A DNA stretch of 64,000 nucleotides, taken from contig NZ_CP129964.1 of NCBI RefSeq assembly GCF_030503675.1, positions 1,488,001 through 1,552,000 on the forward strand, in the 5' to 3' direction. Positions 1 through 64,000 of this stretch are shown one piece after another. The stretch's first letter is position 1. Each line of letters opens with the position of its first letter. The notes beneath the pieces are model-generated. The model saw only the letters and a program-made list of their open reading frames with translations, was not told the origin of the DNA and searched no databases. The position numbers and the translations under genes are program-made. This stretch comes from Lutimonas zeaxanthinifaciens. Lineage in GTDB: Bacteria; Bacteroidota; Bacteroidia; Flavobacteriales; Flavobacteriaceae.

Positions 1-1655
1 GAAAAATCCTGTATGGTTTGGATTTCAGGTTCCTTTCTGTCCGGTTCATAACGCAGGGAGGCATCCATTGGCCAGGGATCAACGATCTTTCCGGGATTCA
101 ATAATTGCTGCGGATCAAAAGTCCTTTTGATCCTTTTCATCAGATCATAGTTCTTTTTACCCAACATGAATTCAAGGAATTCAGATCTGACAATTCCATC
201 CCCGTGTTCGCCGCTCATGGATCCACCGTATTTTTTGACAAGATGCGCCACCTGGGTGGTTATTTCCCTGAACAAACCCACATCCTCTTTCTGCTTCAGA
301 TTTAAGATCGGACGCAAATGCAGTTCACCTGCCCCCGCATGAGCGTAATAAACCGCCTCCTGACCATACTTTTTCATCATTGCCGTAAACTCCTGAATAA
401 AGGCAGGAAGCACATCTACTTCAACCGCAGTATCTTCAATACAGGCGACGGCCTTCCTGTCGCCCACAATATTGCCCAATAATCCCAAACCGGCCTTTCG
501 GAGGTTATTTGCGCTCTCGATCTCATCACCTTCCAAAATCGGATAGGCATAACCAAAACCATGTGTTTTTAGATCTGAGATCAAATTTTCTGCAAGTTCT
601 CGGGTATCATTTAGGTCATGACTTGAAACTTCCAGCATCAAAATTGCTGCAGGGTCGTTTTCAACAAAGAATCTGTTTTTGATCTGTTCCCTGTTGTTTT
701 TTGTACAGTCCAATATGGTTTTATCCATTAATTCACAGGTGTACAGATTGTGCTTCATGGCTACTACAACGGCCTCAAGACTTTCCTGTATACTTTCAAA
801 ATGCACCGCAACCATTATGTTGCAGGCAGGTGGGAGGTGATCCAGAGAAAGTGTGATATCTGTTGTAAAGGCCAGAGTACCTTCACTGCCGCATAATAAT
901 TTGGACAAATTAAAATCGGAACCACGATCAGAAAAAACTTCATTATCCAGCAAGGCGTCAATGGCATAGCCATTATTTCTTCTGTGAATTCCTGGTTTCG
1001 GAAATTCTTTTTTGATCTCTGCCTGAATATCTTCTTTGGAAAGTTCCTGGTACAACAGGTTGTAAACCTTACTCTCAAGGCTGTTTCCTTTAAGCTTTTC
1101 TAGAAAGCCCTTTTTTGACAAGGGACCGAAAGAGCACTGACTTCCATCACTCAGGATGGTATTCATTTGAACGACCTTGTCACGAGTGACTCCATATTGG
1201 ATAGAAGTGGTTCCGGAGGAATTGTTTCCTACCATGCCACCCATCATACATCGGTTCGAAGTTGAAGTGTTAGGCCCAAAAAATAATCCAAAGGGTTTTA
1301 AAAACACATTAAGTTCATCCCGAATCACCCCGGGCTGTACACGAATGGTTTTGTTTTTCTCATCAAAAGCCAGAATTTTTGTAAAGTATTTGGAAGTGTC
1401 CACAATAATACCTTCTCCCACACACTGGCCCGCCAATGAGGTCCCTGCCGTTCTCGGTGTAAGTGAGATCTTTTTTTTCGAAGCAAATGCGACTAATTTT
1501 ACCAGGTCTGACTTATTTTTTGGGTAGGCCACGGCCAAAGGAATCTTTCGATATACTGAAGCATCTGTGGCATATGCCCTTTTATGCAATTCATCATAAT
1601 GAATCTCTCCTTCAAGAGATTGATTTAATTCTTGCATTGCCTGTGTTACTGACAT
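1..1655 (-). CDS. FAD-binding (and probably Fe-S-binding) oxidoreductase, GlcD/YdiJ type, 3' end outside window
   Basis: The minus-strand frame is open from an ATG at 1655 to the window edge, giving about 550 residues of the N-terminal part. It has the FAD_binding_4 (PCMH) fold with 'AGTSLAGQ' and 'GGMVGNNSSGT', then the FAD-oxidase C-terminal domain with 'YYAHAGAGELHLRP' and 'SGEHGDGIVRSEFL'. These mark the D-lactate / glycolate / 2-hydroxyglutarate dehydrogenase superfamily, flavoproteins that oxidise 2-hydroxyacids. The frame still runs past the FAD-oxidase domain ('LLNPGKIVDPWP') without a stop. In Bacteroidota such proteins usually continue into a C-terminal iron-sulfur CCG domain of roughly 400 residues, so a YdiJ-like fusion is inferred, not seen. 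The substrate is unknown. Confidence 0.88.
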   Translation of the reverse strand, partial: MSVTQAMQELNQSLEGEIHYDELHKRAYATDASVYRKIPLAVAYPKNKSDLVKLVAFASKKKISLTPRTAGTSLAGQCVGEGIIVDTSKYFTKILAFDEKNKTIRVQPGVIRDELNVFLKPFGLFFGPNTSTSNRCMMGGMVGNNSSGTTSIQYGVTRDKVVQMNTILSDGSQCSFGPLSKKGFLEKLKGNSLESKVYNLLYQELSKEDIQAEIKKEFPKPGIHRRNNGYAIDALLDNEVFSDRGSDFNLSKLLCGSEGTLAFTTDITLSLDHLPPACNIMVAVHFESIQESLEAVVVAMKHNLYTCELMDKTILDCTKNNREQIKNRFFVENDPAAILMLEVSSHDLNDTRELAENLISDLKTHGFGYAYPILEGDEIESANNLRKAGLGLLGNIVGDRKAVACIEDTAVEVDVLPAFIQEFTAMMKKYGQEAVYYAHAGAGELHLRPILNLKQKEDVGLFREITTQVAHLVKKYGGSMSGEHGDGIVRSEFLEFMLGKKNYDLMKRIKRTFDPQQLLNPGKIVDPWPMDASLRYEPDRKEPEIQTIQDF

Positions 1656-1677
1656 TAGAAATTAAATGATTTGAAAT

Positions 1678-2016
1678 TTACAATACTTGTATTCCGTTAT
1701 TGACCTTCTCTGATGGATGTAAAAGTACAACTTCCTCAGCATTTTGCACCCCCAGTACCAGGCATTCACTCATAAAATCCGCTATTTGTTTGGGAGCGAA
1801 ATTTACTACGGCCAGAATTTTTTTACCAATAAGTTCTTCTTTGGAATAAAGCGCTGTGATTTGTGCGCTGGATTTTTTGGTGCCCAGGGCTCCAAAATCT
1901 ATTTTCAGCCTATAGGCAGGGACTCTGGCCTTTTCAAAATCGATTGCCTCAAGGATGGTGCCCACACGGATATCGACTTTCTGAAAATCTTCAAAAGAGA
2001 TGCTGTTTTCCTGCAT
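1678..2016 (-). CDS. csaA: tRNA-binding OB-fold protein, CsaA type
   Basis: This 112-residue protein consists of a single tRNA-binding (EMAP II / Arc1p-like) OB-fold domain. 'FQKVDIRVGTI' near residue 10, 'YRLKIDFG' near 35 and the C-terminal 'VLGVQNAEEVVLLHPSEKV' fit CsaA, which has been described as a tRNA-binding, chaperone-like protein. The length matches stand-alone CsaA (about 110 residues), and there is no methionyl-tRNA synthetase attached. Its ATG overlaps the stop of the upstream membrane-protein gene by one base (TAATG), so the two are probably translated from one message. The cellular role is not well settled for the family. Confidence 0.9.
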   Translation of the reverse strand: MQENSISFEDFQKVDIRVGTILEAIDFEKARVPAYRLKIDFGALGTKKSSAQITALYSKEELIGKKILAVVNFAPKQIADFMSECLVLGVQNAEEVVLLHPSEKVNNGIQVL

Positions 2017-2474
2017 TATCGAGAGAGTTTTTCAAATACCCAGGCCGGCCCAATCAATAAAAACTGTAAATCTTTAAAAAAGGAAGGTTTTTTTCCTTCT
2101 ACTTTATGGCCGTAAAACTGGCCGATCCAGGCTACAACAAAAATGATCAACGAAGTGGCAAATAGAGGAGCTATCTGGCCCAGATAAAAGTTACCATAGA
2201 GGCAGAGAACACAAAACCCCAGCATTCTAAGGAAAACTGCAAAGGACAATCGAAGATAAAAAATAAGCAGTAACAACATTATCAAGGAGGCCCAGTTGAT
2301 CCAAAGAGGGTCTTCCAAACCCGTTATCCGATTCAGGAAAGTAGTGGGTATACTCATCAGCATACCAACAATACTGAAAAAAATCGCCGGAACGCAGAAA
2401 TAATGAATTTTCTGATTGGTTTCATTTTGATGACTTACCGCGTAATCATCATACCATTGCTGCATAGTTTTCAT
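2016..2474 (-). CDS. Mpo1-like (DUF962) integral membrane protein
   Basis: This 152-residue protein has about four hydrophobic segments. The family hallmarks are the N-terminal 'QNETNQKIHYFCVP' and the C-terminal 'WIGQFYGHKVEGKKP' followed by 'GPAWV'. These match the YGL010w/Mpo1-like family. Yeast Mpo1 is an iron(II)-dependent dioxygenase that shortens 2-hydroxy fatty acids, and the conserved His residues in 'KIHYF' and 'GHK' are the likely metal ligands. Bacterial members are functionally uncharacterised, so lipid oxidation is only a family-based guess. The gene is first in a two-gene unit with csaA. An alternative start lies at the ATG three codons downstream. Confidence 0.82.
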   Translation of the reverse strand: MKTMQQWYDDYAVSHQNETNQKIHYFCVPAIFFSIVGMLMSIPTTFLNRITGLEDPLWINWASLIMLLLLIFYLRLSFAVFLRMLGFCVLCLYGNFYLGQIAPLFATSLIIFVVAWIGQFYGHKVEGKKPSFFKDLQFLLIGPAWVFEKLSR

Positions 2475-2481
2475 AAAGTGC

Positions 2482-2489
2482 TATTTTTG
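2482..2489 (+). promoter_or_regulatory. Candidate -7 box for the redoxin gene
   Basis: TATTTTTG fits the Bacteroidota -7 consensus TAnnTTTG and lies 38 bp before the ATG at 2527, leaving a leader of about 30 nt. A TTG occurs 22 bp upstream, slightly farther than the usual 19-21 bp. Confidence 0.45.
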
Positions 2490-2526
2490 TACCTGTAAAA
2501 GTAAATATAGAAATAAATTGTGATTT

Positions 2527-3081
2527 ATGGCAAATACTCCTTCCAATATGATCCCTTTAGGAACACATGCAAAAGAATTTAAATTAGTGGATACTGTATC
2601 CGGAAATATAATCTCCTTAAACGATGCAAAAGGAGAGAAGGGAACCGTTATTTTCTTTATTTGTAACCATTGTCCTTTTGTAATTCACGTAAACCATGAG
2701 TTGGTAAGGATTGCCAATCATTATAATAAACAAGGGATTTCTTTTATTGCAATTTCCTCGAATGATATTAATAAATATCCTCAGGACGGGCCGGAATTGA
2801 TGAAGGAGAATGCGCTTACGTTCCATTATCCGTTTCCCTATTTATTTGATGAAACACAAGAAGTGGCCAAAGCGTATGACGCTGCGTGTACCCCGGACAA
2901 CTATTTGTTTGATAAAGATTTAAAACTGGTCTACAGAGGACAAATCGACGATGCCAGGCCAGGAAACGGAAAACCGGTTAATGGAAGTGATCTTAGAAGG
3001 GCCATAGATTTTTTACTTCAGGATAAAGGTCTTGTAGAATCACAAAAACCAAGTATGGGTTGCGGGATCAAATGGAAATAA
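2527..3081 (+). CDS. Thioredoxin-family protein (AhpC/TSA-like redoxin)
   Basis: This 184-residue cytosolic protein has no signal peptide. A thioredoxin fold is indicated by 'GTVIFFICNHCPFV' (near residues 39-52), which provides a CxxC redox pair (CNHC), then 'GISFIAISSND', 'YPFPYLFDETQEVAKAYDAACTPDNYLFD' (near 100-130) and a C-terminal 'SMGCGIKWK'. This arrangement is typical of a widespread redoxin subfamily annotated as thioredoxin family protein; it probably reduces disulfides or peroxides. The extra cysteines in 'AACTPD' and 'MGCG' could act as resolving residues, but this is not shown. It is transcribed alone, divergently from the Mpo1-like gene. Confidence 0.88.
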   Translation: MANTPSNMIPLGTHAKEFKLVDTVSGNIISLNDAKGEKGTVIFFICNHCPFVIHVNHELVRIANHYNKQGISFIAISSNDINKYPQDGPELMKENALTFHYPFPYLFDETQEVAKAYDAACTPDNYLFDKDLKLVYRGQIDDARPGNGKPVNGSDLRRAIDFLLQDKGLVESQKPSMGCGIKWK

Positions 3082-3110
3082 GTTAGAATAGCCAAGAATA
3101 GCCTTTTGTA

Positions 3111-3638
3111 TTATAACCAGTTATTTCTTCTCAATAGATTTTCGATGTGGGCATAATGATGTTCGCTGTGCCATGCGTAAATACCGATATTTTTTTCAAG
3201 AGTGATTTCTTCCATGCTTTCAGGATGAATAAAAACTCTCTTTAATTCTTCACTGCTAAGCCTTTTTAATAAATAGACCCATTTTGCATGAAGGTTATAT
3301 AAGGCAGTCAAAGATAATTCTATCGGGGCCTTATAATCTTCGAGTTGTGCCCAACGATCTTCAAAATAAGCCTTTATAACTGGTTTATCTTCGGTAAGCG
3401 TCCATTTAAATCGGATATAGCTGTTGTAATGACTATCAGCCAGATGGTGAACAACCTGCCTCACGGTCCAGCCTTCGGGACGGTAAGGGGTGTCAATCTG
3501 GGCTTCAGTCAACGGAGCTGTTAAAGCCTCGAGCTTTGTTGGAAAATCTTCGAGAACCTGGATCCATGCTGCAACTTGATCCTTAGAAATAGGTTCTGTA
3601 ACTCTAAATTTTCCAATGGGATATTTAAGGTTTTCCAT
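3111..3638 (-). CDS. BstA/YfiT-type DinB-superfamily protein (putative thiol S-transferase)
   Basis: This 175-residue four-helix-bundle protein belongs to the DinB/YfiT superfamily. The family signature 'LRYPIGKF'-like start appears as 'LKYPIGKF', followed by 'YRPEGWTVRQVVHHLADSHYNSYIRFK' (near 53-79) and 'IYAWHSEHHYAHI' near the C-terminus. These supply the His triad that binds a divalent metal. Bacillus YfiT/BstA is a bacillithiol S-transferase, and many Bacteroidota make bacillithiol, so a detoxifying thiol transferase is plausible. It is convergent with the redoxin gene and is followed on the same strand (upstream) by the outer-membrane protein gene. Confidence 0.85.
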   Translation of the reverse strand: MENLKYPIGKFRVTEPISKDQVAAWIQVLEDFPTKLEALTAPLTEAQIDTPYRPEGWTVRQVVHHLADSHYNSYIRFKWTLTEDKPVIKAYFEDRWAQLEDYKAPIELSLTALYNLHAKWVYLLKRLSSEELKRVFIHPESMEEITLEKNIGIYAWHSEHHYAHIENLLRRNNWL

Positions 3639-3653
3639 GCAATTCGTCTCTGC

Positions 3654-4478
3654 CTAAAAATTACCATGAAGGGTTATGGTTGGCCCGGTAAAGTCCATAT
3701 TGAAACTACCTTTCCAGTTGTCTTGATCTACTCTGGCATTAAAAAGTAAAAATCGATAATCTATCCCAAGACCGAATCGATCAACAATTTGATATCTGAA
3801 TCCGGGAGATATATTCCAAAGCCCTCCGGAGTACTGGTCGATGGTCAAACCGAACCAATCTAATCGTGTAATTACAGCCCATTTATTGTTCGGGGCCCAA
3901 TGATACCAGGCGCCAATATTTGGTAAAGGAATCAAGGCGCTTACTCTTGCCCTTCTGAATTCCCCATCTATTTCGGGATTGTCTGATAAAATATTTCCTT
4001 CCACAAAAGCTCCTACATTTAAAGCGTGAACGCCTAATCCGGCTCCCAGGGAATGTTTTTGGCCTGAAGAAATAAGTCGACCAACAAATATTCGGTACAG
4101 AGAGAACTCAACTCCGGCTCGAACATTTGTGCCTTCTTCAAATGTTATATTGTCAAAAACAATGGTTGAATCCAATACGGCTTTTCTGGCATTATTGACA
4201 GCAAAGGTTTCCGCGGTCAATCTCCATTTTTTATTCCAGCGCCATTCAAAATTGACAAAATAAGTAGTTTCATTGTCATTCAGACCCAGCGTTCCGTTAA
4301 AATCGATTTCATCGTCGGGCGAAGAGGCGTCGGCTCCCAATTTGATATTTTTGGAGGGGAAGAAAGCCCCAGCTTCAATATAAAATTTATCAGTAAGGAT
4401 AGGATTTTTTGTCTCTTCTTGAGAGAAGATTTGCGCATTAATTCCAAGAAGGAATATGATAAAAAGAAAATATTTCAT
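3654..4478 (-). CDS. Outer-membrane beta-barrel protein, function unknown
   Basis: This 274-residue protein has a cleavable signal peptide ('FLFIIFLLGINAQIFSQ') followed by alternating polar/hydrophobic strands: 'FYIEAGAFFPS', 'YFVNFEWRWNKKWRLTAETFAV', 'LGAGLGVHALNVGAFVEG', 'IGAWYHWAPNNKWAVITRLDWFGL'. It ends with strand-like 'GPTITLHGNF', closing on an aromatic residue as barrel proteins do. It resembles small OmpA/OmpW-like barrels but carries no OmpA peptidoglycan domain. I do not recognise a specific family or substrate. A run resembling a -7 box (TAACTTTA, minus strand, 4501-4508) precedes it. Confidence 0.72.
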   Translation of the reverse strand: MKYFLFIIFLLGINAQIFSQEETKNPILTDKFYIEAGAFFPSKNIKLGADASSPDDEIDFNGTLGLNDNETTYFVNFEWRWNKKWRLTAETFAVNNARKAVLDSTIVFDNITFEEGTNVRAGVEFSLYRIFVGRLISSGQKHSLGAGLGVHALNVGAFVEGNILSDNPEIDGEFRRARVSALIPLPNIGAWYHWAPNNKWAVITRLDWFGLTIDQYSGGLWNISPGFRYQIVDRFGLGIDYRFLLFNARVDQDNWKGSFNMDFTGPTITLHGNF

Positions 4479-4526
4479 GAGGGGACAATTTAATTACAAT
4501 TAAAGTTACGACAAAAAGGAGTAAAA

Positions 4527-4556
4527 AAAAAGCTTCTTTCACCAAAGAAGCTTTTT
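4527..4556 (-). terminator. Rho-independent terminator of the immunophilin gene
   Basis: A perfect inverted repeat with 13-bp arms (AAAAGCTTCTTT-type) and a 4-nt loop is followed on the minus strand by a run of nine T. It lies between the stop of the cyclophilin-FKBP gene and the start of the barrel-protein gene. Confidence 0.85.
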
Positions 4557-4573
4557 ACCTAATTTATTTTCAA

Positions 4574-5506
4574 CTATTTAACGTCCATTAATTCTACATC
4601 AAATATCAAGGTTGCATCCGGGGGAATTACTCCTCCTGCTCCTTGTGAACCATATCCTAAATGAGATGGAATAACCAGCCTGGCTTTATCCCCAACCTGC
4701 AGTAATTGAAGTCCTTCATCCCAGCCTTTAATCACCTGGCCAACACCTACGGTAAAATCTATAGGTTGTTTACGTTGATAAGAAGAGTCAAAAACACGGC
4801 CATCAGCAAGTTGTCCTTTGTAGTGAACGGAAATCTGGCTTCCCTGTGTTGCTTTGGCTCCGTTTCCTTTTTGAATGATCTGATATCTCAAACCACTATC
4901 TGTTTTGTCAAATCCAGCTGCTATTTTATCTAATTCAGCCTCCATTTTTGCTTTCGCCTCCGCAATTCTTTTCTCTCTTTCTCCTTCAAACGTCCTAAAT
5001 GCTTCAATAGCATTAAATCCCTCAGCCTTGTCTCCAACTCTCATAATTTCTACTGCGTCCATGATATCATCCTGTGCGATACTGTCAACAACTGACTGTC
5101 CTTCAATTACATGGCCAAAAACAGTATGTTTGTTGTCGAGCCATGGGGTAGGCACGTGTGTTATAAAAAATTGGCTTCCATTGGTTCCCGGGCCCGCGTT
5201 TGCCATGGATAGAATCCCGGGTTTATCATGTTTTAGATCAGCGTGAAACTCGTCCTCAAAATTATAGCCGGGGTTACCTGTGCCGGTTCCCAGAGGACAT
5301 CCGCCCTGGATCATAAAATCCGGAATTACCCTGTGGAATTTAAGCCCATCATAATATTTTTGACCCTGAGGTTTTGCAGAGTTTTCGAGATTACCTTCTG
5401 CCAAGGCAACAAAATTACCTACTGTTCCGGGTGTTTTTTCATATTCGAGCTCTAAAAGAATGTCACCTTTTGAACTTTTTATTTTAGCGTATAAACCGTC
5501 ATTCAT
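4574..5506 (-). CDS. Dual immunophilin: cyclophilin-FKBP fusion peptidyl-prolyl isomerase
   Basis: Two complete prolyl isomerase domains sit in one 310-residue cytosolic protein. The cyclophilin domain (about residues 5-165) shows '[13 protein letters not shown]', '[12 protein letters not shown]' and '[15 protein letters not shown]'. A charged helical linker (about 170-200, '[20 protein letters not shown]') leads to an FKBP domain (about 200-310) with '[21 protein letters not shown]', '[15 protein letters not shown]', 'IPSHLGYG' and '[16 protein letters not shown]'. It should catalyse cis-trans isomerisation of X-Pro bonds and act as a folding helper. Such cyclophilin-first dual immunophilins have been reported from flavobacteria. 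No signal peptide is visible. It is monocistronic. Confidence 0.95.
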
Positions 5507-5528
5507 ATCTTATGATTTTAAATTCCTG

Positions 5529-5536
5529 CAAAGATA
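5529..5536 (-). promoter_or_regulatory. -7 box of the dual immunophilin gene
   Basis: On the minus strand this reads TATCTTTG, a full match to TAnnTTTG, ending 23 bp before the ATG at 5506. A TTTG lies 25 bp upstream, wider than the optimum. Confidence 0.6.
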
Positions 5537-5675
5537 ATTTAATTATAAGGAATGACTGGGTCAAATTTCACAGGATTTAGAAATTTTTAAGGAAAAATTA
5601 GCATTTAAAGTCTTCATAGAGATAAAATAATCTTTGTTTTCGTTCGTTATTATGTAGTAAACAAAATGCATTACA

Positions 5676-6491
5676 ATGAAAAAGATCGGATTTATTATTA
5701 TCGCTCTATTTTTGAGTCCATTTACATTTGCTCAGCTGCAGGAAGAAAGTTTTGATGGATCTGAAATTCCTGAAGGATGGTTTTATGAAATTAATTCAGA
5801 GACTTCGGGTTGGCAGTTTGGATACACCGGAGTGATGCCACATAGTGGTCCAACAATAGAATCTGAGTTCGTGAGCGGAGCTGCTCTGTTCAATGATACG
5901 AATTTTGGGAAACGAAATGATGACAAGACCAGTTTAACAACACCTCCTGTTGATTTGACCGGTGTAAGTGAAGCTCAGATTGAAGTTACCTATAATTTAC
6001 AGGTTGAGGATGAAAAGGGAGAGTTTTCAATTGAAGTCTTTGATGGCAGGAGATGGAAAGAAGTCTTTTTTCAAGACACCTCTTCACCAAAAAATACCGG
6101 AATGAATGAAGTAGTACTGGTGGAGGTGAGTGAATTTGTAAATGAAGATTTTCAGGTCAGGTTCGTTTATGACGATGAAGGGCATGAAAATACACAGGGT
6201 TTGGGAATTGATCATTATGAATTGATCGATTCAACAGCAGATAACCTTGTCATGGAGGATGATGTGAGCGTTATAAACGTATTGAATTTACCTGAAAACG
6301 TTCTTGTTTTGGAGAGCAACGAACAGCTGGACAGGGAAAATATGCTTAAGGATTTATCTCAGCACCTGGAAGAAACTGAACTTACTACGGATTCTATTAT
6401 GTACAGTTTGAGTGATTTCCCGGGAGTAAAAGGAATATTCAGGGTTCAGGAAGAAACCAATGTTGGTTCTTATAAAGCCCTTAAAAAATAA
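5676..6491 (+). CDS. Secreted protein with jelly-roll-like domain and probable type IX secretion C-terminal signal
   Basis: This 271-residue protein has a signal peptide ('MKKIGFIIIALFLSPFTFAQ'). Residues about 20-180 ('ESFDGSEIPEGWFYEINSE', 'GWQFGYTG', 'LTTPPVDLTGVSEAQIEVTYNLQ', 'DFQVRFVYDDEG') look like the jelly-roll modules (MAM / choice-of-anchor J type) common in extracellular flavobacterial proteins. The last 70 residues end in 'FPGVKGIFRVQEETNVG' and 'SYKALKK', close to the T9SS type A sorting pattern (GiYfvrv...s.kkiik) but lacking the usual leading NP motif. So the call of a diverged T9SS cargo is an inference. The substrate is unknown. It is transcribed alone, with its own strong terminator. 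Confidence 0.65.
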   Translation: MKKIGFIIIALFLSPFTFAQLQEESFDGSEIPEGWFYEINSETSGWQFGYTGVMPHSGPTIESEFVSGAALFNDTNFGKRNDDKTSLTTPPVDLTGVSEAQIEVTYNLQVEDEKGEFSIEVFDGRRWKEVFFQDTSSPKNTGMNEVVLVEVSEFVNEDFQVRFVYDDEGHENTQGLGIDHYELIDSTADNLVMEDDVSVINVLNLPENVLVLESNEQLDRENMLKDLSQHLEETELTTDSIMYSLSDFPGVKGIFRVQEETNVGSYKALKK

Positions 6492-6517
6492 TTATAGAGC
6501 ATTTTAGATTTAATTAA

Positions 6518-6552
6518 AAAAGGAGCCGCTTGTATTGCAAGCGGCTCCTTTT
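6518..6552 (+). terminator. Rho-independent terminator
   Basis: A perfect 15-bp stem (AAAAGGAGCCGCTTG with its complement) around a 5-nt loop ends in TTTT, 26 bp after the stop codon of the secreted-protein gene. Confidence 0.9.
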
Positions 6553-7119
6553 ATGCTATAAATTGGATTGTCGTTTATTTTAAGGTATGACTCAATTCAT
6601 GGTTTTGTCGGACCAAGTTACTTCATCAGAATATAAAGATTTAAAATACTTCGTAAAACAAAAGACCGCTACGAAAATACATTTTCCAATAGCGGTCCAA
6701 AAAAAAGGGATCTTTAAGTACCCGTATATCAATTACGGGCCATATGTGTTACATTTCCGCTCTTAATAAAATCAAAAGCAGTTTTAGAAACTATTAAATA
6801 AATTGAATGATTTAGGGGAAAAAGGGTTCTTTGTTTCCAAACAGTTAACAAAATTAGAATCATTAGGTTCATAGACAATTTTTAATAGTTATTCCGGACC
6901 TCTTCTTATTGAAGGATTCAGAATCATACGATAATCGTACGGTATTTTGTTTGGAAAAATTGTTAATTGAGGGAAGTCAGCCGTCTCATTTCATGATTCG
7001 ACTTATGCTTAAACGCCAGAATTAATAATTTATTTTAAGTGGCATAGAATTATTACTTTTACGCTCATTAAAATGATCTTTTTTATCTTTCTTAGAAATA
7101 GATTAAGCAGCTTAATGTA
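6553..7119. other. 567-bp gene-free stretch with two hairpins
   Basis: No gene of recognisable family lies here. Visible structures are an inverted repeat GACCGCTA...TAGCGGTC (6664-6697) with a second nested stem GAAAAT/ATTTTC in its loop and A-runs outside it, and a small CCCGTA/TACGGG stem at 6721-6739. A possible -7 box TACTTTTA at 7054-7061 precedes the kinase gene. A 59-codon open frame (6587-6766) covers both hairpins, but nothing supports it as a gene. Confidence 0.5.
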
Positions 7120-7866
7120 ATGATGAATATCCGAACCTCCTCTTCATTTGCCCAAGATAAAGTACTTGAGATCATATCTTCCTTTTCCCATTCCGGCAAG
7201 ACCTATTGGGAAAAAAGAAATACCATTAAGGTATTCGATACCGAACAGGGAAAATGGAATGTTAAATCATTTCAGGTTCCTCATCTTATCAATAGATTCG
7301 CCTATAAATATGTTAGAAAGTCAAAAGCGAGGCGCTCTTATGAACACGCGGAAATTTTGTTGAGCAAAGGGATTTTAACTCCCAGGCCCATAGGCTATGT
7401 TGAATATTCGAACTTCGTTGGCCTGACCAATAGCTTTTATGTTTCAGAAAATCTTGAATATGACTTTAATTTTGAAAAGGTAATCGATCCGAATTTTCCG
7501 GATCGCGAGAATATTTTAAAGCAATTTGCCCGATTTTCTTTTAAACTTCATGAAAACAGAATCCATCACTTTGATCATTCTAAAGGGAATACCCTGATGT
7601 GCGCTAAGGAAGATGGTTTGTACGATTTTTATCTTATCGATCTCAACAGGATGCGGTTTGAAGAAATGTCCTATGAGATGCGAATTGATAATTTTAACCG
7701 ACTCTCCCTTACTGATGATATGATACAGGTCATAGGAAAGGAATATGCCTTATTAATCGGAAAAGATGCTGCGCAGGTAACGGATGACATAAGAAAGTCA
7801 TGTCAAAAGTTTCATGACTTTACTGTTCGTAAATCACGCTGGAAAAAAAGAATTGGAAAAAGTTAA
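7120..7866 (+). CDS. Lipopolysaccharide (Kdo/inner-core) kinase family protein
   Basis: This 248-residue protein has a protein-kinase-like fold of the KdkA/WaaP/InaA group. The N-terminal part has '[12 protein letters not shown]' and '[19 protein letters not shown]...PRPIGYVE', which fit the nucleotide-binding lobe. The catalytic loop is '[12 protein letters not shown]' (near residues 148-159, HxDxxxxN), and the metal-binding segment is 'FYLIDLNRM' (near 170-178). The family phosphorylates Kdo or heptose in the LPS inner core at the cytoplasmic face of the inner membrane. The exact acceptor here is inferred. Its stop codon shares bases with the stop of the convergent aroC (palindromic TTAA). 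Confidence 0.82.
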
Positions 7867-8921
7867 CTCCTTGCTCTGCCCATCAGGTAGAAGTCGGCTA
7901 ATACCATAGCACTCAAAGCTTCCACAATGGGGACTGCTCGTGGCACAACACAAGGATCATGTCTTCCTCTTCCCTGCATTTCAACTTTATTTCCCTTTGA
8001 ATCGATCGTATTTTGCTTTTGAATTAAGGTTGCGACGGGTTTAAAGGCTACCCTGAAGTATATATCCATACCATTGGAAATTCCCCCCTGTATGCCACCT
8101 GAAAGATTGGTTTTGGTGGTGCCGTCCTCGTTGAACAAGTCATTGTGATCACTTCCTTTCATTTTTGCCCCACAAAAGCCACTGCCATATTCAAACCCTT
8201 TTACCGCATTAATCGATAGCATGGCCTTCCCGAGGGCAGCATGAAGTTTGTCAAAAATGGGTTCTCCGAGGCCTACTGGTACATTTTGAATCACACAGGT
8301 GATCGTTCCACCCACGGTATCCCCCTGTTTTTTGATCTGACTGATATGCTCGATCATTTTATCAGCTGTAGACGGGTCGGCACATCGAACTATATTTTTT
8401 TCAATGTTATCGAAATTGAGCTCCTGATAAGGTCTATCAATAAAAATTTCACCAACAGAAGAGGTGAAAGCCGTGATTTTAACGTCTTTGATGACCTCCT
8501 TGGCCACAGCTCCTCCAACGATCCAGTTTGCCGTTTCACGAGCCGAGCTTCTTCCACCGCCTCTGTGATCTCTTATCCCGTATTTCTGGTCATAAGTATA
8601 ATCGGCATGAGAGGGCCTGTACACGTCAACATTATGAGAATAATCCTTGCTTTTTTGGTTCGTGTTCTGAATTTGGAAGCCAATTGAGGTACCTGTTGTT
8701 TTGCCTTCAAAGATCCCTGATAAAAAAGCCACCTGGTCGGGTTCCTTTCTTTGGGTCGTAATTTTTGACTGTCCTGGCTTTCTTCTGTCAAGTTGATGTT
8801 GAATTGCTTCAAGATCAAGAGATATGCCTGCCGGGCATCCATCGATAACACCTCCGATCGCAGGACCATGCGATTCGCCAAAAGTGATCAGTTTGAATAG
8901 TTTTCCAAAAGAATTACTCAT
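7863..8921 (-). CDS. aroC: Chorismate synthase
   Basis: The protein converts 5-enolpyruvylshikimate-3-phosphate to chorismate with reduced FMN, the last step of the shikimate pathway. Characteristic segments are '[15 protein letters not shown]' at the start, 'CPAGISLD', 'RRKPGQSKI', '[14 protein letters not shown]', '[14 protein letters not shown]' (the 'GGRSSAR' signature) and the C-terminal '[25 protein letters not shown]'. At about 352 residues it is full length. I chose the ATG at 8921 rather than the in-frame TTG at 8930, because a -7 box at 8948-8955 would put the transcription start only about 10 bp from the TTG, and family members start 'MxNSFG'. Confidence 0.97.
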
Positions 8922-8947
8922 AAGGAACAATTAAAAAATTCGAAAGG

Positions 8948-8955
8948 CAAAGGTA
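8948..8955 (-). promoter_or_regulatory. -7 box of aroC
   Basis: The minus strand reads TACCTTTG (consensus TAnnTTTG), 26 bp before the aroC ATG. No good TTG -33 element is seen at 19-21 bp. Confidence 0.55.
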
Positions 8956-9055
8956 GTATAATAAGTGATAATTGAAAAGGAACAGGAGATAAATGAAAAG
9001 TATTTAGGATTTGGAATTATATCTTAATTTGATGCTATTGATAAAACAGTTCTAA

Positions 9056-9328
9056 ATGACTAAAAACTACAGGATCAGGGTAACTGGAGTTGTACAGGGC
9101 GTATGGTTCCGGAAATACACCAAAGAAGCTGCTGATAAACGATCTCTTCATGGATTCGTGAGAAATGAACCGGACGGAAGTGTATTTATAGAGGCACAGG
9201 GAGATGTGAGGAACCTTGAGTATTTTGTCGATTGGCTTTATCGAGGGTCTCCCTTATCTAAGGTAGCGGAAGTTCGATGGGAGGAGGGAAATCCAGGATT
9301 TTTTGAGGGGTTTTCAATCAGTCGGTAA
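9056..9328 (+). CDS. acyP: Acylphosphatase
   Basis: This 90-residue protein covers the whole acylphosphatase family length. 'YRIRVTGVVQGVWFRKYTKEAA' holds the phosphate-binding loop and the catalytic arginine ('GVVQGVWFR', Arg about 19). 'LHGFVRNEPDGSVFIEAQG' holds the catalytic asparagine (Asn about 37). It hydrolyses acyl phosphates such as carbamoyl or acetyl phosphate and 1,3-bisphosphoglycerate in the cytosol. Its last 11 bp overlap the 3' end of the convergent permease gene. Confidence 0.95.
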   Translation: MTKNYRIRVTGVVQGVWFRKYTKEAADKRSLHGFVRNEPDGSVFIEAQGDVRNLEYFVDWLYRGSPLSKVAEVRWEEGNPGFFEGFSISR

Positions 9329-10082
9329 AAAACCAAAGCTTGATAGCCATTATGACCACCATAATGACAAGGGAAATTTTAACGACCCCGTCTCCTTTTG
9401 AAACAGACCATCGGCTAGTAAACCATCCGCCGAGGGCATTCCCAAAGGCAAGTATCAAACCGTATTCCCAATTCATTTTATCATTAATCACAAAAATGAA
9501 AACGGCAAAAACCGTGTATATCCCGGTAACGACAATTTTTATGGCATTACTCTTTACCAGGGTAAAATTATTGATTCCCGCAAGAACCAAAAGCATCAGA
9601 AAACCAACTCCCGCCTGTATGAAACCACCATATATCCCTACAAAGAAGAAAAGGATAATACTCGTCCATAAAGATTTTCCTTTTACCTTTTCAAAGGCAT
9701 AATCAATCTTTGGCTTTCTGTTCAGCACGAGGTAGGCTACTACGATGATCATAATAACAGCGAGAATCTTGTTGAATAATTCCCCGTCAATTTCAATGGC
9801 CAGCTGTGCACCCAGTATAGCTCCTAAGGTAGCCGAAATTCCAAAGTATATGCTAAAAGGCATTGTTTTTACACCTTTACTTCTAAAACCGAAATTTGTA
9901 ACAACACTTTGGATGAGGATAGCGATCCTGTTGGTTCCATTGGCGACGCTGGGAGGTAAGCCCAAAAAGATCAGCATGGGCAGGGTGAGCAAGGATCCGC
10001 CACCGGCCAGGGTATTTATGACGCCTGTTACCACGCCAATGACCCACAAGAGGATTAACTTAAGTATTAACTCTGTTTCCAT
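9318..10082 (-). CDS. TauE/SafE-family membrane permease (sulfite exporter-like)
   Basis: This 254-residue protein has about eight hydrophobic segments. The family features are 'GVVTGVINTLAGGGSLLTLPML' near residue 20 and the repeated 'GIYGGFIQAGVGFLMLLVL' near residue 150, the two G-rich half-repeats of TauE/SafE/DUF81 permeases. Members export or import sulfite, sulfoacetate or other small organosulfur or C2 anions; the substrate cannot be told from sequence. It is monocistronic, overlapping acyP tail to tail. Confidence 0.9.
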   Translation of the reverse strand: METELILKLILLWVIGVVTGVINTLAGGGSLLTLPMLIFLGLPPSVANGTNRIAILIQSVVTNFGFRSKGVKTMPFSIYFGISATLGAILGAQLAIEIDGELFNKILAVIMIIVVAYLVLNRKPKIDYAFEKVKGKSLWTSIILFFFVGIYGGFIQAGVGFLMLLVLAGINNFTLVKSNAIKIVVTGIYTVFAVFIFVINDKMNWEYGLILAFGNALGGWFTSRWSVSKGDGVVKISLVIMVVIMAIKLWFFTD

Positions 10083-10185
10083 GCAAAAATTTATGTGCTA
10101 AAAATAGGATTTATTTAATTAGGTCTGAGGGTAAAAATAATTTTAAAAAAAAATCAAATTGTTTTAGAAAAACAAAAAAGGGTAT

Positions 10186-10193
10186 TATATTTG
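10186..10193 (+). promoter_or_regulatory. -7 box of tRNA-Ser
   Basis: TATATTTG, a full consensus match, lies 32 bp before the mature tRNA 5' end. A TTG occurs 24 bp upstream. Confidence 0.6.
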
Positions 10194-10224
10194 CGCTCGC
10201 ATTTGAGCAATCAGATACACTCAT

Positions 10225-10309
10225 GGAGAAATGGCAGAGTGGTCGAATGCACTGGTCTTGAAAACCAGCGAGGGTCACACCTCCGGGGGTTCGAATCCCT
10301 CTTTCTCCG
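10225..10309 (+). tRNA. tRNA-Ser (anticodon TGA)
   Basis: The 85-nt gene folds as a class II tRNA. The acceptor stem GGAGAAA pairs with TTTCTCC, the D arm is GGCAGAGTGGTCGAATGC-like, and the anticodon stem CTGGT/ACCAG holds loop CTTGAAA with anticodon TGA. A long variable arm (CGAGGGTCACACCTCCG) is followed by a T arm containing GGTTCGAATCC, then discriminator G. CCA is not encoded. It has its own promoter and terminator. Confidence 0.97.
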
Positions 10310-10335
10310 CGATCAAGCGCAAGGCTTGAAAAAAG

Positions 10336-10365
10336 AAAACCACCAAGTTTACTTGAGTGGTTTTT
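10336..10365 (+). terminator. Terminator of tRNA-Ser
   Basis: A stem of AAAACCAC/GTGGTTTT plus CAAG/CTTG (single bulged A, loop TTTA) ends in TTTTT, 27 bp after the tRNA. A further small hairpin (CAGCATTT/AAATGCTG, 10381-10399) follows. Confidence 0.8.
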
Positions 10366-10481
10366 GTTTTTTTAAGACTTCAGCATTTGCAAAATGCTGT
10401 AAGAGGGAGGTTGGAACAAAATCCCTCCCTGTGGGATCAACAAAGTTAATCACTGAATTTTAAGGCTCGTCTCCTTAGATA

Positions 10482-12074
10482 TCAGTAAATAGAATCGCCA
10501 AGCAGAACCGCATCAAAATCAATATCGTCAATAGGTATAATCGTTTCTGTTTTAGGATCCCAATCGATACGTCGGCCCAGTTTCCATGACAGCCCGGTCA
10601 TATGTGCGGTAATAGCTTCTTCAAAGCCCTCTTTAATGCCACAGCTTAATTCGGTTCCGTTTCGAATACCGCTCAACCATTCTCTAAGGTGTAAAAAGGT
10701 AGAGTCTACTCGGGCCCCGTCAATATAGGTCCACATCAAGCCCTTATCAGCAAAATACTGAGAGGTTGCAGAAGAAATGGCATCGGGCACATTGGCACCC
10801 GGATCGTATTGATAAATTGGGACAGATGGTTTCATCATATCCGCCTCAATCATCTTCGCATATTTAGTTGATCTCGCATCCGGCCAAATGGTCAGGCGAT
10901 TACCCAGTTCCATAGTTCCGTCATGTCCCATTAATATGGTCGGCCTGCTAAAACTATTGCCTAAGGTAGCGCTATAGATAAAGGTCATACCTTTTTCCTT
11001 GCCATTCGCCTGGCTCTGTCCTGTTATAAAGTCTGGAAATTCCATATTTGCCTGTAGGACATCGGGCACATTTCTTCCGTCATTATGTGTGTAAATTCCA
11101 CCTGAGGCTGAAATGGACTTGGGAATCCCCATATTTAACACACAATTTAAACGGTCGTAATCATGGGTCAATAAATCCCCGGATAAACCAGACCCGTAAG
11201 CCCACCATTTACGCCATCTGAAAAAATGATTTTTATTAAACGGTATTTTGGGAGCAGATCCTAAAAACTGTTCCCAATCAATCGTCTGCTCGTTAGCGTC
11301 TTTATGAATCTCATAGTTCCATGCTCCATTATCATCGTTTCTATTGGTATTGGTCTGGATCATAGAAACATGTCCTAAAGTATTCTTAGTAACCACATCT
11401 CTTGCCGTTTGAAAACTCAATGTTTGACGATGTTGATGCCCTACCATTAGACGAGCTTTTGACTTTTTAGCAGCTTCTCGTAAGCGATACGTTTCTTCAA
11501 TTGTATGGGTCATTGGTTTTTCAACGTAGACATGTACATTGTTTTCCAGTGCCTCAATGGCCATAGGTGCATGCCAGTGGTCAGGAGTCGCAATGATGAT
11601 CGCTTCAACCTCACCGCTACGTATCATTTCCTGGTAGGTTCTGAAGCGTTTTACAGGCATGTCTTCTGTAGAAAATGAGTCGATCACCTCTTGAGCCCGT
11701 ATATCGAATATATCACATACCGCAACTAGGCTTACGTTTAGTTTTTCCTGACTTTTAAAATCAGCTAATGCCGAATGATTTGGGTTCTGCTCTGCGGCCT
11801 TTTGCATATTATTCAACCAGGCTTTGGTTGCGAATCCAAGAGATCTACACAATTGCTCTCCTCGAATCCCAAACCCGATGATCCCGACTCTGACTGGCGG
11901 ACCTTCTACAGTTGGCAGTATCTTAGGCAATGAAGGCTCTATATTTAATTGTTCGAGTAACTTATTTCGCTCCTTTCTGCTTTGTACGCTGCTGGCGGCT
12001 CCAGCCCACCAGATGGCTCCGGCAATGGGTAATCCACTTAAACCCTTGATCATATCTCTTCTCGTCCATTTCAT
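10482..12074 (-). CDS. Tat-exported Gfo/Idh/MocA-family oxidoreductase
   Basis: This 530-residue protein has a twin-arginine signal ('KWTRRDMIKGLSGLPIAGAIWW'), predicting export of the folded, cofactor-loaded enzyme. The Rossmann domain starts at 'VRVGIIGFGIRGEQL' (near residue 62), with 'AIIIATPDHWHAPMAIEAL' and the lysine motif 'VHVYVEKPMT' (near 180-190), followed by the alpha/beta C-terminal domain ('GLSGDLLTHDYDRLNCVL'). Secreted members of this family in Bacteroidota act on sugars or glycans using tightly bound NAD(P). Its ATG overlaps the TGA of the upstream DoxX gene (ATGA), indicating coupling. It lies between tRNA-Ser and a copy of that tRNA's 3' end. Confidence 0.9.
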   Translation of the reverse strand: MKWTRRDMIKGLSGLPIAGAIWWAGAASSVQSRKERNKLLEQLNIEPSLPKILPTVEGPPVRVGIIGFGIRGEQLCRSLGFATKAWLNNMQKAAEQNPNHSALADFKSQEKLNVSLVAVCDIFDIRAQEVIDSFSTEDMPVKRFRTYQEMIRSGEVEAIIIATPDHWHAPMAIEALENNVHVYVEKPMTHTIEETYRLREAAKKSKARLMVGHQHRQTLSFQTARDVVTKNTLGHVSMIQTNTNRNDDNGAWNYEIHKDANEQTIDWEQFLGSAPKIPFNKNHFFRWRKWWAYGSGLSGDLLTHDYDRLNCVLNMGIPKSISASGGIYTHNDGRNVPDVLQANMEFPDFITGQSQANGKEKGMTFIYSATLGNSFSRPTILMGHDGTMELGNRLTIWPDARSTKYAKMIEADMMKPSVPIYQYDPGANVPDAISSATSQYFADKGLMWTYIDGARVDSTFLHLREWLSGIRNGTELSCGIKEGFEEAITAHMTGLSWKLGRRIDWDPKTETIIPIDDIDFDAVLLGDSIY

Positions 12075-12565
12075 AGTGTCGCAGTTTTAGTTGTGTTTTT
12101 TTTATTTCCAAAGAGACGTGCCAGACCAAAATACTGTGCCGTCGGGAATTGAAAGAGTACTATACAAGCCACCAATTCAATTAAGTTTTTATTGACAAAC
12201 CAATAGCTTCCTTCCACATTGACCTCTGTCAGCCACGGAAAAGAAGGATGTGCCAGATAATACAAGGCGAGTAAACCCGCTCCGATAAAAGCACCTGTTT
12301 TTTCGAAAAAACCAAGGGTTAGGGTTAAGCCCACAATAATAAGCGCAGCCATATTCAAACCATCTACCCAGCCAATGATGAGATCGCTTGTCAAGGCGGT
12401 GAAAACTGGTTTGAAAGGACCTTGTGCAGAGGCGAGATAACCCAAAGAAGTCCAATCGGGGTTATATAGCTTGATTATTCCTTCATATAAAAAATGCCAG
12501 CCGATAAGAATTCGCAAAAGAACGATGCTGTCTTTGAGTTCCCACTTTTTTCCAGATGTTGTCAT
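12071..12565 (-). CDS. DoxX-family membrane protein
   Basis: From the ATG at 12565 the protein is about 164 residues with four hydrophobic segments: 'IVLLRILIGWHFLYEGIIKLY', 'IIGWVDGLNMAALIIVGLTLTLG', 'GAFIGAGLLALYYLA' and 'NLIELVACIVLFQF'. 'RILIGWHFLYEGIIKL' is the DoxX signature (RxxlGxxFlyaGxxKl). DoxX proteins are poorly defined, quinone- or redox-linked membrane proteins. The longer frame starting at 12640 is rejected because a -7 box (12586-12593) lies between it and the chosen ATG. It is coupled by ATGA overlap to the secreted Gfo/Idh gene, a pairing also seen in other Bacteroidota, which suggests shared electron handling; that is inference. Confidence 0.85.
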   Translation of the reverse strand: MTTSGKKWELKDSIVLLRILIGWHFLYEGIIKLYNPDWTSLGYLASAQGPFKPVFTALTSDLIIGWVDGLNMAALIIVGLTLTLGFFEKTGAFIGAGLLALYYLAHPSFPWLTEVNVEGSYWFVNKNLIELVACIVLFQFPTAQYFGLARLFGNKKNTTKTATL

Positions 12566-12585
12566 GTGCTTCCTTTTATGAGCTG

Positions 12586-12593
12586 CAAAGATA
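12586..12593 (-). promoter_or_regulatory. -7 box of the doxX-Gfo/Idh operon
   Basis: The minus strand reads TATCTTTG, 20 bp before the ATG at 12565. It decides the start of the DoxX gene. Confidence 0.6.
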
Positions 12594-12731
12594 AAACACC
12601 GCGATGGATTATCTATGATTTTGGTCATGTCATCCGTCAACTTAAAGCGACTTTGTTGAGCACTTAAACCGTTATAGCTGTACCGAATGAAGTCTTTTAT
12701 TAAACTTCAACGCTTTAGGGGGACGGAACAA

Positions 12732-12750
12732 AATCCCTCTTTCTCGGCGA
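12732..12750 (+). repeat. Second copy of the tRNA-Ser 3' end (tRNA relic or attachment-site-like repeat)
   Basis: AATCCCTCTTTCTC then one changed base then GCGA matches the T-arm/acceptor end of tRNA-Ser at 10294-10312 in 18 of 19 positions, same orientation. No other tRNA arms are present upstream. The preceding bases (12725-12739) also match 10413-10427 exactly over 15 bp. A plus-strand terminator follows although no plus-strand gene precedes it, as expected for the tail of a lost or duplicated tRNA gene. Confidence 0.7.
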
Positions 12751-12756
12751 AAATCG

Positions 12757-12789
12757 AAACCCACAACACTCGTTAGTTGTGGGTTTTTT
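12757..12789 (+). terminator. Plus-strand terminator behind the tRNA relic
   Basis: AAACCCACAAC pairs with GTTGTGGGTTT around an 8-nt loop and runs into TTTTTT. It also lies 90 bp beyond the 3' end of the M56 gene, but the T-run is on the plus strand. Confidence 0.75.
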
Positions 12790-12879
12790 GTTTTCAGAGC
12801 CTTTAAAACCTTGAATTTAGGGTCTAAGTCAAAAGGTTTTATGACTTAGGCTAAAGGGAAGTAGAGGAGAGGCTTCTGG

Positions 12880-14199
12880 CTAAATATCTTTTTTTAGCAG
12901 GATTGGTAAGGTAAATTTAACCGCTACATTTTTGCCATTTTTTTGACCTGGTATAAACCTGGGTAAATCTGAAACCACTTTAATAACTTCTTGTTCTAAC
13001 TCTTTATGTTTTGTTTTCGCTTTCATATCCGTTACGTTACCTTCCTTGTCGATCGTGAATCGCACATATATTTTTTCGATAAGATTTTCGGAACCATCCT
13101 CATTGGATTCTGTATTATCGATATTTTTAAGAAGGGAAGCATCAAAATTATTGGATACATGTGCTGTTATTCCTTTTACCATGCAAGCTTTCTGGTCTTC
13201 TGCATCTTCACAACCAGGGAAAACAGGGACCTGATCGACTTCCACAAAAGGAACTGTTTCATCTTGCTCCGCTAGAGAGGTATTCTGCTGTGTTTCATAA
13301 TTTAAAACAGCACTGTTGGCAGTATTTTTGTCAACATCTGCTTCAGCTTTATTTTTTTCACAGGAAGTATACACAAGCATTGCCGATAATAATGGGATCA
13401 ACATGATGTATTTAATTTTCAATAAATTTTTTGAATGTTCTCGATTAAACATAATAATTCGTTTTTTAATTAATGATTGATTGTTAAATGAATTGACAAA
13501 AGTCATTCTGTCAACTTTGAAAGTCTCGGCCAAAAGACTATTGAAAAAAGTACTTCGTTCACTTTTTGAAACTGATCTTGAATCTGCAATGAATTCATGG
13601 ATCGTTGCTATATTTTTCTGATAGATATAGGTAAAGGGATTAAACCAAAAGGCAATTTTTTGGATTTCAAACAATAAGAGGTCTATACTATGCAATTCTT
13701 TGACATGAATAAGTTCATGATCTATTATTTTTTTATTGGATTGATTTGTCTCGCTTATGAATATGAAATTAAAGAATGAAAAGGCTGTATGATTTTCCTT
13801 CAAAATCACCAGACAATGATCGGCTTTTCTACGTTTCTTATTGCTTTGGATTAATCTGTATAATTTGTAAATCCTAACGGCGAATAATATCCCGGAGAAG
13901 ATGATTCCTGTGTATATTATCCAGCTCATAGAATTCATCAATAAAAGAGACCAATTAAACTGTCTTTCAATAAAGCCACCCGGTGTGTAAATTATCTCTG
14001 GCAACATATATGCATACTCTGGTGTTAAGCTGTTTGCTATTTTTTCAATTTTGAGTACAGGGATGATATAGGCAATAATGGAGGTGAGGATCAGATAAAA
14101 CCTGTTCCATTGGAAAAATGTTTCTTTCTTTAAGAAGACTTCATATACCATATAAAAAGCGGCTTGAAACAGAATTACCTGGAAAATATAATTTGACAT
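12880..14199 (-). CDS. BlaR1/MecR1-type M56 membrane metallopeptidase with C-terminal TonB domain
   Basis: This 439-residue protein has membrane segments near residues 1-20, 35-50, 85-110 and 265-285. The cytoplasmic zinc peptidase loop contains 'HELIHVKE' (HExxH, residues 161-165), and the third ligand region is 'IHEFIADSRSV' (about 200-210). After the last membrane segment ('LIPLLSAMLVYTSC') comes a periplasmic acidic stretch and a TonB C-terminal-like domain ('KIYVRFTIDKEGNVTDMKAK' ... 'LPRFIPGQKNGKNVAVKFTLPI'). Classical BlaR1 has a penicillin-sensor domain there; this protein does not. It probably cleaves or inactivates its BlaI partner, encoded 3 bp upstream, in response to an envelope signal. 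The signal is unknown. Confidence 0.88.
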   Translation of the reverse strand: MSNYIFQVILFQAAFYMVYEVFLKKETFFQWNRFYLILTSIIAYIIPVLKIEKIANSLTPEYAYMLPEIIYTPGGFIERQFNWSLLLMNSMSWIIYTGIIFSGILFAVRIYKLYRLIQSNKKRRKADHCLVILKENHTAFSFFNFIFISETNQSNKKIIDHELIHVKELHSIDLLLFEIQKIAFWFNPFTYIYQKNIATIHEFIADSRSVSKSERSTFFNSLLAETFKVDRMTFVNSFNNQSLIKKRIIMFNREHSKNLLKIKYIMLIPLLSAMLVYTSCEKNKAEADVDKNTANSAVLNYETQQNTSLAEQDETVPFVEVDQVPVFPGCEDAEDQKACMVKGITAHVSNNFDASLLKNIDNTESNEDGSENLIEKIYVRFTIDKEGNVTDMKAKTKHKELEQEVIKVVSDLPRFIPGQKNGKNVAVKFTLPILLKKDI

Positions 14200-14202
14200 A
14201 AT

Positions 14203-14568
14203 CTATTGGTTTTGTTTATCTATTTCTTTTAAAATACTTTCAAGGTCCTTCAGGTCCAGATCATTTTTTTTAACAAAGAATGAAACCATACTTTTAAACG
14301 AACCCTCAAAATAGTTATCTACAAGTTTATGCAGACTTTGATTGGTATAGTCGGTTTTTTTGATCAAAGGATAATAAATATATCCTCTTCCTTTCGGCAT
14401 GTGTGAAACAAATTTCTTTGTTTCGAGAATTCTGATAATTGTGGAAACTGTATTGTAAGCAGGTTTAGGTTCGGGGAGTTTTTCAATAATATCCTTGACA
14501 GATCCTTCTTCAATGTCCCATAGTACCTGCATAAATTGTTCTTCAGCTTTAGTGAGTTGTTTGCTCAT
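14203..14568 (-). CDS. BlaI/MecI/CopY-family transcriptional repressor
   Basis: From the ATG at 14568 the protein is 121 residues. The winged helix-turn-helix is 'LTKAEEQFMQVLWDIEEGSVKDIIEKL' followed by 'AYNTVSTIIRILETKKFVSHMPKGRGYIYYPL' (near residues 5-70), and the C-terminal half supplies the dimerisation helices ('KLVDNYFEGSFKSMVSFFVKK'). It should bind palindromic operators as a dimer and be relieved by the M56 protein encoded immediately downstream. The longer frame from 14598 overlaps the -7 box and is rejected. Palindromes overlapping its own promoter suggest autorepression. Confidence 0.92.
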   Translation of the reverse strand: MSKQLTKAEEQFMQVLWDIEEGSVKDIIEKLPEPKPAYNTVSTIIRILETKKFVSHMPKGRGYIYYPLIKKTDYTNQSLHKLVDNYFEGSFKSMVSFFVKKNDLDLKDLESILKEIDKQNQ

Positions 14569-14595
14569 GAAAAAAATTATGATTGAATTATGAAG

Positions 14596-14636
14596 CAAAT
14601 ATAACTAAATATTTAGTTTAAACTAATAATTTAGTT
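14596..14636 (-). promoter_or_regulatory. blaI promoter with overlapping tandem operators
   Basis: The minus-strand -7 box TATATTTG occupies 14596-14603. Directly upstream lie a perfect 16-bp palindrome AACTAAATATTTAGTT (14603-14618) and a near copy AACTAATAATTTAGTT (14621-14636). The half-site ACTAA/TTAGT thus occurs four times in alternating orientation, starting at 14604, 14613, 14622 and 14631, exactly 9 bp apart. This placement blocks the promoter and fits BlaI-type cooperative repression. The binding itself is inferred. Confidence 0.75.
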
Positions 14637-14671
14637 GAAAAAAATATATTTTTCTTGAGAAGTAACAGAGA

Positions 14672-16090
14672 TCAAATGCTGCCGTTAAATATTCTGAATA
14701 GGGTAGCCTTGACGTTAACGAATTTATTTTGAATCTGAATCGCTTTAAGTTCGGCTTCTATTAATTTTGATTCCCGGGTGTTGACAAGAAAGAGCGAACT
14801 TTCTCCCAATTCGAATTTGCGTTCCTCGGAACGTAAGAGATTGGTATAATCATCAACAATGTTTTCCGTGATCTCATTTTGCGTTTCATAAGAAATCAAC
14901 TCCTGATTTAAACTGATCCATTTGTTTTGAAGTGAAACTTTAGTTGTACTTTGCTCGAGTTCATTGTCCTGTATTTTAAGTTTCGCCAATTTCAGATCAC
15001 CTCTTTCCTTTCTAAGAAATAATGGAAAACTCGCCGTTATACCTGCTTTGTAGTTATTTGTATTCCAGCCTATATTATTTTCTGCAGCTTCATTCAAAAA
15101 GTTATATTGAATGTCCAGTTGGGGCAGGAGGTTATTCAATTTTAGTTTTTTCTGAATTTCAAGCTGATCGTATTTAGCCTGAAGCGAAATTAGTTTAGGG
15201 TGATTGTTCATCTCGGGCAAGGTGTCAGCAGCCGCGGTATCAATAACATTATTTAATCTCGGTATAATGGAATTGATGGCCTCAATAGAGAACAGGTCCG
15301 GATGCATATCCTCCCGAAGTTCCACAGGAGTATTGTCTTTAAGCCACAGAAAGTTGGACAATGCCAGGCCCGATTTCAGGTATTTGATCCTTGCGTTCTC
15401 GAACTCAAGTTTTCTTGTGTTTTTTGAAATATTCGCCTCAAGTGTATCAATGGCGGGTTTGTCACCAGCCGCAAAATTTCTTTTCACGTTCTCAAAGCGC
15501 AAAGAGGCGTTCAACAAAAATTTTTCTCTTACCTGGAACTCTCGGTATTGTTTAAACCAGTCAAAGTAGGCGACAATGGCATCGTATAATATTTCGTTCG
15601 TAAGCATTATTTGCTCGGCTTCCGCTTGTCGCTGAAAGATCCTGGCTTTTTTCAGTGTAGCCATTCTTTTGTTCATTAAAAGCCCTTTTGCAAGAGATAC
15701 AGAAACCCCTACACTATAAAGCCCGTCATCCGGTACGGTTGACTCGGGATTCAAATAGACACCTGAATTCTGCTCATAGTTTGCCTTTAGTTCAATTCCG
15801 TACCAAGTGGGTATCTTAAAGGATCCGTTGAGTTTGTTGTAGTATTCTGAACCGTTGAATTCCTTACGGTCATAGTCTACTTCAAGCTTAGGGTCAAAGG
15901 CTCCTCTTGATTTCATCAACAGGGCCTGCCCCTCATCAAGTACCAGGTTACTCTGTTTGATCACCGGATGAAATTCTTTTACGTAGCCAAGATATTCTTC
16001 AAGGCTTAGCACTTTATCCTCCATGTTCTGTGACCACAGGTTGATCGTGCTCAATAGTATAATCAGGGCGAATTTAGCGTGAGTTTTCAT
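14672..16090 (-). CDS. TolC-family outer-membrane efflux protein
   Basis: This 472-residue protein has a signal peptide ('FALIILLSTINLWSQ'), then long alpha-helical coiled-coil stretches typical of the periplasmic TolC tunnel ('VLDEGQALLMKSRGAFDPKLEVDYDR', 'ARIFQRQAEAEQIMLTNEIL', 'AKYDQLEIQKKLKLNNLLPQLDIQYNF', 'ELGESSLFLVNTRESKLIEAELKAI'). 'GESSLFLVNTRE' is the family's conserved second repeat motif. It forms the outer-membrane channel for the ABC-HlyD pair. It is last in the operon, and its ATG overlaps the TGA of the HlyD gene by 4 bp. Confidence 0.93.
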   Translation of the reverse strand: MKTHAKFALIILLSTINLWSQNMEDKVLSLEEYLGYVKEFHPVIKQSNLVLDEGQALLMKSRGAFDPKLEVDYDRKEFNGSEYYNKLNGSFKIPTWYGIELKANYEQNSGVYLNPESTVPDDGLYSVGVSVSLAKGLLMNKRMATLKKARIFQRQAEAEQIMLTNEILYDAIVAYFDWFKQYREFQVREKFLLNASLRFENVKRNFAAGDKPAIDTLEANISKNTRKLEFENARIKYLKSGLALSNFLWLKDNTPVELREDMHPDLFSIEAINSIIPRLNNVIDTAAADTLPEMNNHPKLISLQAKYDQLEIQKKLKLNNLLPQLDIQYNFLNEAAENNIGWNTNNYKAGITASFPLFLRKERGDLKLAKLKIQDNELEQSTTKVSLQNKWISLNQELISYETQNEITENIVDDYTNLLRSEERKFELGESSLFLVNTRESKLIEAELKAIQIQNKFVNVKATLFRIFNGSI

Positions 16091-17439
16091 TTTGAATTCG
16101 ATTTTTTATCTGTTGATTCCGGTTGATAATAATTTGGAGGAAACCCATTTAATTTTCTCCAGATTTCGTACCAGATAGGCACATCATTCAGTAGAGCGAG
16201 GGTCCTGGCCCCTGAACCGATTCGAATGGCCTCGGGCCATTCACGATCCTCCTTGTCAGGAGCCAAAAGCACTCTGTACTTACCATTGTCACGAATGAAA
16301 TTCTCAATGGCCACAACACGGGCCCCATAGGTTCCGTAAGACATGCCTGGCCATCCGCTAAAAACAATTGCGGGCCAGCCGTCGAACTGAACTCTAACTT
16401 CTTCCCCTATGTGGAGTAAAGGAAGATCGATCGGATCGACAAAGGTTTCAACGGCCAGTTCATAGTTATATGGCATAATGGTTACCAAGCGTTCCCCTTC
16501 TTTAAAAGTTTCTCCAATACCTGATACGATTGCCCTGTTGATATATCCATCCTGGGGAGCTGTAATATATTGCAGGTTTTTCCTTTTCTCGTAATTCGAA
16601 TATGAGTTTTCCAGTTTTGAAACCTGTGCCTTGGTTTCATACTGATTAGATCGGGCCGTGAACATGTCGCTTTCAACCTTTGAAATTTTGTCGGTGTATG
16701 TAGCATCAATCGTTGAAAGATCGAGTTCCGCATTCAATACATTGTTTTTACTGACAAGTAATTTGTTTTGCTGTGAGATAAGCTTGGCTTGTGCCTCCTG
16801 AAGTTTTAACCGTTTTAATTCCAGGTCATTAACTGACTTCAGTCCTTCGTTTTGAAGTGTTTCTGTACGGTCATATTGTTTTTGAGCGATGTCTATCTGT
16901 GTCTCAGCAGCCTGCAAATCAATACTGTCACTTTTTACTTTGAGTCGTGATTGCTGTACTTTGTTCCTGGCTTGCTGGATTTTTAAAATCCACTCTTTTT
17001 TCAGTGCATTAATCTGGTTTTCAAGAGATTGAACCTTATTGTTGTAAGCATCTATGGAAGAGCTCTTAGCATCGATTTGAGTCTGGGTTCGACCGAGAAG
17101 CTGGTCATCAAAATATTCGCTTTTAATTTCGGATACGAATAGAATCGTGTCTCCCTTTTTAACTAAATCACCTTCTTTAACAAACCAACTTTCAACGCGT
17201 CCGGGAAGCTGCGACTGAATGCTTTGGGGTCTTTGATCTGGTTTTAAGGTAGTAACCTTTCCAATGCCCGCAATATTTTGGGTCCATGGCAGAAACAAAG
17301 TGATGATTGTTAGAATGGCCAGGGCCATTAAAAACCTGTTCAGTGTTTTGTGCTCGTCAGTTTCCATTACCTTTTGGGCTGAAGTGTATTTATCCAGGGA
17401 AACCTTTTTATTGACTGGGTTTTTCGATATATTAAGCAT
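16087..17439 (-). CDS. HlyD-family periplasmic adaptor (membrane fusion protein)
   Basis: This 450-residue protein has one membrane anchor near residues 36-52 ('FLMALAILTIITLFLPWTQ'). A biotinyl-lipoyl half-domain follows ('QSQLPGRVESWFVKEGDLVKKGDTILFVSE', near 92-120), then long coiled-coil helices (about 130-270), then the second lipoyl half and beta-barrel ('ITAPQDGYINRAIVSGIGETFKEGERLVTIMP', 'EEVRVQFDGWPAIVFSGWPG'). It bridges the inner-membrane ABC protein to TolC. It overlaps the ABC gene by 8 bp upstream and the TolC gene by 4 bp downstream, so all three are translated as a unit. Confidence 0.93.
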   Translation of the reverse strand: MLNISKNPVNKKVSLDKYTSAQKVMETDEHKTLNRFLMALAILTIITLFLPWTQNIAGIGKVTTLKPDQRPQSIQSQLPGRVESWFVKEGDLVKKGDTILFVSEIKSEYFDDQLLGRTQTQIDAKSSSIDAYNNKVQSLENQINALKKEWILKIQQARNKVQQSRLKVKSDSIDLQAAETQIDIAQKQYDRTETLQNEGLKSVNDLELKRLKLQEAQAKLISQQNKLLVSKNNVLNAELDLSTIDATYTDKISKVESDMFTARSNQYETKAQVSKLENSYSNYEKRKNLQYITAPQDGYINRAIVSGIGETFKEGERLVTIMPYNYELAVETFVDPIDLPLLHIGEEVRVQFDGWPAIVFSGWPGMSYGTYGARVVAIENFIRDNGKYRVLLAPDKEDREWPEAIRIGSGARTLALLNDVPIWYEIWRKLNGFPPNYYQPESTDKKSNSK

Positions 17440-19099
17440 GGGTTTGATTTTTTAAGTTTCCGTTTTGCAACGTTAAATGAATACTGCAATGTTTTTTCCA
17501 CAAGGGATCCTTATCTGCCACAATCACAGCCCATGTCTGAGAAGAATCAGTAAGCATGGAAACAATCAATTGTTTGTCAGCTTGATTAAATGGCTCCAGT
17601 AAATTTTCCAGTATGAGTAGTTTTGGCTTTTTAAGAATCGCCCTGGCTAAAAGGATTTTCTTTGAAATACTCGAGGGAATCTGCTTACCCTCCGGATGAA
17701 TTATCGTGTTAAGGCCATTGTTTTGCTGCTTTAAGAATTCCACTAAATTCACGTTTTTGATCACCTTAAGGATTTCTTTATCAGTTATTTCTTCACTTCC
17801 AAAGGTTAGGTTATCTCTCAAGGTTCCTTCAAATGGGGTTTCCTCGGACAAAACAATACCCAGATTTGATCTGTAATGATTTAAATTCATACCGCTAATG
17901 GAAAATCCATTAACATTCATGTTTCCTGATGACGGTTCAACCAAGCCTGAAATTAGTTTTAGCAAGGTAGATTTACCAGATCCACTTTCTCCTTGGAAAA
18001 GGATTCGGCTATTGTGTTTAATGTCCAGACTCAAATTACTGAGTATGGGATCTTTCTTGTCCTTGACGGCATAACTCAGATCGGATAATTCAATTGAAAA
18101 TTCGGATGAGAAGTCAGGTTTTTCACCATTTTGACTCTCAAGTTCCTTATCGACCACTTGTCCGAGCTTTTCAGTTGAGGTAATGAGGTCATATAGGGGT
18201 TCCAGGCCAAGAATCAATTTTTCTACCGATGAAATGACAAGTAAAATGATGATTTCAGCGGCGACAAACTGACCGATATTCATTTCCTGTTCCAACACCA
18301 GAATCCCACCGATAATAAGTAATACGGCGGTAACAATCACTTTAAATCCGATCATTTGAATAAATTGTAAGACGAGAACCTTAAAATGCCTGTCCCTGGC
18401 ATCCAGGTATTCTGACACAAGCAGGTCATTCTTTTGTAATGCCAGGCTTGTCCTTCCGGAAACCTTAAAACTGACCAGTGTTCTTGCCGTTTCCTGAATC
18501 CAGTGAGCCACTTTGTATTTTATCTTGGATTCCTCAAGACTGGTTACCAGACCTTTTCTCGCTGTAAATCGAAATAAGGTATACACCAAAACAAGCAGGA
18601 GTATGCCGAATATGATAAAAAAAGGATGATAAAAAGAAAGAAGGATCAAAGCAAAAAGGATTTGTAACAAAGCCGTCGGAACATCTACAAGGATCTTTGC
18701 GAGCCCTTTTTGTATGGATAGGGTATCGAAAAATCGATTAGCCAACTCGGGAGGGTAGGAATTTCTCAACTCATCCAGTTTGATTTTTGGAAATCGATAA
18801 CTTAACTCAAAGGATGCTCGGGTAAAGATGCGCCTTTGTAATGATTCAATGATTCTTAATTGCATGAGCTGTAAGGCGCCGGTAAATAATACACCGATGG
18901 TTACCAGGGAAACCAATACAATCCATGATGAGGAAATCTGGGCACCTTGGATCAAGTTAATAATAGCTTGGATACCTAAAGGTAAAGACAATCCTACCAG
19001 GCCGGAAAAAATTGCGTAATAAAATATTTGTGATATGCTTTTTTTTTCTAATTCGAGCAAGTTTATCAGTCTTTTCCAGGGGGTTAGGATATTTTCCAT
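17432..19099 (-). CDS. ABC exporter subunit (fused permease-ATPase) with degenerate catalytic motifs
   Basis: This 555-residue protein is a type I-secretion-like ABC half-transporter without an N-terminal C39 peptidase. The membrane domain (about 20-300) is followed by a nucleotide-binding domain with an intact Walker A 'GESGSGKST' (about 371-379). Other motifs are altered. The place of the LSGGQ signature reads 'IPSSISKKILLARAIL' (about 475). The Walker B end reads 'LLILENLLEPF' (about 500), where Asp-Glu would be expected. The H-loop region reads 'WAVIVADKDP' (about 528), with no histidine. It may bind ATP but hydrolyse it poorly, or need a partner subunit. It is first gene of an ABC-HlyD-TolC operon; the cargo is unknown. 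Confidence 0.9.
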   Translation of the reverse strand: MENILTPWKRLINLLELEKKSISQIFYYAIFSGLVGLSLPLGIQAIINLIQGAQISSSWIVLVSLVTIGVLFTGALQLMQLRIIESLQRRIFTRASFELSYRFPKIKLDELRNSYPPELANRFFDTLSIQKGLAKILVDVPTALLQILFALILLSFYHPFFIIFGILLLVLVYTLFRFTARKGLVTSLEESKIKYKVAHWIQETARTLVSFKVSGRTSLALQKNDLLVSEYLDARDRHFKVLVLQFIQMIGFKVIVTAVLLIIGGILVLEQEMNIGQFVAAEIIILLVISSVEKLILGLEPLYDLITSTEKLGQVVDKELESQNGEKPDFSSEFSIELSDLSYAVKDKKDPILSNLSLDIKHNSRILFQGESGSGKSTLLKLISGLVEPSSGNMNVNGFSISGMNLNHYRSNLGIVLSEETPFEGTLRDNLTFGSEEITDKEILKVIKNVNLVEFLKQQNNGLNTIIHPEGKQIPSSISKKILLARAILKKPKLLILENLLEPFNQADKQLIVSMLTDSSQTWAVIVADKDPLWKKHCSIHLTLQNGNLKNQTHA

Positions 19100-19118
19100 T
19101 TTATAAAATTTTTAAGAG

Positions 19119-19162
19119 CAAATATAATAGTAAAACTATTACATATAATAGTAAAAGTATTA
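19119..19162 (-). promoter_or_regulatory. Promoter and tandem operator array of the ABC-HlyD-TolC operon
   Basis: The minus strand carries TATATTTG (19119-19126), 20 bp before the ABC ATG. Overlapping and upstream of it are two 17-bp inverted repeats, TAATAGT-AAA-ACTATTA (19125-19141, perfect) and TAATAGTAAAAGTATTA (19146-19162, one arm changed), 21 bp apart. The four half-sites have centres about 10-11 bp apart and so lie on one face of the helix. A dimeric regulator is inferred; it is not identified. Confidence 0.7.
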
Positions 19163-19361
19163 ATTTATTGTTAATAAGTTTAAAAAAATATTTAAACAAC
19201 TATATACCAGATACTTAGATACAAAGATTTTTGTGCGTTTATATCCTGTTTTCTAAAGATTTTATGAAAAAAGAGTTCTTTATTGGTATCTTGGTGTATA
19301 AATAAATTGTAAATTGTCAGGAAATCCAAAGGATTCTACACACACAATTTTTAAGAATACC

Positions 19362-20456
19362 ATGAAGTACATTAGTGAATTTAGAAATCCGGAGCTAACA
19401 AAAAAATATCTTCAGGACATAAAAGATACGGTAACACAACCCTGGTCTATTATGGAGGTTTGCGGGGGGCAGACCCATAGCCTTGTAAAAAATGGGATAC
19501 TTGATCTGCTTCCTAAGGAGATTAATATGATTCATGGCCCTGGCTGCCCGGTTTGCGTGACTCCTTTGAACCTGATTGATAAGGCCGTTCATCTGGCCCT
19601 GGAAAAAAATGTGATTTTATGCTCTTTTGGAGATATGTTAAGGGTGCCTGGATCGAAGAAAAGTTTATTGGAAGCAAGGGCAGAGGGGGGTGATATCAGA
19701 ATTTTATACTCTCCGTTGGAAGCTGTCAAAATTGCAGAGGAAAACCCGGAAAAAGAAGTTGTATTCTTTGCAGTGGGATTTGAAACTACCGCTCCTGCGA
19801 ATGCCTTGTCGGTAGCACATGCCCATAAAAAAGGCATCAAAAATTACTCCATACTTGCCTCCCATGTTCTTGTCCCCCCTGCCATACAGGCTGTCATCGA
19901 TGACGAGGAAAGTAAGATTGACGGATTTTTGGCGGCAGGGCACGTCTGTACGATCATGGGAACTTCAGAGTATCATCCCTTATCTGAAAAATATAAGGTA
20001 CCGATTGTTGTAACCGGATTTGAACCCGTTGATCTGGTTCAGGGGATCCTGATGGTTGTACAGCAGCTGGAGAACAGCAAAGCAAAAGTTGAGAATCAGT
20101 ATGCGAGAATTGTTAAGGAAGAAGGTAATTTAGAAGCCAAGAAAATGATTGCTGAGATCTTTGAGGTGGACCACCAATTCTGGAGAGGTATTGGCGAAAT
20201 TCCGGATAGTGGGTATGTGGTCAAAGAAAAATATGCCCAATATGACGCCGTACGGAAATTTGATATTTCCATTGAGAAGGTACCTGAGAATCCGGATTGC
20301 ATTTCGGGTTTGATCATGAAGGGAATAAAAAAACCGTATGAATGTGAGCAGTTCGGTATTAAGTGTAATCCTTCCAATCCTTTGGGAGCTCCCATGGTGA
20401 GCAGTGAAGGAGCCTGTGCCGCATATTATCACTTTTCAGACAAAGTTGAGGTTTAG
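19362..20456 (+). CDS. hypD: [NiFe]-hydrogenase maturation protein HypD
   Basis: This protein of about 364 residues contains all HypD landmarks: 'VCGGQTH' (residues 33-39), 'HGPGCPVCVTP' (58-68), 'FGDMLRVPGS', 'YSPLEA', 'FFAVGFETTAP', 'GHVCTIMG' and 'VVTGFEPVDLV'. The C-terminal cysteines of the [4Fe-4S] region are present ('NPDCISG', 'PYECEQFGIKCNP', 'SSEGACAAYY'). HypD with HypC assembles the Fe(CN)2CO unit of [NiFe]-hydrogenase. The start is the ATG at 19362; the longer frame begins at a TTG with no family similarity. HypC, normally encoded just upstream, is not found here. Confidence 0.97.
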   Translation: MKYISEFRNPELTKKYLQDIKDTVTQPWSIMEVCGGQTHSLVKNGILDLLPKEINMIHGPGCPVCVTPLNLIDKAVHLALEKNVILCSFGDMLRVPGSKKSLLEARAEGGDIRILYSPLEAVKIAEENPEKEVVFFAVGFETTAPANALSVAHAHKKGIKNYSILASHVLVPPAIQAVIDDEESKIDGFLAAGHVCTIMGTSEYHPLSEKYKVPIVVTGFEPVDLVQGILMVVQQLENSKAKVENQYARIVKEEGNLEAKKMIAEIFEVDHQFWRGIGEIPDSGYVVKEKYAQYDAVRKFDISIEKVPENPDCISGLIMKGIKKPYECEQFGIKCNPSNPLGAPMVSSEGACAAYYHFSDKVEV

Positions 20457-20498
20457 CCTCTTAATTCAAATAAAAGTTTAGTCTCCAAATCCAAATAC

Positions 20499-21560
20499 AT
20501 GTCGAAAAAACCAAACAAGAAGATCGAGCTGCAATGTCCGATGCCTAAATTAGATTTTGATGTCATTACCTTGGGCCATGGAAGTGGAGGGGTGTTGACC
20601 AACAAGTTACTTGATACTGGGGTTTTTGATTTGTTGAGCAATGAAATTTTGGATGAGCGGCATGATGGGGCATTTTTGAAACTTGAAGGTGAAATTGCAT
20701 TTTCTACCGATAGCTTTATTGTTTCACCTATTTTTTTTCCCGGGGGTAATATCGGGGAACTGGCAGTAAATGGTACAGTCAATGACCTGGCCGTTTGCGG
20801 AGCCATCCCAAAATACCTTTCACTTGGTTTTATTATTGAGGAAGGATTGAAAGTTTCTGAATTCTGGGAGATTTTGATTTCGATCAAATCGGCTTGTGAA
20901 CAGGCAGGTGTCCAGGTGGTTACCGGGGATACGAAAGTAGTTGAAAAGGGAAAGGGAGACAAGATATTCATTAACACAACAGGAATTGGATATATACATC
21001 CCAAGGCATCTATCCATACAAGAAATGTTAAAGCTGGGGATAAGATCATTCTGAGCGGACAACTGGCATCACATGGCATGGCGATCATGTCTGTACGAGA
21101 GGGGCTCGAATTTGAATCCGAGATCCAGAGTGATACGGCCAATCTCAATCATGTGATCAAGAAAATGCTTGACCTATATGGTCAGGACATACATCTGCTA
21201 ACCGATCCAACCCGAGGCGGAGTAGCCACGGTATTGAAAGAAACAGCGGATTCCATCTCGCTGGGCATTGAGATCTACCAAAAGAATTTGGCAGTGGACA
21301 AACAGGTCGAGAGCGCATGCGAATTGCTTGGCCTCGATCCGCTGTATGTGGCCAATGAAGGCCTTTTTATTAGCTTTGTTGATCGCAAAATTGCAGATCA
21401 GTATCTGGCCTCGCTTCGGCAAGATGAACTTGGTAAACATGCTCGAATCATTGGGGAGGTTGTCAACGACCATCCACGTCAGGTGATCATGGAAAGTGCT
21501 ATAGGAGGCAAACGCGTCATCAGTATGCTTCCAGGGGAGCAGTTACCACGTATTTGTTAA
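20499..21560 (+). CDS. hypE: Hydrogenase maturation carbamoyl dehydratase HypE
   Basis: This 353-residue PurM/SelD-like ATP-binding protein ends in the diagnostic 'PRIC', whose cysteine is carbamoylated by HypF and dehydrated to the thiocyanate that donates cyanide to the iron. Other landmarks are 'LGHGSGG' near residue 27, 'FSTDSFIVSP', 'GNIGELAVNGTVNDLAVCGA', 'VVTGDTKVV' and 'DPTRGGVATVLKE'. It lies 42 bp behind hypD and is clearly in the same operon. HypF, which HypE needs, is not encoded within the window. Confidence 0.97.
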   Translation: MSKKPNKKIELQCPMPKLDFDVITLGHGSGGVLTNKLLDTGVFDLLSNEILDERHDGAFLKLEGEIAFSTDSFIVSPIFFPGGNIGELAVNGTVNDLAVCGAIPKYLSLGFIIEEGLKVSEFWEILISIKSACEQAGVQVVTGDTKVVEKGKGDKIFINTTGIGYIHPKASIHTRNVKAGDKIILSGQLASHGMAIMSVREGLEFESEIQSDTANLNHVIKKMLDLYGQDIHLLTDPTRGGVATVLKETADSISLGIEIYQKNLAVDKQVESACELLGLDPLYVANEGLFISFVDRKIADQYLASLRQDELGKHARIIGEVVNDHPRQVIMESAIGGKRVISMLPGEQLPRIC

Positions 21561-21673
21561 AGTGTGTTTGGCAATTATCCTGAGATTTACCTGTCTTACC
21601 AGTTTGTTTTTCCTTATATCCAGATTTGATCTGAAGTATTCTTGTTAAATTTCATGAGTTAAAATGAATTTTT

Positions 21674-21716
21674 GTTCAACTATATTTCGATATAGTTAAA
21701 CAAAATATTATATTTA
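21674..21716 (+). promoter_or_regulatory. Palindrome and -7-like box upstream of the DUF2452 operon
   Basis: AACTATAT-TTCG-ATATAGTT (21678-21697) is a perfect inverted repeat that extends, after one mismatch, to TGTT/AACA. It is followed by TATATTTA (21709-21716), which matches the -7 consensus except in the last base. The ATG is 27 bp farther. This looks like an operator upstream of the core promoter. Confidence 0.55.
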
Positions 21717-21742
21717 CGCTTTCATAACCTTAATCGAGAAAA

Positions 21743-22147
21743 ATGGAGAAGAAAAAAATTCCTGATAATGTGGTTTTCAATTTTGAAAAGCAACAGTATG
21801 ATGCGGCTTTAAAGGCTTATTCTACATCTGTTGGTGCGCCAAAGATCACGATTAGTGATACGGCTGATTGGAAAAACAGAGGTGTCAATAATTTGAATAA
21901 CAGGGTTCAGGCCAAGTATTCGGAACTGAAGAATGAATATGAGAAGATGATGACTCAATTTGAATACAACCGTCTGATATACGAATCCAGGTTTTCTTTT
22001 GAGCCCATCATTGGTAAGACATACCATCTTTACAAAAGGGAAAACGGAGAAACTTTTTTATCCATAATTGCCCCGGAGGAATGCAACTTTAGTTCAATGG
22101 GTAGTTTTTATCTGAATGCGGAACAAATCTGGGAAAAAATAGATTAA
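21743..22147 (+). CDS. DUF2452 domain protein
   Basis: This 134-residue soluble protein fits the DUF2452 family: 'KIPDNVVFNFEKQQYDAALKAYSTSVGAPKI' at the start, 'EYEKMMTQFEYNRLIYESRFSFEPIIGKTYHLYKR' in the middle, and 'LSIIAPEEC' near the end. No catalytic motif is evident. The next gene starts two bases after its stop, so the two form an operon. Proteins of this type and of the next gene's family often lie near photolyase or cryptochrome genes in marine bacteria. I recall this from general knowledge, and no photolyase is visible here. Confidence 0.8.
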   Translation: MEKKKIPDNVVFNFEKQQYDAALKAYSTSVGAPKITISDTADWKNRGVNNLNNRVQAKYSELKNEYEKMMTQFEYNRLIYESRFSFEPIIGKTYHLYKRENGETFLSIIAPEECNFSSMGSFYLNAEQIWEKID

Positions 22148-22148
22148 A

Positions 22149-22427
22149 ATGGATTCATTGACATTAAGACAATTAGATCGAATCATTGAAATGGCCTGGG
22201 AGGACAGAACTCCTTTTGAAGCTATATTATTTCAGTTTGGATTATCTGAAAAGGATGTGATCAAATTAATGAGATCAAACCTTAGGGAATCCGCATTTAA
22301 ACGTTGGAGGAAACGGGTAAACAGTGGGGTGAGTCAAAAGCATTTGAAAAAAAGAAATCCGGGAATCGATCGATTTAAATCTGCGAGTCAGAGGATAATC
22401 TCTCAAAACAGGATAAGCAAAAGATAA
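22149..22427 (+). CDS. TIGR03643/DUF2805 family small protein
   Basis: This 92-residue basic protein carries the highly conserved core 'LDRIIEMAWEDRTPFEAILFQFGLSEKDVIKLMRSNL' (residues about 9-45), followed by 'FKRWRKRV' and a basic tail. The helix-turn-helix-like layout and basic C-terminus make nucleic-acid binding conceivable, but the function of this family is unknown. It sits between the DUF2452 gene and the FAD oxidoreductase gene in one tight operon. Confidence 0.85.
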   Translation: MDSLTLRQLDRIIEMAWEDRTPFEAILFQFGLSEKDVIKLMRSNLRESAFKRWRKRVNSGVSQKHLKKRNPGIDRFKSASQRIISQNRISKR

Positions 22428-22444
22428 TCACTTTTTGTAAGCAA

Positions 22445-23698
22445 ATGGATAAGAAGGATGTCAAAATACATATTATTGGTGCCGGAATCAGCGGATTGAT
22501 TGCTGCAAAGGTACTCGAGGATCACGGTTATAGTTCGATAATTCTTGAAGCTTCCGATCGAGTGGGTGGAAGAGTAAAATCCGATCTTGTTGAAGGGTTT
22601 GTCCTGGATGGAGGGTTTCAGGTACTGCTCACGGCTTATCCGGCTGCAAAGAAATATCTGGATTTTGAGGCCCTGAAGCTGCAAAAGTTTGTTCCCGGTG
22701 CCGCTATATTTAAAGATGGAAAACAAACTGTAATTGGAGACCCTTTGCGTGACTTTTCGCTGTTGTTCTCTTCATTATGGGCTGATGTTGGCTCCTTTGG
22801 CGATAAGATCAAAACTTTAAAACTTAATAATTACTTGAAGTCAAGGACCTTGAAGGAAATTTTTGATTCTCCTGAAAAGACAACTTTGGAATATTTACAG
22901 GAGTATGGGTTTTCCGAGCCAATGATCGAACTGTTTTTCAGGCCATTTTTTGCAGGGATCTATTTGGAGCCGGATTTGAGTACGTCCAGCAGAATGTTTG
23001 AGTTTGTCTATAAAATGTTTGGGGAAGGATATGCGGCTTTACCTCAAAACGGGATGGAGGAAATTCCGAAGCAGCTCAAGGGTCATTTGAAAAATACTTC
23101 GATACGGTTCAATTGTCCTGTCGCAAAAGTCAAGGATGGTGAAATTTTATTGCAAAATGGAGAAATAGTTGAAAGTGAGTTTACGATTGTTGCGAGTGAG
23201 GCCGGCAGTTTGATCCAGAATTTAAAGAACCAGGAAATGTATTGGCAATCCTGTGATGCTCTCTATTTTAAAACAAAGGATAGCGTAATTGACGAGCCAT
23301 TGATAGGATTGATCCCTGGTAAAGATCGACTTGTAAATAATATTTTTTACCCAACGAGCTTTTCTCAGAAAGACTCGAGAGATTCTCAGTTGTTGTCCGT
23401 TACCATCGTTAAAGATCATAATTTTTCCAAGAAAGAACTAGTGGAAAGGGTCAAGGATGAACTCAAAGAGATCTGTGGAATTGAACATGCGACATTTCTT
23501 AAACATTATCCTATTAAAAAAGCCTTGCCACGATTGAACAGCCTGCGCTATGAGATGTTACCCTCGGAAACCAGATTGACCTCAACTATTTTTCTGGCAG
23601 GGGACACCCAATTGAACCCGTCATTAAATGCAGCCATGATCTCGGGAGAACGAGCCGCATTGGGATTGATTGAGACCATAGACGGTGTGAGGCAATAG
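22445..23698 (+). CDS. FAD-dependent amine-oxidase-like oxidoreductase
   Basis: This 417-residue protein has an N-terminal dinucleotide-binding motif 'IHIIGAGISGLIAAKVLEDHG' and the second FAD motif 'LEASDRVGGRVKSD' (near residues 34-47). The C-terminal FAD motif is 'TIFLAGDTQLNPSLNAAMISGERAA' (near 380-405). This layout is that of the amine oxidase / protoporphyrinogen oxidase / phytoene desaturase superfamily. The substrate is not evident. It is third in the operon with the DUF2452 and TIGR03643 genes, 17 bp behind the latter. Confidence 0.87.
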   Translation: MDKKDVKIHIIGAGISGLIAAKVLEDHGYSSIILEASDRVGGRVKSDLVEGFVLDGGFQVLLTAYPAAKKYLDFEALKLQKFVPGAAIFKDGKQTVIGDPLRDFSLLFSSLWADVGSFGDKIKTLKLNNYLKSRTLKEIFDSPEKTTLEYLQEYGFSEPMIELFFRPFFAGIYLEPDLSTSSRMFEFVYKMFGEGYAALPQNGMEEIPKQLKGHLKNTSIRFNCPVAKVKDGEILLQNGEIVESEFTIVASEAGSLIQNLKNQEMYWQSCDALYFKTKDSVIDEPLIGLIPGKDRLVNNIFYPTSFSQKDSRDSQLLSVTIVKDHNFSKKELVERVKDELKEICGIEHATFLKHYPIKKALPRLNSLRYEMLPSETRLTSTIFLAGDTQLNPSLNAAMISGERAALGLIETIDGVRQ

Positions 23699-23712
23699 TT
23701 TTTTATTGCGGT

Positions 23713-24378
23713 TCAGGCATTGAAAGCTTTGATCTTTTCAAGACGCATGGCAAAAGGTACCTTGTTGTGATCAAAGGTATATTCAATGGAACTATCGAAT
23801 TCAATCGTTTGCAAAAGATTCAAATCCTTCATTTTTAATTTCGCTTCCAGATCGTTTTTTAATCTTTTATCGAGTATGAGCTGAATACTGCCATAGTATA
23901 ATTCCGTAATCATGTAAACCCTTCGAATTTTCCCGTCGTAGGCCTTCCAATTGTCCTCTTTTAAAATCTCCAGATAATTGTCAATTCGAATACGATTGAT
24001 ATTTGACATCGTTCTGACCTGAAGGTTTCCAAAGTGAAATTTGCTGACCTTTTCAATTTCAAAATCAATTTCAAGTTCACCAATCAGCGGGTGTTCAAGG
24101 GTGCTAATGACATTGGTTTCGAGTTGAATGACCCGGTCTGCGAGGTGAGCCGTTTTAATTTTTTCCTTGTGTAGCTCCTTAATTCCCTGCAGCCAGTTTT
24201 GTTTGCTAATAATTCCCGCATCCAGAAATGCATTATAAATATTTTCAGACATTCCGGGATGATCAAATTTAGGTTTTCCTATGATGGGGTCCCAAACCAG
24301 ATTGCCGAGAATAATGTTTTCATGCGAAGCCGGGATGAGTTCTAAATTATATTTGTTCCTGAATTTTTTGATCTCCAT
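23713..24378 (-). CDS. Hypothetical protein
   Basis: This is a 221-residue soluble protein without signal peptide or membrane segments. I do not recognise its family. It begins 'KKFRNKYNLELIPASHENIILGNLVWDPIIG', contains 'LADRVIQLETNVISTLEHPLIGE' and ends 'FAMRLEKIKAFNA'. Alternating hydrophobic pattern and many charged residues suggest a mixed alpha/beta fold. It is convergent with the FAD oxidoreductase gene, 14 bp away, and is transcribed away from the two-component operon; it may share that intergenic regulatory region. Confidence 0.65.
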   Translation of the reverse strand: MEIKKFRNKYNLELIPASHENIILGNLVWDPIIGKPKFDHPGMSENIYNAFLDAGIISKQNWLQGIKELHKEKIKTAHLADRVIQLETNVISTLEHPLIGELEIDFEIEKVSKFHFGNLQVRTMSNINRIRIDNYLEILKEDNWKAYDGKIRRVYMITELYYGSIQLILDKRLKNDLEAKLKMKDLNLLQTIEFDSSIEYTFDHNKVPFAMRLEKIKAFNA

Positions 24379-24427
24379 GTCTTAATGGGATTTTTTTATG
24401 AAGATACTTCGCTCCGGAAAGATAAGG

Positions 24428-24525
24428 GTAAGGTAAAACCTTACTATGTGTAAGGAACATTTGAAATTATTTCTGAAAAGAAGAAATACCTTGCTTAGAG
24501 TTGATTTTCCTTACTCTGAGTAGGG
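24428..24525. promoter_or_regulatory. Array of GTAAGG half-sites upstream of the two-component operon
   Basis: GTAAGG (24428-24433), CCTTAC (24439-24444) and GTAAGG (24450-24455) alternate in orientation at exactly 11-bp steps. A fourth, CCTTAC (24509-24514), starts the inverted repeat CCTTACTC-T-GAGTAGGG (24509-24525, one mismatch). The region separates the hypothetical gene from the lipoprotein/kinase/regulator genes. Binding by the encoded response regulator is a reasonable guess only. Confidence 0.6.
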
Positions 24526-24634
24526 CTTTTGAGCAGAATTGCTGAGGTTCCAGCTGTAAATGAAAGAGAATATTGCGAAAAACTTTTGCAGTGGGTGGTT
24601 GATTTACTACCTTTTATTTCTAAAAAATCAAGAA

Positions 24635-24799
24635 ATGAATAAAATCTACTTATTTACTGCAATTATCTCGTTCATTTTTTTCGGTATTTCCTGTACCGAG
24701 GATGAAACATTTGAAGATGCTCTACAAGCCCAAAAAGTTTTGGTCAATGAAAATACGGGGGAGGAAGGTGACCAGGAATTAGAAACTTCCAGGGATTAA
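24635..24799 (+). CDS. Small acidic lipoprotein
   Basis: From the ATG at 24635 the product is 54 residues: a lipoprotein signal ('IYLFTAIISFIFFGISC', lipobox GISC) followed by a strongly acidic mature part of about 36 residues ('TEDETFEDALQAQKVL' ... 'EEGDQELETSRD'). The longer frame starting at 24560 would place 25 residues before the signal peptide and is unlikely. It is 25 bp upstream of the histidine kinase gene, so it may be co-transcribed and could modulate the sensor. No family is recognised. Confidence 0.6.
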   Translation: MNKIYLFTAIISFIFFGISCTEDETFEDALQAQKVLVNENTGEEGDQELETSRD

Positions 24800-24824
24800 G
24801 AGCGATATTTAATATTGGATATAA

Positions 24825-26897
24825 ATGAGAATAAATTTTTTCGGTTTAGTCAGGGTACTAATATTATTAGTCTTGATTTTTCATTCTTGTAAAGATGGAA
24901 ACATTGAGAATAGTAATACTTTACATGAAGTAACTGATAGTATTTCTTCTTGGTTTAAAATTGCGAAGGATGATAATGTTGAAGAAAAAATTAGACTAAA
25001 CTATTTGTTGAGAATCAAGAACGAATTGATAAATAATATAGATGATTCCTTAACTAAAAACCGATTTTTTCTTTTAACTGATATTTATTACAACCTGGAT
25101 CAAGATTCCTTATTTTATTCGAATAATGAAGAATCTTTGATAATAGCATTACAAGAGGAGGATACAGCTTTAATAGGAGAATATAACTGGAATAAAGCAA
25201 TATATTTTTACGATAGAGAAAAACTAGACAGTTCCTTCTACTACTATCAGAAAGCCCATAAATACTACAGCCTTATAAATCATGAATATTATAAGTCTAA
25301 AATGGAATTCAACATGTCTTTTATTCATTATAAAATTGGGAATTATGTTGAAAGTCAAAAACTTATTGTATCCGCCATTCAAGGATTCAAGAAATTGAAT
25401 AGGAATAGAAATTTGGTAAAATCATATAATAGATTATTGCTCCTGGATAAGGAGTTTGGAGATTATTCAAATGCTCTTAAAAATTACAACACTGCAATAA
25501 GCTATTTGAAAAAAATTGATAATAAAGGTTTTTACAAGGAAACTCTATTGAATAATTTAAGTCTCGTATATAGAAATCAAAATAAATTCGCTGAAGCTAT
25601 AAGATATTTGGATGAGGGAATTTCAAATGTTGATTTTAAGAGTAGATATCCAAGAAAATATATTACACTATTTGATAATAGAACATATTCACAATTCCTG
25701 ATGGACCCCAATATAAAATTAGTTAAGGATTTTAATGATGTTCTTGAATTCAGAGATTCAATTGGTGACAAAGAAGGGATAATTGCAAGCAAAACTCACC
25801 TCACTGAATATTACCTAAAGTATAATGACACAGCCCGGGCCCATCAAAATGCAGTTGACGCTTATGATCTTTCAGTAGAGCTTGACCTTCCAGGAGCCTT
25901 GATGGGAAGCTTAAATTTACTTTCGAGAACTGATCCAGCAAATGCATCTGAATACATGCAAAAGTATATTCAACTCAATGATAGCCTGTTGCTTGCTGAA
26001 AGGCGTGTACGAGATAAGTTTTCCAGAATCAGATTCGAAACTGAAGAATATATCGAGGAAAATATCCAATTAAAGGAAAAGAATGTATGGATTTCGGTTT
26101 CCAGTGCGCTTTCGCTTGTTAGTATTGGGTTACTGTTTTTTGTGTATCGGCAGAAATCAAAAAATCGTCATTTGTTTTTAGAAAAAAATCAAAAGGAACA
26201 AAACGAAGAGATCTATGATTTGATGCTAAAGCAGCAAAACAGAGAAGAGCGGGGCAGGGTTGAAGAGAGAATGCGGATTTCTGAGGAACTTCACGACGGT
26301 GTTCTTGCGCGATTATTTTCTGTTAGAATGGGTTTGGGATTTTTCAATATTCGGGGAAAATTGAAGGACGGAGAGAAATTTGATAAACTCACTAAGGAAC
26401 TTCAGGTGGTGGAAAAGGAAATCAGAAACTTATCGCATGCTTTGAAAAATGATGAGTTAACCGCCCAAAAAGACTTTCCAAATCTGCTGGAGAATTTAAT
26501 GAAAGATCAAAGTGGAGTAGGTTTTTTTTCATATCGATTAAAAATTGATGAGGGTCTGGCCTGGAATCAGGTGTCGGATCAAATTAAAATCAATTTGTAT
26601 CGAACTGTTCAGGAATCAATTTATAACATCATTAAGCATGCTCAATGTAACCGGGTGGATATCACCATAGAGCGAAAAGATGCTAAAATTGAACTGAAAA
26701 TTGTTGACAATGGGATCGGTTTTGATACCAATAGAAAAAAGAAGGGCATAGGATTGAACAATATCAAATCGAGGGCGAAAAATATTGGTGGCCGAATCAG
26801 TATAGAATCTGAAAAGAAAAACGGAACCGCAATAAAACTAACTATACCAACAAAAACATTTTACAATGAAACAGTATCAAAAAGTTCTGATAGTTGA
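24825..26897 (+). CDS. TPR-containing sensor histidine kinase (NarL-type partner)
   Basis: In this 690-residue protein the N-terminus looks like a lipoprotein or signal sequence ('VRVLILLVLIFHSCKDG'). It is followed by tetratricopeptide-like repeats (about residues 130-400, e.g. 'YNWNKAIYFYDREKLDSSFYYYQKAHKYY', 'ALKNYNTAISYLKKI', 'FAEAIRYLDEGISNV'). One membrane segment lies near 422-442 ('VWISVSSALSLVSIGLLFFVY'). The HisKA_3 box has phospho-acceptor His490 ('ISEELHDGVLARL'), and the HATPase region has 'NLYRTVQESIYNIIKHA', 'VDNGIGFD' and 'GIGLNNIKSRAKNIGG'. The periplasmic TPR part senses an unknown cue. The 3' end overlaps the response regulator gene by 32 bp. Confidence 0.93.
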   Translation: MRINFFGLVRVLILLVLIFHSCKDGNIENSNTLHEVTDSISSWFKIAKDDNVEEKIRLNYLLRIKNELINNIDDSLTKNRFFLLTDIYYNLDQDSLFYSNNEESLIIALQEEDTALIGEYNWNKAIYFYDREKLDSSFYYYQKAHKYYSLINHEYYKSKMEFNMSFIHYKIGNYVESQKLIVSAIQGFKKLNRNRNLVKSYNRLLLLDKEFGDYSNALKNYNTAISYLKKIDNKGFYKETLLNNLSLVYRNQNKFAEAIRYLDEGISNVDFKSRYPRKYITLFDNRTYSQFLMDPNIKLVKDFNDVLEFRDSIGDKEGIIASKTHLTEYYLKYNDTARAHQNAVDAYDLSVELDLPGALMGSLNLLSRTDPANASEYMQKYIQLNDSLLLAERRVRDKFSRIRFETEEYIEENIQLKEKNVWISVSSALSLVSIGLLFFVYRQKSKNRHLFLEKNQKEQNEEIYDLMLKQQNREERGRVEERMRISEELHDGVLARLFSVRMGLGFFNIRGKLKDGEKFDKLTKELQVVEKEIRNLSHALKNDELTAQKDFPNLLENLMKDQSGVGFFSYRLKIDEGLAWNQVSDQIKINLYRTVQESIYNIIKHAQCNRVDITIERKDAKIELKIVDNGIGFDTNRKKKGIGLNNIKSRAKNIGGRISIESEKKNGTAIKLTIPTKTFYNETVSKSSDS

Positions 26898-27543
26898 CGA
26901 TCATCCCTTAATATGCGATTCGTATGTTGAAGCCCTGAATTTAGTGATGGAGGAGAAAAGTGACTATTCCTTAAAGATCGAATCCGCGGGCGATTGCGAC
27001 AGTGCTAAAGAAAAAATACAAAATACCTGGACCGAAAATGGTTATGATATGGTGTTTCTGGATATACGCTTGCCACCTTCTGAGGATCACAGGATGCTTT
27101 CAGGTGAAGACCTGGGTGAATTGATCAGAAGAGAACATCCGTCTGCAAAGATTATTGTTGCCACCACCTTTAATGACAATTACAGGATTCAAAATATCTT
27201 TAAGAGTCTTAATCCCGAAGGATTTCTGATCAAAAATGATATTAATACCAAAGAACTGGTTGAAGCCATTAACAAAATTATGGGAGGAGGTGTTTATTAC
27301 AGTGATACGGTTTCTTCTCTAATGCGAAAAAAAATGTTTTCTGAAATTAATGTCGATAAAACAGATCGTCAGATTCTTTATGAATTATCTCTAGGAACAA
27401 AAACAAAAGATTTACCAAAATACGTACCTTTGTCTATAGCTGGTATTGAAAAAAGAAAAAGGATTTTAAAGCAGGTTTTTGATGTCGAGGATCAGGGCGA
27501 TAAAGCTTTGATCATGAAAGCTAGAGAATTAGGTTTTATTTGA
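26866..27543 (+). CDS. NarL/FixJ-like response regulator
   Basis: This 225-residue protein has a receiver domain with acidic pocket 'VLIVDDHPLICDSY' (Asp11, Asp12), phospho-acceptor Asp66 in 'DMVFLDIRLPP' and the conserved Lys in 'EGFLIKNDI'. The C-terminal part (about residues 155-225: 'DKTDRQILYELSLGTKTKDLPKYVPLSIAGIEKRKRIL') takes the place of a LuxR-type helix-turn-helix but is diverged. It should be phosphorylated by the kinase whose gene overlaps its start. Targets may include the GTAAGG sites upstream of the operon. Confidence 0.92.
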   Translation: MKQYQKVLIVDDHPLICDSYVEALNLVMEEKSDYSLKIESAGDCDSAKEKIQNTWTENGYDMVFLDIRLPPSEDHRMLSGEDLGELIRREHPSAKIIVATTFNDNYRIQNIFKSLNPEGFLIKNDINTKELVEAINKIMGGGVYYSDTVSSLMRKKMFSEINVDKTDRQILYELSLGTKTKDLPKYVPLSIAGIEKRKRILKQVFDVEDQGDKALIMKARELGFI

Positions 27544-27549
27544 TTTTTT

Positions 27550-28683
27550 ATGAAAATAGTTATAGCACCCGACAAGTTTAGAGGCTCCTTAACAGGGATC
27601 GAATTTTGTTGGATCGTCAAGGAGGCGATTTGGGAGATTTTACCTGATGTTGAAATTGTGGAAGCACCTGTTGCTGATGGTGGAGACGGAACACTTGCTG
27701 CCGTTGAGGCCCAGGTTCCTCATGGGAAGAAAACCATGGAGGTTCACGATCCTTTGTTTCGAAAAATTGAAGCTTCTTTTCTTTACAATGAAGAGTATAA
27801 GATTGCATTTGTTGAAATGGCCGAGGCGTCCGGGCTTCGCTTATTGAAGGAAGAGGAGCGCAATTGTTTTCATACCTCCACCTATGGTACGGGCGAGTTG
27901 ATCAAAGGAGCAATGGATGCCGGGGCTGAAACGATCATTCTCGGAATAGGAGGTAGTGCTACCAACGACTGTGGCATGGGCATGGCTGCTGCTTTAGGTT
28001 TTCAGTTTTTAGATGAGCAGGGAAATCTAGTAGAGCCGATTGGAAAGAATCTATCCGAGGTGAAGAAGATCGACACTTCCAAAGTAGATCCGCGCGTGGA
28101 GGTCGTGAATTTCGTAGCCGCCAGTGATGTGATTAGCCCTTTATACGGAGAAGAGGGAGCAGCTTATGTTTACGGGCCGCAAAAAGGGGCGTCTAAAAAG
28201 GAGATTGAATTACTTGATCAAGGCCTTCGTGATTTCAATGAGGTTTTAATCAAGACCTTTAATATGGATATTCACGATGTCTACGGAGCAGGAGCCGCAG
28301 GTGGCATGGGAGCCGCGGTCCTGACATTTTTTACAGGTGAGGTCCGACCGGGAATAGAACTGGTCAAGGAAATGATCGGTTTTGACAAACGCATTGAAGG
28401 TGCTGACTGGCTCATTACCGGAGAAGGAAAGCTGGATTTTCAGACTTTATTCGGAAAAGCGATCAAAGGGGTTGTGGAATCAGCACAGAATAAGAATATT
28501 CCGGTTGCGGCTTTTTGCGGAAGGATCACCTTGCCACAGGATGCACTTGCTACCATGGGAATACATTATTCTTCCGCAGTTGTTCTTGAAGCTAAAGATT
28601 ATGAGGATGCTATGGAGCACGGTAAAGAATACCTTCGAGAAATGGCTAAAAAATTTGCTATTAAGCTGTCTCGGATGGATTGA
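27550..28683 (+). CDS. Glycerate kinase (GlxK/GarK type)
   Basis: In this 377-residue protein, 'IVIAPDKFRGSLTGIEFCWIVKEAI' at the N-terminus, 'APVADGGDGTLAAVEA' (near 38-53), 'TYGTGELIKGAMDAGAETIILGIGGSATNDCGMGMAAALG' and 'WLITGEGKLDFQTLFGKAIKGV' (near 278-300) define the glycerate kinase type 1 family. It phosphorylates D-glycerate to 2- or 3-phosphoglycerate, feeding glycolysis. It starts 6 bp after the response regulator stop and is followed by a GntP-type permease, so uptake and phosphorylation of glycerate or a related sugar acid is likely. Confidence 0.95.
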   Translation: MKIVIAPDKFRGSLTGIEFCWIVKEAIWEILPDVEIVEAPVADGGDGTLAAVEAQVPHGKKTMEVHDPLFRKIEASFLYNEEYKIAFVEMAEASGLRLLKEEERNCFHTSTYGTGELIKGAMDAGAETIILGIGGSATNDCGMGMAAALGFQFLDEQGNLVEPIGKNLSEVKKIDTSKVDPRVEVVNFVAASDVISPLYGEEGAAYVYGPQKGASKKEIELLDQGLRDFNEVLIKTFNMDIHDVYGAGAAGGMGAAVLTFFTGEVRPGIELVKEMIGFDKRIEGADWLITGEGKLDFQTLFGKAIKGVVESAQNKNIPVAAFCGRITLPQDALATMGIHYSSAVVLEAKDYEDAMEHGKEYLREMAKKFAIKLSRMD

Positions 28684-28821
28684 GAATTCTGAGAATTCAA
28701 ATGAGAGCATTTTTAATTACGAATGAGATTGTTGTTCTACGCTTGAATTACACGGGAATCAAAATCTTTATTTAAATTTAGGGTATTCCGACTGTAGGTT
28801 GGTCTTAGATAATTCAATAGT

Positions 28822-30192
28822 ATGCTCATATTCATTTCCCTTGTTATTGTTGTTGCCCTGATGGTCCTGGCATCTTCAAAATTTCATGTTCATCCGTTCC
28901 TGAGCTTACTTTTTGCCGGAATTGTCATGGGTTTTATTGGAGGATTAAGCGAAGTGGAGGTGACCAAAACTTTAATAGATGGCTTTGGAAGTACCCTGGG
29001 AAGTATTGGAATCATTATTGCATTTGGTGCCATTATAGGGGTTTATCTGGAAAGGAGTGGAGGAGCCATGGCCCTTGCCAACTGGGTGATCAAAAAAGTA
29101 GGGGATAAAAACGCTCCTTTGGCCATGAACTTAACCGGGTTTGTGGTTTCTATTCCTGTATACTGCGATTCGGGTTTTATAATACTCTCGTCATTGATCA
29201 AAGCCATAAGCCGAAAATCAGGAATTTCTTTGATTGTCCTTGGGGTTTCCCTGGCAGCAGGTTTGTATGCTACCCATGTGTTTATACCACCAACTCCGGG
29301 GCCCCTGGCCGCTGCTGCTGCACTGGATGCTGATATCGGACTGGTGATTCTGTTTGGGCTGGTAGTGGCTGTTCCGGTGGCTCTTACAGGTATGTTATGG
29401 GCAAAATATATCGGTTCGAGGGCTGAAGCTAAAGACGAGGGAGAGTCGGGTAAAACCATTGTAAAAGAGGAAGATTCAGGGGCAGTTGAGGAATCCGATT
29501 CGGGTAAAGTAAGAACGGAGCTTCCTAAAACTTACAGGTCATTTGCGCCGATTCTGGTTCCTATCATTTTGATTGCACTGAATTCGATCGCTTCATATCC
29601 TGCTTCTCCCTTTGGAGAGGGAAATTTGACGGATTTTTTGAAGTTTGTCGGAAATCCGGTGATCGCCTTATTGACGGGGGTAATTCTGGTATTTCGCTTA
29701 AAAGGACCTCAGGTCACTCAAAGCCATTCCCATTGGGTTGGAGAAGGTTTAAAACAGGCTGGGGTTATTATTTTGATTACCGGAGCCGGGGGTGCTTTTG
29801 GAGCAATTCTTCGTGCAACCGGAATAGGGGACTTTATCGGTGACAGGTTTAGCGGATTGGAACTGGGCCTTTTATTGCCCTTTATAATTTCTGCTGTTCT
29901 AAAAACGGCTCAAGGTTCTTCTACCGTAGCAATAATTACTACGGCCGCTATTGTAGCTCCCATCCTGGAAAGTTTTGGTTTGGACTCGGCAACCGGACGA
30001 GCTTTGACAGTACTTTCAGTAGGTGCCGGGGCAATGACCGTTTCTCATATAAACGACAGCTTTTTCTGGGTGGTGTCGCAATTTTCCGGGATGGACACCA
30101 ATACGGCACTAAAAAGCCAGACCGTTGCCACTTTATTGCAGGGGCTTGTTGGTGCATTGATCGTTATGGGACTAGGTTTGGTGTTTATCTAG
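28822..30192 (+). CDS. GntP-family sugar-acid (gluconate/glycerate) permease
   Basis: This 456-residue protein has about 12 membrane segments. Conserved GntP features include 'HPFLSLLFAGIVMGFIGGL' (near 24-42), 'GSIGIIIAFGAIIGVYLERSGGAMALANWVIKKVG', 'VVSIPVYCDSGFIIL', 'PPTPGPLAAAAALDADIGLVILFG', 'GAFGAILRATGIGD' and 'LKTAQGSSTVAIITTAAI'. The family moves gluconate, glycerate and related acids with protons. A charged cytoplasmic loop (about residues 200-235) is usual for the family. It follows the glycerate kinase gene by 138 bp. Confidence 0.94.
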   Translation: MLIFISLVIVVALMVLASSKFHVHPFLSLLFAGIVMGFIGGLSEVEVTKTLIDGFGSTLGSIGIIIAFGAIIGVYLERSGGAMALANWVIKKVGDKNAPLAMNLTGFVVSIPVYCDSGFIILSSLIKAISRKSGISLIVLGVSLAAGLYATHVFIPPTPGPLAAAAALDADIGLVILFGLVVAVPVALTGMLWAKYIGSRAEAKDEGESGKTIVKEEDSGAVEESDSGKVRTELPKTYRSFAPILVPIILIALNSIASYPASPFGEGNLTDFLKFVGNPVIALLTGVILVFRLKGPQVTQSHSHWVGEGLKQAGVIILITGAGGAFGAILRATGIGDFIGDRFSGLELGLLLPFIISAVLKTAQGSSTVAIITTAAIVAPILESFGLDSATGRALTVLSVGAGAMTVSHINDSFFWVVSQFSGMDTNTALKSQTVATLLQGLVGALIVMGLGLVFI

Positions 30193-30361
30193 GTATTTAT
30201 ATCTGAATTGGTAGTTAAATTTAAATAGTTGTGAATATTTGTAATAAAAAAGTTCTTAAAAGTTAATGCGAGTTGATAGCCATAGCTTTTAAAAATTAAA
30301 TTACTCGTTTGCTTTTTTGAAATAAGTAACTGAGATTACTGATAAATTTATAAGATAAATA

Positions 30362-30419
30362 TATCTTTGTCGTTATGTGTAAAAATCGAGCTACATAAAG
30401 AAAAATTATTTAATGTAGC
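30362..30419 (+). promoter_or_regulatory. Promoter and leader hairpin before the WlbA-like gene
   Basis: TATCTTTG (30362-30369) fits the -7 consensus. The 70-nt leader holds a perfect 7-bp stem GCTACAT/ATGTAGC (30390-30396 with 30413-30419) with a 16-nt A-rich loop, followed by a T-rich stretch. It may be an attenuator or a translational control element of the polysaccharide locus. No -33 TTG is seen at the right distance. Confidence 0.45.
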
Positions 30420-30445
30420 CTTCTTAATTCTTTAAAAATAACATT

Positions 30446-31411
30446 TTGAAAAAATTTGCAATGATAGGTGCTTCTGGTTATATAGCACCCCGACATATGC
30501 AGGCGATTAAGGAAACTGGAAATGAACTTGTTGCAGCTCTTGATAACTTTGACAGCGTCGGAATCATTGATTCTCATTTCCCAAATGCATCTTTTTTTAC
30601 GGAATTTGAAAGATTTGACAGGCATATTTCAAAGTTGAAATATGAGAGAAATATGCATATTGATTATTTAAGTATTTGTACTCCCAACTACTTGCATGAT
30701 GCTCACATTAGATTTGCACTGAGACAGGATTCAGATGCTATATGTGAAAAGCCTCTTGTTTTAAACCCTTGGAATATGGATGCTTTAGCAAAAATTGAAA
30801 AAGAAACCGGTAAAAAGATTTTTAATATTCTTCAGTTAAGGGTTCATCCTGGTATTATTGCTCTAAAGAAAAAAATTGAAGAGGGACCCAAGGATAAAAT
30901 CTATGATATAGATTTAACCTATTTAACATCAAGGGGAACTTGGTACTATACTTCATGGAAGGGAGATATATCTAAGTCTGGAGGGATTGCTACAAATATA
31001 GGAGTTCATTTTTTTGATATGCTATCCTGGATATTTGGAGAATTAAAGCAAAATATTGTTCACATAAATACACATGACAGATCATCTGGATATCTTGAAT
31101 TCGAAAAAGCCAGAGTTAGATGGTTCTTATCAATTAATTATGATGTTTTGCCAGACGAAATTAAGGCGAAAGGACAACGAACATATCGATCAATTACCTT
31201 GGAAGGTGAAGAATTGGAATTTAGTGAAGGATTTACAGACTTGCATACGGTATCCTATCAAGAAATTCTGAATGGTAAAGGCTATGGTTTGGAAGCACCT
31301 CGTCAGGCTATTGAAATTGTTCATGCGATTCGAAATTCGAACCCTGTTGGTCCAATCGGAGAATACCATCCATTTGCAAAGAAGCCATTGGTGCCACATC
31401 CTTTTAAATAA
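30446..31411 (+). CDS. WlbA/WbpB-like UDP-GlcNAcA 3-dehydrogenase (Gfo/Idh/MocA family)
   Basis: In this 321-residue protein the Rossmann motif 'FAMIGASGYIAPRHMQAIKETG' is at the extreme N-terminus. Catalytic lysine motif 'AICEKPLVLN' is near residue 100, then 'ILQLRVHPGIIALKK' near 130 and 'GGIATNIGVHFFDMLSWIFG' near 180. This pattern is that of WlbA/WbpB, which oxidise C3 of UDP-GlcNAc uronate on the way to UDP-2,3-diamino-uronic acids. The start is TTG, because the first beta strand begins right there and the next ATG falls inside it. It has its own terminator, so it forms a separate unit ahead of the main locus. Confidence 0.85.
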   Translation: MKKFAMIGASGYIAPRHMQAIKETGNELVAALDNFDSVGIIDSHFPNASFFTEFERFDRHISKLKYERNMHIDYLSICTPNYLHDAHIRFALRQDSDAICEKPLVLNPWNMDALAKIEKETGKKIFNILQLRVHPGIIALKKKIEEGPKDKIYDIDLTYLTSRGTWYYTSWKGDISKSGGIATNIGVHFFDMLSWIFGELKQNIVHINTHDRSSGYLEFEKARVRWFLSINYDVLPDEIKAKGQRTYRSITLEGEELEFSEGFTDLHTVSYQEILNGKGYGLEAPRQAIEIVHAIRNSNPVGPIGEYHPFAKKPLVPHPFK

Positions 31412-31438
31412 GATCATATAATTTATAAATGATATCTT

Positions 31439-31475
31439 AACTCTCTTGATCTAGGATCAGGAGAGTTCTTTTTTT
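31439..31475 (+). terminator. Strong terminator of the WlbA-like gene
   Basis: AACTCTCTTGATC pairs with GATCAGGAGAGTT (12 of 13 positions) around a 3-nt loop and is followed by C and a run of seven T. Confidence 0.92.
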
Positions 31476-31808
31476 AGGGAATCGTGTATTTAATTTATAT
31501 TTGCAAAACAGTTAAAACACTATTTCGTTTTATAATTCTGACTTTTATTTAAGAAAATAATTCAAATGCATGTACCAGTTTTGATACATTAATTGTGAAG
31601 CTTGATTTTTCTTGATTTTTTTACAAAGTAAATAACTGATTACCTTTGTCTTAAAGTTGTTGATTTTTTTATTAAAAATCAATGCTTAAAGTCTTGATAA
31701 CGCTATGAAAAAATTTATATTTACGCATTCTAAAATCGGCTTTTAAATTCAGTTCTGTTTTGTTTTAAAACGGGAGTGAGAAGGGCGAAGCCGTGGTAAA
31801 TTAAAGTT
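31476..31808 (+). promoter_or_regulatory. Main promoter region and structured leader of the polysaccharide operon
   Basis: The best promoter is TTG (31694-31696), 19 bp, TATATTTA (31716-31723), matching the Bacteroidota -33/-7 spacing. Further -7 matches occur at 31497 (TATATTTG) and 31641 (TACCTTTG). Upstream of the main promoter are a tandem 10-bp repeat CTTGATTTTT (31601-31620) and an inverted repeat TTGATTTTT/AAAAATCAA (31660-31682). The leader of about 80 nt can pair CGGCTT (31737-31742) with AAGCCG (31788-31793), enclosing a GTTTT/AAAAC stem and the G-rich GGGAGTGAGAAGGGCGAAG. No gene lies in this stretch. Confidence 0.6.
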
Positions 31809-32357
31809 ATGGACGTTGAAAAAACCTTTATTGACGAATGTTATTTACTTCATCCAAAAAAGTATGAAGATAACAGGGGATATTTTTTTGAGTCATTCAA
31901 TAATTCCGAATTTTGCAATCTAATTGAGGGTGAAATAAGTTTTATTCAGGATAATCAATCACATTCTAAATATGGAGTGCTAAGAGGATTACATTATCAG
32001 TCCGGGAAATTTGCTCAGGCCAAATTGGTTCGAGTTTTGAATGGAGAAATTTTAGATATTGTACTGGATCTAAGGAAGCATTCTCCAACTTTTGGAAAAC
32101 ACTTTTCAACAGTTTTAAGTTCACAAAATATGGTTCAGCTATATGTTCCAAAAGGCATGGCACATGGATTTGTAGTATTAAGTGACTCTGCTGATGTATT
32201 TTATAAAGTTGATAATGTTTATGAGCCAAAGTCAGAAGGAGGCATTCTCTATAATGATCCTGATTTAAATATAGATTGGAAGATTAACAAGAGCGATATC
32301 ATTATTAATGAAAAAGATTTAAAACTTAATACATGGAAGGAATATTTAGATAAATGA
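31809..32357 (+). CDS. rfbC: dTDP-4-dehydrorhamnose 3,5-epimerase
   Basis: This 182-residue cupin enzyme inverts C3 and C5 of dTDP-4-keto-6-deoxyglucose. 'YEDNRGYFFESFNNSEF' (near 18-35), 'QDNQSHSKYGVLRGLHYQ' with the catalytic His (near 47-65), 'AKLVRVLNGEILDIVLDLR' and 'YVPKGMAHGFVVLSDSADVFYKVDN' are the RmlC signatures. Its stop overlaps the rfbD start by 4 bp. The first two enzymes of the rhamnose pathway (rmlA, rmlB) are not in the window. Confidence 0.95.
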   Translation: MDVEKTFIDECYLLHPKKYEDNRGYFFESFNNSEFCNLIEGEISFIQDNQSHSKYGVLRGLHYQSGKFAQAKLVRVLNGEILDIVLDLRKHSPTFGKHFSTVLSSQNMVQLYVPKGMAHGFVVLSDSADVFYKVDNVYEPKSEGGILYNDPDLNIDWKINKSDIIINEKDLKLNTWKEYLDK

Positions 32358-33214
32358 AGATATTAGTTACAGGAGCGAACGGTCAATTGGGATCAGAACT
32401 AAAAGAATTATATCAGAAAAAGTTAAAAAGAAACTTAATATTTCTCGGGAAAAATGATCTAGATATTACTGTTCAAAAAGATGTTGATCAGTTTTTTTTA
32501 AGTAATGATTTGGATTATTGTATTAATTGTGCTGCTTATACTTTTGTAGATGGATGTGAGTCAAATAAAAAATTGGCTGATAATGTGAATCATTATGGCG
32601 TTCGAAACCTTGCGAATGCTTGCAAAAATAATAATGTTACTCTAATTCATATTTCAACTGATTTTGTTTTTCGAGGTGATCAAAATATTCCATACACAGA
32701 GTCTCATTTTACCGATCCTTTAAATTATTATGGTAAGTCAAAATTAAAAGGGGAGGAATGTATAAAAGACATCATGGAGGAATACTACATAATAAGGACT
32801 TCATGGTTATATTCAAGTTTTGGCAATAATTTCTTGAAAACGATTAAACGATTAGCTCAAAGTAAGAAGGATATAGGAGTTGTAAGTGACCAAATTGGAA
32901 CCCCGACATATGCAAGAGATTTGGCAAAGTTCATTTTTCAAATCATTGACGGAAAGAAATTATGCTATGGGTTATTTCATTTTAGCAACGAAGGTTTAGC
33001 AAGTTGGTATGATTTTTCACAGGCTATTTTAGAACATCAAAATGGTAGTTTTAAATTATTTCCTTTGACAACTCAAGAATATCCTTTACCGGCAAAGAGA
33101 CCTGTTTATAGCGTTTTAGATAAAAGTAAAATTAAAAGTGTATTCCAAACAAAAATTCCTCATTGGAGAGAAAGCTTGAGGGAATGTATGGATTTAATTC
33201 AAAAAAATAAATAA
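32354..33214 (+). CDS. rfbD: dTDP-4-dehydrorhamnose reductase
   Basis: In this 286-residue extended SDR, 'ILVTGANGQLGSELKEL' is the NAD(P)-binding motif. 'CINCAAYTFVDGCESNKKLADNVN' (near 58-81), 'LIHISTDFVFRGDQ', catalytic YxxxK in 'NYYGKSKLKGE' (near 128-138) and 'IRTSWLYS' identify RmlD, which makes dTDP-L-rhamnose. It is translationally coupled to rfbC. The pair indicates L-rhamnose or a closely related 6-deoxysugar in the glycan. Confidence 0.95.
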   Translation: MKILVTGANGQLGSELKELYQKKLKRNLIFLGKNDLDITVQKDVDQFFLSNDLDYCINCAAYTFVDGCESNKKLADNVNHYGVRNLANACKNNNVTLIHISTDFVFRGDQNIPYTESHFTDPLNYYGKSKLKGEECIKDIMEEYYIIRTSWLYSSFGNNFLKTIKRLAQSKKDIGVVSDQIGTPTYARDLAKFIFQIIDGKKLCYGLFHFSNEGLASWYDFSQAILEHQNGSFKLFPLTTQEYPLPAKRPVYSVLDKSKIKSVFQTKIPHWRESLRECMDLIQKNK

Positions 33215-33237
33215 TATAATTATTGAATAATACATCT

Positions 33238-34092
33238 ATGGAAGATAAGTGGCTTTTTGAAATTTCAACAAAGCATAGCCTATTTCAACTAAATTTAAAA
33301 GAAGTTTGGCGCTATAGGGATTTACTCTGGTTATTTGTTAAGCGGGATGTTGTGACTTTATATAAACAAACTATATTAGGCCCTTTATGGTATTTCATAC
33401 AGCCTTTGTTTACAATGGTTATTTTCACCGTGATATTTAATCGAGTTGCGGGTATAAGCACTGGAGAAGTTCCAGCTTATTTATTTAATCTTGCAGGCAT
33501 TGTCACTTGGAATTATTTTAAGGATAGCCTCACGGCAACATCAGATACATTTAAGAAAAATGAACAAATTTTTGGAAAAGTATATTTTCCGAGAATTATT
33601 ATGCCTATGTCGATTATTGTGTCTAATCTTTTAAAATATGGTATCCAGTTAATAATTTTCATTGGTTTTTACCTTTATTATATTTTGGTTGAAGGATTAA
33701 ATATTTATCCTAATTCAAGTTTGGTATTTTTGCCTGTTTTGATCATTGTTATGGGGATGTTTGGATTGGGATTAGGGATGATTTTTTCCTCAATGGTCAC
33801 AAAATATCGAGATCTTACATTTTTACTAACTTTTGGAATTCAATTGTTAATGTACATGTCAGCTGTTTTTTATCCTCTATCTCTTATCAATGAAAAGATG
33901 CCAGATTATTCATGGATTGTAAATTTTAATCCAATGGCACATATCATAGAAACCGCGAGATATATGATGCTAGACACCGGAGAAATAACTCCTTTCAGTA
34001 TTGGATACACCGTGATTACAGCTGTTTTGGTGTTTTTTCTCGGCATCATAATTTTTAATAAAACTGAAAAAACCTTTATTGATACTGTTTAG
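33238..34092 (+). CDS. Polysaccharide ABC exporter, permease subunit (Wzm-like)
   Basis: This protein of about 284 residues belongs to the ABC-2 type permeases. 'YRDLLWLFVKRDVVTLYKQTILGPLWYFIQPLFTMVIFTVIF' near the N-terminus is characteristic of Wzm/TagG/KpsM exporters, followed by five or six membrane segments ('IVTWNYFKDSLTATSDTFKKNE', 'LITFIGFYLYYIL'-like, 'GMFGLGLGMIFSSMVTKYRDL', 'YMSAVFYPLSLI'). I prefer the ATG at 33238 over the TTG at 33223. It pairs with the Wzt-like ATPase gene that starts 5 bp after its stop, and moves lipid-linked glycan across the inner membrane. Confidence 0.93.
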   Translation: MEDKWLFEISTKHSLFQLNLKEVWRYRDLLWLFVKRDVVTLYKQTILGPLWYFIQPLFTMVIFTVIFNRVAGISTGEVPAYLFNLAGIVTWNYFKDSLTATSDTFKKNEQIFGKVYFPRIIMPMSIIVSNLLKYGIQLIIFIGFYLYYILVEGLNIYPNSSLVFLPVLIIVMGMFGLGLGMIFSSMVTKYRDLTFLLTFGIQLLMYMSAVFYPLSLINEKMPDYSWIVNFNPMAHIIETARYMMLDTGEITPFSIGYTVITAVLVFFLGIIIFNKTEKTFIDTV

Positions 34093-34097
34093 CAAAT

Positions 34098-35384
34098 ATG
34101 AGTAAGAAAGACATTATACTAAAGGTAGAAAAAGTTTCTAAACAATATCGTTTAGGACTCATTGGAACAGGAACCATCAGCCATGATTTGAATCGTTGGT
34201 GGTATCGAATTCGCGGTAAGGATGATCCGTATCTGAAAATTGGAGATACAAATGATCGTTCATCAAAGGCGGAATCAGAATATGTTTGGGCGTTAAAAAA
34301 TATTAATTTTGAAGTGGAAAGAGGGGAAGTTCTTGGTATAATCGGTAAAAATGGAGCAGGGAAGTCTACTTTGTTAAAGATACTCTCGAGGGTTACCGGG
34401 CCAACTACAGGAAGTATTAAAAGCAAAGGTAGGATAGCTTCACTTTTGGAAGTCGGAACCGGCTTTCATCCTGAATTGACTGGTAAAGAGAACATTTATC
34501 TTAACGGAGCTATTTTAGGCATGACTAAATCCGAGATTAATGCTAAGCTAAATGAAATAGTTGAGTTCTCAGGATGCGAACGTTATGTGGATACTCCAGT
34601 AAAAAGATATTCGAGCGGAATGCGAGTTCGTTTAGCCTTTGCAGTCGCTGCTTTTTTGGAGCCAGATATCTTGGTTGTAGATGAGGTTTTGGCGGTAGGC
34701 GATGCAGAATTTCAAAAGAAGGCGATAGGTAAAATGAAGGATATAAGTTCTAGTGATGGAAGAACGGTACTTTTTGTAAGTCATAATATGTCTGCCATTG
34801 AAAATTTGTGTGACAGATTAATAATTATTGACAAGGGAGGAGTCAAATACGAAGGTAATGTGGAACAAGGTATAGTTAGTTATTTAAATAGTGAAAAATC
34901 AAATTCATTGTTAGAGCTTTCTTCAAGAAAGGACAGGATTAATGGGAATATCTTCCGATTTACCTCTGTGGAAGTTTTTTCTGGTTCAATTGAGAAAATG
35001 TATCCTCCAAGAACTGGAAAGACTCTATTTATTAAGTTGAATTATGAATCTAAAGAGAAGTTTGACAAAGTCCTTGTTAGAATCATAATATCCAATAATA
35101 TGGGTAAAACTTTATTTGTTTGCAATAATTTTCACTCTTCTAAGGCTTTTGATCAAATATCAAGAAATGGATATTTCCTTTGTACCATACCTAAATTAGG
35201 GTTGTTAAGTGATAACTATTTAATCAGTTTGAAATGTGTGAGTCATAAAGAAATAATTGATGAAGTTGAAAATGCTACTAATTTTAATGTCACTGAGGGA
35301 GATTTCTTTAGTACAGGAAAAGTACCAAGTATAAACTCGGTTCTTGTAAATCATGAAATAAATTATTTTTCCGTTAAGAATTAA
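34098..35384 (+). CDS. Polysaccharide ABC exporter ATPase with C-terminal glycan-binding-like domain (Wzt-like)
   Basis: In this 428-residue protein the ATPase part (residues 1 to about 265) has Walker A 'GKNGAGKST' (83-91), 'VGTGFHPELTGKENIYLNG', signature 'YSSGMRVRLAFA' (171-182), Walker B 'ILVVDEVLAVGD' (191-202) and H-loop His229. The remaining 160 residues ('FRFTSVEVFSGS', 'KTLFIKLNYESKEKFDKVLVRIII', 'FLCTIPKLGLLSDNYLISL') look like the beta-sandwich of Wzt C-terminal domains. In E. coli O8/O9a that domain recognises the modified non-reducing end of the finished O-antigen. The next gene encodes a candidate end-modifying enzyme. Confidence 0.93.
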   Translation: MSKKDIILKVEKVSKQYRLGLIGTGTISHDLNRWWYRIRGKDDPYLKIGDTNDRSSKAESEYVWALKNINFEVERGEVLGIIGKNGAGKSTLLKILSRVTGPTTGSIKSKGRIASLLEVGTGFHPELTGKENIYLNGAILGMTKSEINAKLNEIVEFSGCERYVDTPVKRYSSGMRVRLAFAVAAFLEPDILVVDEVLAVGDAEFQKKAIGKMKDISSSDGRTVLFVSHNMSAIENLCDRLIIIDKGGVKYEGNVEQGIVSYLNSEKSNSLLELSSRKDRINGNIFRFTSVEVFSGSIEKMYPPRTGKTLFIKLNYESKEKFDKVLVRIIISNNMGKTLFVCNNFHSSKAFDQISRNGYFLCTIPKLGLLSDNYLISLKCVSHKEIIDEVENATNFNVTEGDFFSTGKVPSINSVLVNHEINYFSVKN

Positions 35385-35390
35385 ATATAA

Positions 35391-36602
35391 ATGAAAAACA
35401 ATATTTTAGTGGTAGGCCCTTCCTCGGCTGGAAAGTCTACTTACATTAAAAAATTATTAAATGATAATGAGCTAAACGACTATAAGGTTTTTATGGCTCA
35501 TGAATTTCCGAATAATAATGTTCCAATAGAAAACTGTATTTTCCATTATAACACTTTTAATGCTTTTAAAAATTTTAATGATAATTGGCAAAATGCTTTG
35601 AAAGAAGATGAGTTTTTGAATGAAGTGTTTGAAAAAAGCAAATCGCTTGAGATTCATTTATTACTTGTTGATAGACTAGTTTTATTAAAAAGAATACTTT
35701 TGAGAAAACAAGTCGAACCAATTTTTAGAAATAAAAAATCAAAGTATCCTGGAAATAAATTCATTAATATTCTATTTTCAATAGATTATGTGAAATTTTA
35801 TCGTGAAACCATAATGTTTTTTGAGTCTAAAAATATTGAATTGATTATTTTAGATAGTAATCAAGAAAATTTTGACAAAATAGAAGTTGAAGAAAAAAAA
35901 ATATTTAGTAGGAGCTCAGAAATAAATGTTAATTATACAAAAAATGAGATAGAAGAGATTATTACAAATTTTCAATTCGAATATCAAAAAATTGATCTTC
36001 CATATGGATTAAGTACGAAAGGTCAGGATAGAGACAATACTTCAAATTTCATCTTTAAGAATAGTTTAGAAGGAAAGTCGGTATTAGACGTAGGATGTGC
36101 CTATGGTTATTTTTGTTTTGAGGCAGAAAAAAGAAATGCAAATAGAGTTTTGGGAACTGAGTTAAAAGAACATAGATTTAATGGAGCCAATATTTTAAAA
36201 ACCATAAAGGGAAGTGAAGTTGAATTTTTAAGACAAGATATAATTAAGGATAGAGTTGATGAAAAATTTGATACCATTCTCTTATTAAATGTTATTCATC
36301 ATTTAGAATTTCCATTTTACAGTCTAAAGGTATTATCTGAAATGTGTAAAGACACATTAATAATAGAATATCCGACATTAGATGATGAGAAATTCCGTTC
36401 AAGTACCAAAATGAATTGGTTTCGAAAATCAAACAAGCCCTATGTAGGGGTAAGTCTCTTGAAAGAAAAGGATCAAACTTTTGTTTTTAATGATGAGGCT
36501 TTGAAAAGATTTTTAATAGACAATTTCTCTTATTTTCACAAGGTTGAATTCTATAAATCACCATTTGATAAATCTCGAAGATTAGCAATTTGTAAAAAAT
36601 GA
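35391..36602 (+). CDS. P-loop kinase-like / SAM-methyltransferase fusion, candidate chain-capping enzyme
   Basis: This 403-residue protein joins two domains. The N-terminal part (1 to about 175) is a P-loop NTPase with Walker A 'GPSSAGKST' (9-17), and 'LEIHLLLVDRLVLLKRILLRKQ' (near 87-107) could form the lid region of a small kinase. The C-terminal part (about 200-403) is a class I methyltransferase with SAM motif 'VLDVGCAYGYF' (231-241), 'VEFLRQDII' and 'LLLNVIHHLEFP'. It begins 6 bp after the Wzt-like gene. Known WbdD proteins, which cap E. coli O9a chains, combine methyltransferase and kinase domains in the opposite order with another kinase fold, so an analogous role is inferred only. Confidence 0.8.
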   Translation: MKNNILVVGPSSAGKSTYIKKLLNDNELNDYKVFMAHEFPNNNVPIENCIFHYNTFNAFKNFNDNWQNALKEDEFLNEVFEKSKSLEIHLLLVDRLVLLKRILLRKQVEPIFRNKKSKYPGNKFINILFSIDYVKFYRETIMFFESKNIELIILDSNQENFDKIEVEEKKIFSRSSEINVNYTKNEIEEIITNFQFEYQKIDLPYGLSTKGQDRDNTSNFIFKNSLEGKSVLDVGCAYGYFCFEAEKRNANRVLGTELKEHRFNGANILKTIKGSEVEFLRQDIIKDRVDEKFDTILLLNVIHHLEFPFYSLKVLSEMCKDTLIIEYPTLDDEKFRSSTKMNWFRKSNKPYVGVSLLKEKDQTFVFNDEALKRFLIDNFSYFHKVEFYKSPFDKSRRLAICKK

Positions 36603-36611
36603 TTGAGATTA

Positions 36612-37430
36612 ATGAAGAATAATAGAGTTTTAATAATTCTAGGAATGCACAGATCTGGCACATCGCTTACAGCGCAATGGTTAGATACTTGTGGTTTAAA
36701 ATTGGGTAATAGATTATTGGGAAGTGATTTTTCAAATACAAAAGGGCATATAGAAGATTTAGACTTTCTGGAACTGAATAAATTAATTTTGCAATCTAAT
36801 AATTTAAGTGAAACTGGTTTAAAAGGTGATTTGAGCAAGATTATTTTTGATGATTACCTACTGAATAGAATTAAGTCTTTATGTCAGTTTAAGAATGAAT
36901 TAAATGAGCAATGGGGATGGAAGGAGCCAAGGACATGTCTTTTTATTAATGAGTATTTGAAGTATCTCCCTGAGGCAAAAGTTCTTGTCATATTTAGGGA
37001 TCTTTCAAAGGTGAGAACTTCTTTAATCAAAAGAGATATTAAAAGATTAAAACGAGACATTAAGAAATCATCGTTAGTCAAACGAGTTAAATGGCGGTTA
37101 TTCAGTAAAAGATATATTAGGCGATTAGTTAAAACTAAGAATGAACAATATTTGAAAACAAATATTTATTATCATCAGCTACTGGTTAACTTCATTGAAA
37201 ATCATTCTCAAGGTACTATGGTCGTTTGTAATATTGATAATTTGAAGACAAGAGATCAGGTCATTTTCAATAAATTAGTTGACATGGGGTTTACTTTAAA
37301 AAATATAAATTTTTCGTCGGTTTTTGATCCATTGCTTTTTGATGAAAGGAATAGTTATATTATAAATAAGAACAAGATGACTGATGAAGAAAAAGTACTT
37401 TTTGATAAATTGACAGAATATGAAATTTAA
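36612..37430 (+). CDS. Sulfotransferase family protein
   Basis: In this protein of about 272 residues the N-terminal PAPS 5'-phosphosulfate-binding loop is 'ILGMHRSGTSLTAQWL' (near 8-23). 'GWKEPRTCLFINEYLKYLPEAKVLVIFRDLSKVRTSLIKR' (near 100-140) holds the 3'-phosphate-binding arginine/serine region. It is soluble and presumably cytosolic, transferring sulfate from PAPS to a sugar hydroxyl of the glycan precursor. The start is the ATG at 36612, because the frame upstream begins at a TTG right at the previous stop. The 3' end overlaps the next gene by 11 bp. Confidence 0.85.
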   Translation: MKNNRVLIILGMHRSGTSLTAQWLDTCGLKLGNRLLGSDFSNTKGHIEDLDFLELNKLILQSNNLSETGLKGDLSKIIFDDYLLNRIKSLCQFKNELNEQWGWKEPRTCLFINEYLKYLPEAKVLVIFRDLSKVRTSLIKRDIKRLKRDIKKSSLVKRVKWRLFSKRYIRRLVKTKNEQYLKTNIYYHQLLVNFIENHSQGTMVVCNIDNLKTRDQVIFNKLVDMGFTLKNINFSSVFDPLLFDERNSYIINKNKMTDEEKVLFDKLTEYEI

Positions 37431-38346
37431 AATCTATGTAATCATAGTAACATATAACGGATCAAAATGGATCGATAAATGTTTTGGAAGCCTCTTGAAA
37501 TCCAGTGTTCCATTGGAAATATTTGCTATTGATAATTCTTCAACTGACGGAACACCTGATATTATCAGAGCAAAATATCCCAATGTAAAAGTTATTGAAA
37601 CAGGTGAGAATTTAGGATTTGGGAAGGCAAATAATATAGGTTTGAAAAAAGCCATTGATAATGAAGCAGACTTTGTTTTTCTTTTAAATCAAGACGCATG
37701 GATTGAGGATGAGTATACTATAAGCAAATTAGTTTTAGCCGCAGAAAAGAATAAAAACTATGGTGTTATTTCACCAATTCATTTGAATGGATCCGGGGAC
37801 AAATTAGATAAAAAATTTGGTCAATATTTATATAATCTTGGAGGGAGAACTTATTTTACCGATAAATTAAGAGAAAGGATTACATCTGAAATTATTGATG
37901 TAGAATTTGTGAACGCTGCAGGATGGTTAATTACGAAAGAGTGCCTCAGCAAAGTAGGGTATTTTGATTCTTTGTTTTACCATTATGGAGAAGATTATAA
38001 TTATTTACAAAGAGTCCATTTCTTTTCTTATAAAGTAGGTGTATTGACGACGTCATTTATTAATCATGACAGAGAAGGAGTTGTTAACTCATTTCACAAA
38101 GACAGTTATTTTTTAAAAAAAATAGGATATAAATGTGAATGGGCGGATGTAAATCGAAGTTTTGATAAAATTAGTTCTGAGTCGGAGAATGTAATAAAAT
38201 TAAAAAGGGAAAAGTTGTTTAGAATGTTTATGCATTTTCATTTTAATACTTTTTTTAGAATTAAGAAGGAAATAATTGAACTAGAAGAAATTAGACAGTT
38301 ATGTCTTCAGTCATATGAGCAAAATCGCCTTCCGCTGAAAGATTAG
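37420..38346 (+). CDS. Family 2 glycosyltransferase (rhamnosyltransferase-like)
   Basis: In this 308-residue GT-A enzyme, 'YVIIVTYNGSKWIDKCFGSLLKSS' opens the nucleotide-binding half, with 'FAIDNSSTDGTPDII' and 'TGENLGFGKANNIGLKKAI' (near 62-80). The metal-binding site appears as 'FLLNQDAWIEDEY' (QDA in place of DxD), as in WbbL-type rhamnosyltransferases, followed by 'NAAGWLITKECLSKVGYFDSLFYHYGEDYNYLQRV'. Donor dTDP-rhamnose would fit the rfbCD genes, but this is inferred. It overlaps the sulfotransferase gene by 11 bp. Confidence 0.9.
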   Translation: MKFKIYVIIVTYNGSKWIDKCFGSLLKSSVPLEIFAIDNSSTDGTPDIIRAKYPNVKVIETGENLGFGKANNIGLKKAIDNEADFVFLLNQDAWIEDEYTISKLVLAAEKNKNYGVISPIHLNGSGDKLDKKFGQYLYNLGGRTYFTDKLRERITSEIIDVEFVNAAGWLITKECLSKVGYFDSLFYHYGEDYNYLQRVHFFSYKVGVLTTSFINHDREGVVNSFHKDSYFLKKIGYKCEWADVNRSFDKISSESENVIKLKREKLFRMFMHFHFNTFFRIKKEIIELEEIRQLCLQSYEQNRLPLKD

Positions 38347-38473
38347 ATTATTTTTATTGGCACACTCCATCTTACAAGTATTCAATCTATTGATTATTTA
38401 ACATCTTAGTATTCAGTAAATTCCTAAGTTGAAAAAAGATTTAATAAGACTCTGAATTTATTTATAAATTAAT

Positions 38474-39430
38474 ATGAGAAAGATAAAAATTTCTGTAATT
38501 ATTCCGGTCTTTAATGCTGAGATGTTTCTTAAAAGAGCTGTAAGCAGTGCTTTAGATCAAAAAGAAGTGAAAGAAGTCCTTTTAATTGAAGACAATTCCA
38601 ACGATGATTCTCTTAAATTGTGTGAAAGTTTAGAACAAGAATTTGAACAAGTTCATTTATACAGACATCAGGGAGGAATAAATAAAGGAGCAGGGGCATC
38701 GAGAAATTTGGGAATTAATAAGTCCCGTGGTGAATTTATTGCTTTTTTAGATGCTGATGATTTTTATAAGCCCGATAGGTTCAAGAAAGATGCTGAATTG
38801 TTTAATAATTTTGAGTGATACGAGGCTGTATATGGAGCATTAGGTCTTGAAGTTCAAGATGAAAAGGGACGTGAGGCCTGGAAAAAAAGAGGGTTAAATG
38901 AAAATTCACTAACAACTCTTCGAGGAACCATTAACCCCAATGATCTTTTTGATTTTCTGACAGGTTTTAGAAAATTACCAAACTCTAAAGGATATTTTCA
39001 TGTAAATTGTTTTACAGCCAGGAGAGATCTTTTAAACAAATTCAAGATTCGATTTCCGGAGAACTTACGTTTGCATCAAGATACTGTATTTTTATGGCAA
39101 TGTGCATATTATCTTAAATGCTACTCTGGTGAGACGAATAGAGCATTGGCAATTCGAACTGTTCATGTTAAAAATAGATATATTCACAATAAAAAAGAGA
39201 ATTTTACTCGATATCTTATGTATCGAGAATTAATTAGTTGGGGTAATCAAATCAATATGGAGACCGATAGAATTGATTTTTTTAAAAAAAAATATGGGTT
39301 TTATCTATCTAAATTATCAAATATTGAAAAACCTCGAAATTTATTCATGAATGATGTTTGGGGTGGTATATATAAAATTAATACTTTCTCTTCCGTTAAG
39401 TTTAGTCTTCGTTTCATGCTAAATGCTTAA
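38474..39430 (+). pseudogene. Family 2 glycosyltransferase interrupted by an in-frame TGA
   Basis: One reading frame runs from ATG 38474 to TAA 39428-39430 and is broken only by TGA at 38816-38818 (codon 115). Before it comes a normal GT-A start ('ISVIIPVFNAEMFLKRAVSSALDQ', 'LIEDNSNDDSL', 'GASRNLGINKSRGEFIAFLDADDFY'). After it the frame continues with plausible GT2 sequence ('YEAVYGALGLEVQDEKG', 'VNCFTARRDLLNKFKIRFPENLRLHQDTVFLWQCAYYL'). Full length would be 318 residues, like its neighbours. A single change from TGG or CGA would create the stop, so a recent nonsense mutation or a sequencing error is likely. Any truncated product would lack the acceptor half. Confidence 0.88.
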
Positions 39431-39525
39431 TAGAGATGTTTAAACTTCTTTATTGTGATAAAAAAAGATTGAGATATATCTAATTATTTTTTCTGCTTAG
39501 GCTCATTAAGTCATCATTATATAAA

Positions 39526-40488
39526 ATGACAATCAACTACAATTCTGAAAAGAATCCTAATCTTGTTTCTGTTATCATTCCTACTTACAACAGAGCTCAT
39601 TTAATTGGAGAGACCTTGGAAAGTATAATGAATCAAACATATGAGAATTGGGAATGTATTGTTGTTGATGATGGTTCAACAGACAATACCAAAGAAGTAA
39701 TGAAGAAATATTGTTCTCTGGACAAAAGGATAAAATATTTTCCTAGACCTACGAACAGACCGAAAGGAGGAAATGGAAGTCGAAATTATGGGTTCGAAAT
39801 AAGTAGCGGGGAATTTATTAACTGGTTTGATTCGGATGACTTAATGCACAAAGACAAACTTTCATTACAAGTATCGTCTTTAATTCAAAGTGAATATCCT
39901 TTCTCAGTTTGTAACTCTTTGATTTTTGAAAATTCAGTGGATAATATTATTGGATTTAGATTTGATAAGATAAGCTCGTCAAATCCGTTTAGTGATTATT
40001 TAAGAGGCGATATAGGGTGGCTTACAACAGCTCCTTTATGGAAAAAGGAATTTCTTAACGAAAATGACTTCAAATTTGATGAAAAACTTTTGGCTGCTCA
40101 AGAATGGGAGTTTCACTCGAAAATACTGCATAAATTCCCAGATTACGATGTAATAAATGAAGGTTTGGTGTTATTAAGAAGACATAATGAAAATATATCG
40201 AATAATCCTTCCAAAAAAAGAATTGCAAAAATTAATTATTATTATGCACGAAAAAATATTCAAAATTTGATGGATAGGATAGAAAAGAATAAGTTTGAAA
40301 ATTATTTTAAATTATTTTATGCAAATACGTATAAATATTTTTTACGATCAAATAATTTAAAAGAAGCCAAAATTATCATTAAGAATGAGATTTTCGGACA
40401 AAAAACTATGCTTTTTACCATTAAGTTTATATTTTTTTCTTGTATTTATTTATTAACAAAGCGAGGAGGAAAATATATAGTGTTATAA
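39526..40488 (+). CDS. Family 2 glycosyltransferase
   Basis: This 320-residue GT-A enzyme has 'VSVIIPTYNRAHLIGETLESIMNQTYENWECIVVDDGSTDNTKEVM' at the N-terminus (shown in overlapping parts: nucleotide-binding strand and DDGSTD), 'GGNGSRNYGFEISSGEFINWFDSDDLMH' with the DSDD metal site near residue 103, and 'LAAQEWEFHSKIL' near 186. The C-terminal 100 residues are basic and end with a short hydrophobic segment, suggesting membrane association. Donor and acceptor are unknown. Confidence 0.9.
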   Translation: MTINYNSEKNPNLVSVIIPTYNRAHLIGETLESIMNQTYENWECIVVDDGSTDNTKEVMKKYCSLDKRIKYFPRPTNRPKGGNGSRNYGFEISSGEFINWFDSDDLMHKDKLSLQVSSLIQSEYPFSVCNSLIFENSVDNIIGFRFDKISSSNPFSDYLRGDIGWLTTAPLWKKEFLNENDFKFDEKLLAAQEWEFHSKILHKFPDYDVINEGLVLLRRHNENISNNPSKKRIAKINYYYARKNIQNLMDRIEKNKFENYFKLFYANTYKYFLRSNNLKEAKIIIKNEIFGQKTMLFTIKFIFFSCIYLLTKRGGKYIVL

Positions 40489-40517
40489 AAAAATAAATAC
40501 CCTTAAATATATTATAA

Positions 40518-41399
40518 ATGTTCAAATTTGATTATCAAAAGCCTAAGGTTATTTCAGAAATAGGATGTAACCATATGGGGAATTTTGAAATTGCAAAAGA
40601 GCTAATACGTCTGTCGAAAGATGCAGGTGCTACCGTAGCTAAGTTTCAGAAGAGAAATAATAAGGAGTTGTTAACCAACGATCAGTATGAAGCACCTCAT
40701 CCAAATCCCTACAATTCTTATGGAGACTCATATGGGGCTCACCGAGAATATTTGGAGTTCTCGTTAGATCAACACCGTGGACTCAAAGAATATGCCGAGA
40801 ATATAGGAATTGATTATGCAACTTCGGTTTGGGATGTAACTTCTGCGAAGGAAATCATTAGTCTTAATCCAAATCTTATTAAAGTACCATCGGCATGTAA
40901 TAACAATTTTGAAATGCTTGAGGTTCTGAGAGATGAATACAAAGGAGAAGTTCATATTTCATTTGGGATGACTATTCAGGAAGAAGAAGAAAATATTATT
41001 AATTTTTTTGAAGATACAAATCAAGCAAAAGATCGTCTTATAGTTTACTCTTGTACTTCTGGTTATCCGGTTCCTTTTCCAGATATATGCCTGCTCGAAA
41101 TCAATCGGTTATATCAAAAATTTTCCGATCGGGTGAAGGAGATTGGATTCTCAGGACATCATCTGGGAATTGCAGTAGATGTTGCGGCTTATACTCTCGG
41201 AGCTAAATGGATTGAAAGACATTTTACAAAGGATAGAACTTGGAAAGGAACTGATCATGCAGCTTCTCTTGAAGTTCCCGGATTATCGAAATTAGTTAGA
41301 GACCTAGATCATACTTTTGAAGCATTAGCTTATAAGAAAAATGAAATTCTGGAAATTGAAAAAGTTCAAAGAGAGAAATTAAAATATAGAAAAGCTTAA
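40518..41399 (+). CDS. NeuB-family ulosonate (sialic-acid-like) synthase lacking the SAF domain
   Basis: This 293-residue TIM-barrel synthase is homologous to NeuB/PseI/LegI. Landmarks are 'ISEIGCNHMGNFEIAKELI' (12-30), 'AKFQKRN', 'YATSVWDVTSA' (100-110), 'IKVPSACNNNFEMLE' (121-135), 'YSCTSGYP' (177-184) and 'GFSGHHLGIAVDVAAYTLGAKWIERHFT' (metal-ligand histidines 214/215 and 235). It condenses phosphoenolpyruvate with an aldose or aldose phosphate. The protein stops at the end of the barrel; the C-terminal antifreeze-like SAF domain of ordinary NeuB (about 60 residues, substrate-capping in the dimer) is absent. A neighbouring CMP-transferase and KdsC-like phosphatase suggest a phosphorylated nonulosonate or ulosonate intermediate. 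Confidence 0.88.
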   Translation: MFKFDYQKPKVISEIGCNHMGNFEIAKELIRLSKDAGATVAKFQKRNNKELLTNDQYEAPHPNPYNSYGDSYGAHREYLEFSLDQHRGLKEYAENIGIDYATSVWDVTSAKEIISLNPNLIKVPSACNNNFEMLEVLRDEYKGEVHISFGMTIQEEEENIINFFEDTNQAKDRLIVYSCTSGYPVPFPDICLLEINRLYQKFSDRVKEIGFSGHHLGIAVDVAAYTLGAKWIERHFTKDRTWKGTDHAASLEVPGLSKLVRDLDHTFEALAYKKNEILEIEKVQREKLKYRKA

Positions 41400-42124
41400 T
41401 GGAGGTTTTAGCTATAATACCTGCAAGAGGTGGTAGTAAAGGTTTACCAGATAAAAATATACTTCCTCTTTTAGGACATCCTTTGATTGCATATAGTATT
41501 GAAGCAGCAATACGGTCGTCTCTAGTGACAAGAATTATTGTTAGTACAGATTCAAAGGAAATTGGGAAAATAGCTTTGAAATATGGAGCGGAAGTACCTT
41601 TTTTAAGACCTGAAATCTATGCTCGAGATACGAGTTCAGATCTTGAAGTTTTTAAACATGCATTAGATTGGTTAAAGAAAAAAGAAAATTACCATCCTGA
41701 TCTTGTAATTCAATTGCGCCCTACATCTCCGGTCAGACCAGAAGGTATTATTGATGCATGTATTGAAAGATTGATAAATAATTATTCAGCTGATAGCTTA
41801 AGAATAGTAACTCCATCTCCAATTACTCCCTATAAAATGTGGACACTGTTGGATGAGAACGAACCTCTTAAGCCTCTACTCTCTATTGAAGGAATAGAAG
41901 AACCGTATAATGAGCCTCGGCAACGTTTACCGAAAACTTACTGGCAAATTGGAACACTTGATGTCATAAAACCCACGGTTATTGAGAATGAAAACAGTAT
42001 GTCGGGAAAAACAATTTTGCCCTATGTACTAGGAAATGAATTTGCCGTTGATATTGATGATTTGGAAAGTTTTAATAAAGCTGGCATAGTGATTGAACAT
42101 AAGAACTGCATAAAATTCAAATGA
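41399..42124 (+). CDS. Acylneuraminate cytidylyltransferase family protein (CMP-ulosonate synthetase)
   Basis: This 241-residue protein begins with the CMP-transferase signature 'LAIIPARGGSKGLPDKNILPLLGHPLIAYSI' (CTP-binding loop). It continues with 'RIIVSTDSKEIGKIALKYGAEVPFLRPE', 'VIQLRPTSPVRPEGIID' (near 106-122) and 'AVDIDDLESFNKA' near the C-terminus, where the aspartates bind Mg. It activates the product of the preceding NeuB-like enzyme to a CMP-sugar in the cytosol. The start shares one base with the preceding stop. The exact sugar is unknown. Confidence 0.92.
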   Translation: MEVLAIIPARGGSKGLPDKNILPLLGHPLIAYSIEAAIRSSLVTRIIVSTDSKEIGKIALKYGAEVPFLRPEIYARDTSSDLEVFKHALDWLKKKENYHPDLVIQLRPTSPVRPEGIIDACIERLINNYSADSLRIVTPSPITPYKMWTLLDENEPLKPLLSIEGIEEPYNEPRQRLPKTYWQIGTLDVIKPTVIENENSMSGKTILPYVLGNEFAVDIDDLESFNKAGIVIEHKNCIKFK

Positions 42125-43092
42125 TTTTAATGAATTCGAAAATATTGATTTTTGGAGCTGGATCAATTGGAGAAAGGCATATAAAAAACCTTCTTGACCT
42201 TGGGTTTAATAAAATTACAATCTATAGGCAGCGAAATTTACCATTAAGAAATGTTGATGCGAATGACTTAGAGATCATAACAGATCTCGATAATATAGAA
42301 AAGGGTCAATTTCAATTTGCTGTTATATGCACCCCTACGTCAATGCATGTAGAACAAACCCTTTTTTGTATTGAGAAAAACATTCCGGTTCTAGTTGAAA
42401 AACCCCTGAGTCACAGTCTTGAAGGATTGAATATATTAAAATCAGCCGTGATCCAATATGGAACCTTTCTTCATGTAGGATATATGATGCGATATCATCC
42501 ACTTCTGAAAAGAATTAAATCTGGATTGGAAAAAAATGAATGGGGAAATTGTATTTATATTCGAACTTATTGGGGAGAATATTTGCCAAATTGGCATCCT
42601 TGGGAGGATTATAGAGAATCCTACGCGGCTAAAAGGTCTTTAGGAGGAGGGGCAGCTCTTACCCTAAGTCATGATTTAGATGTTGTCAATTGGCTCGTGG
42701 GAAGTGAAGTATCTAATTTTAATACCATGTATTCGCATGCGTCAAGTCTTGAATTAGATGTTGAAAGTGCCGCTGATATTCAGATAGAATATAGTAATGG
42801 TATTCAGGCCCATGTACATTTAAATTTTTTTCAAAAATTTCCTAAGCGAGAATATCAGATTGAATGTGAAGAGGCATCTCTTCTTTTTGATTTTTTTGAT
42901 AATTCTTTAACTATTCAATATCCAAATAATAAAGAAAAGAAAGTTGTTGATTCTTTCGACAGAAACGATTTATTCCTTGATCAAACCAAAGCTGTTTTTA
43001 AATTGATTAATTCAGAAAGACATAAGGAATATGCACTAAATCAGATTGAAGAATCTTCTTGTATTATTAAACTATGCACATATGAAAAATAG
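42121..43092 (+). CDS. Gfo/Idh/MocA-family oxidoreductase
   Basis: In this 323-residue protein the Rossmann motif is 'ILIFGAGSIGERHIKNLLDLG' (near 8-28), then 'FAVICTPTSMHVEQTLFCIEKNIPVLVEKPLSH' (catalytic Lys about 101), then a C-terminal alpha/beta domain with 'GGGAALTLSHDLDVVNWLVG' (histidine about 192). It overlaps the CMP-transferase by 4 bp and the SDR gene by 11 bp, so it belongs to the same functional module. It probably modifies a nucleotide sugar or a CMP-ulosonate precursor by oxidation or reduction. Confidence 0.9.
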   Translation: MILMNSKILIFGAGSIGERHIKNLLDLGFNKITIYRQRNLPLRNVDANDLEIITDLDNIEKGQFQFAVICTPTSMHVEQTLFCIEKNIPVLVEKPLSHSLEGLNILKSAVIQYGTFLHVGYMMRYHPLLKRIKSGLEKNEWGNCIYIRTYWGEYLPNWHPWEDYRESYAAKRSLGGGAALTLSHDLDVVNWLVGSEVSNFNTMYSHASSLELDVESAADIQIEYSNGIQAHVHLNFFQKFPKREYQIECEEASLLFDFFDNSLTIQYPNNKEKKVVDSFDRNDLFLDQTKAVFKLINSERHKEYALNQIEESSCIIKLCTYEK

Positions 43093-43912
43093 TATTCCGG
43101 TTAATTTGGAAGGAAAAGTGATATTAGTAACAGGAGGTATGGGATTGATTGGGAAAGAAATTTCTTACAGTTTTCTGCAGCAAGGGGCTAAAGTAATTTT
43201 TGCTGATCTAAATTTAGATTCAAGGGATAAGTACACTGATGAACTAGAAAAAAATGAAATCCCAAAAAATAATTACCTTTTTCTTCTCCTTGATATAACT
43301 TCCGAATCAAGTTGTAGTGATGTTATTAAAAGTGCTGTTTCAAAATTTGGCAAGCTGGATGTTCTTATCAATAATGCGGCAATTGATGCCAAATTTGATA
43401 AGGAAGGGAGTTCAAAAATAAATCAAAGTCGTTTTGAGAATTATCCTATAGACCTTCTTCGCAGATCAGTTGAAGTAAATTTGACTGGAACGGTAATTAT
43501 GACCCAGGTGGCTTGTAAACAAATGCTTAAACAGGGATATGGAAATATTATTAATGTGGCGTCAACATATTCCATGGTAGCACCAAATCAAAATCTTTAT
43601 GATTTTGGAGAAGGCATTCAAAACTTTAAACCTGTTGACTATATAGCATCAAAATCATTTATACCTAATTTTACGAGATACATTGCAACCTTTTACGCGA
43701 ATGAAAATATAAGATGCAATGCCATAGTTCCTCATGGGATAGAAAATAATCATCCTATTGACTTTAAAAAGAATTTCGGTGCTATGTCTCCAATGGGAAG
43801 AATGTGTGAAAGAGAAGAATTAAACGGGCCATTTTCTTTTTTAGCCTCAGATGCATCAAGTTATATGACAGGTTCTGTTTTAACAGTTGATGGGGGATGG
43901 ACAGCGTGGTAG
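43082..43912 (+). CDS. Short-chain dehydrogenase/reductase
   Basis: From the ATG at 43082 (276 residues) the protein shows the classical SDR layout: 'ILVTGGMGLIGKEIS' (TGxxxGxG-like), 'LDVLINNAAIDA' (NNAG variant), Ser in 'INVASTYSMVAPN', the YxxxK pair at 'VDYIASKSFIPNFTRYIA', and 'CNAIVPHGI' plus 'MTGSVLTVDGGW' at the end. It probably reduces or oxidises a sugar intermediate of the CMP-ulosonate module. The upstream ATG at 43046 lies 47 bp inside the previous gene and adds a leader without family similarity. Confidence 0.9.
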   Translation: MKNSIPVNLEGKVILVTGGMGLIGKEISYSFLQQGAKVIFADLNLDSRDKYTDELEKNEIPKNNYLFLLLDITSESSCSDVIKSAVSKFGKLDVLINNAAIDAKFDKEGSSKINQSRFENYPIDLLRRSVEVNLTGTVIMTQVACKQMLKQGYGNIINVASTYSMVAPNQNLYDFGEGIQNFKPVDYIASKSFIPNFTRYIATFYANENIRCNAIVPHGIENNHPIDFKKNFGAMSPMGRMCEREELNGPFSFLASDASSYMTGSVLTVDGGWTAW

Positions 43913-43934
43913 AGTTAACTAGATTTTTTCCAAT

Positions 43935-44855
43935 ATGAAGAAACATGTGTTAATTGTTGGGAGCAATAGATCTGGAACGACATGGGTAGGGGAAATGATA
44001 AGACTTTCCGGAAAATATAATTACATTTATGAACCATTTCGAGGAAGGGACAATTTAAAAGTTGAAAATCCTATACGGCATCATTTCGAATATGTTACGA
44101 AAGAAAATCATCCTTTATTTAAGAATTATTTGGATGTATGTCTTTCTAAGCAACCTTTATCATTGACTAAACAACTTAAAATTGGCTCTAGTTTTTTCGA
44201 AAAAAATGTATTTCTATTAAAGTGGTTATTTGTTTCAGTTAAAAGAGAATTTTATTTTAATGACAGATTCATCATTAAGGACCCTTTAGCTTTGTTTTCT
44301 GTAAATTGGATAAATGAGAATTATGATACCGCTACTATTGTAATTTCCCGGCATCCTGCGGCGTATGTTGCAAGTATTAAAAGATTAGGATGGAGGCACA
44401 ATATTGGAAATATTCTCAAACAAGAAGAGTTTGTCAAAAAGTATTTGCTTCATCTTAGGGATGAATTGAAGTCATTCAATCAGACACCGGATAATTTGTT
44501 ACAAGAGGCGACATTACGTTGGAAAGTTTATCAATCTTTTATTAACACTTTAAAAAGAGAATCTAATAATTACTATTTCATAAGACATGAAGATTTATCT
44601 TCTAATGTATATAACGAATATAGCAAAATTTACAATTATTTGGGCATAAACATGAAACAATCAGTTGAGGAAAAGATTAAAGAATTAAACTCCAGGGACT
44701 CCGAGCCTCTAGGTCAACAGGTTCATGTTTTGAAAAGAGACTCATTTTCTAATATTAAACGCTGGAAAGAGATATTAACAAAATCTGAGATTGAATATAT
44801 AAGGAATCAAACAATTAATATTTCTAAATATGAATATAACGAAAATGACTGGTAA
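43935..44855 (+). CDS. Sulfotransferase family protein
   Basis: In this 306-residue protein the PAPS-binding loop is 'VLIVGSNRSGTTWVGEMIRLSG' (near 5-26). The 3'-phosphate site region is 'ATIVISRHPAAYVASIKRLGW' (near 134-154), with 'YFIRHEDLS' near 215, the conserved RYEDL-like motif of sulfotransfer_1/3 enzymes. The C-terminal part carries the 'RWKEIL' substrate-loop element. It is the second sulfotransferase of the locus, with little obvious similarity to the first beyond the P-loop. Its 3' end overlaps the KdsC-like gene by 26 bp. Confidence 0.87.
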   Translation: MKKHVLIVGSNRSGTTWVGEMIRLSGKYNYIYEPFRGRDNLKVENPIRHHFEYVTKENHPLFKNYLDVCLSKQPLSLTKQLKIGSSFFEKNVFLLKWLFVSVKREFYFNDRFIIKDPLALFSVNWINENYDTATIVISRHPAAYVASIKRLGWRHNIGNILKQEEFVKKYLLHLRDELKSFNQTPDNLLQEATLRWKVYQSFINTLKRESNNYYFIRHEDLSSNVYNEYSKIYNYLGINMKQSVEEKIKELNSRDSEPLGQQVHVLKRDSFSNIKRWKEILTKSEIEYIRNQTINISKYEYNENDW

Positions 44856-45336
44856 TATTAGTATTAAACTTTTTTTGACTGATGTTGACGGTGTTCTTAC
44901 GGATGGTAGTATGTATTATACAGAGAATGGAGATGAGATAAAAAGGTTTAACACTTATGATGGGATGGCCTTTGAGTTATTGAGAAAAAATGGGATTAAA
45001 ACAGGTATCATTACATCGGAAAATACAAAGATAGTTGAAAGGAGGGCTATTAAGATGAAAGTCGATTATTTGTATCAGGGACAACGTGATGGTGGTAAAT
45101 TAGCATGTGCATTGGAGATTTGCGAGAAAGAGGGCATAGGTCTTGATAAAGTAGCTTATATCGGAGATGATATTAATTGTAAGGAATTGTTGGAAAAAGT
45201 AGGTTTTAAAGCTTGTCCAGAGAATTCACGTGAAACAATTAAGAATATAGTAGGAATCCAATTATTAAAAACTAAAGGTGGAGATGGCGCTGTTCGAGAA
45301 TGGGTAGAAATACTCTTAAAATTAGTTATAGAATGA
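44830..45336 (+). CDS. KdsC-like HAD-superfamily phosphatase
   Basis: This 168-residue type C0 HAD hydrolase has nucleophile motif 'LFLTDVDGVLTDG' (Asp18, Asp20), 'FNTYDGMAFELLRKNGIKTGIITSE' and motif IV 'VAYIGDDINCKELLEKVG'. KdsC removes phosphate from Kdo-8-phosphate; close relatives in Bacteroides dephosphorylate KDN-9-phosphate. Placed in the module with a NeuB-like synthase, it likely frees the ulosonate-9-phosphate before CMP activation. The ATG at 44845 is an alternative start that reduces overlap with the sulfotransferase gene. Confidence 0.88.
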   Translation: MNITKMTGNISIKLFLTDVDGVLTDGSMYYTENGDEIKRFNTYDGMAFELLRKNGIKTGIITSENTKIVERRAIKMKVDYLYQGQRDGGKLACALEICEKEGIGLDKVAYIGDDINCKELLEKVGFKACPENSRETIKNIVGIQLLKTKGGDGAVREWVEILLKLVIE

Positions 45337-45379
45337 ATTTACCCAAACTCTTATTTTATTTTTAATTGTTTTTATTATT

Positions 45380-46324
45380 ATGGAATTAGTATCAGTTATT
45401 ATGCCCGCTTATAATGCAGAAAAATATATTGAACAGGCTATTAACTGTATTATTAGACAATCATATGTTAATTGGGAATTGATAATTTGTGATGACGGAT
45501 CAATAGACGGAACAAGAGAGATTATCGAGTCATTTGCTTTAATGGATAAAAGAATACGATGTTATCATAATGAAAATAATTTAGGAATTGTTGCGACCAG
45601 AAATAAACTTCTCGCTAAAGCTAAGGGTGAATTTATAACAATGTTAGATGCTGATGATTTATGCGTTGCAGAAAGAATTAGTGTTTTGAGAAATTTTCTT
45701 TTAGTAAACGATCATGTTGGAATTGTTGGGTCAGGTGTTCAATTTATTTCACAAAATGGCTCCTTAAAAGGAGAAAGAAAGTATCCTGAAACAAATTCTG
45801 AAATTCAAAACAATCTTTTGAATGAAAAATTTCCTTTCTGTGGTGCTGGAGTAATGATAAGAAAGGAGGTATACTTAAAAATTGGCGGTTATAGAGATTA
45901 TTTTGAAGGAAAGGCTTGGGACGATCATGATTGGCTATTTCGATCTAGTATGCATTTTAAAGGAGCTAATGTTCCGGAAATGCTTTATCAATATAGAGAC
46001 AATCCTGAATCTTTTATGAGAAATATTGGTCCAATGGATTACAAAAAATTTACAATAAAAAAAATTGCAATTGCTTTAGGAAAACAGAGAATCCTAACGG
46101 GATCTGATTTTTTAGAGGATAAAGATTTTGAAGGACTCAAAAATTTAGAAGAACTTCATGAAAAGCCATTTAAAAAAGATCCGAGTTTAATATATCGTAT
46201 AATGGCAGCCCGGGCGAAAACAAATAGTGAAAAGATCTACCTTTTGAAGAAGGCGATTAAAAAGAATATTTTTGAATTAAGAAATTATTATTATTTCTTA
46301 AAAATGGTAACCAATAAGAGTTGA
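45380..46324 (+). CDS. Family 2 glycosyltransferase
   Basis: This 314-residue GT-A enzyme has 'VSVIMPAYNAEKYIEQAINCI', 'ELIICDDGSIDGTREII' and 'NNLGIVATRNKLLAKAKGEFITMLDADDLCV' (DADD metal site near residue 95). The acceptor half has 'FCGAGVMIRKEVYLKIGGYRDYFEGKAWDDHDWLFR' (near 152-187, ED/DD-type base). Basic C-terminus. Donor unknown. It starts 43 bp after the KdsC-like gene. Confidence 0.9.
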   Translation: MELVSVIMPAYNAEKYIEQAINCIIRQSYVNWELIICDDGSIDGTREIIESFALMDKRIRCYHNENNLGIVATRNKLLAKAKGEFITMLDADDLCVAERISVLRNFLLVNDHVGIVGSGVQFISQNGSLKGERKYPETNSEIQNNLLNEKFPFCGAGVMIRKEVYLKIGGYRDYFEGKAWDDHDWLFRSSMHFKGANVPEMLYQYRDNPESFMRNIGPMDYKKFTIKKIAIALGKQRILTGSDFLEDKDFEGLKNLEELHEKPFKKDPSLIYRIMAARAKTNSEKIYLLKKAIKKNIFELRNYYYFLKMVTNKS

Positions 46325-46327
46325 TGT

Positions 46328-47605
46328 ATGAAGATAGGGTTCGTAGTTCATTTTTTTGATTTTCGCAATGACGTTCGTCGTTTAATAACTGAAGTAGCAA
46401 AAACGAATGAGGTGGTACTTTTTGTTAAATCTCAAGATTTAGACAATATTAAAAAATTTAACATCCAAAATGTAAGTATTCGTGTAATCAATGAAAAAAT
46501 ACCTTCATTACGAAACAGACTTTTGGGACAAATTTATTTTTTCTTTAAGAAACTTCCTAAATCCACTCAAAATTTTTATTTGATGGAGTATTTTAAAATT
46601 AATAATCTAAAAAAGGGTAATAAGGCTGCTAAAAAAAGATTAGATTGGGTAAAGAGGCTCCCAAAAATTATGGATTATGATTCTTACCTTTCCAAACTGA
46701 GTTTTTCGGAAAAAACAAATATTCGAAATTTAGATCGGATTATTTTTTTTACTGAAATTGCTGATGATTTTTTTCTTTCTCGATGTATAAAAGAAAACCT
46801 AGAAATTTTTGTTTATGCTTATAGTTGGGATCATGCTTACAAGCATACTCGATTTTCAAATAGGGTAAAATACCTGACTTGGAGCGACGGTACAAAACAA
46901 GATATTATAGATTTACAAGGAATTGATAAAAATCGGATAAAAGTCTGGGGATCAGGCCAATTCGCTTATATTCATGAAGTGAATAATACGATTAAAGAAA
47001 TGAGTCGTTCCTTTGAGGAAAGGTATATATATTATGTTTGCGCCATAGGGATAGAACCATTAGTCCCTGATGAGATAAATATTATAAAGACGATAAATTC
47101 AATAATTAAACAGAACGCGCCAGAATTGAATTTTGTCGTTCGTCCATATCCTGTTCTTGATAATTGGGATTATTATGAGGAATTGCGTTCCTTAGGGATT
47201 ATTTTAGATGATGATTTTAGGACTCAAAACTTATCTATTGAAGAAGACTCTATTTTTCGAAAATTTGAAAAGATCCATAATGCAGAATTACTATTACATC
47301 TTGGAACCACAATGGGTCTAGAGGCTAGTTTTTTCAAGACACCAACTTTATTGATTGATTTTGGTTATGACAAGTCTATAGATAAGGCTCTTTCAATTAA
47401 TAATTTTGTTCATCAAGGGCAAAATGATAAATATTTGGTTAAAAAGAGCAAGAGGCAATGGATTCAGAATGAAAATGAGTTGTTATACTGGTTGGAAATG
47501 GTGGTTAATTCAAACGCAACAAATTGTAATCAGAACCATATTATATCAGAACAATTCAATTTGAGAAGTTTTGAAAGTTTGGCAAAAGATCTTATCGATA
47601 TTTAA
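46328..47605 (+). CDS. Uncharacterised protein, probable GT-B-type glycosyltransferase
   Basis: I do not recognise the family of this 425-residue protein with certainty. It starts 'KIGFVVHFFDFRNDVRRLITEVAKTNEV', like the first Rossmann domain of a GT-B enzyme. Later segments 'KVWGSGQFAYI', 'LNFVVRPYPVLDNW' and 'AELLLHLGTTMGLEASFFKTPTLLIDFG' (near 318-345) resemble the nucleotide-binding C-domain of capsule or CDP-glycerol-type transferases. The acidic/polar 'HLGTTMGLEA' pocket takes the place of the usual EAxA glutamate motif. No signal peptide. The location between glycosyltransferase and acetyltransferase genes supports a role in chain assembly. Confidence 0.65.
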   Translation: MKIGFVVHFFDFRNDVRRLITEVAKTNEVVLFVKSQDLDNIKKFNIQNVSIRVINEKIPSLRNRLLGQIYFFFKKLPKSTQNFYLMEYFKINNLKKGNKAAKKRLDWVKRLPKIMDYDSYLSKLSFSEKTNIRNLDRIIFFTEIADDFFLSRCIKENLEIFVYAYSWDHAYKHTRFSNRVKYLTWSDGTKQDIIDLQGIDKNRIKVWGSGQFAYIHEVNNTIKEMSRSFEERYIYYVCAIGIEPLVPDEINIIKTINSIIKQNAPELNFVVRPYPVLDNWDYYEELRSLGIILDDDFRTQNLSIEEDSIFRKFEKIHNAELLLHLGTTMGLEASFFKTPTLLIDFGYDKSIDKALSINNFVHQGQNDKYLVKKSKRQWIQNENELLYWLEMVVNSNATNCNQNHIISEQFNLRSFESLAKDLIDI

Positions 47606-47606
47606 A

Positions 47607-48161
47607 TTGAAAAATTTTTTATTAAAAATATATTTACCTCTAAAATGTTTCATTGACTACTTAATTCGAGAATGGTTAATGTATATTCCATTTCATCGTT
47701 TCAGAAAGGGAATAATTAAATTACAATGCAAGCATGTAGGGAAATCCACTAATTTTTTGATGGGCATTGAATTACGCGTTCCAAAGAATATTAGTGTTGG
47801 TAATAATTCAGTAATCAACAAAAATGTTTTATTAGATGGAAGAGGAGGGAGCTTGATTATAGGTAGTAATGTTGATATTGCACAGGAAACAAATATCTGG
47901 ACCCTTGAGCACGATATTCATGATGATTATCACATTGATAGAGGAGGAGATGTGATAATAGGAGATTATGTTTGGATTGCATCTCGTGTAACAATTTTGC
48001 CAGGCGTGACAATAGGGAAGGGTGCGGTTGTTGCTTCGAATTCAGTCGTTACTAAGGATGTTCCAGCAATGACTATAGTTGGAGGAATTCCTGCTAAAGT
48101 AATAGGTCAGCGTAAAAGCAAACTAAAGTATCGTTTGAACTATAAACCCTGGTTTCGTTAA
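47607..48161 (+). CDS. Left-handed beta-helix acyltransferase (MaaA/NodL-like)
   Basis: From the TTG at 47607, 2 bp after the previous stop, the protein is about 184 residues. The hexapeptide repeats run from 'KHVGKSTNFLMGIEL' through 'ISVGNNSVINKNVLLDGRGGSLIIGSNVDIAQETNI' to 'VTILPGVTIGKGAVVASNSVVTKDVPAMTIVGGIPAKVIG', the last being the typical acetyl-CoA-binding end. The conserved histidine is in 'TLEHDIHDD'. It should O-acetylate a sugar. A hydrophobic N-terminal stretch could attach it to the membrane. The longer frame from TTG 47571 overlaps the previous gene by 35 bp. Confidence 0.85.
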   Translation: MKNFLLKIYLPLKCFIDYLIREWLMYIPFHRFRKGIIKLQCKHVGKSTNFLMGIELRVPKNISVGNNSVINKNVLLDGRGGSLIIGSNVDIAQETNIWTLEHDIHDDYHIDRGGDVIIGDYVWIASRVTILPGVTIGKGAVVASNSVVTKDVPAMTIVGGIPAKVIGQRKSKLKYRLNYKPWFR

Positions 48162-49211
48162 ATGAAAGCTAAAATTAAGATAGCCTGTTTACCAGTTGCT
48201 GGAATTCAAAATCCCTATCAATATTTAATGATTGAGGGTTTGAATACATCGAAAAAACTAAATGCCTTTAATGGTATTGATGATCGTTTTTTTGGAATTT
48301 ACAAAACAGTTCATAAGTATCACCCTGATTACATTCATTTTGATTGGATAAACAGTTATTACCAGAGAAGAACATTTTGGATGACCTTAATTTTTCTTCC
48401 AAATTTTATTTTTCAAGTTCTTTACATTAAGGTTTTCACTTCAACAAAAATTGTATGGACATTACATAATATTTTACCTCATAATGCGAACCATATTAGA
48501 TTTCACAGATGGGTAAGATCTTGGTTTGGAAAAAAATGTGAATGGGTTAGAGTTTTTTCAAATGATTCAATTAGGAAGGCAAGTAAGGATTTAAAGCTTG
48601 TTAGTAGTAAATTTATTACTATTCCGGAAGGTGACTATTCTAATATTTACCCGAATAATATGTCCCAAATTGAGGCTCGAAAGATTTTAAACATTTCTCC
48701 TGATAAATATGTATTACTGAGTTTAGGGTATATTAAGCCTTACAAAGGAATTGAAAAGTTGATAGATTCTTTTTCAAAATTAAATAAGAAAAAAGTTGAG
48801 TTACTAATTGCCGGAGAGGGTATAGACAAGGAATATATCCGAAGTTTAAAATCAAAGTTGAGTTTATTAAATGAAAAACGGATAAGATTGATCGATAATT
48901 TTATTCCCATGAATGACCTACAAATATACTTTAACGCTGCTGATCTTGTTGTTTTACCCTTTGATAAGGTTGAAAATTCAGGAAGTGCTATCATGGCAAT
49001 GGGTTTTAAAAAACCTGTTCTTGCCCCCAAAATGGGTGTATTAAAAAAGAGACTGGGACAGCAAGATCAATTACTCTATAAGGATCTCACAAAAGGCTTA
49101 GAAGTGGCAATATCCTTAAATAGAAAACAATTACATTTATTTGGTGAGAAAAATTATTTAGCCTTGCAAAATTATCAATGGAAGGACTTTGGAAAATGTT
49201 TTGATGTTTAA
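48162..49211 (+). CDS. GT-B glycosyltransferase (family 4-like)
   Basis: This 349-residue protein has an N-terminal domain with 'KIACLPVAGIQNPYQYLMIEGL' and 'IVWTLHNILPHN'. Its C-terminal nucleotide-sugar domain has 'VLLSLGYIKPYKGIEKLIDSF' (near 188-208), 'ELLIAGEGIDKEYI' and 'YFNAADLVVLPFDKVENSGSAIMAMGFKKPVLAP' (near 258-290, with ENSGS in place of ExSG). This fits retaining GT4 enzymes. It starts directly after the acyltransferase stop codon. Donor unknown. Confidence 0.85.
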   Translation: MKAKIKIACLPVAGIQNPYQYLMIEGLNTSKKLNAFNGIDDRFFGIYKTVHKYHPDYIHFDWINSYYQRRTFWMTLIFLPNFIFQVLYIKVFTSTKIVWTLHNILPHNANHIRFHRWVRSWFGKKCEWVRVFSNDSIRKASKDLKLVSSKFITIPEGDYSNIYPNNMSQIEARKILNISPDKYVLLSLGYIKPYKGIEKLIDSFSKLNKKKVELLIAGEGIDKEYIRSLKSKLSLLNEKRIRLIDNFIPMNDLQIYFNAADLVVLPFDKVENSGSAIMAMGFKKPVLAPKMGVLKKRLGQQDQLLYKDLTKGLEVAISLNRKQLHLFGEKNYLALQNYQWKDFGKCFDV

Positions 49212-49237
49212 TCTTAAAATTAATTTTTAACTATAAT

Positions 49238-50359
49238 TTGAAAAAAGTACTTACTGTATTTGGAACAAGACCAGAAGGTATTAAAATGGCAGTTTTGGCC
49301 AAAGAACTGAACGAAGAAAAGTATATTGATCATAAAATTTGTGTCACAGCCCAGCATCGTGATATGTTAGATCAAGTATTAGAATTATTTGATATAACTC
49401 CTGATTTTGATTTAGATATAATGCAACACGGTCAAGATTTAACAGATGTGACCAACCGCGTATTATCTGGTATGCGGGATCTATTTAAAAATACTTGGAA
49501 GCCCGATTTGGTCTTGATTCATGGTGATACCACAACATGCTTTGCGACTGCTCTGGCTGCTTTTTATGCAGGAATTAAAATTGGTCATGTTGAAGCTGGT
49601 TTACGCACGGGTGATTTAAGATCGCCTTTTCCTGAAGAGGCAAATAGGGTATTGGTAAGCAGAATAGCGACTTATCATTTTGCTCCAACAGTGAAAAACG
49701 TAGAGAATTTGTTGGACGAAGGCGTTATGGAGGAAAGGATAATTCAGACAGGTAATACGGTCATAGACTCTTTAAAATTTATAGCTCATAAATTGGAAGG
49801 TTTTTCGGAAAAAATAAGAAATACTGGTTTACCCGATTTATTAGAAAATGGCCGTAAATTTATTCTAATCACCGGGCACAGACGAGAAAATTTTGGAGAT
49901 GGTTTTATACATATTTGTGCGGCCATTAAGGAATTGGCTATAACTAATAATACATTTGATTTTGTGTATCCAGTGCATATGAATCCCAACGTACAGAAAC
50001 CTGTAAGAGAAATTTTGGCAGAATTACCCAACGTTCATTTGATTAAACCTTTGCAATATGAAGATTTTGTTTATGCCATGAAGCACAGTTATTTGGTTTT
50101 GACAGATTCAGGAGGGGTCCAGGAAGAAGCTCCGGGTTTAGGGAAGCCAGTCTTAGTGATGCGCGATACAACAGAGCGACCAGAGGCAGTTGAGGCAGGA
50201 ACGGTTCGTCTTGTTGGAGCAGATAAGGGAAATATAGTTTCAGGTGTTCAAAATTTAATTGATGATCAGGAATTATATGACCAAATGTCTGAAGCACATA
50301 ATCCATATGGTGAAGGAGATTCGGTGAGAAAAATAGTCAAATTTATATTGGAACTCTGA
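49238..50359 (+). CDS. wecB: UDP-N-acetylglucosamine 2-epimerase (non-hydrolysing)
   Basis: In this 373-residue protein, 'VLTVFGTRPEGIKMAVLAKEL', 'VCVTAQHRDMLDQVLELFDI'-type region, 'LVLIHGDTTTCFATALAAFYAGIKIGHVEAGLRTGD', 'FPEEANRVLVSRIATYHFAPT' and 'LTDSGGVQEEAPGLGKPVLVMRDTTERPEAV' identify WecB/MnaA, which interconverts UDP-GlcNAc and UDP-ManNAc. ManNAc may enter the glycan directly, or feed the NeuB-like synthase. The start is TTG at 49238, because the first beta strand follows immediately. The stop overlaps the next start by one base. Confidence 0.95.
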   Translation: MKKVLTVFGTRPEGIKMAVLAKELNEEKYIDHKICVTAQHRDMLDQVLELFDITPDFDLDIMQHGQDLTDVTNRVLSGMRDLFKNTWKPDLVLIHGDTTTCFATALAAFYAGIKIGHVEAGLRTGDLRSPFPEEANRVLVSRIATYHFAPTVKNVENLLDEGVMEERIIQTGNTVIDSLKFIAHKLEGFSEKIRNTGLPDLLENGRKFILITGHRRENFGDGFIHICAAIKELAITNNTFDFVYPVHMNPNVQKPVREILAELPNVHLIKPLQYEDFVYAMKHSYLVLTDSGGVQEEAPGLGKPVLVMRDTTERPEAVEAGTVRLVGADKGNIVSGVQNLIDDQELYDQMSEAHNPYGEGDSVRKIVKFILEL

Positions 50360-51129
50360 TGCTAGCTTTTTGTCATATACCTAAAACAGCAGGATCCACT
50401 TTTAATTATATCCTTCAAAAAAATTTTGGGTGTAATCTAAATTCGATTATCCCGAGAAATGGATCTAATTATTACTACAAAGATCTTAAAAAAGATCAAT
50501 TTGTATATGGTGGTGCAAAATGTATAGCTGGTCATGGTCTAAAACCATTCATTGATTATAAAGAATTTAATTCTAAATTGAAGTGGATAACTTTTTTCAG
50601 AGATCCTATAAAACGATTTGTTTCTCAATACATTCATCAACAGACAAGTAATCTTTCTCAATATCACATGCCAATTATTGATTGGGCTGAAAAATATGAA
50701 AGAAGAAATTGGCAGGTGAAATGGATAGCAGGTGAAGAGGATTTGATTGCGGCCAAGCAAATTATTGAGGAAAAATTTATTTTTTCGGGAGTAACAGAGA
50801 AATTTGATCAATCCCTTATACTATTTAGGTCTTTATTGGATAATAAAATAGATATTTCATATACGACACCAAAAATGGTAGTAAGAAATTATAATTTAAA
50901 AAATGAATTATTGAATGAAAAATATGATTCATTGTTAACCTTTTTTATCGAACAAAATGAATTGGATATTCAACTGTATGATTTTGCTAAAAGAAATTTT
51001 GAGAAAGCATTCAATCAAATTAGTTTAAAGGAACGAAGTTATTTTGAACAAAGGTCTTTTTGTCGTGAGAAAATGTTTGGGCTTAAGAGAGAATTATTGT
51101 ATAAGCCTTATGTATATTTAACGAAATGA
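50359..51129 (+). CDS. Sulfotransferase family 2-like protein
   Basis: This 256-residue protein begins with 'CHIPKTAGSTFNYIL', the PAPS loop of the heparan-sulfate 2-O/6-O sulfotransferase group (sulfotransfer_2), and has the 3'-phosphate site 'ITFFRDPIKRFVSQYIHQ' (near 76-93) and 'EKFIFSGVTEKFDQSL' near 140. It has a different P-loop subtype (HIPKTAGST) from the other two sulfotransferases of the locus. It is cytosolic and probably sulfates a sugar hydroxyl. The stop overlaps the next gene by 4 bp. Confidence 0.87.
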   Translation: MLAFCHIPKTAGSTFNYILQKNFGCNLNSIIPRNGSNYYYKDLKKDQFVYGGAKCIAGHGLKPFIDYKEFNSKLKWITFFRDPIKRFVSQYIHQQTSNLSQYHMPIIDWAEKYERRNWQVKWIAGEEDLIAAKQIIEEKFIFSGVTEKFDQSLILFRSLLDNKIDISYTTPKMVVRNYNLKNELLNEKYDSLLTFFIEQNELDIQLYDFAKRNFEKAFNQISLKERSYFEQRSFCREKMFGLKRELLYKPYVYLTK

Positions 51130-52352
51130 TGGATTTAACAAGACTAAAATATCTTCAAAAAAATCCTATTTTCATTTTATTGTTTATTAATTCGTTGCTG
51201 GTCATACTTGGATATGCAACAGCAAGAGTTTTAGGATCGGGAGCTTTTGGTCAGTTGAAACTATTTCGAACGATTTTATTGTTTGGTTCATTGGTATATG
51301 TTTTTAAACTGAATGGTCCTTTTTGTAAAAACTTATTGAATAGTTCAGCTATTTACACTCTATTAATTTGTATAATTTTTTTCGCATTATTAAGAGGAGA
51401 TGATATTGGTGATTTATATCGCTCTACCACTTTTATTATTCCCTTTTTATATGTTTTGTATACAATTAATTACTTATTAAATTTTGGTGCATTTAATCTT
51501 TTAGTTGTTTTTTCTTGGATCACGATGATTATCTATGTATTGGTTCCAATATCATTTTTTTTGTTTGGAGGAGATTTAACTGAAACTTTAATCTATGGTA
51601 AGAAAGATAGTGAGGCATTTGTATCGAATCATTATGGATGGAGCTCAACCGTGTACATCCTTAGCTCACTAACTGTTTTAAAATATTATCCGTTGAAAAG
51701 GTTATTGAAATATGCAATTTTAGTGTTTTTACCTATATCTTTTTATTTACTTATAATAAGTGCAAATAGATCTGGAATTTTAGCTTTAGTGCTTGCTTTT
51801 ATATTTTTCATCTTTAAGGATCGACATGTTAATTTAGGAACTAAAATTATGATTATAATAATTCCAATATTGACAATAGTTTATTTGGCAAACCAAGAAT
51901 ATTCTGCTATTGATTTTTTAATGGAGAAAAATGAAGCACAAATAGAATCAGGAAAGGAAGGAAGATTTGAAGCTGCGAGTGATATGATAAATGAATTTGA
52001 AGAAAATCCTGTTTTATGGTTCACTGGTGTGGGGATGTTTAATTATGAAATATTGGTTGAAAAGGGTGGTATTCTAAGAGGTTATCATAATTCATATTTT
52101 GAGATTTTATTTGGAGCTGGTTTTTTACTTTTCATTATATTTTTAATATTTATGTTATTTTGGCCATTGATTGTGTTTTGGAAGGTGACTAATAATTATT
52201 CTTTATTAATTTTTCCCTTAATTCTAATTCCATTTTTTGAAATGGACTTAACCGCCGGACAGTTTTTGTTTTTTCCTTGGTTCTCTTATATATTAGTTTT
52301 GAATGCAAAAGAATTGCACCCATTACTTTACAAGTCTTATAATATTTTATGA
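51126..52352 (+). CDS. O-antigen polymerase/ligase-like membrane protein (Wzy/WaaL family)
   Basis: This 408-residue protein has about 11 hydrophobic segments and a large periplasmic loop (about residues 255-330: 'MEKNEAQIESGKEGRFEAASDMINEFEENP'). 'GILRGYHNSYFEILFGAGF' (near 318-336) is the conserved H-N-x-x-x-E motif of the O-antigen ligase superfamily. It joins sugar units or attaches glycan to a lipid or protein acceptor in the periplasm. With an ABC exporter in the same locus, a ligase role is as likely as polymerisation. Confidence 0.85.
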   Translation: MMDLTRLKYLQKNPIFILLFINSLLVILGYATARVLGSGAFGQLKLFRTILLFGSLVYVFKLNGPFCKNLLNSSAIYTLLICIIFFALLRGDDIGDLYRSTTFIIPFLYVLYTINYLLNFGAFNLLVVFSWITMIIYVLVPISFFLFGGDLTETLIYGKKDSEAFVSNHYGWSSTVYILSSLTVLKYYPLKRLLKYAILVFLPISFYLLIISANRSGILALVLAFIFFIFKDRHVNLGTKIMIIIIPILTIVYLANQEYSAIDFLMEKNEAQIESGKEGRFEAASDMINEFEENPVLWFTGVGMFNYEILVEKGGILRGYHNSYFEILFGAGFLLFIIFLIFMLFWPLIVFWKVTNNYSLLIFPLILIPFFEMDLTAGQFLFFPWFSYILVLNAKELHPLLYKSYNIL

Positions 52353-53485
52353 GAAAAATTCTTTTTTCATCTAATTCATTTGAAATCATAGACAATGGCC
52401 CTGCTTTATTTGCTAATTTATTATATCAATGCACTGCTGATTCAAGGGAGTACGATTTAAGAATCATTTCTGAAGATTTAAGTTTCGAAAATCTTAATAA
52501 AAAACGCCTATATTATTTGAAATTAAAACAAACTCCATTCAATAAATTTTTTTATCAGTTTTTTAGAATATTTAAATATCATGAAAAAGCATTAGATGTT
52601 GATAAATTCTTTTCTTTTGATGTAATTATATACAACAACGCTTTTACCGGTTGGCTAAGTGCAAGAAAAATGAAAAAACCTGTAGTTCTTATGATTAATG
52701 ATTATAATAGGATAGATTTTTTAGAAAAGGGTTTTGGAATTACTAAAAATTATTTTAAAAATTTAGTTTTGTTTCATTTAGAAAAGCAGGCAGGAAGGCG
52801 TGCAAATTCGATTATTGTTAATTCGATTTTTTTAAAAAACAAAATTCATGAAATGTATGGGACGGATAAATCAAAGATAAAAGTTTTGTACAAAGGAATT
52901 AATCTTAATAATTATAACTTTCGATTACGAACTCACTTTGAAAAAAAAATTAATATTCTATTTATTAAAGGAGGCTATGAAAATGGAGGATTGTCGGATT
53001 TAGCCAACGCGATAAATATGTTAAATTCTTCACGATTCTATCTTACAATAATTGGCCCAAGATTGATAGACTTGGAGAATATTAGAATAAAATTGAAGAA
53101 TATTGGAATAAAGTCATTTGAAGTCAATGGTTCAATGAGTCCTGAAAAAATTCGTGACTATTTTAACAAGGCTGATATTTTCTGCGTACCTTCTCATAAA
53201 GAAGCACTTGGAGTTGCTAATATGGAAGCTCTCGCTAGTGGGGTACCTGTAGTAACGACTAATGTGGGAGGAATTCCTGAAGTTTTAGATTATGGAAAAG
53301 CAGGATGGATGGTTGAGCCTGGAAATCCTAGGCAATTGGCTGAGGCTATTGAAGAATGTATCAACAACAAAGACTTAAGATTGGAAAAAAGTAATTATGG
53401 ATATAAGTATGTCCAAAAGTTTAATTCAAATCAATTGATTGATAACTTCTTAGCTATAGTAGATGATACAATTAAATTTACTTAG
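52349..53485 (+). CDS. Family 4 glycosyltransferase
   Basis: In this 378-residue GT-B protein, the C-terminal domain contains 'INILFIKGGYENGGLSDLANAI' and 'YFNKADIFCVPSHKEALGVANMEALASGVPVVTTNVGGIPEVLDYGKAGWMVEPGNP' (near 272-328), including the E(x7)E motif 'EALGVANME'. The N-terminal acceptor domain ('ILFSSNSFEIIDNGPALFANLLYQ') is diverged. It overlaps the Wzy/WaaL-like gene by 4 bp. Donor unknown. Confidence 0.92.
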   Translation: MRKILFSSNSFEIIDNGPALFANLLYQCTADSREYDLRIISEDLSFENLNKKRLYYLKLKQTPFNKFFYQFFRIFKYHEKALDVDKFFSFDVIIYNNAFTGWLSARKMKKPVVLMINDYNRIDFLEKGFGITKNYFKNLVLFHLEKQAGRRANSIIVNSIFLKNKIHEMYGTDKSKIKVLYKGINLNNYNFRLRTHFEKKINILFIKGGYENGGLSDLANAINMLNSSRFYLTIIGPRLIDLENIRIKLKNIGIKSFEVNGSMSPEKIRDYFNKADIFCVPSHKEALGVANMEALASGVPVVTTNVGGIPEVLDYGKAGWMVEPGNPRQLAEAIEECINNKDLRLEKSNYGYKYVQKFNSNQLIDNFLAIVDDTIKFT

Positions 53486-53499
53486 AAAATAAATTGGTG

Positions 53500-54540
53500 T
53501 TGAAAAAGAAAATATTATATATATCCACCAATGATGGCTCGGATATGCGTATCAACAAAGAAATAAAGACTCTGTCAAAGAAAGCGGATATTTATTTTCT
53601 GGGAGTTGGTACTTACGGTGATAAAAATTATGCCAAAAGCTTTTGCAAAGAATTTATTTTAGTTGAAGAAAAAAGAAACTCTCTTAAAGCGATCATTAAG
53701 CAAATAAAAATTTTTCTAAAAATAACGAAATCAATTAAGTTTAATTCAATTCATATTATTAATGAACAGTTAATGATTTTCTTCTACCCGTGGCTTTTCA
53801 GACATCATGTAGTTTTGGATATTTTTGATTCAATTTTTATGAAAAAGAATCAACCAGGTAATAAATTGAGTTTAATAAAGAAATTAGTGTATAAACCGAT
53901 TAATTATGTCTTCGTTACAGATAAGAACCGTTTTAATATGATGCCTGATTTTATAAAATCAAAATTGGGAATACTTGAAAATTTCCCCAATCACTATGGA
54001 GGTGAAACAAAAAAAGATACTCAATTTTTGACTATTTTTTACAACGGAACCATGACAAACGAGAGAGGAACCAAATTTTTACAAGATCTTTTAGACTTTG
54101 ATAATAGAATTAAAGTTATTATGGCTGGATGGGCTAATGATGAAAATACATCAGAATTTTCAAACTGCGATTATGTGGATTTTAGAGGTATTATTACTCA
54201 GAAGGAAGCGACTAAAATTGCAGCTACGGAATCAGATTACATAATGTGTTGTTATGAACCATCAAATCAAAATAATATTAATGCAAGTCCTAATAAAATT
54301 TACGATGCTTTTCAAACTAGGACTCCAGTAATTATCAACAAAGAGGTCAAAGTATCATCTTTTGTTAGAGATAATAATATTGGTGTTGTGTTAAATTCTT
54401 TTTATGATTATGATATTAAAAGCATAAGCAAAGAATTATTTTTAAAGAAGGATAATTTTAATTTTTCCTATGAAAATGCAATTACGTATTCATGGGAAAA
54501 GATTGAAGGCAAACTACTAAAAGCTCACAGAATAATTTAA
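53500..54540 (+). CDS. Probable GT-B glycosyltransferase
   Basis: This protein of about 346 residues starts 'KKKILYISTNDGSDMRINKEIKTLSKKADIYFLGVGTYGD'. Its C-terminal half has 'TIFYNGTMTNERGTKFLQDLLD', 'IKVIMAGWANDENT' and 'ESDYIMCCYEPSNQNNINASPNKIYDAFQTRTPVIINKEVKV' (near 253-295), which fits the sugar-nucleotide domain of GT4-like enzymes with 'SPNKIYDAF' in place of the common E-x7-E. Three start codons lie close together (TTG 53494, GTG 53497, TTG 53500). The last gives the typical start with two lysines before the first strand. Donor unknown. Confidence 0.78.
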   Translation: MKKKILYISTNDGSDMRINKEIKTLSKKADIYFLGVGTYGDKNYAKSFCKEFILVEEKRNSLKAIIKQIKIFLKITKSIKFNSIHIINEQLMIFFYPWLFRHHVVLDIFDSIFMKKNQPGNKLSLIKKLVYKPINYVFVTDKNRFNMMPDFIKSKLGILENFPNHYGGETKKDTQFLTIFYNGTMTNERGTKFLQDLLDFDNRIKVIMAGWANDENTSEFSNCDYVDFRGIITQKEATKIAATESDYIMCCYEPSNQNNINASPNKIYDAFQTRTPVIINKEVKVSSFVRDNNIGVVLNSFYDYDIKSISKELFLKKDNFNFSYENAITYSWEKIEGKLLKAHRII

Positions 54541-54551
54541 CATAGATTTTA

Positions 54552-56666
54552 ATGAAACAAATCCTTCAATCCTTTAAAACAGGTAAAACAGAATTAACAG
54601 AATTACCGGCTCCAAAAGCTAAAAAAGGAGAAGTTCTAATACAAACAACCAGGTCATTGGTTTCCTTGGGAACAGAACGCATGCTGGTTGAATTTGGTAA
54701 AGCTAATCTTATTACAAAAGCACGTCAGCAACCGGATAAGGTGAAGATGGTTCTGGATAAAATTAAAGCTGAAGGTTTGATGCCTACTTTAGAAACCGTT
54801 TTTAATAAGTTGGAACAACCTTTGCCTTTGGGATATTGTAATGTTGGTAAAGTAATAGAAGTTGGAGATGACGTAACAGATTTCAAAATAGGAGATCGAG
54901 TCGCTTCTAACGGACAGCATGCGGAATTTGTTTCAATTCCTCAAAATTTAGTAGCTCACATACCCGAAAATGTTTCTGACGAGGAAGCTGTCTTTACCGT
55001 AATTGGGTCAATCGGATTACAGGGAATTCGTTTGATCAAACCAACTTTTGGTGAGGCCATTGTCGTGATTGGATTAGGACTGATTGGTTTGCTAACGGCT
55101 CAAATGCTGGTAGCAAATGGATGTAAAGTAATTGGTTATGATCTAGATGATACAAAAATTCAATTGGCAAAGTCAAAAGGAATTATTGCATTTAATCCCT
55201 CAAAAGGAAATGAACCTGTAAAATTTGTATTATCCGAAACCAATAATGTAGGAGCGGATGGCGTAATTATTACCGCCTCTGCTAAGAACAATTCTATTAT
55301 TTCTGATGCTGCCAATATGAGTCGAAAAAGAGGCCGTATCGTTTTGGTTGGCGTTGTAGGCTTGAATATTTCCAGAGCGGAATTCTATGAAAAGGAGTTA
55401 AGCTTTCAGGTATCGTGCTCTTATGGTCCAGGCAGATATGATGATGATTATGAACAAAAGGGAAGAGATTATCCCTTGCCGTTTGTTAGATGGACAGAGA
55501 AAAGAAATTTTGAGACTGTATTGCATGCTATCGCCACAAAAAAAGTCACAGTCGAAGATTTGATTACTGAAATAATTGACCTAGATAACTACCAGCAGAT
55601 ATATGGAGATATAGGTGTTTCAAAATCAATTGCTTCAATCCTAAAATATAAAGAGGAGAATATACCTGATCATTCCGTCTTCATTGACAAGAAAAATGTG
55701 ATTGCGTCTAAAGGTAATATTGCTATAATTGGTGCTGGTAATTTTACGAAAATGACTATGTTACCAGCTCTTAAAGATACAAAAGCCAATTTACAATATA
55801 TAGTTTCAGCAGGAGGAGTAAACGGGACAGCACTCGCTCAAAAACATGGCATTGCAAAAAGTAGTACTGATTTTAATGAAGTTTTAAAAGATGAGAAGCT
55901 TGATGTGATGATGATCACTACAAGACATAATTTACATGCTTCCATGGTTATCGATGCCCTTGAACATGATAAGCATGTTTTCGTTGAAAAGCCCTTGGCT
56001 TTGAATATAAATGAGTTGAGATTAATTGAGAATGCATATGGTAAAAGTAAAGGGAGTTTAATGGTAGGATTTAACCGTCGGTTTTCTCCACATGTCGAAA
56101 AGATGAAAGGCTTATTAGGTAGCTCACAAATGAATATTGTGGCTACAATGAACGCTGGAGCAATCCCGTCGAATGTATGGGTTCATGATATGGACATAGG
56201 TGGTGGAAGAATCATTGGAGAGGCCTGTCATTATATGGATTTGATTGTATTTTTAACAAGAAGTAAAATTAAGTCAGTTTGTATGAATGCCATGGATGTA
56301 AATCCTAAAGAAAATACCGATAATGCCTCAATTCTATTAAAATTAGAAAATGGTTCAACAGGAGTCATAAATTATTTTTCGAACGGAGCAAAATCGTATT
56401 CGAAGGAGCGTTTAGAAGTTTTCTCTCAGGATAGAACTATGATCATGGATAATTTCTTAAAAACCCAAGGATTTGGATTTAAAGGATTTTCTAAATTAAA
56501 AACTAAATTGGATAAAGGACATAAGAATCAGTTCCGTCAAATTGTTTCTTCAGTCAATTCAGGACTAGGAATAGGTTTAATTCCATATGAAGAACTCATC
56601 AACGTTTCTAAAGCGAGTTTTGCAGCTATTGAGAGTTTGAAGTCAAATAGTTGGGTAGAGGTTTAA
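54552..56666 (+). CDS. Bi-domain oxidoreductase: zinc-alcohol-dehydrogenase-like plus Gfo/Idh/MocA
   Basis: This 704-residue fusion has residues 1 to about 370 forming a medium-chain dehydrogenase-like domain ('PKAKKGEVLIQTTRSLVSLGTERMLVEF', 'PLGYCNVGKVIEVGDDVTDFKIGDRVAS', 'EEAVFTVIGSIGLQGIRL', NAD motif 'VIGLGLIGLLTAQMLVANG'). Residues about 385-704 form a Gfo/Idh/MocA domain ('IAIIGAGNFTKMTMLPAL', 'VFVEKPLALN', 'GGGRIIGEACHYMDLIVFL'). This architecture is commonly seen next to heparinase II/III-like proteins in surface polysaccharide loci, exactly as here. The substrate is unknown; it may form an uronic or keto sugar. Confidence 0.92.
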   Translation: MKQILQSFKTGKTELTELPAPKAKKGEVLIQTTRSLVSLGTERMLVEFGKANLITKARQQPDKVKMVLDKIKAEGLMPTLETVFNKLEQPLPLGYCNVGKVIEVGDDVTDFKIGDRVASNGQHAEFVSIPQNLVAHIPENVSDEEAVFTVIGSIGLQGIRLIKPTFGEAIVVIGLGLIGLLTAQMLVANGCKVIGYDLDDTKIQLAKSKGIIAFNPSKGNEPVKFVLSETNNVGADGVIITASAKNNSIISDAANMSRKRGRIVLVGVVGLNISRAEFYEKELSFQVSCSYGPGRYDDDYEQKGRDYPLPFVRWTEKRNFETVLHAIATKKVTVEDLITEIIDLDNYQQIYGDIGVSKSIASILKYKEENIPDHSVFIDKKNVIASKGNIAIIGAGNFTKMTMLPALKDTKANLQYIVSAGGVNGTALAQKHGIAKSSTDFNEVLKDEKLDVMMITTRHNLHASMVIDALEHDKHVFVEKPLALNINELRLIENAYGKSKGSLMVGFNRRFSPHVEKMKGLLGSSQMNIVATMNAGAIPSNVWVHDMDIGGGRIIGEACHYMDLIVFLTRSKIKSVCMNAMDVNPKENTDNASILLKLENGSTGVINYFSNGAKSYSKERLEVFSQDRTMIMDNFLKTQGFGFKGFSKLKTKLDKGHKNQFRQIVSSVNSGLGIGLIPYEELINVSKASFAAIESLKSNSWVEV

Positions 56667-56698
56667 AATGTTCAATAGCAAATATTTTAATTAGTTTC

Positions 56699-58576
56699 TT
56701 GAATAATTTTCAAAAATTTCTCGATTTATCTGGAAATATGGGCCTTAATTATGTTTGGTTCAGAGCCCTATACATGGTTAAAACTAAACTAGGAATAATT
56801 GAGAGTAAATTCCCTACAGAACCAGAATTAAAAACTTTTATAAGCCTTGATAGATGGAGACAGGAAACTCCGTTATTTTTTTTTCAGGATCGAAGTGATA
56901 TTTTACTGTCAAAAAAGAAGAGTACTCAATTAGAGAAATCTTTAGAGGAAATTATGTCAGGAACATATACTTTTTTCAGTAATTTGAAGTTTGAGTTAGG
57001 AATGGATTATGATTGGGTTACGAATCCTGACACAAAGTATAAGTACGATATTAATAAGCATTTTTCAAAGATAGAGGATCTTTCAAAAACTGCAGGTGAT
57101 ATTAAATATGTATGGGAAAAATCAAGATTTTCGTTTTTGTATGAAATTATAAGATATGACTATAATTATGACGAAGATCATTCTGAATTTGTCTTTGACC
57201 AAATTATAGATTTTATTGAAAGGAATCCAATCAATCAAGGCCCAAATTATAAATGTAGCCAGGAGATAAGTCTTCGTATTCTAAATTGGACCTTTGCCAT
57301 ATATTTTTACAAAAATTCTCCTTTGCTTGATGACAAGCGATTTGAGTTGATTCTGAATTCAATTTACTGGCAATTAGATCACGTATATAAGAATATTAAT
57401 TTTTCAAGAATAGCAGTTAGAAATAACCATGCCATAACAGAAGCTTTAATGTTATTCTTATCAAATAAACTTTTCCCCTTTATTCCAGAATCTAAAAAAT
57501 GGAGTGTAGAGGGAAAGAAATGGTTTGAAGAGGAAATCTGTTATCAAATATATGATGATGGTACTTACTTACAGTTTTCTATGAATTACCACAGAGTTGT
57601 GGTACAATTACTTACTTGGGGAATTCGATTTTCTGAAATTCACAATGATCCATTCGAGTCTAAGGTTTATGATAGAGCTGAAAAGTCACTTCACTTTTTA
57701 ACAACCTGTTTAAATAAGGAGAATGGAAGATTACCAAATTACGGATCGAATGACGGGGCATTGTTTTTTAAATTAACAAATGATGATTACCGAGATTACA
57801 GATCTCAGCTGGATGATCTCAGCGTTGTTTTGAAAAAAGGTGCCAAATTCAATACGGAGAGTTATCATTGGTATGGTTTAAGAGAAAAGAAAAAAGAACA
57901 ATTAAATACTGAAGTTCTAAATTCATTTGAAAAAGGTGGCTATTATATTATTAACGAACCTGAGTCAAAAACATTTCTAAGATGTGGAGGTTATAAAGAT
58001 CGGCCACATCAAGCTGATAATTTACATCTTGATTTATGGGTGAATGGAAGAAATTATGTTTGGGACTCCGGAACCTACAAGTACAATACAGACAAGGAAC
58101 TTAGTAATTATTTTACGGGAACCGAAGGGCATAATACCTTATCCGTGAACGGAAAGAACCAAATGTTAAAAGGAAATAGGTTTATTTGGTTTAACTGGGT
58201 TAAAAATATTCATGCCAAGTTATCCAAAGATAAAGGCGAGTTTCAATTTGAAGGAGGGATTAATGCTTTTAAGGAATGTGGTTCTAATATTTGGCACTAT
58301 CGAAAAGTTAATAAACAGGAAGGCAGGTTTGTTTGGAGTATCGAAGACGAAGTTTTAGGGATTGAGTATCCTCAGCTTACTTTATATTGGCATATAAATC
58401 CAGGTTGTGAATCGAAAATCACATTTGAAGTCATCAATGATACAGGAGATCAAATTCACCCCGTTATTGAGGAAAAATGGGTCTCGAATTATTATGGGTC
58501 AAAGGAAAAATCAATGCGCCTGACCTATAATTCTCAGTCTACAAAATTATTTTCAACAATACGAATTAATCCATGA
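56699..58576 (+). CDS. Heparinase II/III-like protein
   Basis: From the TTG at 56699 the protein is about 625 residues. The start shows 'MGLNYVWFRALYMVKTKLGIIESKFP', the usual beginning of the intracellular members of this group. An alpha-toroid domain follows ('EISLRILNWTFAIYFYKNSP', 'FSRIAVRNNHAITEALMLF', 'DGTYLQFSMNYHRVVVQLLTWGIR'), then the heparinase beta-sandwich with catalytic-type residues in 'RPHQADNLHLDLWVNGRNYVWDSGTYKY' (near 455-485) and 'GTEGHNTLSVNG'. No signal peptide is seen. The homologous fold cleaves uronate-containing glycans by elimination. In biosynthetic loci it may edit lipid-linked chains or epimerise, which is not established. An ATG at 56738 is an alternative start. 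Confidence 0.88.
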   Translation: MNNFQKFLDLSGNMGLNYVWFRALYMVKTKLGIIESKFPTEPELKTFISLDRWRQETPLFFFQDRSDILLSKKKSTQLEKSLEEIMSGTYTFFSNLKFELGMDYDWVTNPDTKYKYDINKHFSKIEDLSKTAGDIKYVWEKSRFSFLYEIIRYDYNYDEDHSEFVFDQIIDFIERNPINQGPNYKCSQEISLRILNWTFAIYFYKNSPLLDDKRFELILNSIYWQLDHVYKNINFSRIAVRNNHAITEALMLFLSNKLFPFIPESKKWSVEGKKWFEEEICYQIYDDGTYLQFSMNYHRVVVQLLTWGIRFSEIHNDPFESKVYDRAEKSLHFLTTCLNKENGRLPNYGSNDGALFFKLTNDDYRDYRSQLDDLSVVLKKGAKFNTESYHWYGLREKKKEQLNTEVLNSFEKGGYYIINEPESKTFLRCGGYKDRPHQADNLHLDLWVNGRNYVWDSGTYKYNTDKELSNYFTGTEGHNTLSVNGKNQMLKGNRFIWFNWVKNIHAKLSKDKGEFQFEGGINAFKECGSNIWHYRKVNKQEGRFVWSIEDEVLGIEYPQLTLYWHINPGCESKITFEVINDTGDQIHPVIEEKWVSNYYGSKEKSMRLTYNSQSTKLFSTIRINP

Positions 58577-59823
58577 GAATACTATTAATTCATCAGTACT
58601 TTTTGGAGAAAGGAGACGGAGGAGGCTCTAGATTTAATGAAATGACTCAGGTCTGGGAAGAACAAGGGCATGAGGTTACTGTTTTGGCAGGAATGGTACA
58701 CTATAATACAGGTAAAAAACCGAAACGATATAAGGGTAAGTTTATTTATAAGGACTTAAATTTTTATCGTAATGTCGATGTGATTCGATGTCATGTTTCT
58801 GAGGCGTACAATGTGAATTTTCTTGGAAGGCTTTGGGCCTATTTTTCTTTTGTATTTTCCAGTATATGGGCAGGGCTGTTTAAGGTTGAAGGAAAATTTG
58901 ATGTGATCATAGTGACTTCACCTCCTTTATTTGTAGGTATAACCGCTTATGTGTTGTCGAAATTTAAGAGATTGCCTTTTGTTTTTGAAATCAGGGATTT
59001 ATGGCCTGAATCAGCGATCGATACCGGTGTTTTACAAAATAAAACGATTATTAAATTTGCCTATTGGTTTGAAAAATTTATCTACAACAAATCCAGCCTG
59101 ATCAATGTTTTAACACCGGCATTTAGGGATAAGCTGATAAATGAGAAAAACTTACCTGAAAATAAGGTGATTATGATTCCGAATGCAGCTGATTTTTCTT
59201 TAGCGGAGAAAGTGTCAGCTTCTTTCAATATTGATCAATTTAAAAAGGATCATAATTTGGAAAATAAATTTGTAATCACTTATGTAGGTGCACATGGCGT
59301 TGCAAATCATTTAATTCAATTGATTGATGCTGCCGAGCAATTAAAGGGTACAAATGTGTTAATACAATTGATCGGATCAGGGATGCAGAAAAATGAATTG
59401 AAACAAGAAGTTATTTCCAGAGAAATAGATAATGTTCGATTTGTGGACCCAGTACCAAAAGCCGAGGTATTTAAATATATATTGGCATCTGACATGGGAG
59501 CTTCTGTTTTAAAAAAGGTGGACACTTTCAAAACAATATATTCCAATAAGACTTTTGACTATATGTCATGTAAAAAACCTGTATTATTGGCCATTGACGG
59601 AGTTTCACGTGAGTTAGTTGAAAAAGCCAATTGTGGATTTTATGTTGAGCCGGAGGATCCAAATAAAATTGTGGAGGGGATACAAGATGCAATAGCTAAT
59701 AAATCGGGGTTAAAGAATTTAGGAGAAAATGGTTATAACTATGCAAAAAGTCATTTTGATAGGGTAAAATTAGCAAGAGATTATATAGATAGAGTCCTTA
59801 AATTAATTACAATTAATGTATAA
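58573..59823 (+). CDS. Family 4 glycosyltransferase (WbuB-like)
   Basis: In this 416-residue protein, 'ILLIHQYFLEKGDGGGSRFNEMTQVWEEQGHEVTVLAG' at the N-terminus and 'RLPFVFEIRDLWPESAIDTGVL' (near 137-158) are typical of WbuB/WcaL-type enzymes that add amino sugars. The donor domain has 'VITYVGAHGVANHLIQLIDAAEQL', 'VLIQLIGSGMQKNELK' and 'VDTFKTIYSNKTFDYMSCKKPVLLAIDG'. Since it directly precedes the PglC-like initiating transferase, it is a good candidate for the second-sugar transferase. Overlaps the neighbours by 4 and 8 bp. Confidence 0.92.
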   Translation: MRILLIHQYFLEKGDGGGSRFNEMTQVWEEQGHEVTVLAGMVHYNTGKKPKRYKGKFIYKDLNFYRNVDVIRCHVSEAYNVNFLGRLWAYFSFVFSSIWAGLFKVEGKFDVIIVTSPPLFVGITAYVLSKFKRLPFVFEIRDLWPESAIDTGVLQNKTIIKFAYWFEKFIYNKSSLINVLTPAFRDKLINEKNLPENKVIMIPNAADFSLAEKVSASFNIDQFKKDHNLENKFVITYVGAHGVANHLIQLIDAAEQLKGTNVLIQLIGSGMQKNELKQEVISREIDNVRFVDPVPKAEVFKYILASDMGASVLKKVDTFKTIYSNKTFDYMSCKKPVLLAIDGVSRELVEKANCGFYVEPEDPNKIVEGIQDAIANKSGLKNLGENGYNYAKSHFDRVKLARDYIDRVLKLITINV

Positions 59824-60424
59824 GTTTGTTTTAAAAAGAATACTAGATTTTCTTATTTCAATGATGGGTTTATTAATCCTGAGCCCTTTGATTTTATTGA
59901 TTACAATCCTGCTATTCACTGCAAATCGAGGAAATCCCTTTTTTTTTCAGTTAAGGCCTGGTAGAGATCAAAAAATTTTTAAAATTGTCAAGTTTAGGAC
60001 GATGACGAATCAAAAGGATAATGAAGGGAACCTATTACCTGATGATCAGAGATTGACAAAAATTGGAAAACTTGTGAGAAAAACTTCCTTGGATGAAATT
60101 CCACAATTATTCAATGTTTTGAAAGGTGATATGAGTTTAATTGGACCAAGGCCTTTGTTGATTGAGTATTTACCCTTGTATTCTCAATTTCAAAACAGAA
60201 GACACGAAATAAGACCTGGTATTACGGGTTGGGCTCAGGTTAACGGGAGAAATACATTATCTTGGAATAAAAAATTCGAATATGATGTTTGGTATGTGGA
60301 TCATCTTTCGTTCATCTTAGACATAAAGATTATTTTGATGACAGTTAAAAAAGTTTTTATTTCCGAGGGAATTTCTGCTGAAGGTAAGGCTACAATGGAT
60401 GTTTTTAGGGGCAATAATGTTTAA
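59816..60424 (+). CDS. Undecaprenyl-phosphate sugar-1-phosphate transferase (PglC/WcaJ C-terminal type)
   Basis: This 202-residue protein consists of one re-entrant hydrophobic helix ('FVLKRILDFLISMMGLLILSPLILLITILL') and the catalytic domain of monotopic phosphoglycosyl transferases: 'KIVKFRTMTNQ' (near 60-70), 'KTSLDEIPQLFNVLKGDMSLIGPRPLL' with the catalytic Asp-Glu (near 96-120) and 'IRPGITGWAQVNGRN' (near 137-151). The short length is that of PglC/WbaP minimal forms. It starts glycan assembly by making undecaprenyl-PP-sugar at the inner membrane. The adjacent pglD- and pglE-like genes suggest the sugar is UDP-diNAc-bacillosamine or a related 4-amino sugar. Confidence 0.95.
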   Translation: MYKFVLKRILDFLISMMGLLILSPLILLITILLFTANRGNPFFFQLRPGRDQKIFKIVKFRTMTNQKDNEGNLLPDDQRLTKIGKLVRKTSLDEIPQLFNVLKGDMSLIGPRPLLIEYLPLYSQFQNRRHEIRPGITGWAQVNGRNTLSWNKKFEYDVWYVDHLSFILDIKIILMTVKKVFISEGISAEGKATMDVFRGNNV

Positions 60425-60445
60425 ATAAATAGGTTTAGAATCCAA

Positions 60446-61036
60446 ATGGTATTATACGGGGCAAGTGGTCACGCAAAAGTGGTTATTGACATTTTAAAAC
60501 GAAATAATATAAACGTATCACGTATTTTAGATGATAATGTTGAATTAGAATTTTTAAATGGATTTCCGGTAACTCACCGGGGAAAGATCAACGATATTCA
60601 TGAGGAACTGATTATCACTATCGGAGACAATAGAATCAGAAAGGTTATAGTTGATCAGAATTCATTTAATTATGGAAATGCAATACATCCGTCTTCAGTA
60701 ACTGATAATACGGTTAAAATAGGAGAAGGAAGTGTTGTTATGGCTGGTGCCGTAATTAATGCAGATACATTTATTGGAAAGCACTGTATTGTCAATACAA
60801 GTGCTTCGATCGATCATGACTGTTCTCTTCAAGATTATGTTCATATTTCGCCAAACGCAACAATTTGTGGAGGAATTAAAATTGGCGAAGGAACTCAAAT
60901 AGGAGCGGGAGCTGTTATTATGCCAAATTTGAAAATTGGTGAATGGTGCAAAATTGGAGCAGGAGCTGTAGTGATAAGTGATGTCCCAGATGGTGCAACG
61001 ATCGTTGGAAACCCCGGGAGAAATATTAAAATTTGA
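60446..61036 (+). CDS. PglD/NeuD-family sugar O/N-acetyltransferase
   Basis: This 196-residue protein has an N-terminal Rossmann-like UDP-sugar-binding part ('LYGASGHAKVVIDILKRNN') and a left-handed beta-helix (about residues 80-190: 'VKIGEGSVVMAGAVINADTFIGKHCIVNTSASIDHDCSLQDYVHISPNATICGG...'). The catalytic histidine is in 'SIDHDC' (near 120). PglD acetylates the 4-amino group of UDP-bacillosamine precursor. The position between the PglC-like and PglE-like genes supports that reaction. Confidence 0.93.
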   Translation: MVLYGASGHAKVVIDILKRNNINVSRILDDNVELEFLNGFPVTHRGKINDIHEELIITIGDNRIRKVIVDQNSFNYGNAIHPSSVTDNTVKIGEGSVVMAGAVINADTFIGKHCIVNTSASIDHDCSLQDYVHISPNATICGGIKIGEGTQIGAGAVIMPNLKIGEWCKIGAGAVVISDVPDGATIVGNPGRNIKI

Positions 61037-61096
61037 TTAGATAAAATTCTTGTAAAAAGAGAATTAGTCATATAATTAAACATTTTTAGTTAATAA

Positions 61097-62212
61097 ATGA
61101 ATAATAAAATTTGGCTTTCTTCACCTCATCTTACAGGAGAGGAACAAAAATATGTAAAGGAAGCTTTTGATACGAATTGGGTGGCTCCTCTGGGACCAAA
61201 TGTTAATGGCCTTGAGGAAGATATATGTAAATATACGGGTGCAAAATCCTGTTCAGCTCTAAGCTCTGGTACTGCTGCGATACATTTATCTTTGATCATG
61301 CTGGGAGTTGAAAAAGGAGATGAGGTTATTTGTTCATCCTTTACATTTTCCGCAACGGCAAATCCTATTCGTTATCAGCAGGCTATTCCGATTTTTGTAG
61401 ATTCAGAATCTCAAACATGGAACATGAGCCCCGAATTATTGGAGGAAGCGATAGTTGATCGATTATCTTCGGGTTCCAAACCGAAGGCTATTATTTTGGT
61501 TCATCTCTATGGTATGCCTGCCAAAATGGAAGAGCTGATGGCGATTTCAGAAAAATATGAAATTCCAGTTATTGAGGATGCAGCAGAGGCCCTGGGTTCT
61601 AAATACCGGGATCAGCCAATGGGTACATTTAGTGATTATGGAATATTTTCATTTAACGGAAATAAAATTATCACAACATCAGGAGGAGGTGCTTTGGTTT
61701 CCAAAAATACTGAGATTTGTAAAAAAGCAACTTTCCTTGCAACACAGGCAAGAGATCAGGCTCCCCATTATCAGCACTCTGAAATTGGATACAACTACCG
61801 GATGAGTAATATTATAGCAGGGATTGGACGAGGACAAATGGAAGTTTTAGATGATCGGGTTATATCAAGACGCAAGAATTTTGAATTCTACAAAAAAGAA
61901 CTATCGGAATTTACTGATATTCATTTTGTTGAAGAATCAGAAGGGTTTTATGCGAACAGATGGTTGACAACCATATTGACAGATAGCTTTGAAACCAGAG
62001 AAGAAATCAGGTTGTCACTAGAAAAAGATAATATTGAATCTCGACCTCTTTGGAAGCCAATGCATTTGCAGCCTGTTTTTAAAGGGTTCCCTGTTTACTC
62101 TGATGGTACGTCTGAAGATTTTTTTAATAGAGGGCTTTGCCTTCCAAGTGGTTCAAATTTGACAACTAATGAATTAAATAGAGTTGTTTCAAAATTAAAG
62201 TCGACACTTTAA
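61097..62212 (+). CDS. DegT/DnrJ/EryC1-type PLP aminotransferase (PglE-like)
   Basis: This 371-residue protein begins 'KIWLSSPHLTGEEQKYVKEAFDTNWVAPLGPNVNGLE' and has 'SALSSGTAAIHLSLIMLGV' (near 55-73), 'VIEDAAEALGSKY' (near 157-169, PLP-ring Asp), the PLP-lysine in 'FSFNGNKIITTSGGGALV' (near 185-202, Lys about 191) and 'GYNYRMSNIIAGIGRGQMEVLDD'. It closely fits the PglE group, which aminates C4 of UDP-4-keto-6-deoxy-GlcNAc made by the PglF-type dehydratase encoded at the window end. Confidence 0.93.
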   Translation: MNNKIWLSSPHLTGEEQKYVKEAFDTNWVAPLGPNVNGLEEDICKYTGAKSCSALSSGTAAIHLSLIMLGVEKGDEVICSSFTFSATANPIRYQQAIPIFVDSESQTWNMSPELLEEAIVDRLSSGSKPKAIILVHLYGMPAKMEELMAISEKYEIPVIEDAAEALGSKYRDQPMGTFSDYGIFSFNGNKIITTSGGGALVSKNTEICKKATFLATQARDQAPHYQHSEIGYNYRMSNIIAGIGRGQMEVLDDRVISRRKNFEFYKKELSEFTDIHFVEESEGFYANRWLTTILTDSFETREEIRLSLEKDNIESRPLWKPMHLQPVFKGFPVYSDGTSEDFFNRGLCLPSGSNLTTNELNRVVSKLKSTL

Positions 62213-62251
62213 AGAATAGATTCTAAATTCGAAATTCAAGAAAATAAAATA

Positions 62252-62280
62252 AACCCTAAGCGAAAGGACTACTTAGGGTT
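62252..62280 (+). repeat. Hairpin in the leader of the second WecB-like gene
   Basis: AACCCTAAG pairs with CTTAGGGTT around an 11-nt loop. There is no T-run, so it is not a standard terminator. It lies 22 bp before the ATG at 62303 and may affect mRNA stability or translation. Confidence 0.55.
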
Positions 62281-62302
62281 GGCAAGCATAATTAAAAATA
62301 TT

Positions 62303-63379
62303 ATGAAACTAGATATCATAGCCGGAGCAAGACCTAACTTTATGAAAATAGCTCCAATTATTGAGGCATTAGAGAAGGCGTCTGACCAAATTCAATATCG
62401 ACTTATCCATACAGGACAGCATTATGACAAGAAAATGTCCGGTAATTTTTTCGAACAATTGGGTATCCCGGAACCTGACATAAATCTTGAAGTGGGGTCA
62501 GGAACACAAGCCCAACAGACTGGTAGGATAATGGAGCGATATGAAGCCTTGTTACTAAAAGAACCTTGTGATTGGATGTTGTGTGTAGGAGATGTAACAT
62601 CAACAATGGCCTGTAGCATCGCAGCTAAAAAATTAAAACTAGGCGTCATTCATGTAGAAGAAGGAATTAGATCAAATGATTTGACAATGCCTGAGGAAAT
62701 CAATCGAATAGTTACGGACTCAATAACTGATATTTTTTATACAACCAGCGAAGTGGCCAATGAGAATTTACGAAAATTGGGCCATGAGGAATCAAAGATC
62801 AGGTATGTTGGTAATACTATGATAGATACGTTATTAAAAAATATGCCTCGCTTTATTCGGCCTGCAGCTTGGGATGATCATGACTTAAAGGAAAAAGGAT
62901 ACTTTGTTATGACACTTCATCGTCCTGCAAATGTCGATAAAGAAACAAAACTGAAAAAACTAATTGATGAGATTGTCGAAGGATCCAATGGAATGCCAAT
63001 TATATTTCCGGTTCATCCCAGGACCGCTAAGATTCTTAAAAGCTTAGGAATCAAAGCTGAGAATCTTCATATGATTGAACCTCTTGGCTATCTTGAATTT
63101 AACTACTTAGTTCAGCATTCTTTTGCTGTAGTTACAGATTCAGGAGGGATAACAGAAGAAACAACGGTTATGAAGGTACCTTGTATGACTTTAAGAGATA
63201 ATACCGAACGTCCTGAGACGATAACAATTGGAACCAATGAATTGGTAGGAACCAACCCACAAAATGTGGCACCATATATGAATAAACTTCATAAAGGAGA
63301 ATGGAAAATTGGAGATATACCTTATCTATGGGATGGTAAGACCGCTGTTCGAATTGTAGATGATCTTTTAACTCTATAA
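62303..63379 (+). CDS. UDP-N-acetylglucosamine 2-epimerase family protein (WecB/WbpI-like)
   Basis: From the ATG at 62303 the protein has 358 residues. 'KLDIIAGARPNFMKIAPIIEAL', 'RLIHTGQHYDKKMSGNFFEQLGIPEPDINLEVGSG', 'VGDVTSTMACSIAAKKLKLGVIHVEEGIRSND', 'MPEEINRIVTDSITDIFYTTSE' and 'VTDSGGITEETTVMKVPCMTLRDNTERPET' mark the non-hydrolysing 2-epimerase family. It differs clearly from the first epimerase gene (49238). The 'GARPNFMKIAP' start is common in enzymes acting on UDP-GlcNAc derivatives such as WbpI, but substrate choice is unproven. The TTG at 62279 is inside a hairpin and is rejected as start. Confidence 0.9.
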   Translation: MKLDIIAGARPNFMKIAPIIEALEKASDQIQYRLIHTGQHYDKKMSGNFFEQLGIPEPDINLEVGSGTQAQQTGRIMERYEALLLKEPCDWMLCVGDVTSTMACSIAAKKLKLGVIHVEEGIRSNDLTMPEEINRIVTDSITDIFYTTSEVANENLRKLGHEESKIRYVGNTMIDTLLKNMPRFIRPAAWDDHDLKEKGYFVMTLHRPANVDKETKLKKLIDEIVEGSNGMPIIFPVHPRTAKILKSLGIKAENLHMIEPLGYLEFNYLVQHSFAVVTDSGGITEETTVMKVPCMTLRDNTERPETITIGTNELVGTNPQNVAPYMNKLHKGEWKIGDIPYLWDGKTAVRIVDDLLTL

Positions 63380-63394
63380 AAAATCCTTTAAATC

Positions 63395-63431
63395 AAAGAC
63401 CATTTATGAATCCTGAAATGGTCTTTTTTTT
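63395..63431 (+). terminator. Terminator after the second WecB-like gene
   Basis: AAAGACCATTT pairs perfectly with AAATGGTCTTT (11 bp, 10-nt loop) and runs into eight T. It closes the long plus-strand operon. Confidence 0.92.
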
Positions 63432-63494
63432 GAAATCTAACCGTTTTCCATCAAAATTAATTCTACCCTAAAACAATGAAACAATTTTGTTCCT

Positions 63495-63502
63495 TATATT
63501 TG
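63495..63502 (+). promoter_or_regulatory. -7 box of the PglF-like gene
   Basis: TATATTTG, a full consensus match, lies 29 bp before the ATG at 63531. No clear -33 TTG at the standard distance. Confidence 0.55.
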
Positions 63503-63530
63503 TACTTTACAAACAAATAGCTTAACCCCC

Positions 63531-64000
63531 ATGACCAAATCTATTTTCAACAATGCAACTTATACCTCTCGATGGATCGTTTTGATGATCGATTTATCCT
63601 TAAGTATGCAGGCGTTCTTCTTAGCCTACTTGATTCGATTTAATTTCTCTCTTCAGTTCGGTGCATTTGATTTTACAAAGCAATTACCATTAGTTGGAAT
63701 GGCATCTCTTTTGGGATTTTTGACCGTCGGTTCGTTCAAGGGAATTGTCAGGCATACGGGAACCAAGGATGCCATTAATGTATTCTGGGCCTCAACGGTT
63801 GTTGCTGCTATTTTATTTACATCCGCTTTGGTAATCAGGAATTTTAATGTTTATCAGGTTTATTCAATTCCACTATCCATAATTTCTGTTCATTATTTAT
63901 TGAACATTGTCATCTTAATTGCAAGTCGATTCATCTTCAAATACTTGTTTGATCGAATCGCGTCAAACTATCAGAAACCAAAGAATGTTTTGATTTATGG
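63531..64000 (+). CDS. PglF/WbpM/CapD-type nucleotide-sugar dehydratase, N-terminal part only
   Basis: The frame is open from ATG 63531 to the window end (156 residues seen). The four membrane segments ('WIVLMIDLSLSMQAFFLAYLI', 'LVGMASLLGFLTVGSF', 'FWASTVVAAILFTSALVI', 'IISVHYLLNIVILIASRFIF') followed by 'KNVLIYG', the beginning of the Rossmann domain (usually VLIYGAG), match the membrane-anchored UDP-GlcNAc 4,6-dehydratases PglF, WbpM and CapD (about 620-650 residues). It would make the 4-keto sugar used by the PglE-like aminotransferase. It has its own promoter after a terminator. The catalytic part lies outside the window. Confidence 0.88.
   Translation, partial: MTKSIFNNATYTSRWIVLMIDLSLSMQAFFLAYLIRFNFSLQFGAFDFTKQLPLVGMASLLGFLTVGSFKGIVRHTGTKDAINVFWASTVVAAILFTSALVIRNFNVYQVYSIPLSIISVHYLLNIVILIASRFIFKYLFDRIASNYQKPKNVLIY

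What the first reader, a model, noticed from the sequence alone, without database searches (positions are those of the whole stretch)
35391..36602. P-loop kinase-like/methyltransferase fusion beside Wzm-Wzt: a candidate new type of chain terminator
The gene directly follows a Wzt ATPase with a C-terminal beta-sandwich-like extension. In E. coli O8/O9a, such Wzt domains recognise a chain end capped by WbdD, which carries methyltransferase and kinase domains. Here a methyltransferase (SAM motif 231-241) is fused behind an N-terminal P-loop domain (Walker A 9-17), i.e. the opposite order and a different kinase fold. If it phosphorylates and methylates the non-reducing end, it would be an independently evolved counting or capping enzyme.
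Basis: partly seen in the sequence, partly recalled or inferred. Interest (0 to 1): 0.75.

Follow-up and report, generated by a model that had tools for sequence, protein, structure and literature searches.

The report
Candidate glycan end-capping enzyme beside Wzt
This gene encodes a rare enzyme that joins a kinase-like part to a methyl-transferring part and sits where related bacteria keep interchangeable enzymes that probably mark the finished end of a surface sugar chain for export, so it may be a new way of making such a mark.

Summary
In detail: 35391-36602 encodes a P-loop domain fused to a SAM methyltransferase, 6 bases after a Wzt whose C-terminal domain matches the solved cap-binding domain (CBD) of Aquifex Wzt. 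The N-domain is predicted to have a P-loop kinase fold. The fusion is rare: four full-length homologues were found, in distant groups. One (Moorena) lies 35 kb from a CBD-type Wzt; four of the five copies have a sulfotransferase-like gene within two genes.

Position is the best evidence. In 21 family members with a similar Wzt, the gene right after wzt is a sulfotransferase (9), methyltransferase (7), protein kinase-methyltransferase (1), pyruvyltransferase (1) or other (3). The CBD covaries with this gene, not clearly with genes +2 to +5 or the ATPase domain. The methyl-binding Trp of Aquifex is kept in 6 of 7 methyltransferase-linked CBDs and 0 of 15 others, the window included.

A capping enzyme is the best reading, probably methyl-phosphate. 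But the window's CBD most resembles sulfotransferase-linked ones, so a sulfate cap made by the next gene is a serious rival. 'Counting' is unsupported: no coiled coil. Methyltransferase-kinase caps with two other kinase types are already known.

The parts
33223..34092 (+). Wzm, membrane subunit of the polysaccharide ABC exporter
   Evidence: Pfam ABC2_membrane E 3e-17
34098..35384 (+). Wzt, ATPase subunit with C-terminal cap-binding domain
   Evidence: Pfam ABC_tran 2.2e-23 and Wzt_C 34.3 bits over the cut-off of 30.4
34908..35381 (+). Wzt cap-binding domain (CBD); pocket positions I, S, K, E where A. aeolicus has L300, T346, A348, W362
   Evidence: matches 8dky/6o14 at E about 6e-5; pocket columns the same in three alignments; G+C 28.6% against 38.3% in the ATPase part
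35391..36602 (+). P-loop kinase-like/methyltransferase fusion, the finding
35391..35885 (+). N-terminal P-loop kinase-like domain (residues 1-165)
   Evidence: model of the domain alone, pLDDT 76.7; 46 of the 50 listed structural neighbours are titled kinases and the other four (hCINAP/AD-004 twice, PFKFB3, a toxin-antitoxin system) are P-loop phosphotransferases as recalled; best Z 11.1; invariant G9 S11 G14 K15 S16 H52 N54 K100 R101 E109 D132 among others in five full-length members
35976..36599 (+). C-terminal class I SAM methyltransferase domain (about residues 196-403)
   Evidence: Pfam; VIA-align Z 19.2 to XrdM, 18.3 to UbiG, 17.6 to CmoB
36603..37430 (+). sulfotransferase-like protein, possible partner or rival cap enzyme
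   Evidence: Sulfotransfer_3 25.1 bits, under the cut-off of 27; related to the sulfotransferases near the fusion in L001 (E 2e-17) and L003 (E 2e-10)
37420..38346 (+). family 2 glycosyltransferase that follows the capping slot in several relatives
   Evidence: Glycos_transf_2; homologues of 41-49% identity at +2 in L064 and L079 and +3 in L066 and L082

Best explanation
The protein caps the non-reducing end of the polysaccharide that this cluster makes and exports through Wzm-Wzt. The P-loop domain would transfer a phosphate from ATP to a hydroxyl of the end sugar. The methyltransferase domain would then methylate that phosphate, giving a methyl-phosphate end as WbdD does. The cap stops elongation, and the CBD of the neighbouring Wzt binds it so that only finished chains are exported. 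Shown by computation: the fusion, the two predicted folds, the adjacency to a CBD-type Wzt, and the coupling of CBD and next gene in relatives. Inferred: kinase activity, the acceptor, the order of steps, methylation of phosphate rather than sugar, and recognition of the product by this CBD.
For: Kinase-like fold of the N-domain with conserved Walker A and an invariant Lys-Arg pair in the presumed lid helix. Position 6 bases after a CBD-bearing Wzt. In 21 relatives the +1 gene is a sulfotransferase (9), methyltransferase (7), protein kinase-methyltransferase (1) or pyruvyltransferase (1), with 3 others; family 2 glycosyltransferases appear from +2 on. Pairs of loci with homologous +1 genes share CBD identity of 35.5% against 22.1%, 0 of 5000 permutations, with no difference in the ATPase domain and no comparable signal at +2 to +5. 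The pocket Trp that stacks on the methyl cap in A. aeolicus (PMC9445017, passages read) is present in 6 of 7 methyltransferase-linked CBDs and 0 of 15 others, so the slot gene goes with the pocket. L075 has a kinase-methyltransferase protein in the same slot whose methyltransferase is weakly related to the window's, 27%, E 2e-6.
Against: The window's CBD is closest (29-32%) to four CBDs whose +1 gene is a sulfotransferase, and a sulfotransferase-like gene follows the fusion, so that gene may make the cap. The window adds nothing of its own to the covariation: its only homologous partner, L075, has a CBD of 22% identity. Neighbouring DNA can be transferred together without functional matching. 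Methyltransferases are not confined to +1: at +2 up to 3 of 21 match general class I models and 2 of 21 FkbM. Three of the four homologues are not shown to be near a CBD-type Wzt, and L004 lies in no polysaccharide locus recognisable by eye. No coiled-coil ruler, which the K. pneumoniae terminators have (PMC11231755). His 52 sits at the end of strand 3 where many P-loop kinases have Asp (recalled), so the catalytic base is uncertain. In A. salmonicida a sulfotransferase-domain ORF directly follows wzt and precedes wbbB; K. pneumoniae O12 WbbB carries a Kdo terminator, so +1 need not be the terminator.
Confidence: 0.45

Rival explanations
1. The sulfotransferase-like protein at 36603-37430 makes the cap that the Wzt CBD reads (a sulfate), and the fusion adds a second decoration to the same polysaccharide.
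For: The four CBDs nearest the window's, L064-L067, all have a sulfotransferase at +1; 9 of 21 loci do, so four of four has a chance of 0.021. The window pocket has an acidic residue at the Trp position like 5 of 9 sulfotransferase-linked CBDs and none of the other 12. Sulfotransferase-like genes accompany the fusion in 4 of 5 loci.
Against: The fusion, not the sulfotransferase, is directly after wzt. The sulfotransferase scores under the Pfam cut-off, and none of the 20 +1 proteins compared had it as best match among the window's proteins at E 1e-4. CBD identity of about 30% is weak.
Confidence: 0.25
2. The two domains modify an internal sugar, a side branch or a precursor of the polysaccharide (phosphorylation and methylation as decoration), with no role in termination.
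For: Homologues occur away from CBD-type Wzt. Moorena has a stand-alone N-domain protein in a run of genes that by eye include an acyl carrier protein and a radical SAM-like gene, far from both Wzt_C matches of that genome. The methyltransferase type also occurs in viral contigs.
Against: Position in the slot and the CBD-slot coupling in relatives.
Confidence: 0.2
3. The N-domain is not a phosphotransferase but an ATP-binding regulatory or partner-binding part, and only the methyltransferase acts, giving a methyl ether.
For: No Asp conserved at the end of strand 3 (His 52 instead); no Pfam family over its cut-off for the window's N-domain.
Against: Invariant Walker A Lys and Ser, Lys-Arg pair, Glu 109 and Asp 132; kinases fill the list of structural neighbours; the window CBD lacks the methyl-binding Trp and Thr found with methyltransferase-only loci.
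Confidence: 0.1

Closest known systems
WbdD (E. coli O9a / K. pneumoniae O3 methyltransferase-kinase terminator)
   Same: Kinase plus methyltransferase in one chain, with a CBD-type Wzm-Wzt; the proposed product is the same
   Different: WbdD runs methyltransferase, eukaryote-type kinase, coiled coil (PMC3482155, passages read); here a P-loop kinase fold comes first and there is no coiled coil. WbdD chains appear in the sequence search of the window protein only at E 0.05-0.08, over residues 230-306
ORF6-O7 N-terminal part (K. pneumoniae O7)
   Same: Methyltransferase-kinase terminator whose kinase differs from WbdD's; a demonstrated precedent (PMC11231755, passages read)
   Different: Its kinase resembles AmiN, its order is methyltransferase then kinase, and it carries a coiled coil and glycosyltransferase modules
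Aquifex aeolicus WzmWzt with 3-O-methyl cap
   Same: Wzt CBD homologous to the window's
   Different: The window CBD has I, S, K and E where the methyl pocket has L300, T346, A348 and W362
TIGR04290 and CmoB-like methyltransferases
   Same: Nearest named sequence families of the methyltransferase domain, matched by all five members
   Different: Scores far under the curated cut-offs (window: 69 of 300 bits; 43 of 275)
P-loop kinases (adenylate, O-phosphoseryl-tRNA, gluconate and sugar kinases, PPK2)
   Same: Predicted fold of the N-domain
   Different: No sequence family assignment; invariant His at the end of strand 3

Membership tests
WbdD-type chain terminator | kinase and methyltransferase domains in one protein | tested here: met
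   Pfam and structure models; kinase activity itself untested
WbdD-type chain terminator | eukaryote-type protein kinase fold | tested here: not met
   N-domain has Walker A and a predicted P-loop kinase fold
WbdD-type chain terminator | methyltransferase first, kinase second | tested here: not met
   order is reversed
WbdD-type chain terminator | C-terminal coiled-coil ruler | tested here: not met
   403 aa; longest helices in the model are 14 residues
WbdD-type chain terminator | encoded with a Wzt that carries a CBD | tested here: met
   Wzt_C over cut-off, directly upstream; homologous to a solved CBD
WbdD-type chain terminator | phosphorylates then methylates the non-reducing end | not testable with these tools
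   needs an enzyme assay
P-loop kinase superfamily | Walker A motif in a kinase-like three-layer fold | tested here: met
   key residues of GPSSAGKS invariant; VIA-align Z 11.1, rmsd 3.2, 140 aligned to an adenylate kinase
P-loop kinase superfamily | identified catalytic acid or base and phosphoacceptor site | tested here: inconclusive
   H52, E109 and D132 are invariant; none is assigned
class I SAM methyltransferase | motif I and Rossmann-like fold | tested here: met
TIGR04290 / CmoB equivalogs | score above the curated cut-off | tested here: not met
CBD-type ABC-exported polysaccharide system | Wzm, Wzt with CBD, and a capping enzyme in one locus | tested here: inconclusive
   first two present; the capping enzyme is the hypothesis

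The most novel reading that the evidence does not exclude
In this bacterial family the Wzt cap-binding domain and the gene right after it form a swappable lock-and-key cassette. The ATPase half of Wzt stays constant while CBD and cap enzyme change together among sulfate, methyl, pyruvate and methyl-phosphate chemistries. The window carries a third, independently evolved methyl-phosphate terminator built on a P-loop kinase and working without a coiled-coil ruler; sulfotransferases are the commonest terminators of the system.
Probability: 0.35. Interest if true: 0.8.

Novelty: new variant of a known kind. Interest (0 to 1): 0.62.

Why it matters
If true, chain-end capping in ABC-exported polysaccharides is more varied than the caps named in the papers seen here (methyl, methyl-phosphate, Kdo), and the gene after wzt together with a few pocket residues would let one predict the cap from sequence. 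It would also give a third kind of kinase recruited to the same job, and would make directly testable how chain length is set without a coiled-coil ruler.

Tried and rejected
Phage origin of the fusion: no match in 50,697 phage records. IMG/VR gave no stretch for the single protein, 14 loci matching in the methyltransferase part and 2 loci matching only around Walker A. Plasmids: none of 140 matching records covers 80% of the query; the 20 rows listed start at residue 165 or later.

Tight general linkage of the fusion to CBD-type Wzt: not found. Wzt_C rings in 3 of 5 genomes: next to the fusion in the window, 35 kb away in Moorena, on another contig in G417. The Moorena Wzt is borderline for Wzt_C: 32.1 bits, 29.5, cut-off 30.4. 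A gene would lie within 35 kb of one of two Wzt_C genes in Moorena by chance with a probability of about 0.017.

N-domain as a sulfotransferase: rejected, since it has an intact Walker A and a predicted P-loop kinase fold. The whole-protein fold search told mainly about the methyltransferase; WbdD was not among the 50 rows shown, which excludes nothing. The viral structure library gave mostly kinases and unnamed proteins for the N-domain.

A tight match between the window's CBD and that of the other kinase-methyltransferase locus (L075) was hoped for and not found: 22.2% identity, no more than background. L075's kinase-methyltransferase part matched no chain named WbdD in the PDB at E up to 1.

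Literature: the census by Mann, Kimber and Whitfield (Glycobiology 2019, seen here only in a reference list) is not held. It may already list sulfotransferase or other slot genes, so novelty of the slot rule is not established.

Full report
Observation. The frame at 35391-36602 is real and reads as described: 403 aa, Walker A at residues 9-16, SAM motif at 231-241. It starts 6 bases after wzt. Pfam finds a methyltransferase (Methyltransf_31 E 5.9e-9 and others) and, upstream, ABC2_membrane (Wzm) and ABC_tran plus Wzt_C (Wzt). The Wzt C-terminal domain matches the crystallised A. aeolicus CBD, E about 6e-5. The gene that follows, 36603-37430, is sulfotransferase-like but under the Pfam cut-off (25.1 of 27 bits).

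The family. One genome-contig scan, which reaches close relatives only, gave 33 stretches and 4 relatives, all full length: a Chitinophagales MAG (L001, 48%), a gammaproteobacterial MAG (L002, 40%), Moorena bouillonii (L003, 40%, with an in-frame TAA between the domains) and an Obscuribacterales MAG (L004, 33%). Fifteen N-domain residues are invariant in the five, among them G9 S11 G14 K15 S16 H52 N54 K100 R101 E109 D132. Moorena also has a second, stand-alone N-domain match. The gene is rare. Apart from the genome at the centre of each search, no other was found to carry it: own phylum 1 of 395, own genus 1 of 22, class of Moorena 1 of 388 for the fusion, a second genome matching in the methyltransferase part only, class of L002's genome 1 of 369, own family 1 of 199, class of L004's genome 1 of 146, order of L001's genome 1 of 248. 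The queries and thresholds differ (whole protein or profile to E 1e-15 to 1e-25; N-domain profile to 1e-7 or 1e-8), and in most of these searches only the top candidates per genome were scored, so weak relatives may be missed.

Fold. The full model (pLDDT 78.5, pTM 0.79, five sequences) has a methyltransferase fold from about residue 196 on. The N-domain alone (pLDDT 76.7) has P-loop kinases as its neighbours: adenylate kinase Z 11.1 (rmsd 3.2, 140 aligned), O-phosphoseryl-tRNA kinase 9.7, a sugar kinase 9.3, gluconate kinase 9.0; 46 of the 50 rows shown are titled kinases. A best Z of 7 to 8 is typical for that aligner even without a clear relative, so the margin is modest, but the list is uniform. 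In Pfam the six N-domains gave only weak matches in the tables shown. The invariant residue at the end of strand 3 is His 52; that Asp is usual there is recalled knowledge. The longest helices are 14 residues, so there is no coiled-coil ruler.

Neighbourhoods of the fusion. A sulfotransferase-like gene lies within two genes in the window, L001, L002 and L003, not in L004. In L002's genome it is the only Sulfotransfer_3 match at E 0.001. The ones in the window, L001 and L003 are related (E 2e-10 to 4e-18), L002's more weakly. CBD-type Wzt: adjacent in the window; 35 kb upstream in Moorena (borderline Wzt_C: 32.1 bits, 29.5), where all but one of the frames listed in between are on the same strand and many look by eye like polysaccharide genes; on another contig in G417 (L002), where the fusion lies near a contig end; none found in the genomes of L001 and L004. 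Around L004 no polysaccharide cluster is recognisable by eye within about 19 kb.

The slot after wzt. The window's CBD was searched in 214 genomes of its family: 22 match, 21 besides the window's own, and all 21 loci were fetched. The ATPase halves are 73-83% identical to the window's, the CBDs 19-32%. The gene directly after wzt is a sulfotransferase in 9 of 21 (one fused to a hexapeptide domain), a methyltransferase in 7 (five by Pfam, two of these under the cut-off; two more only by BLAST to the others), a hexapeptide-protein kinase-methyltransferase protein in 1 (L075), a pyruvyltransferase in 1, and an epimerase, a GT56 and an unassigned protein in 3 (19 of 21 scanned one by one, all 21 together). 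Sulfotransferases: 9 of 21 at +1, 1 of 21 at +2, 3 of 60 at +3 to +5 (the family tables there are cut at 25 rows, so the control positions were re-counted with profiles built here, partly from the +1 proteins, with the same result; Fisher P 6e-5 for +1 against +2 to +5). Family 2 glycosyltransferases: none seen at +1, 11 of 21 at +2, 28 of 60 at +3 to +5. Methyltransferases are less specific: at +2, up to 3 of 21 match general class I models and 2 of 21 match FkbM. The glycosyltransferase at +3 in the window has homologues at +2 in L064 and L079 and +3 in L066 and L082, so different genes occupy the interval between wzt and it.

Coupling of CBD and slot gene. Among 22 loci, 16 of 231 pairs have homologous +1 genes. 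Their CBDs share 35.5% identity on average against 22.1% for other pairs (0 of 5000 permutations), while their ATPase domains do not differ. The same test at +2, +3, +4 and +5 gives differences of 1.4, 2.7, -1.2 and 0.7 points against 13.4 at +1; +3 is nominally reached by 49 of 2000 permutations and falls to 0.2 points at a stricter threshold. Composition agrees: CBD G+C is lower than ATPase G+C in 21 of 21 and on average close to that of the +1 gene. Adjacent genes can travel together without functional matching, so this shows a joint cassette, not yet a lock and key.

Pocket. In A. aeolicus the methyl group of the cap sits in a pocket of L300, T346, A348 and W362 (PMC9445017, passages read). 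Aligned in three ways with the same result, Trp is present in 6 of 7 methyltransferase-linked CBDs and 0 of 15 others, and Thr in 7 of 7 against 3 of 15. The sequences are related, so the P values overstate the independence. This is the best sign that the slot enzyme makes what the CBD reads. The window has I, S, K and E: not a methyl pocket, and nearest to the sulfotransferase-linked group in its acidic residue. Its four closest CBDs (29-32%) all belong to sulfotransferase loci. Sulfate and methyl-phosphate esters both carry a single charge, so this pocket could fit either cap (inference).

Interpretation. A kinase-methyltransferase in a slot of mostly non-sugar modifying enzymes, beside a CBD without the methyl pocket, is best read as a methyl-phosphate capping enzyme (0.45). 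A sulfate cap from the next gene (0.25) and decoration without termination (0.2) remain open. A. salmonicida shows that a +1 sulfotransferase need not be the terminator: there it precedes wbbB (PMC4483657, passages read). Kinases of different kinds have been recruited to this job before: WbdD with a eukaryote-type kinase (PMC3482155, passages read) and K. pneumoniae O7 ORF6 with an AmiN-like one (PMC11231755, passages and the first part of the Discussion read). A P-loop kinase would be a third. The K. pneumoniae examples carry a coiled-coil ruler, and it is called a hallmark of terminators (PMC11127046, passages read); this protein has none.

Limits. Nothing here is an assay. The genomes behind the 21 loci are unnamed, and they were chosen by similarity to the window's CBD. 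The window itself contributes no positive pair to the covariation. The 2019 census of terminators could not be read.

Noticed in passing
L075:5437-7269 (-) and L080:8389-9753 (+): A shared hexapeptide part (54% identical) is fused to a protein kinase-methyltransferase in one locus and to a sulfotransferase in another, both directly after wzt: domain shuffling within the slot.
   Followed up: partly
window 38474-39430: A family 2 glycosyltransferase-like frame is interrupted by an in-frame stop at 38816-38818; the gene looks broken or split.
   Followed up: no
L027:6115-6669: Moorena has a stand-alone copy of the N-domain in a run of genes that by eye include an acyl carrier protein, a radical SAM-like and a FkbM-like gene.
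   Followed up: no
L014:3426-4910: A viral contig encodes a sulfotransferase-like part fused to a methyltransferase of the same general type as the window's, judged by eye from the motifs.
   Followed up: no
window 40518-45336: NeuB-like synthase, CMP-sugar transferase and a HAD phosphatase suggest a CMP-activated acidic sugar in the same cluster, a possible sugar-type cap.
   Followed up: no
window 43935-44855 and 50359-51129: Two more sulfotransferases in the cluster (Sulfotransfer_1 and Sulfotransfer_2), so the polysaccharide is probably sulfated.
   Followed up: no
window 51126-52352: An O-antigen ligase or polymerase-type protein (Wzy_C) in a cluster that also has Wzm-Wzt.
   Followed up: no
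L071:8342-13234: The +1 methyltransferase and the gene after it appear twice in tandem; the first 70 residues printed are identical in both copies of each.
   Followed up: no
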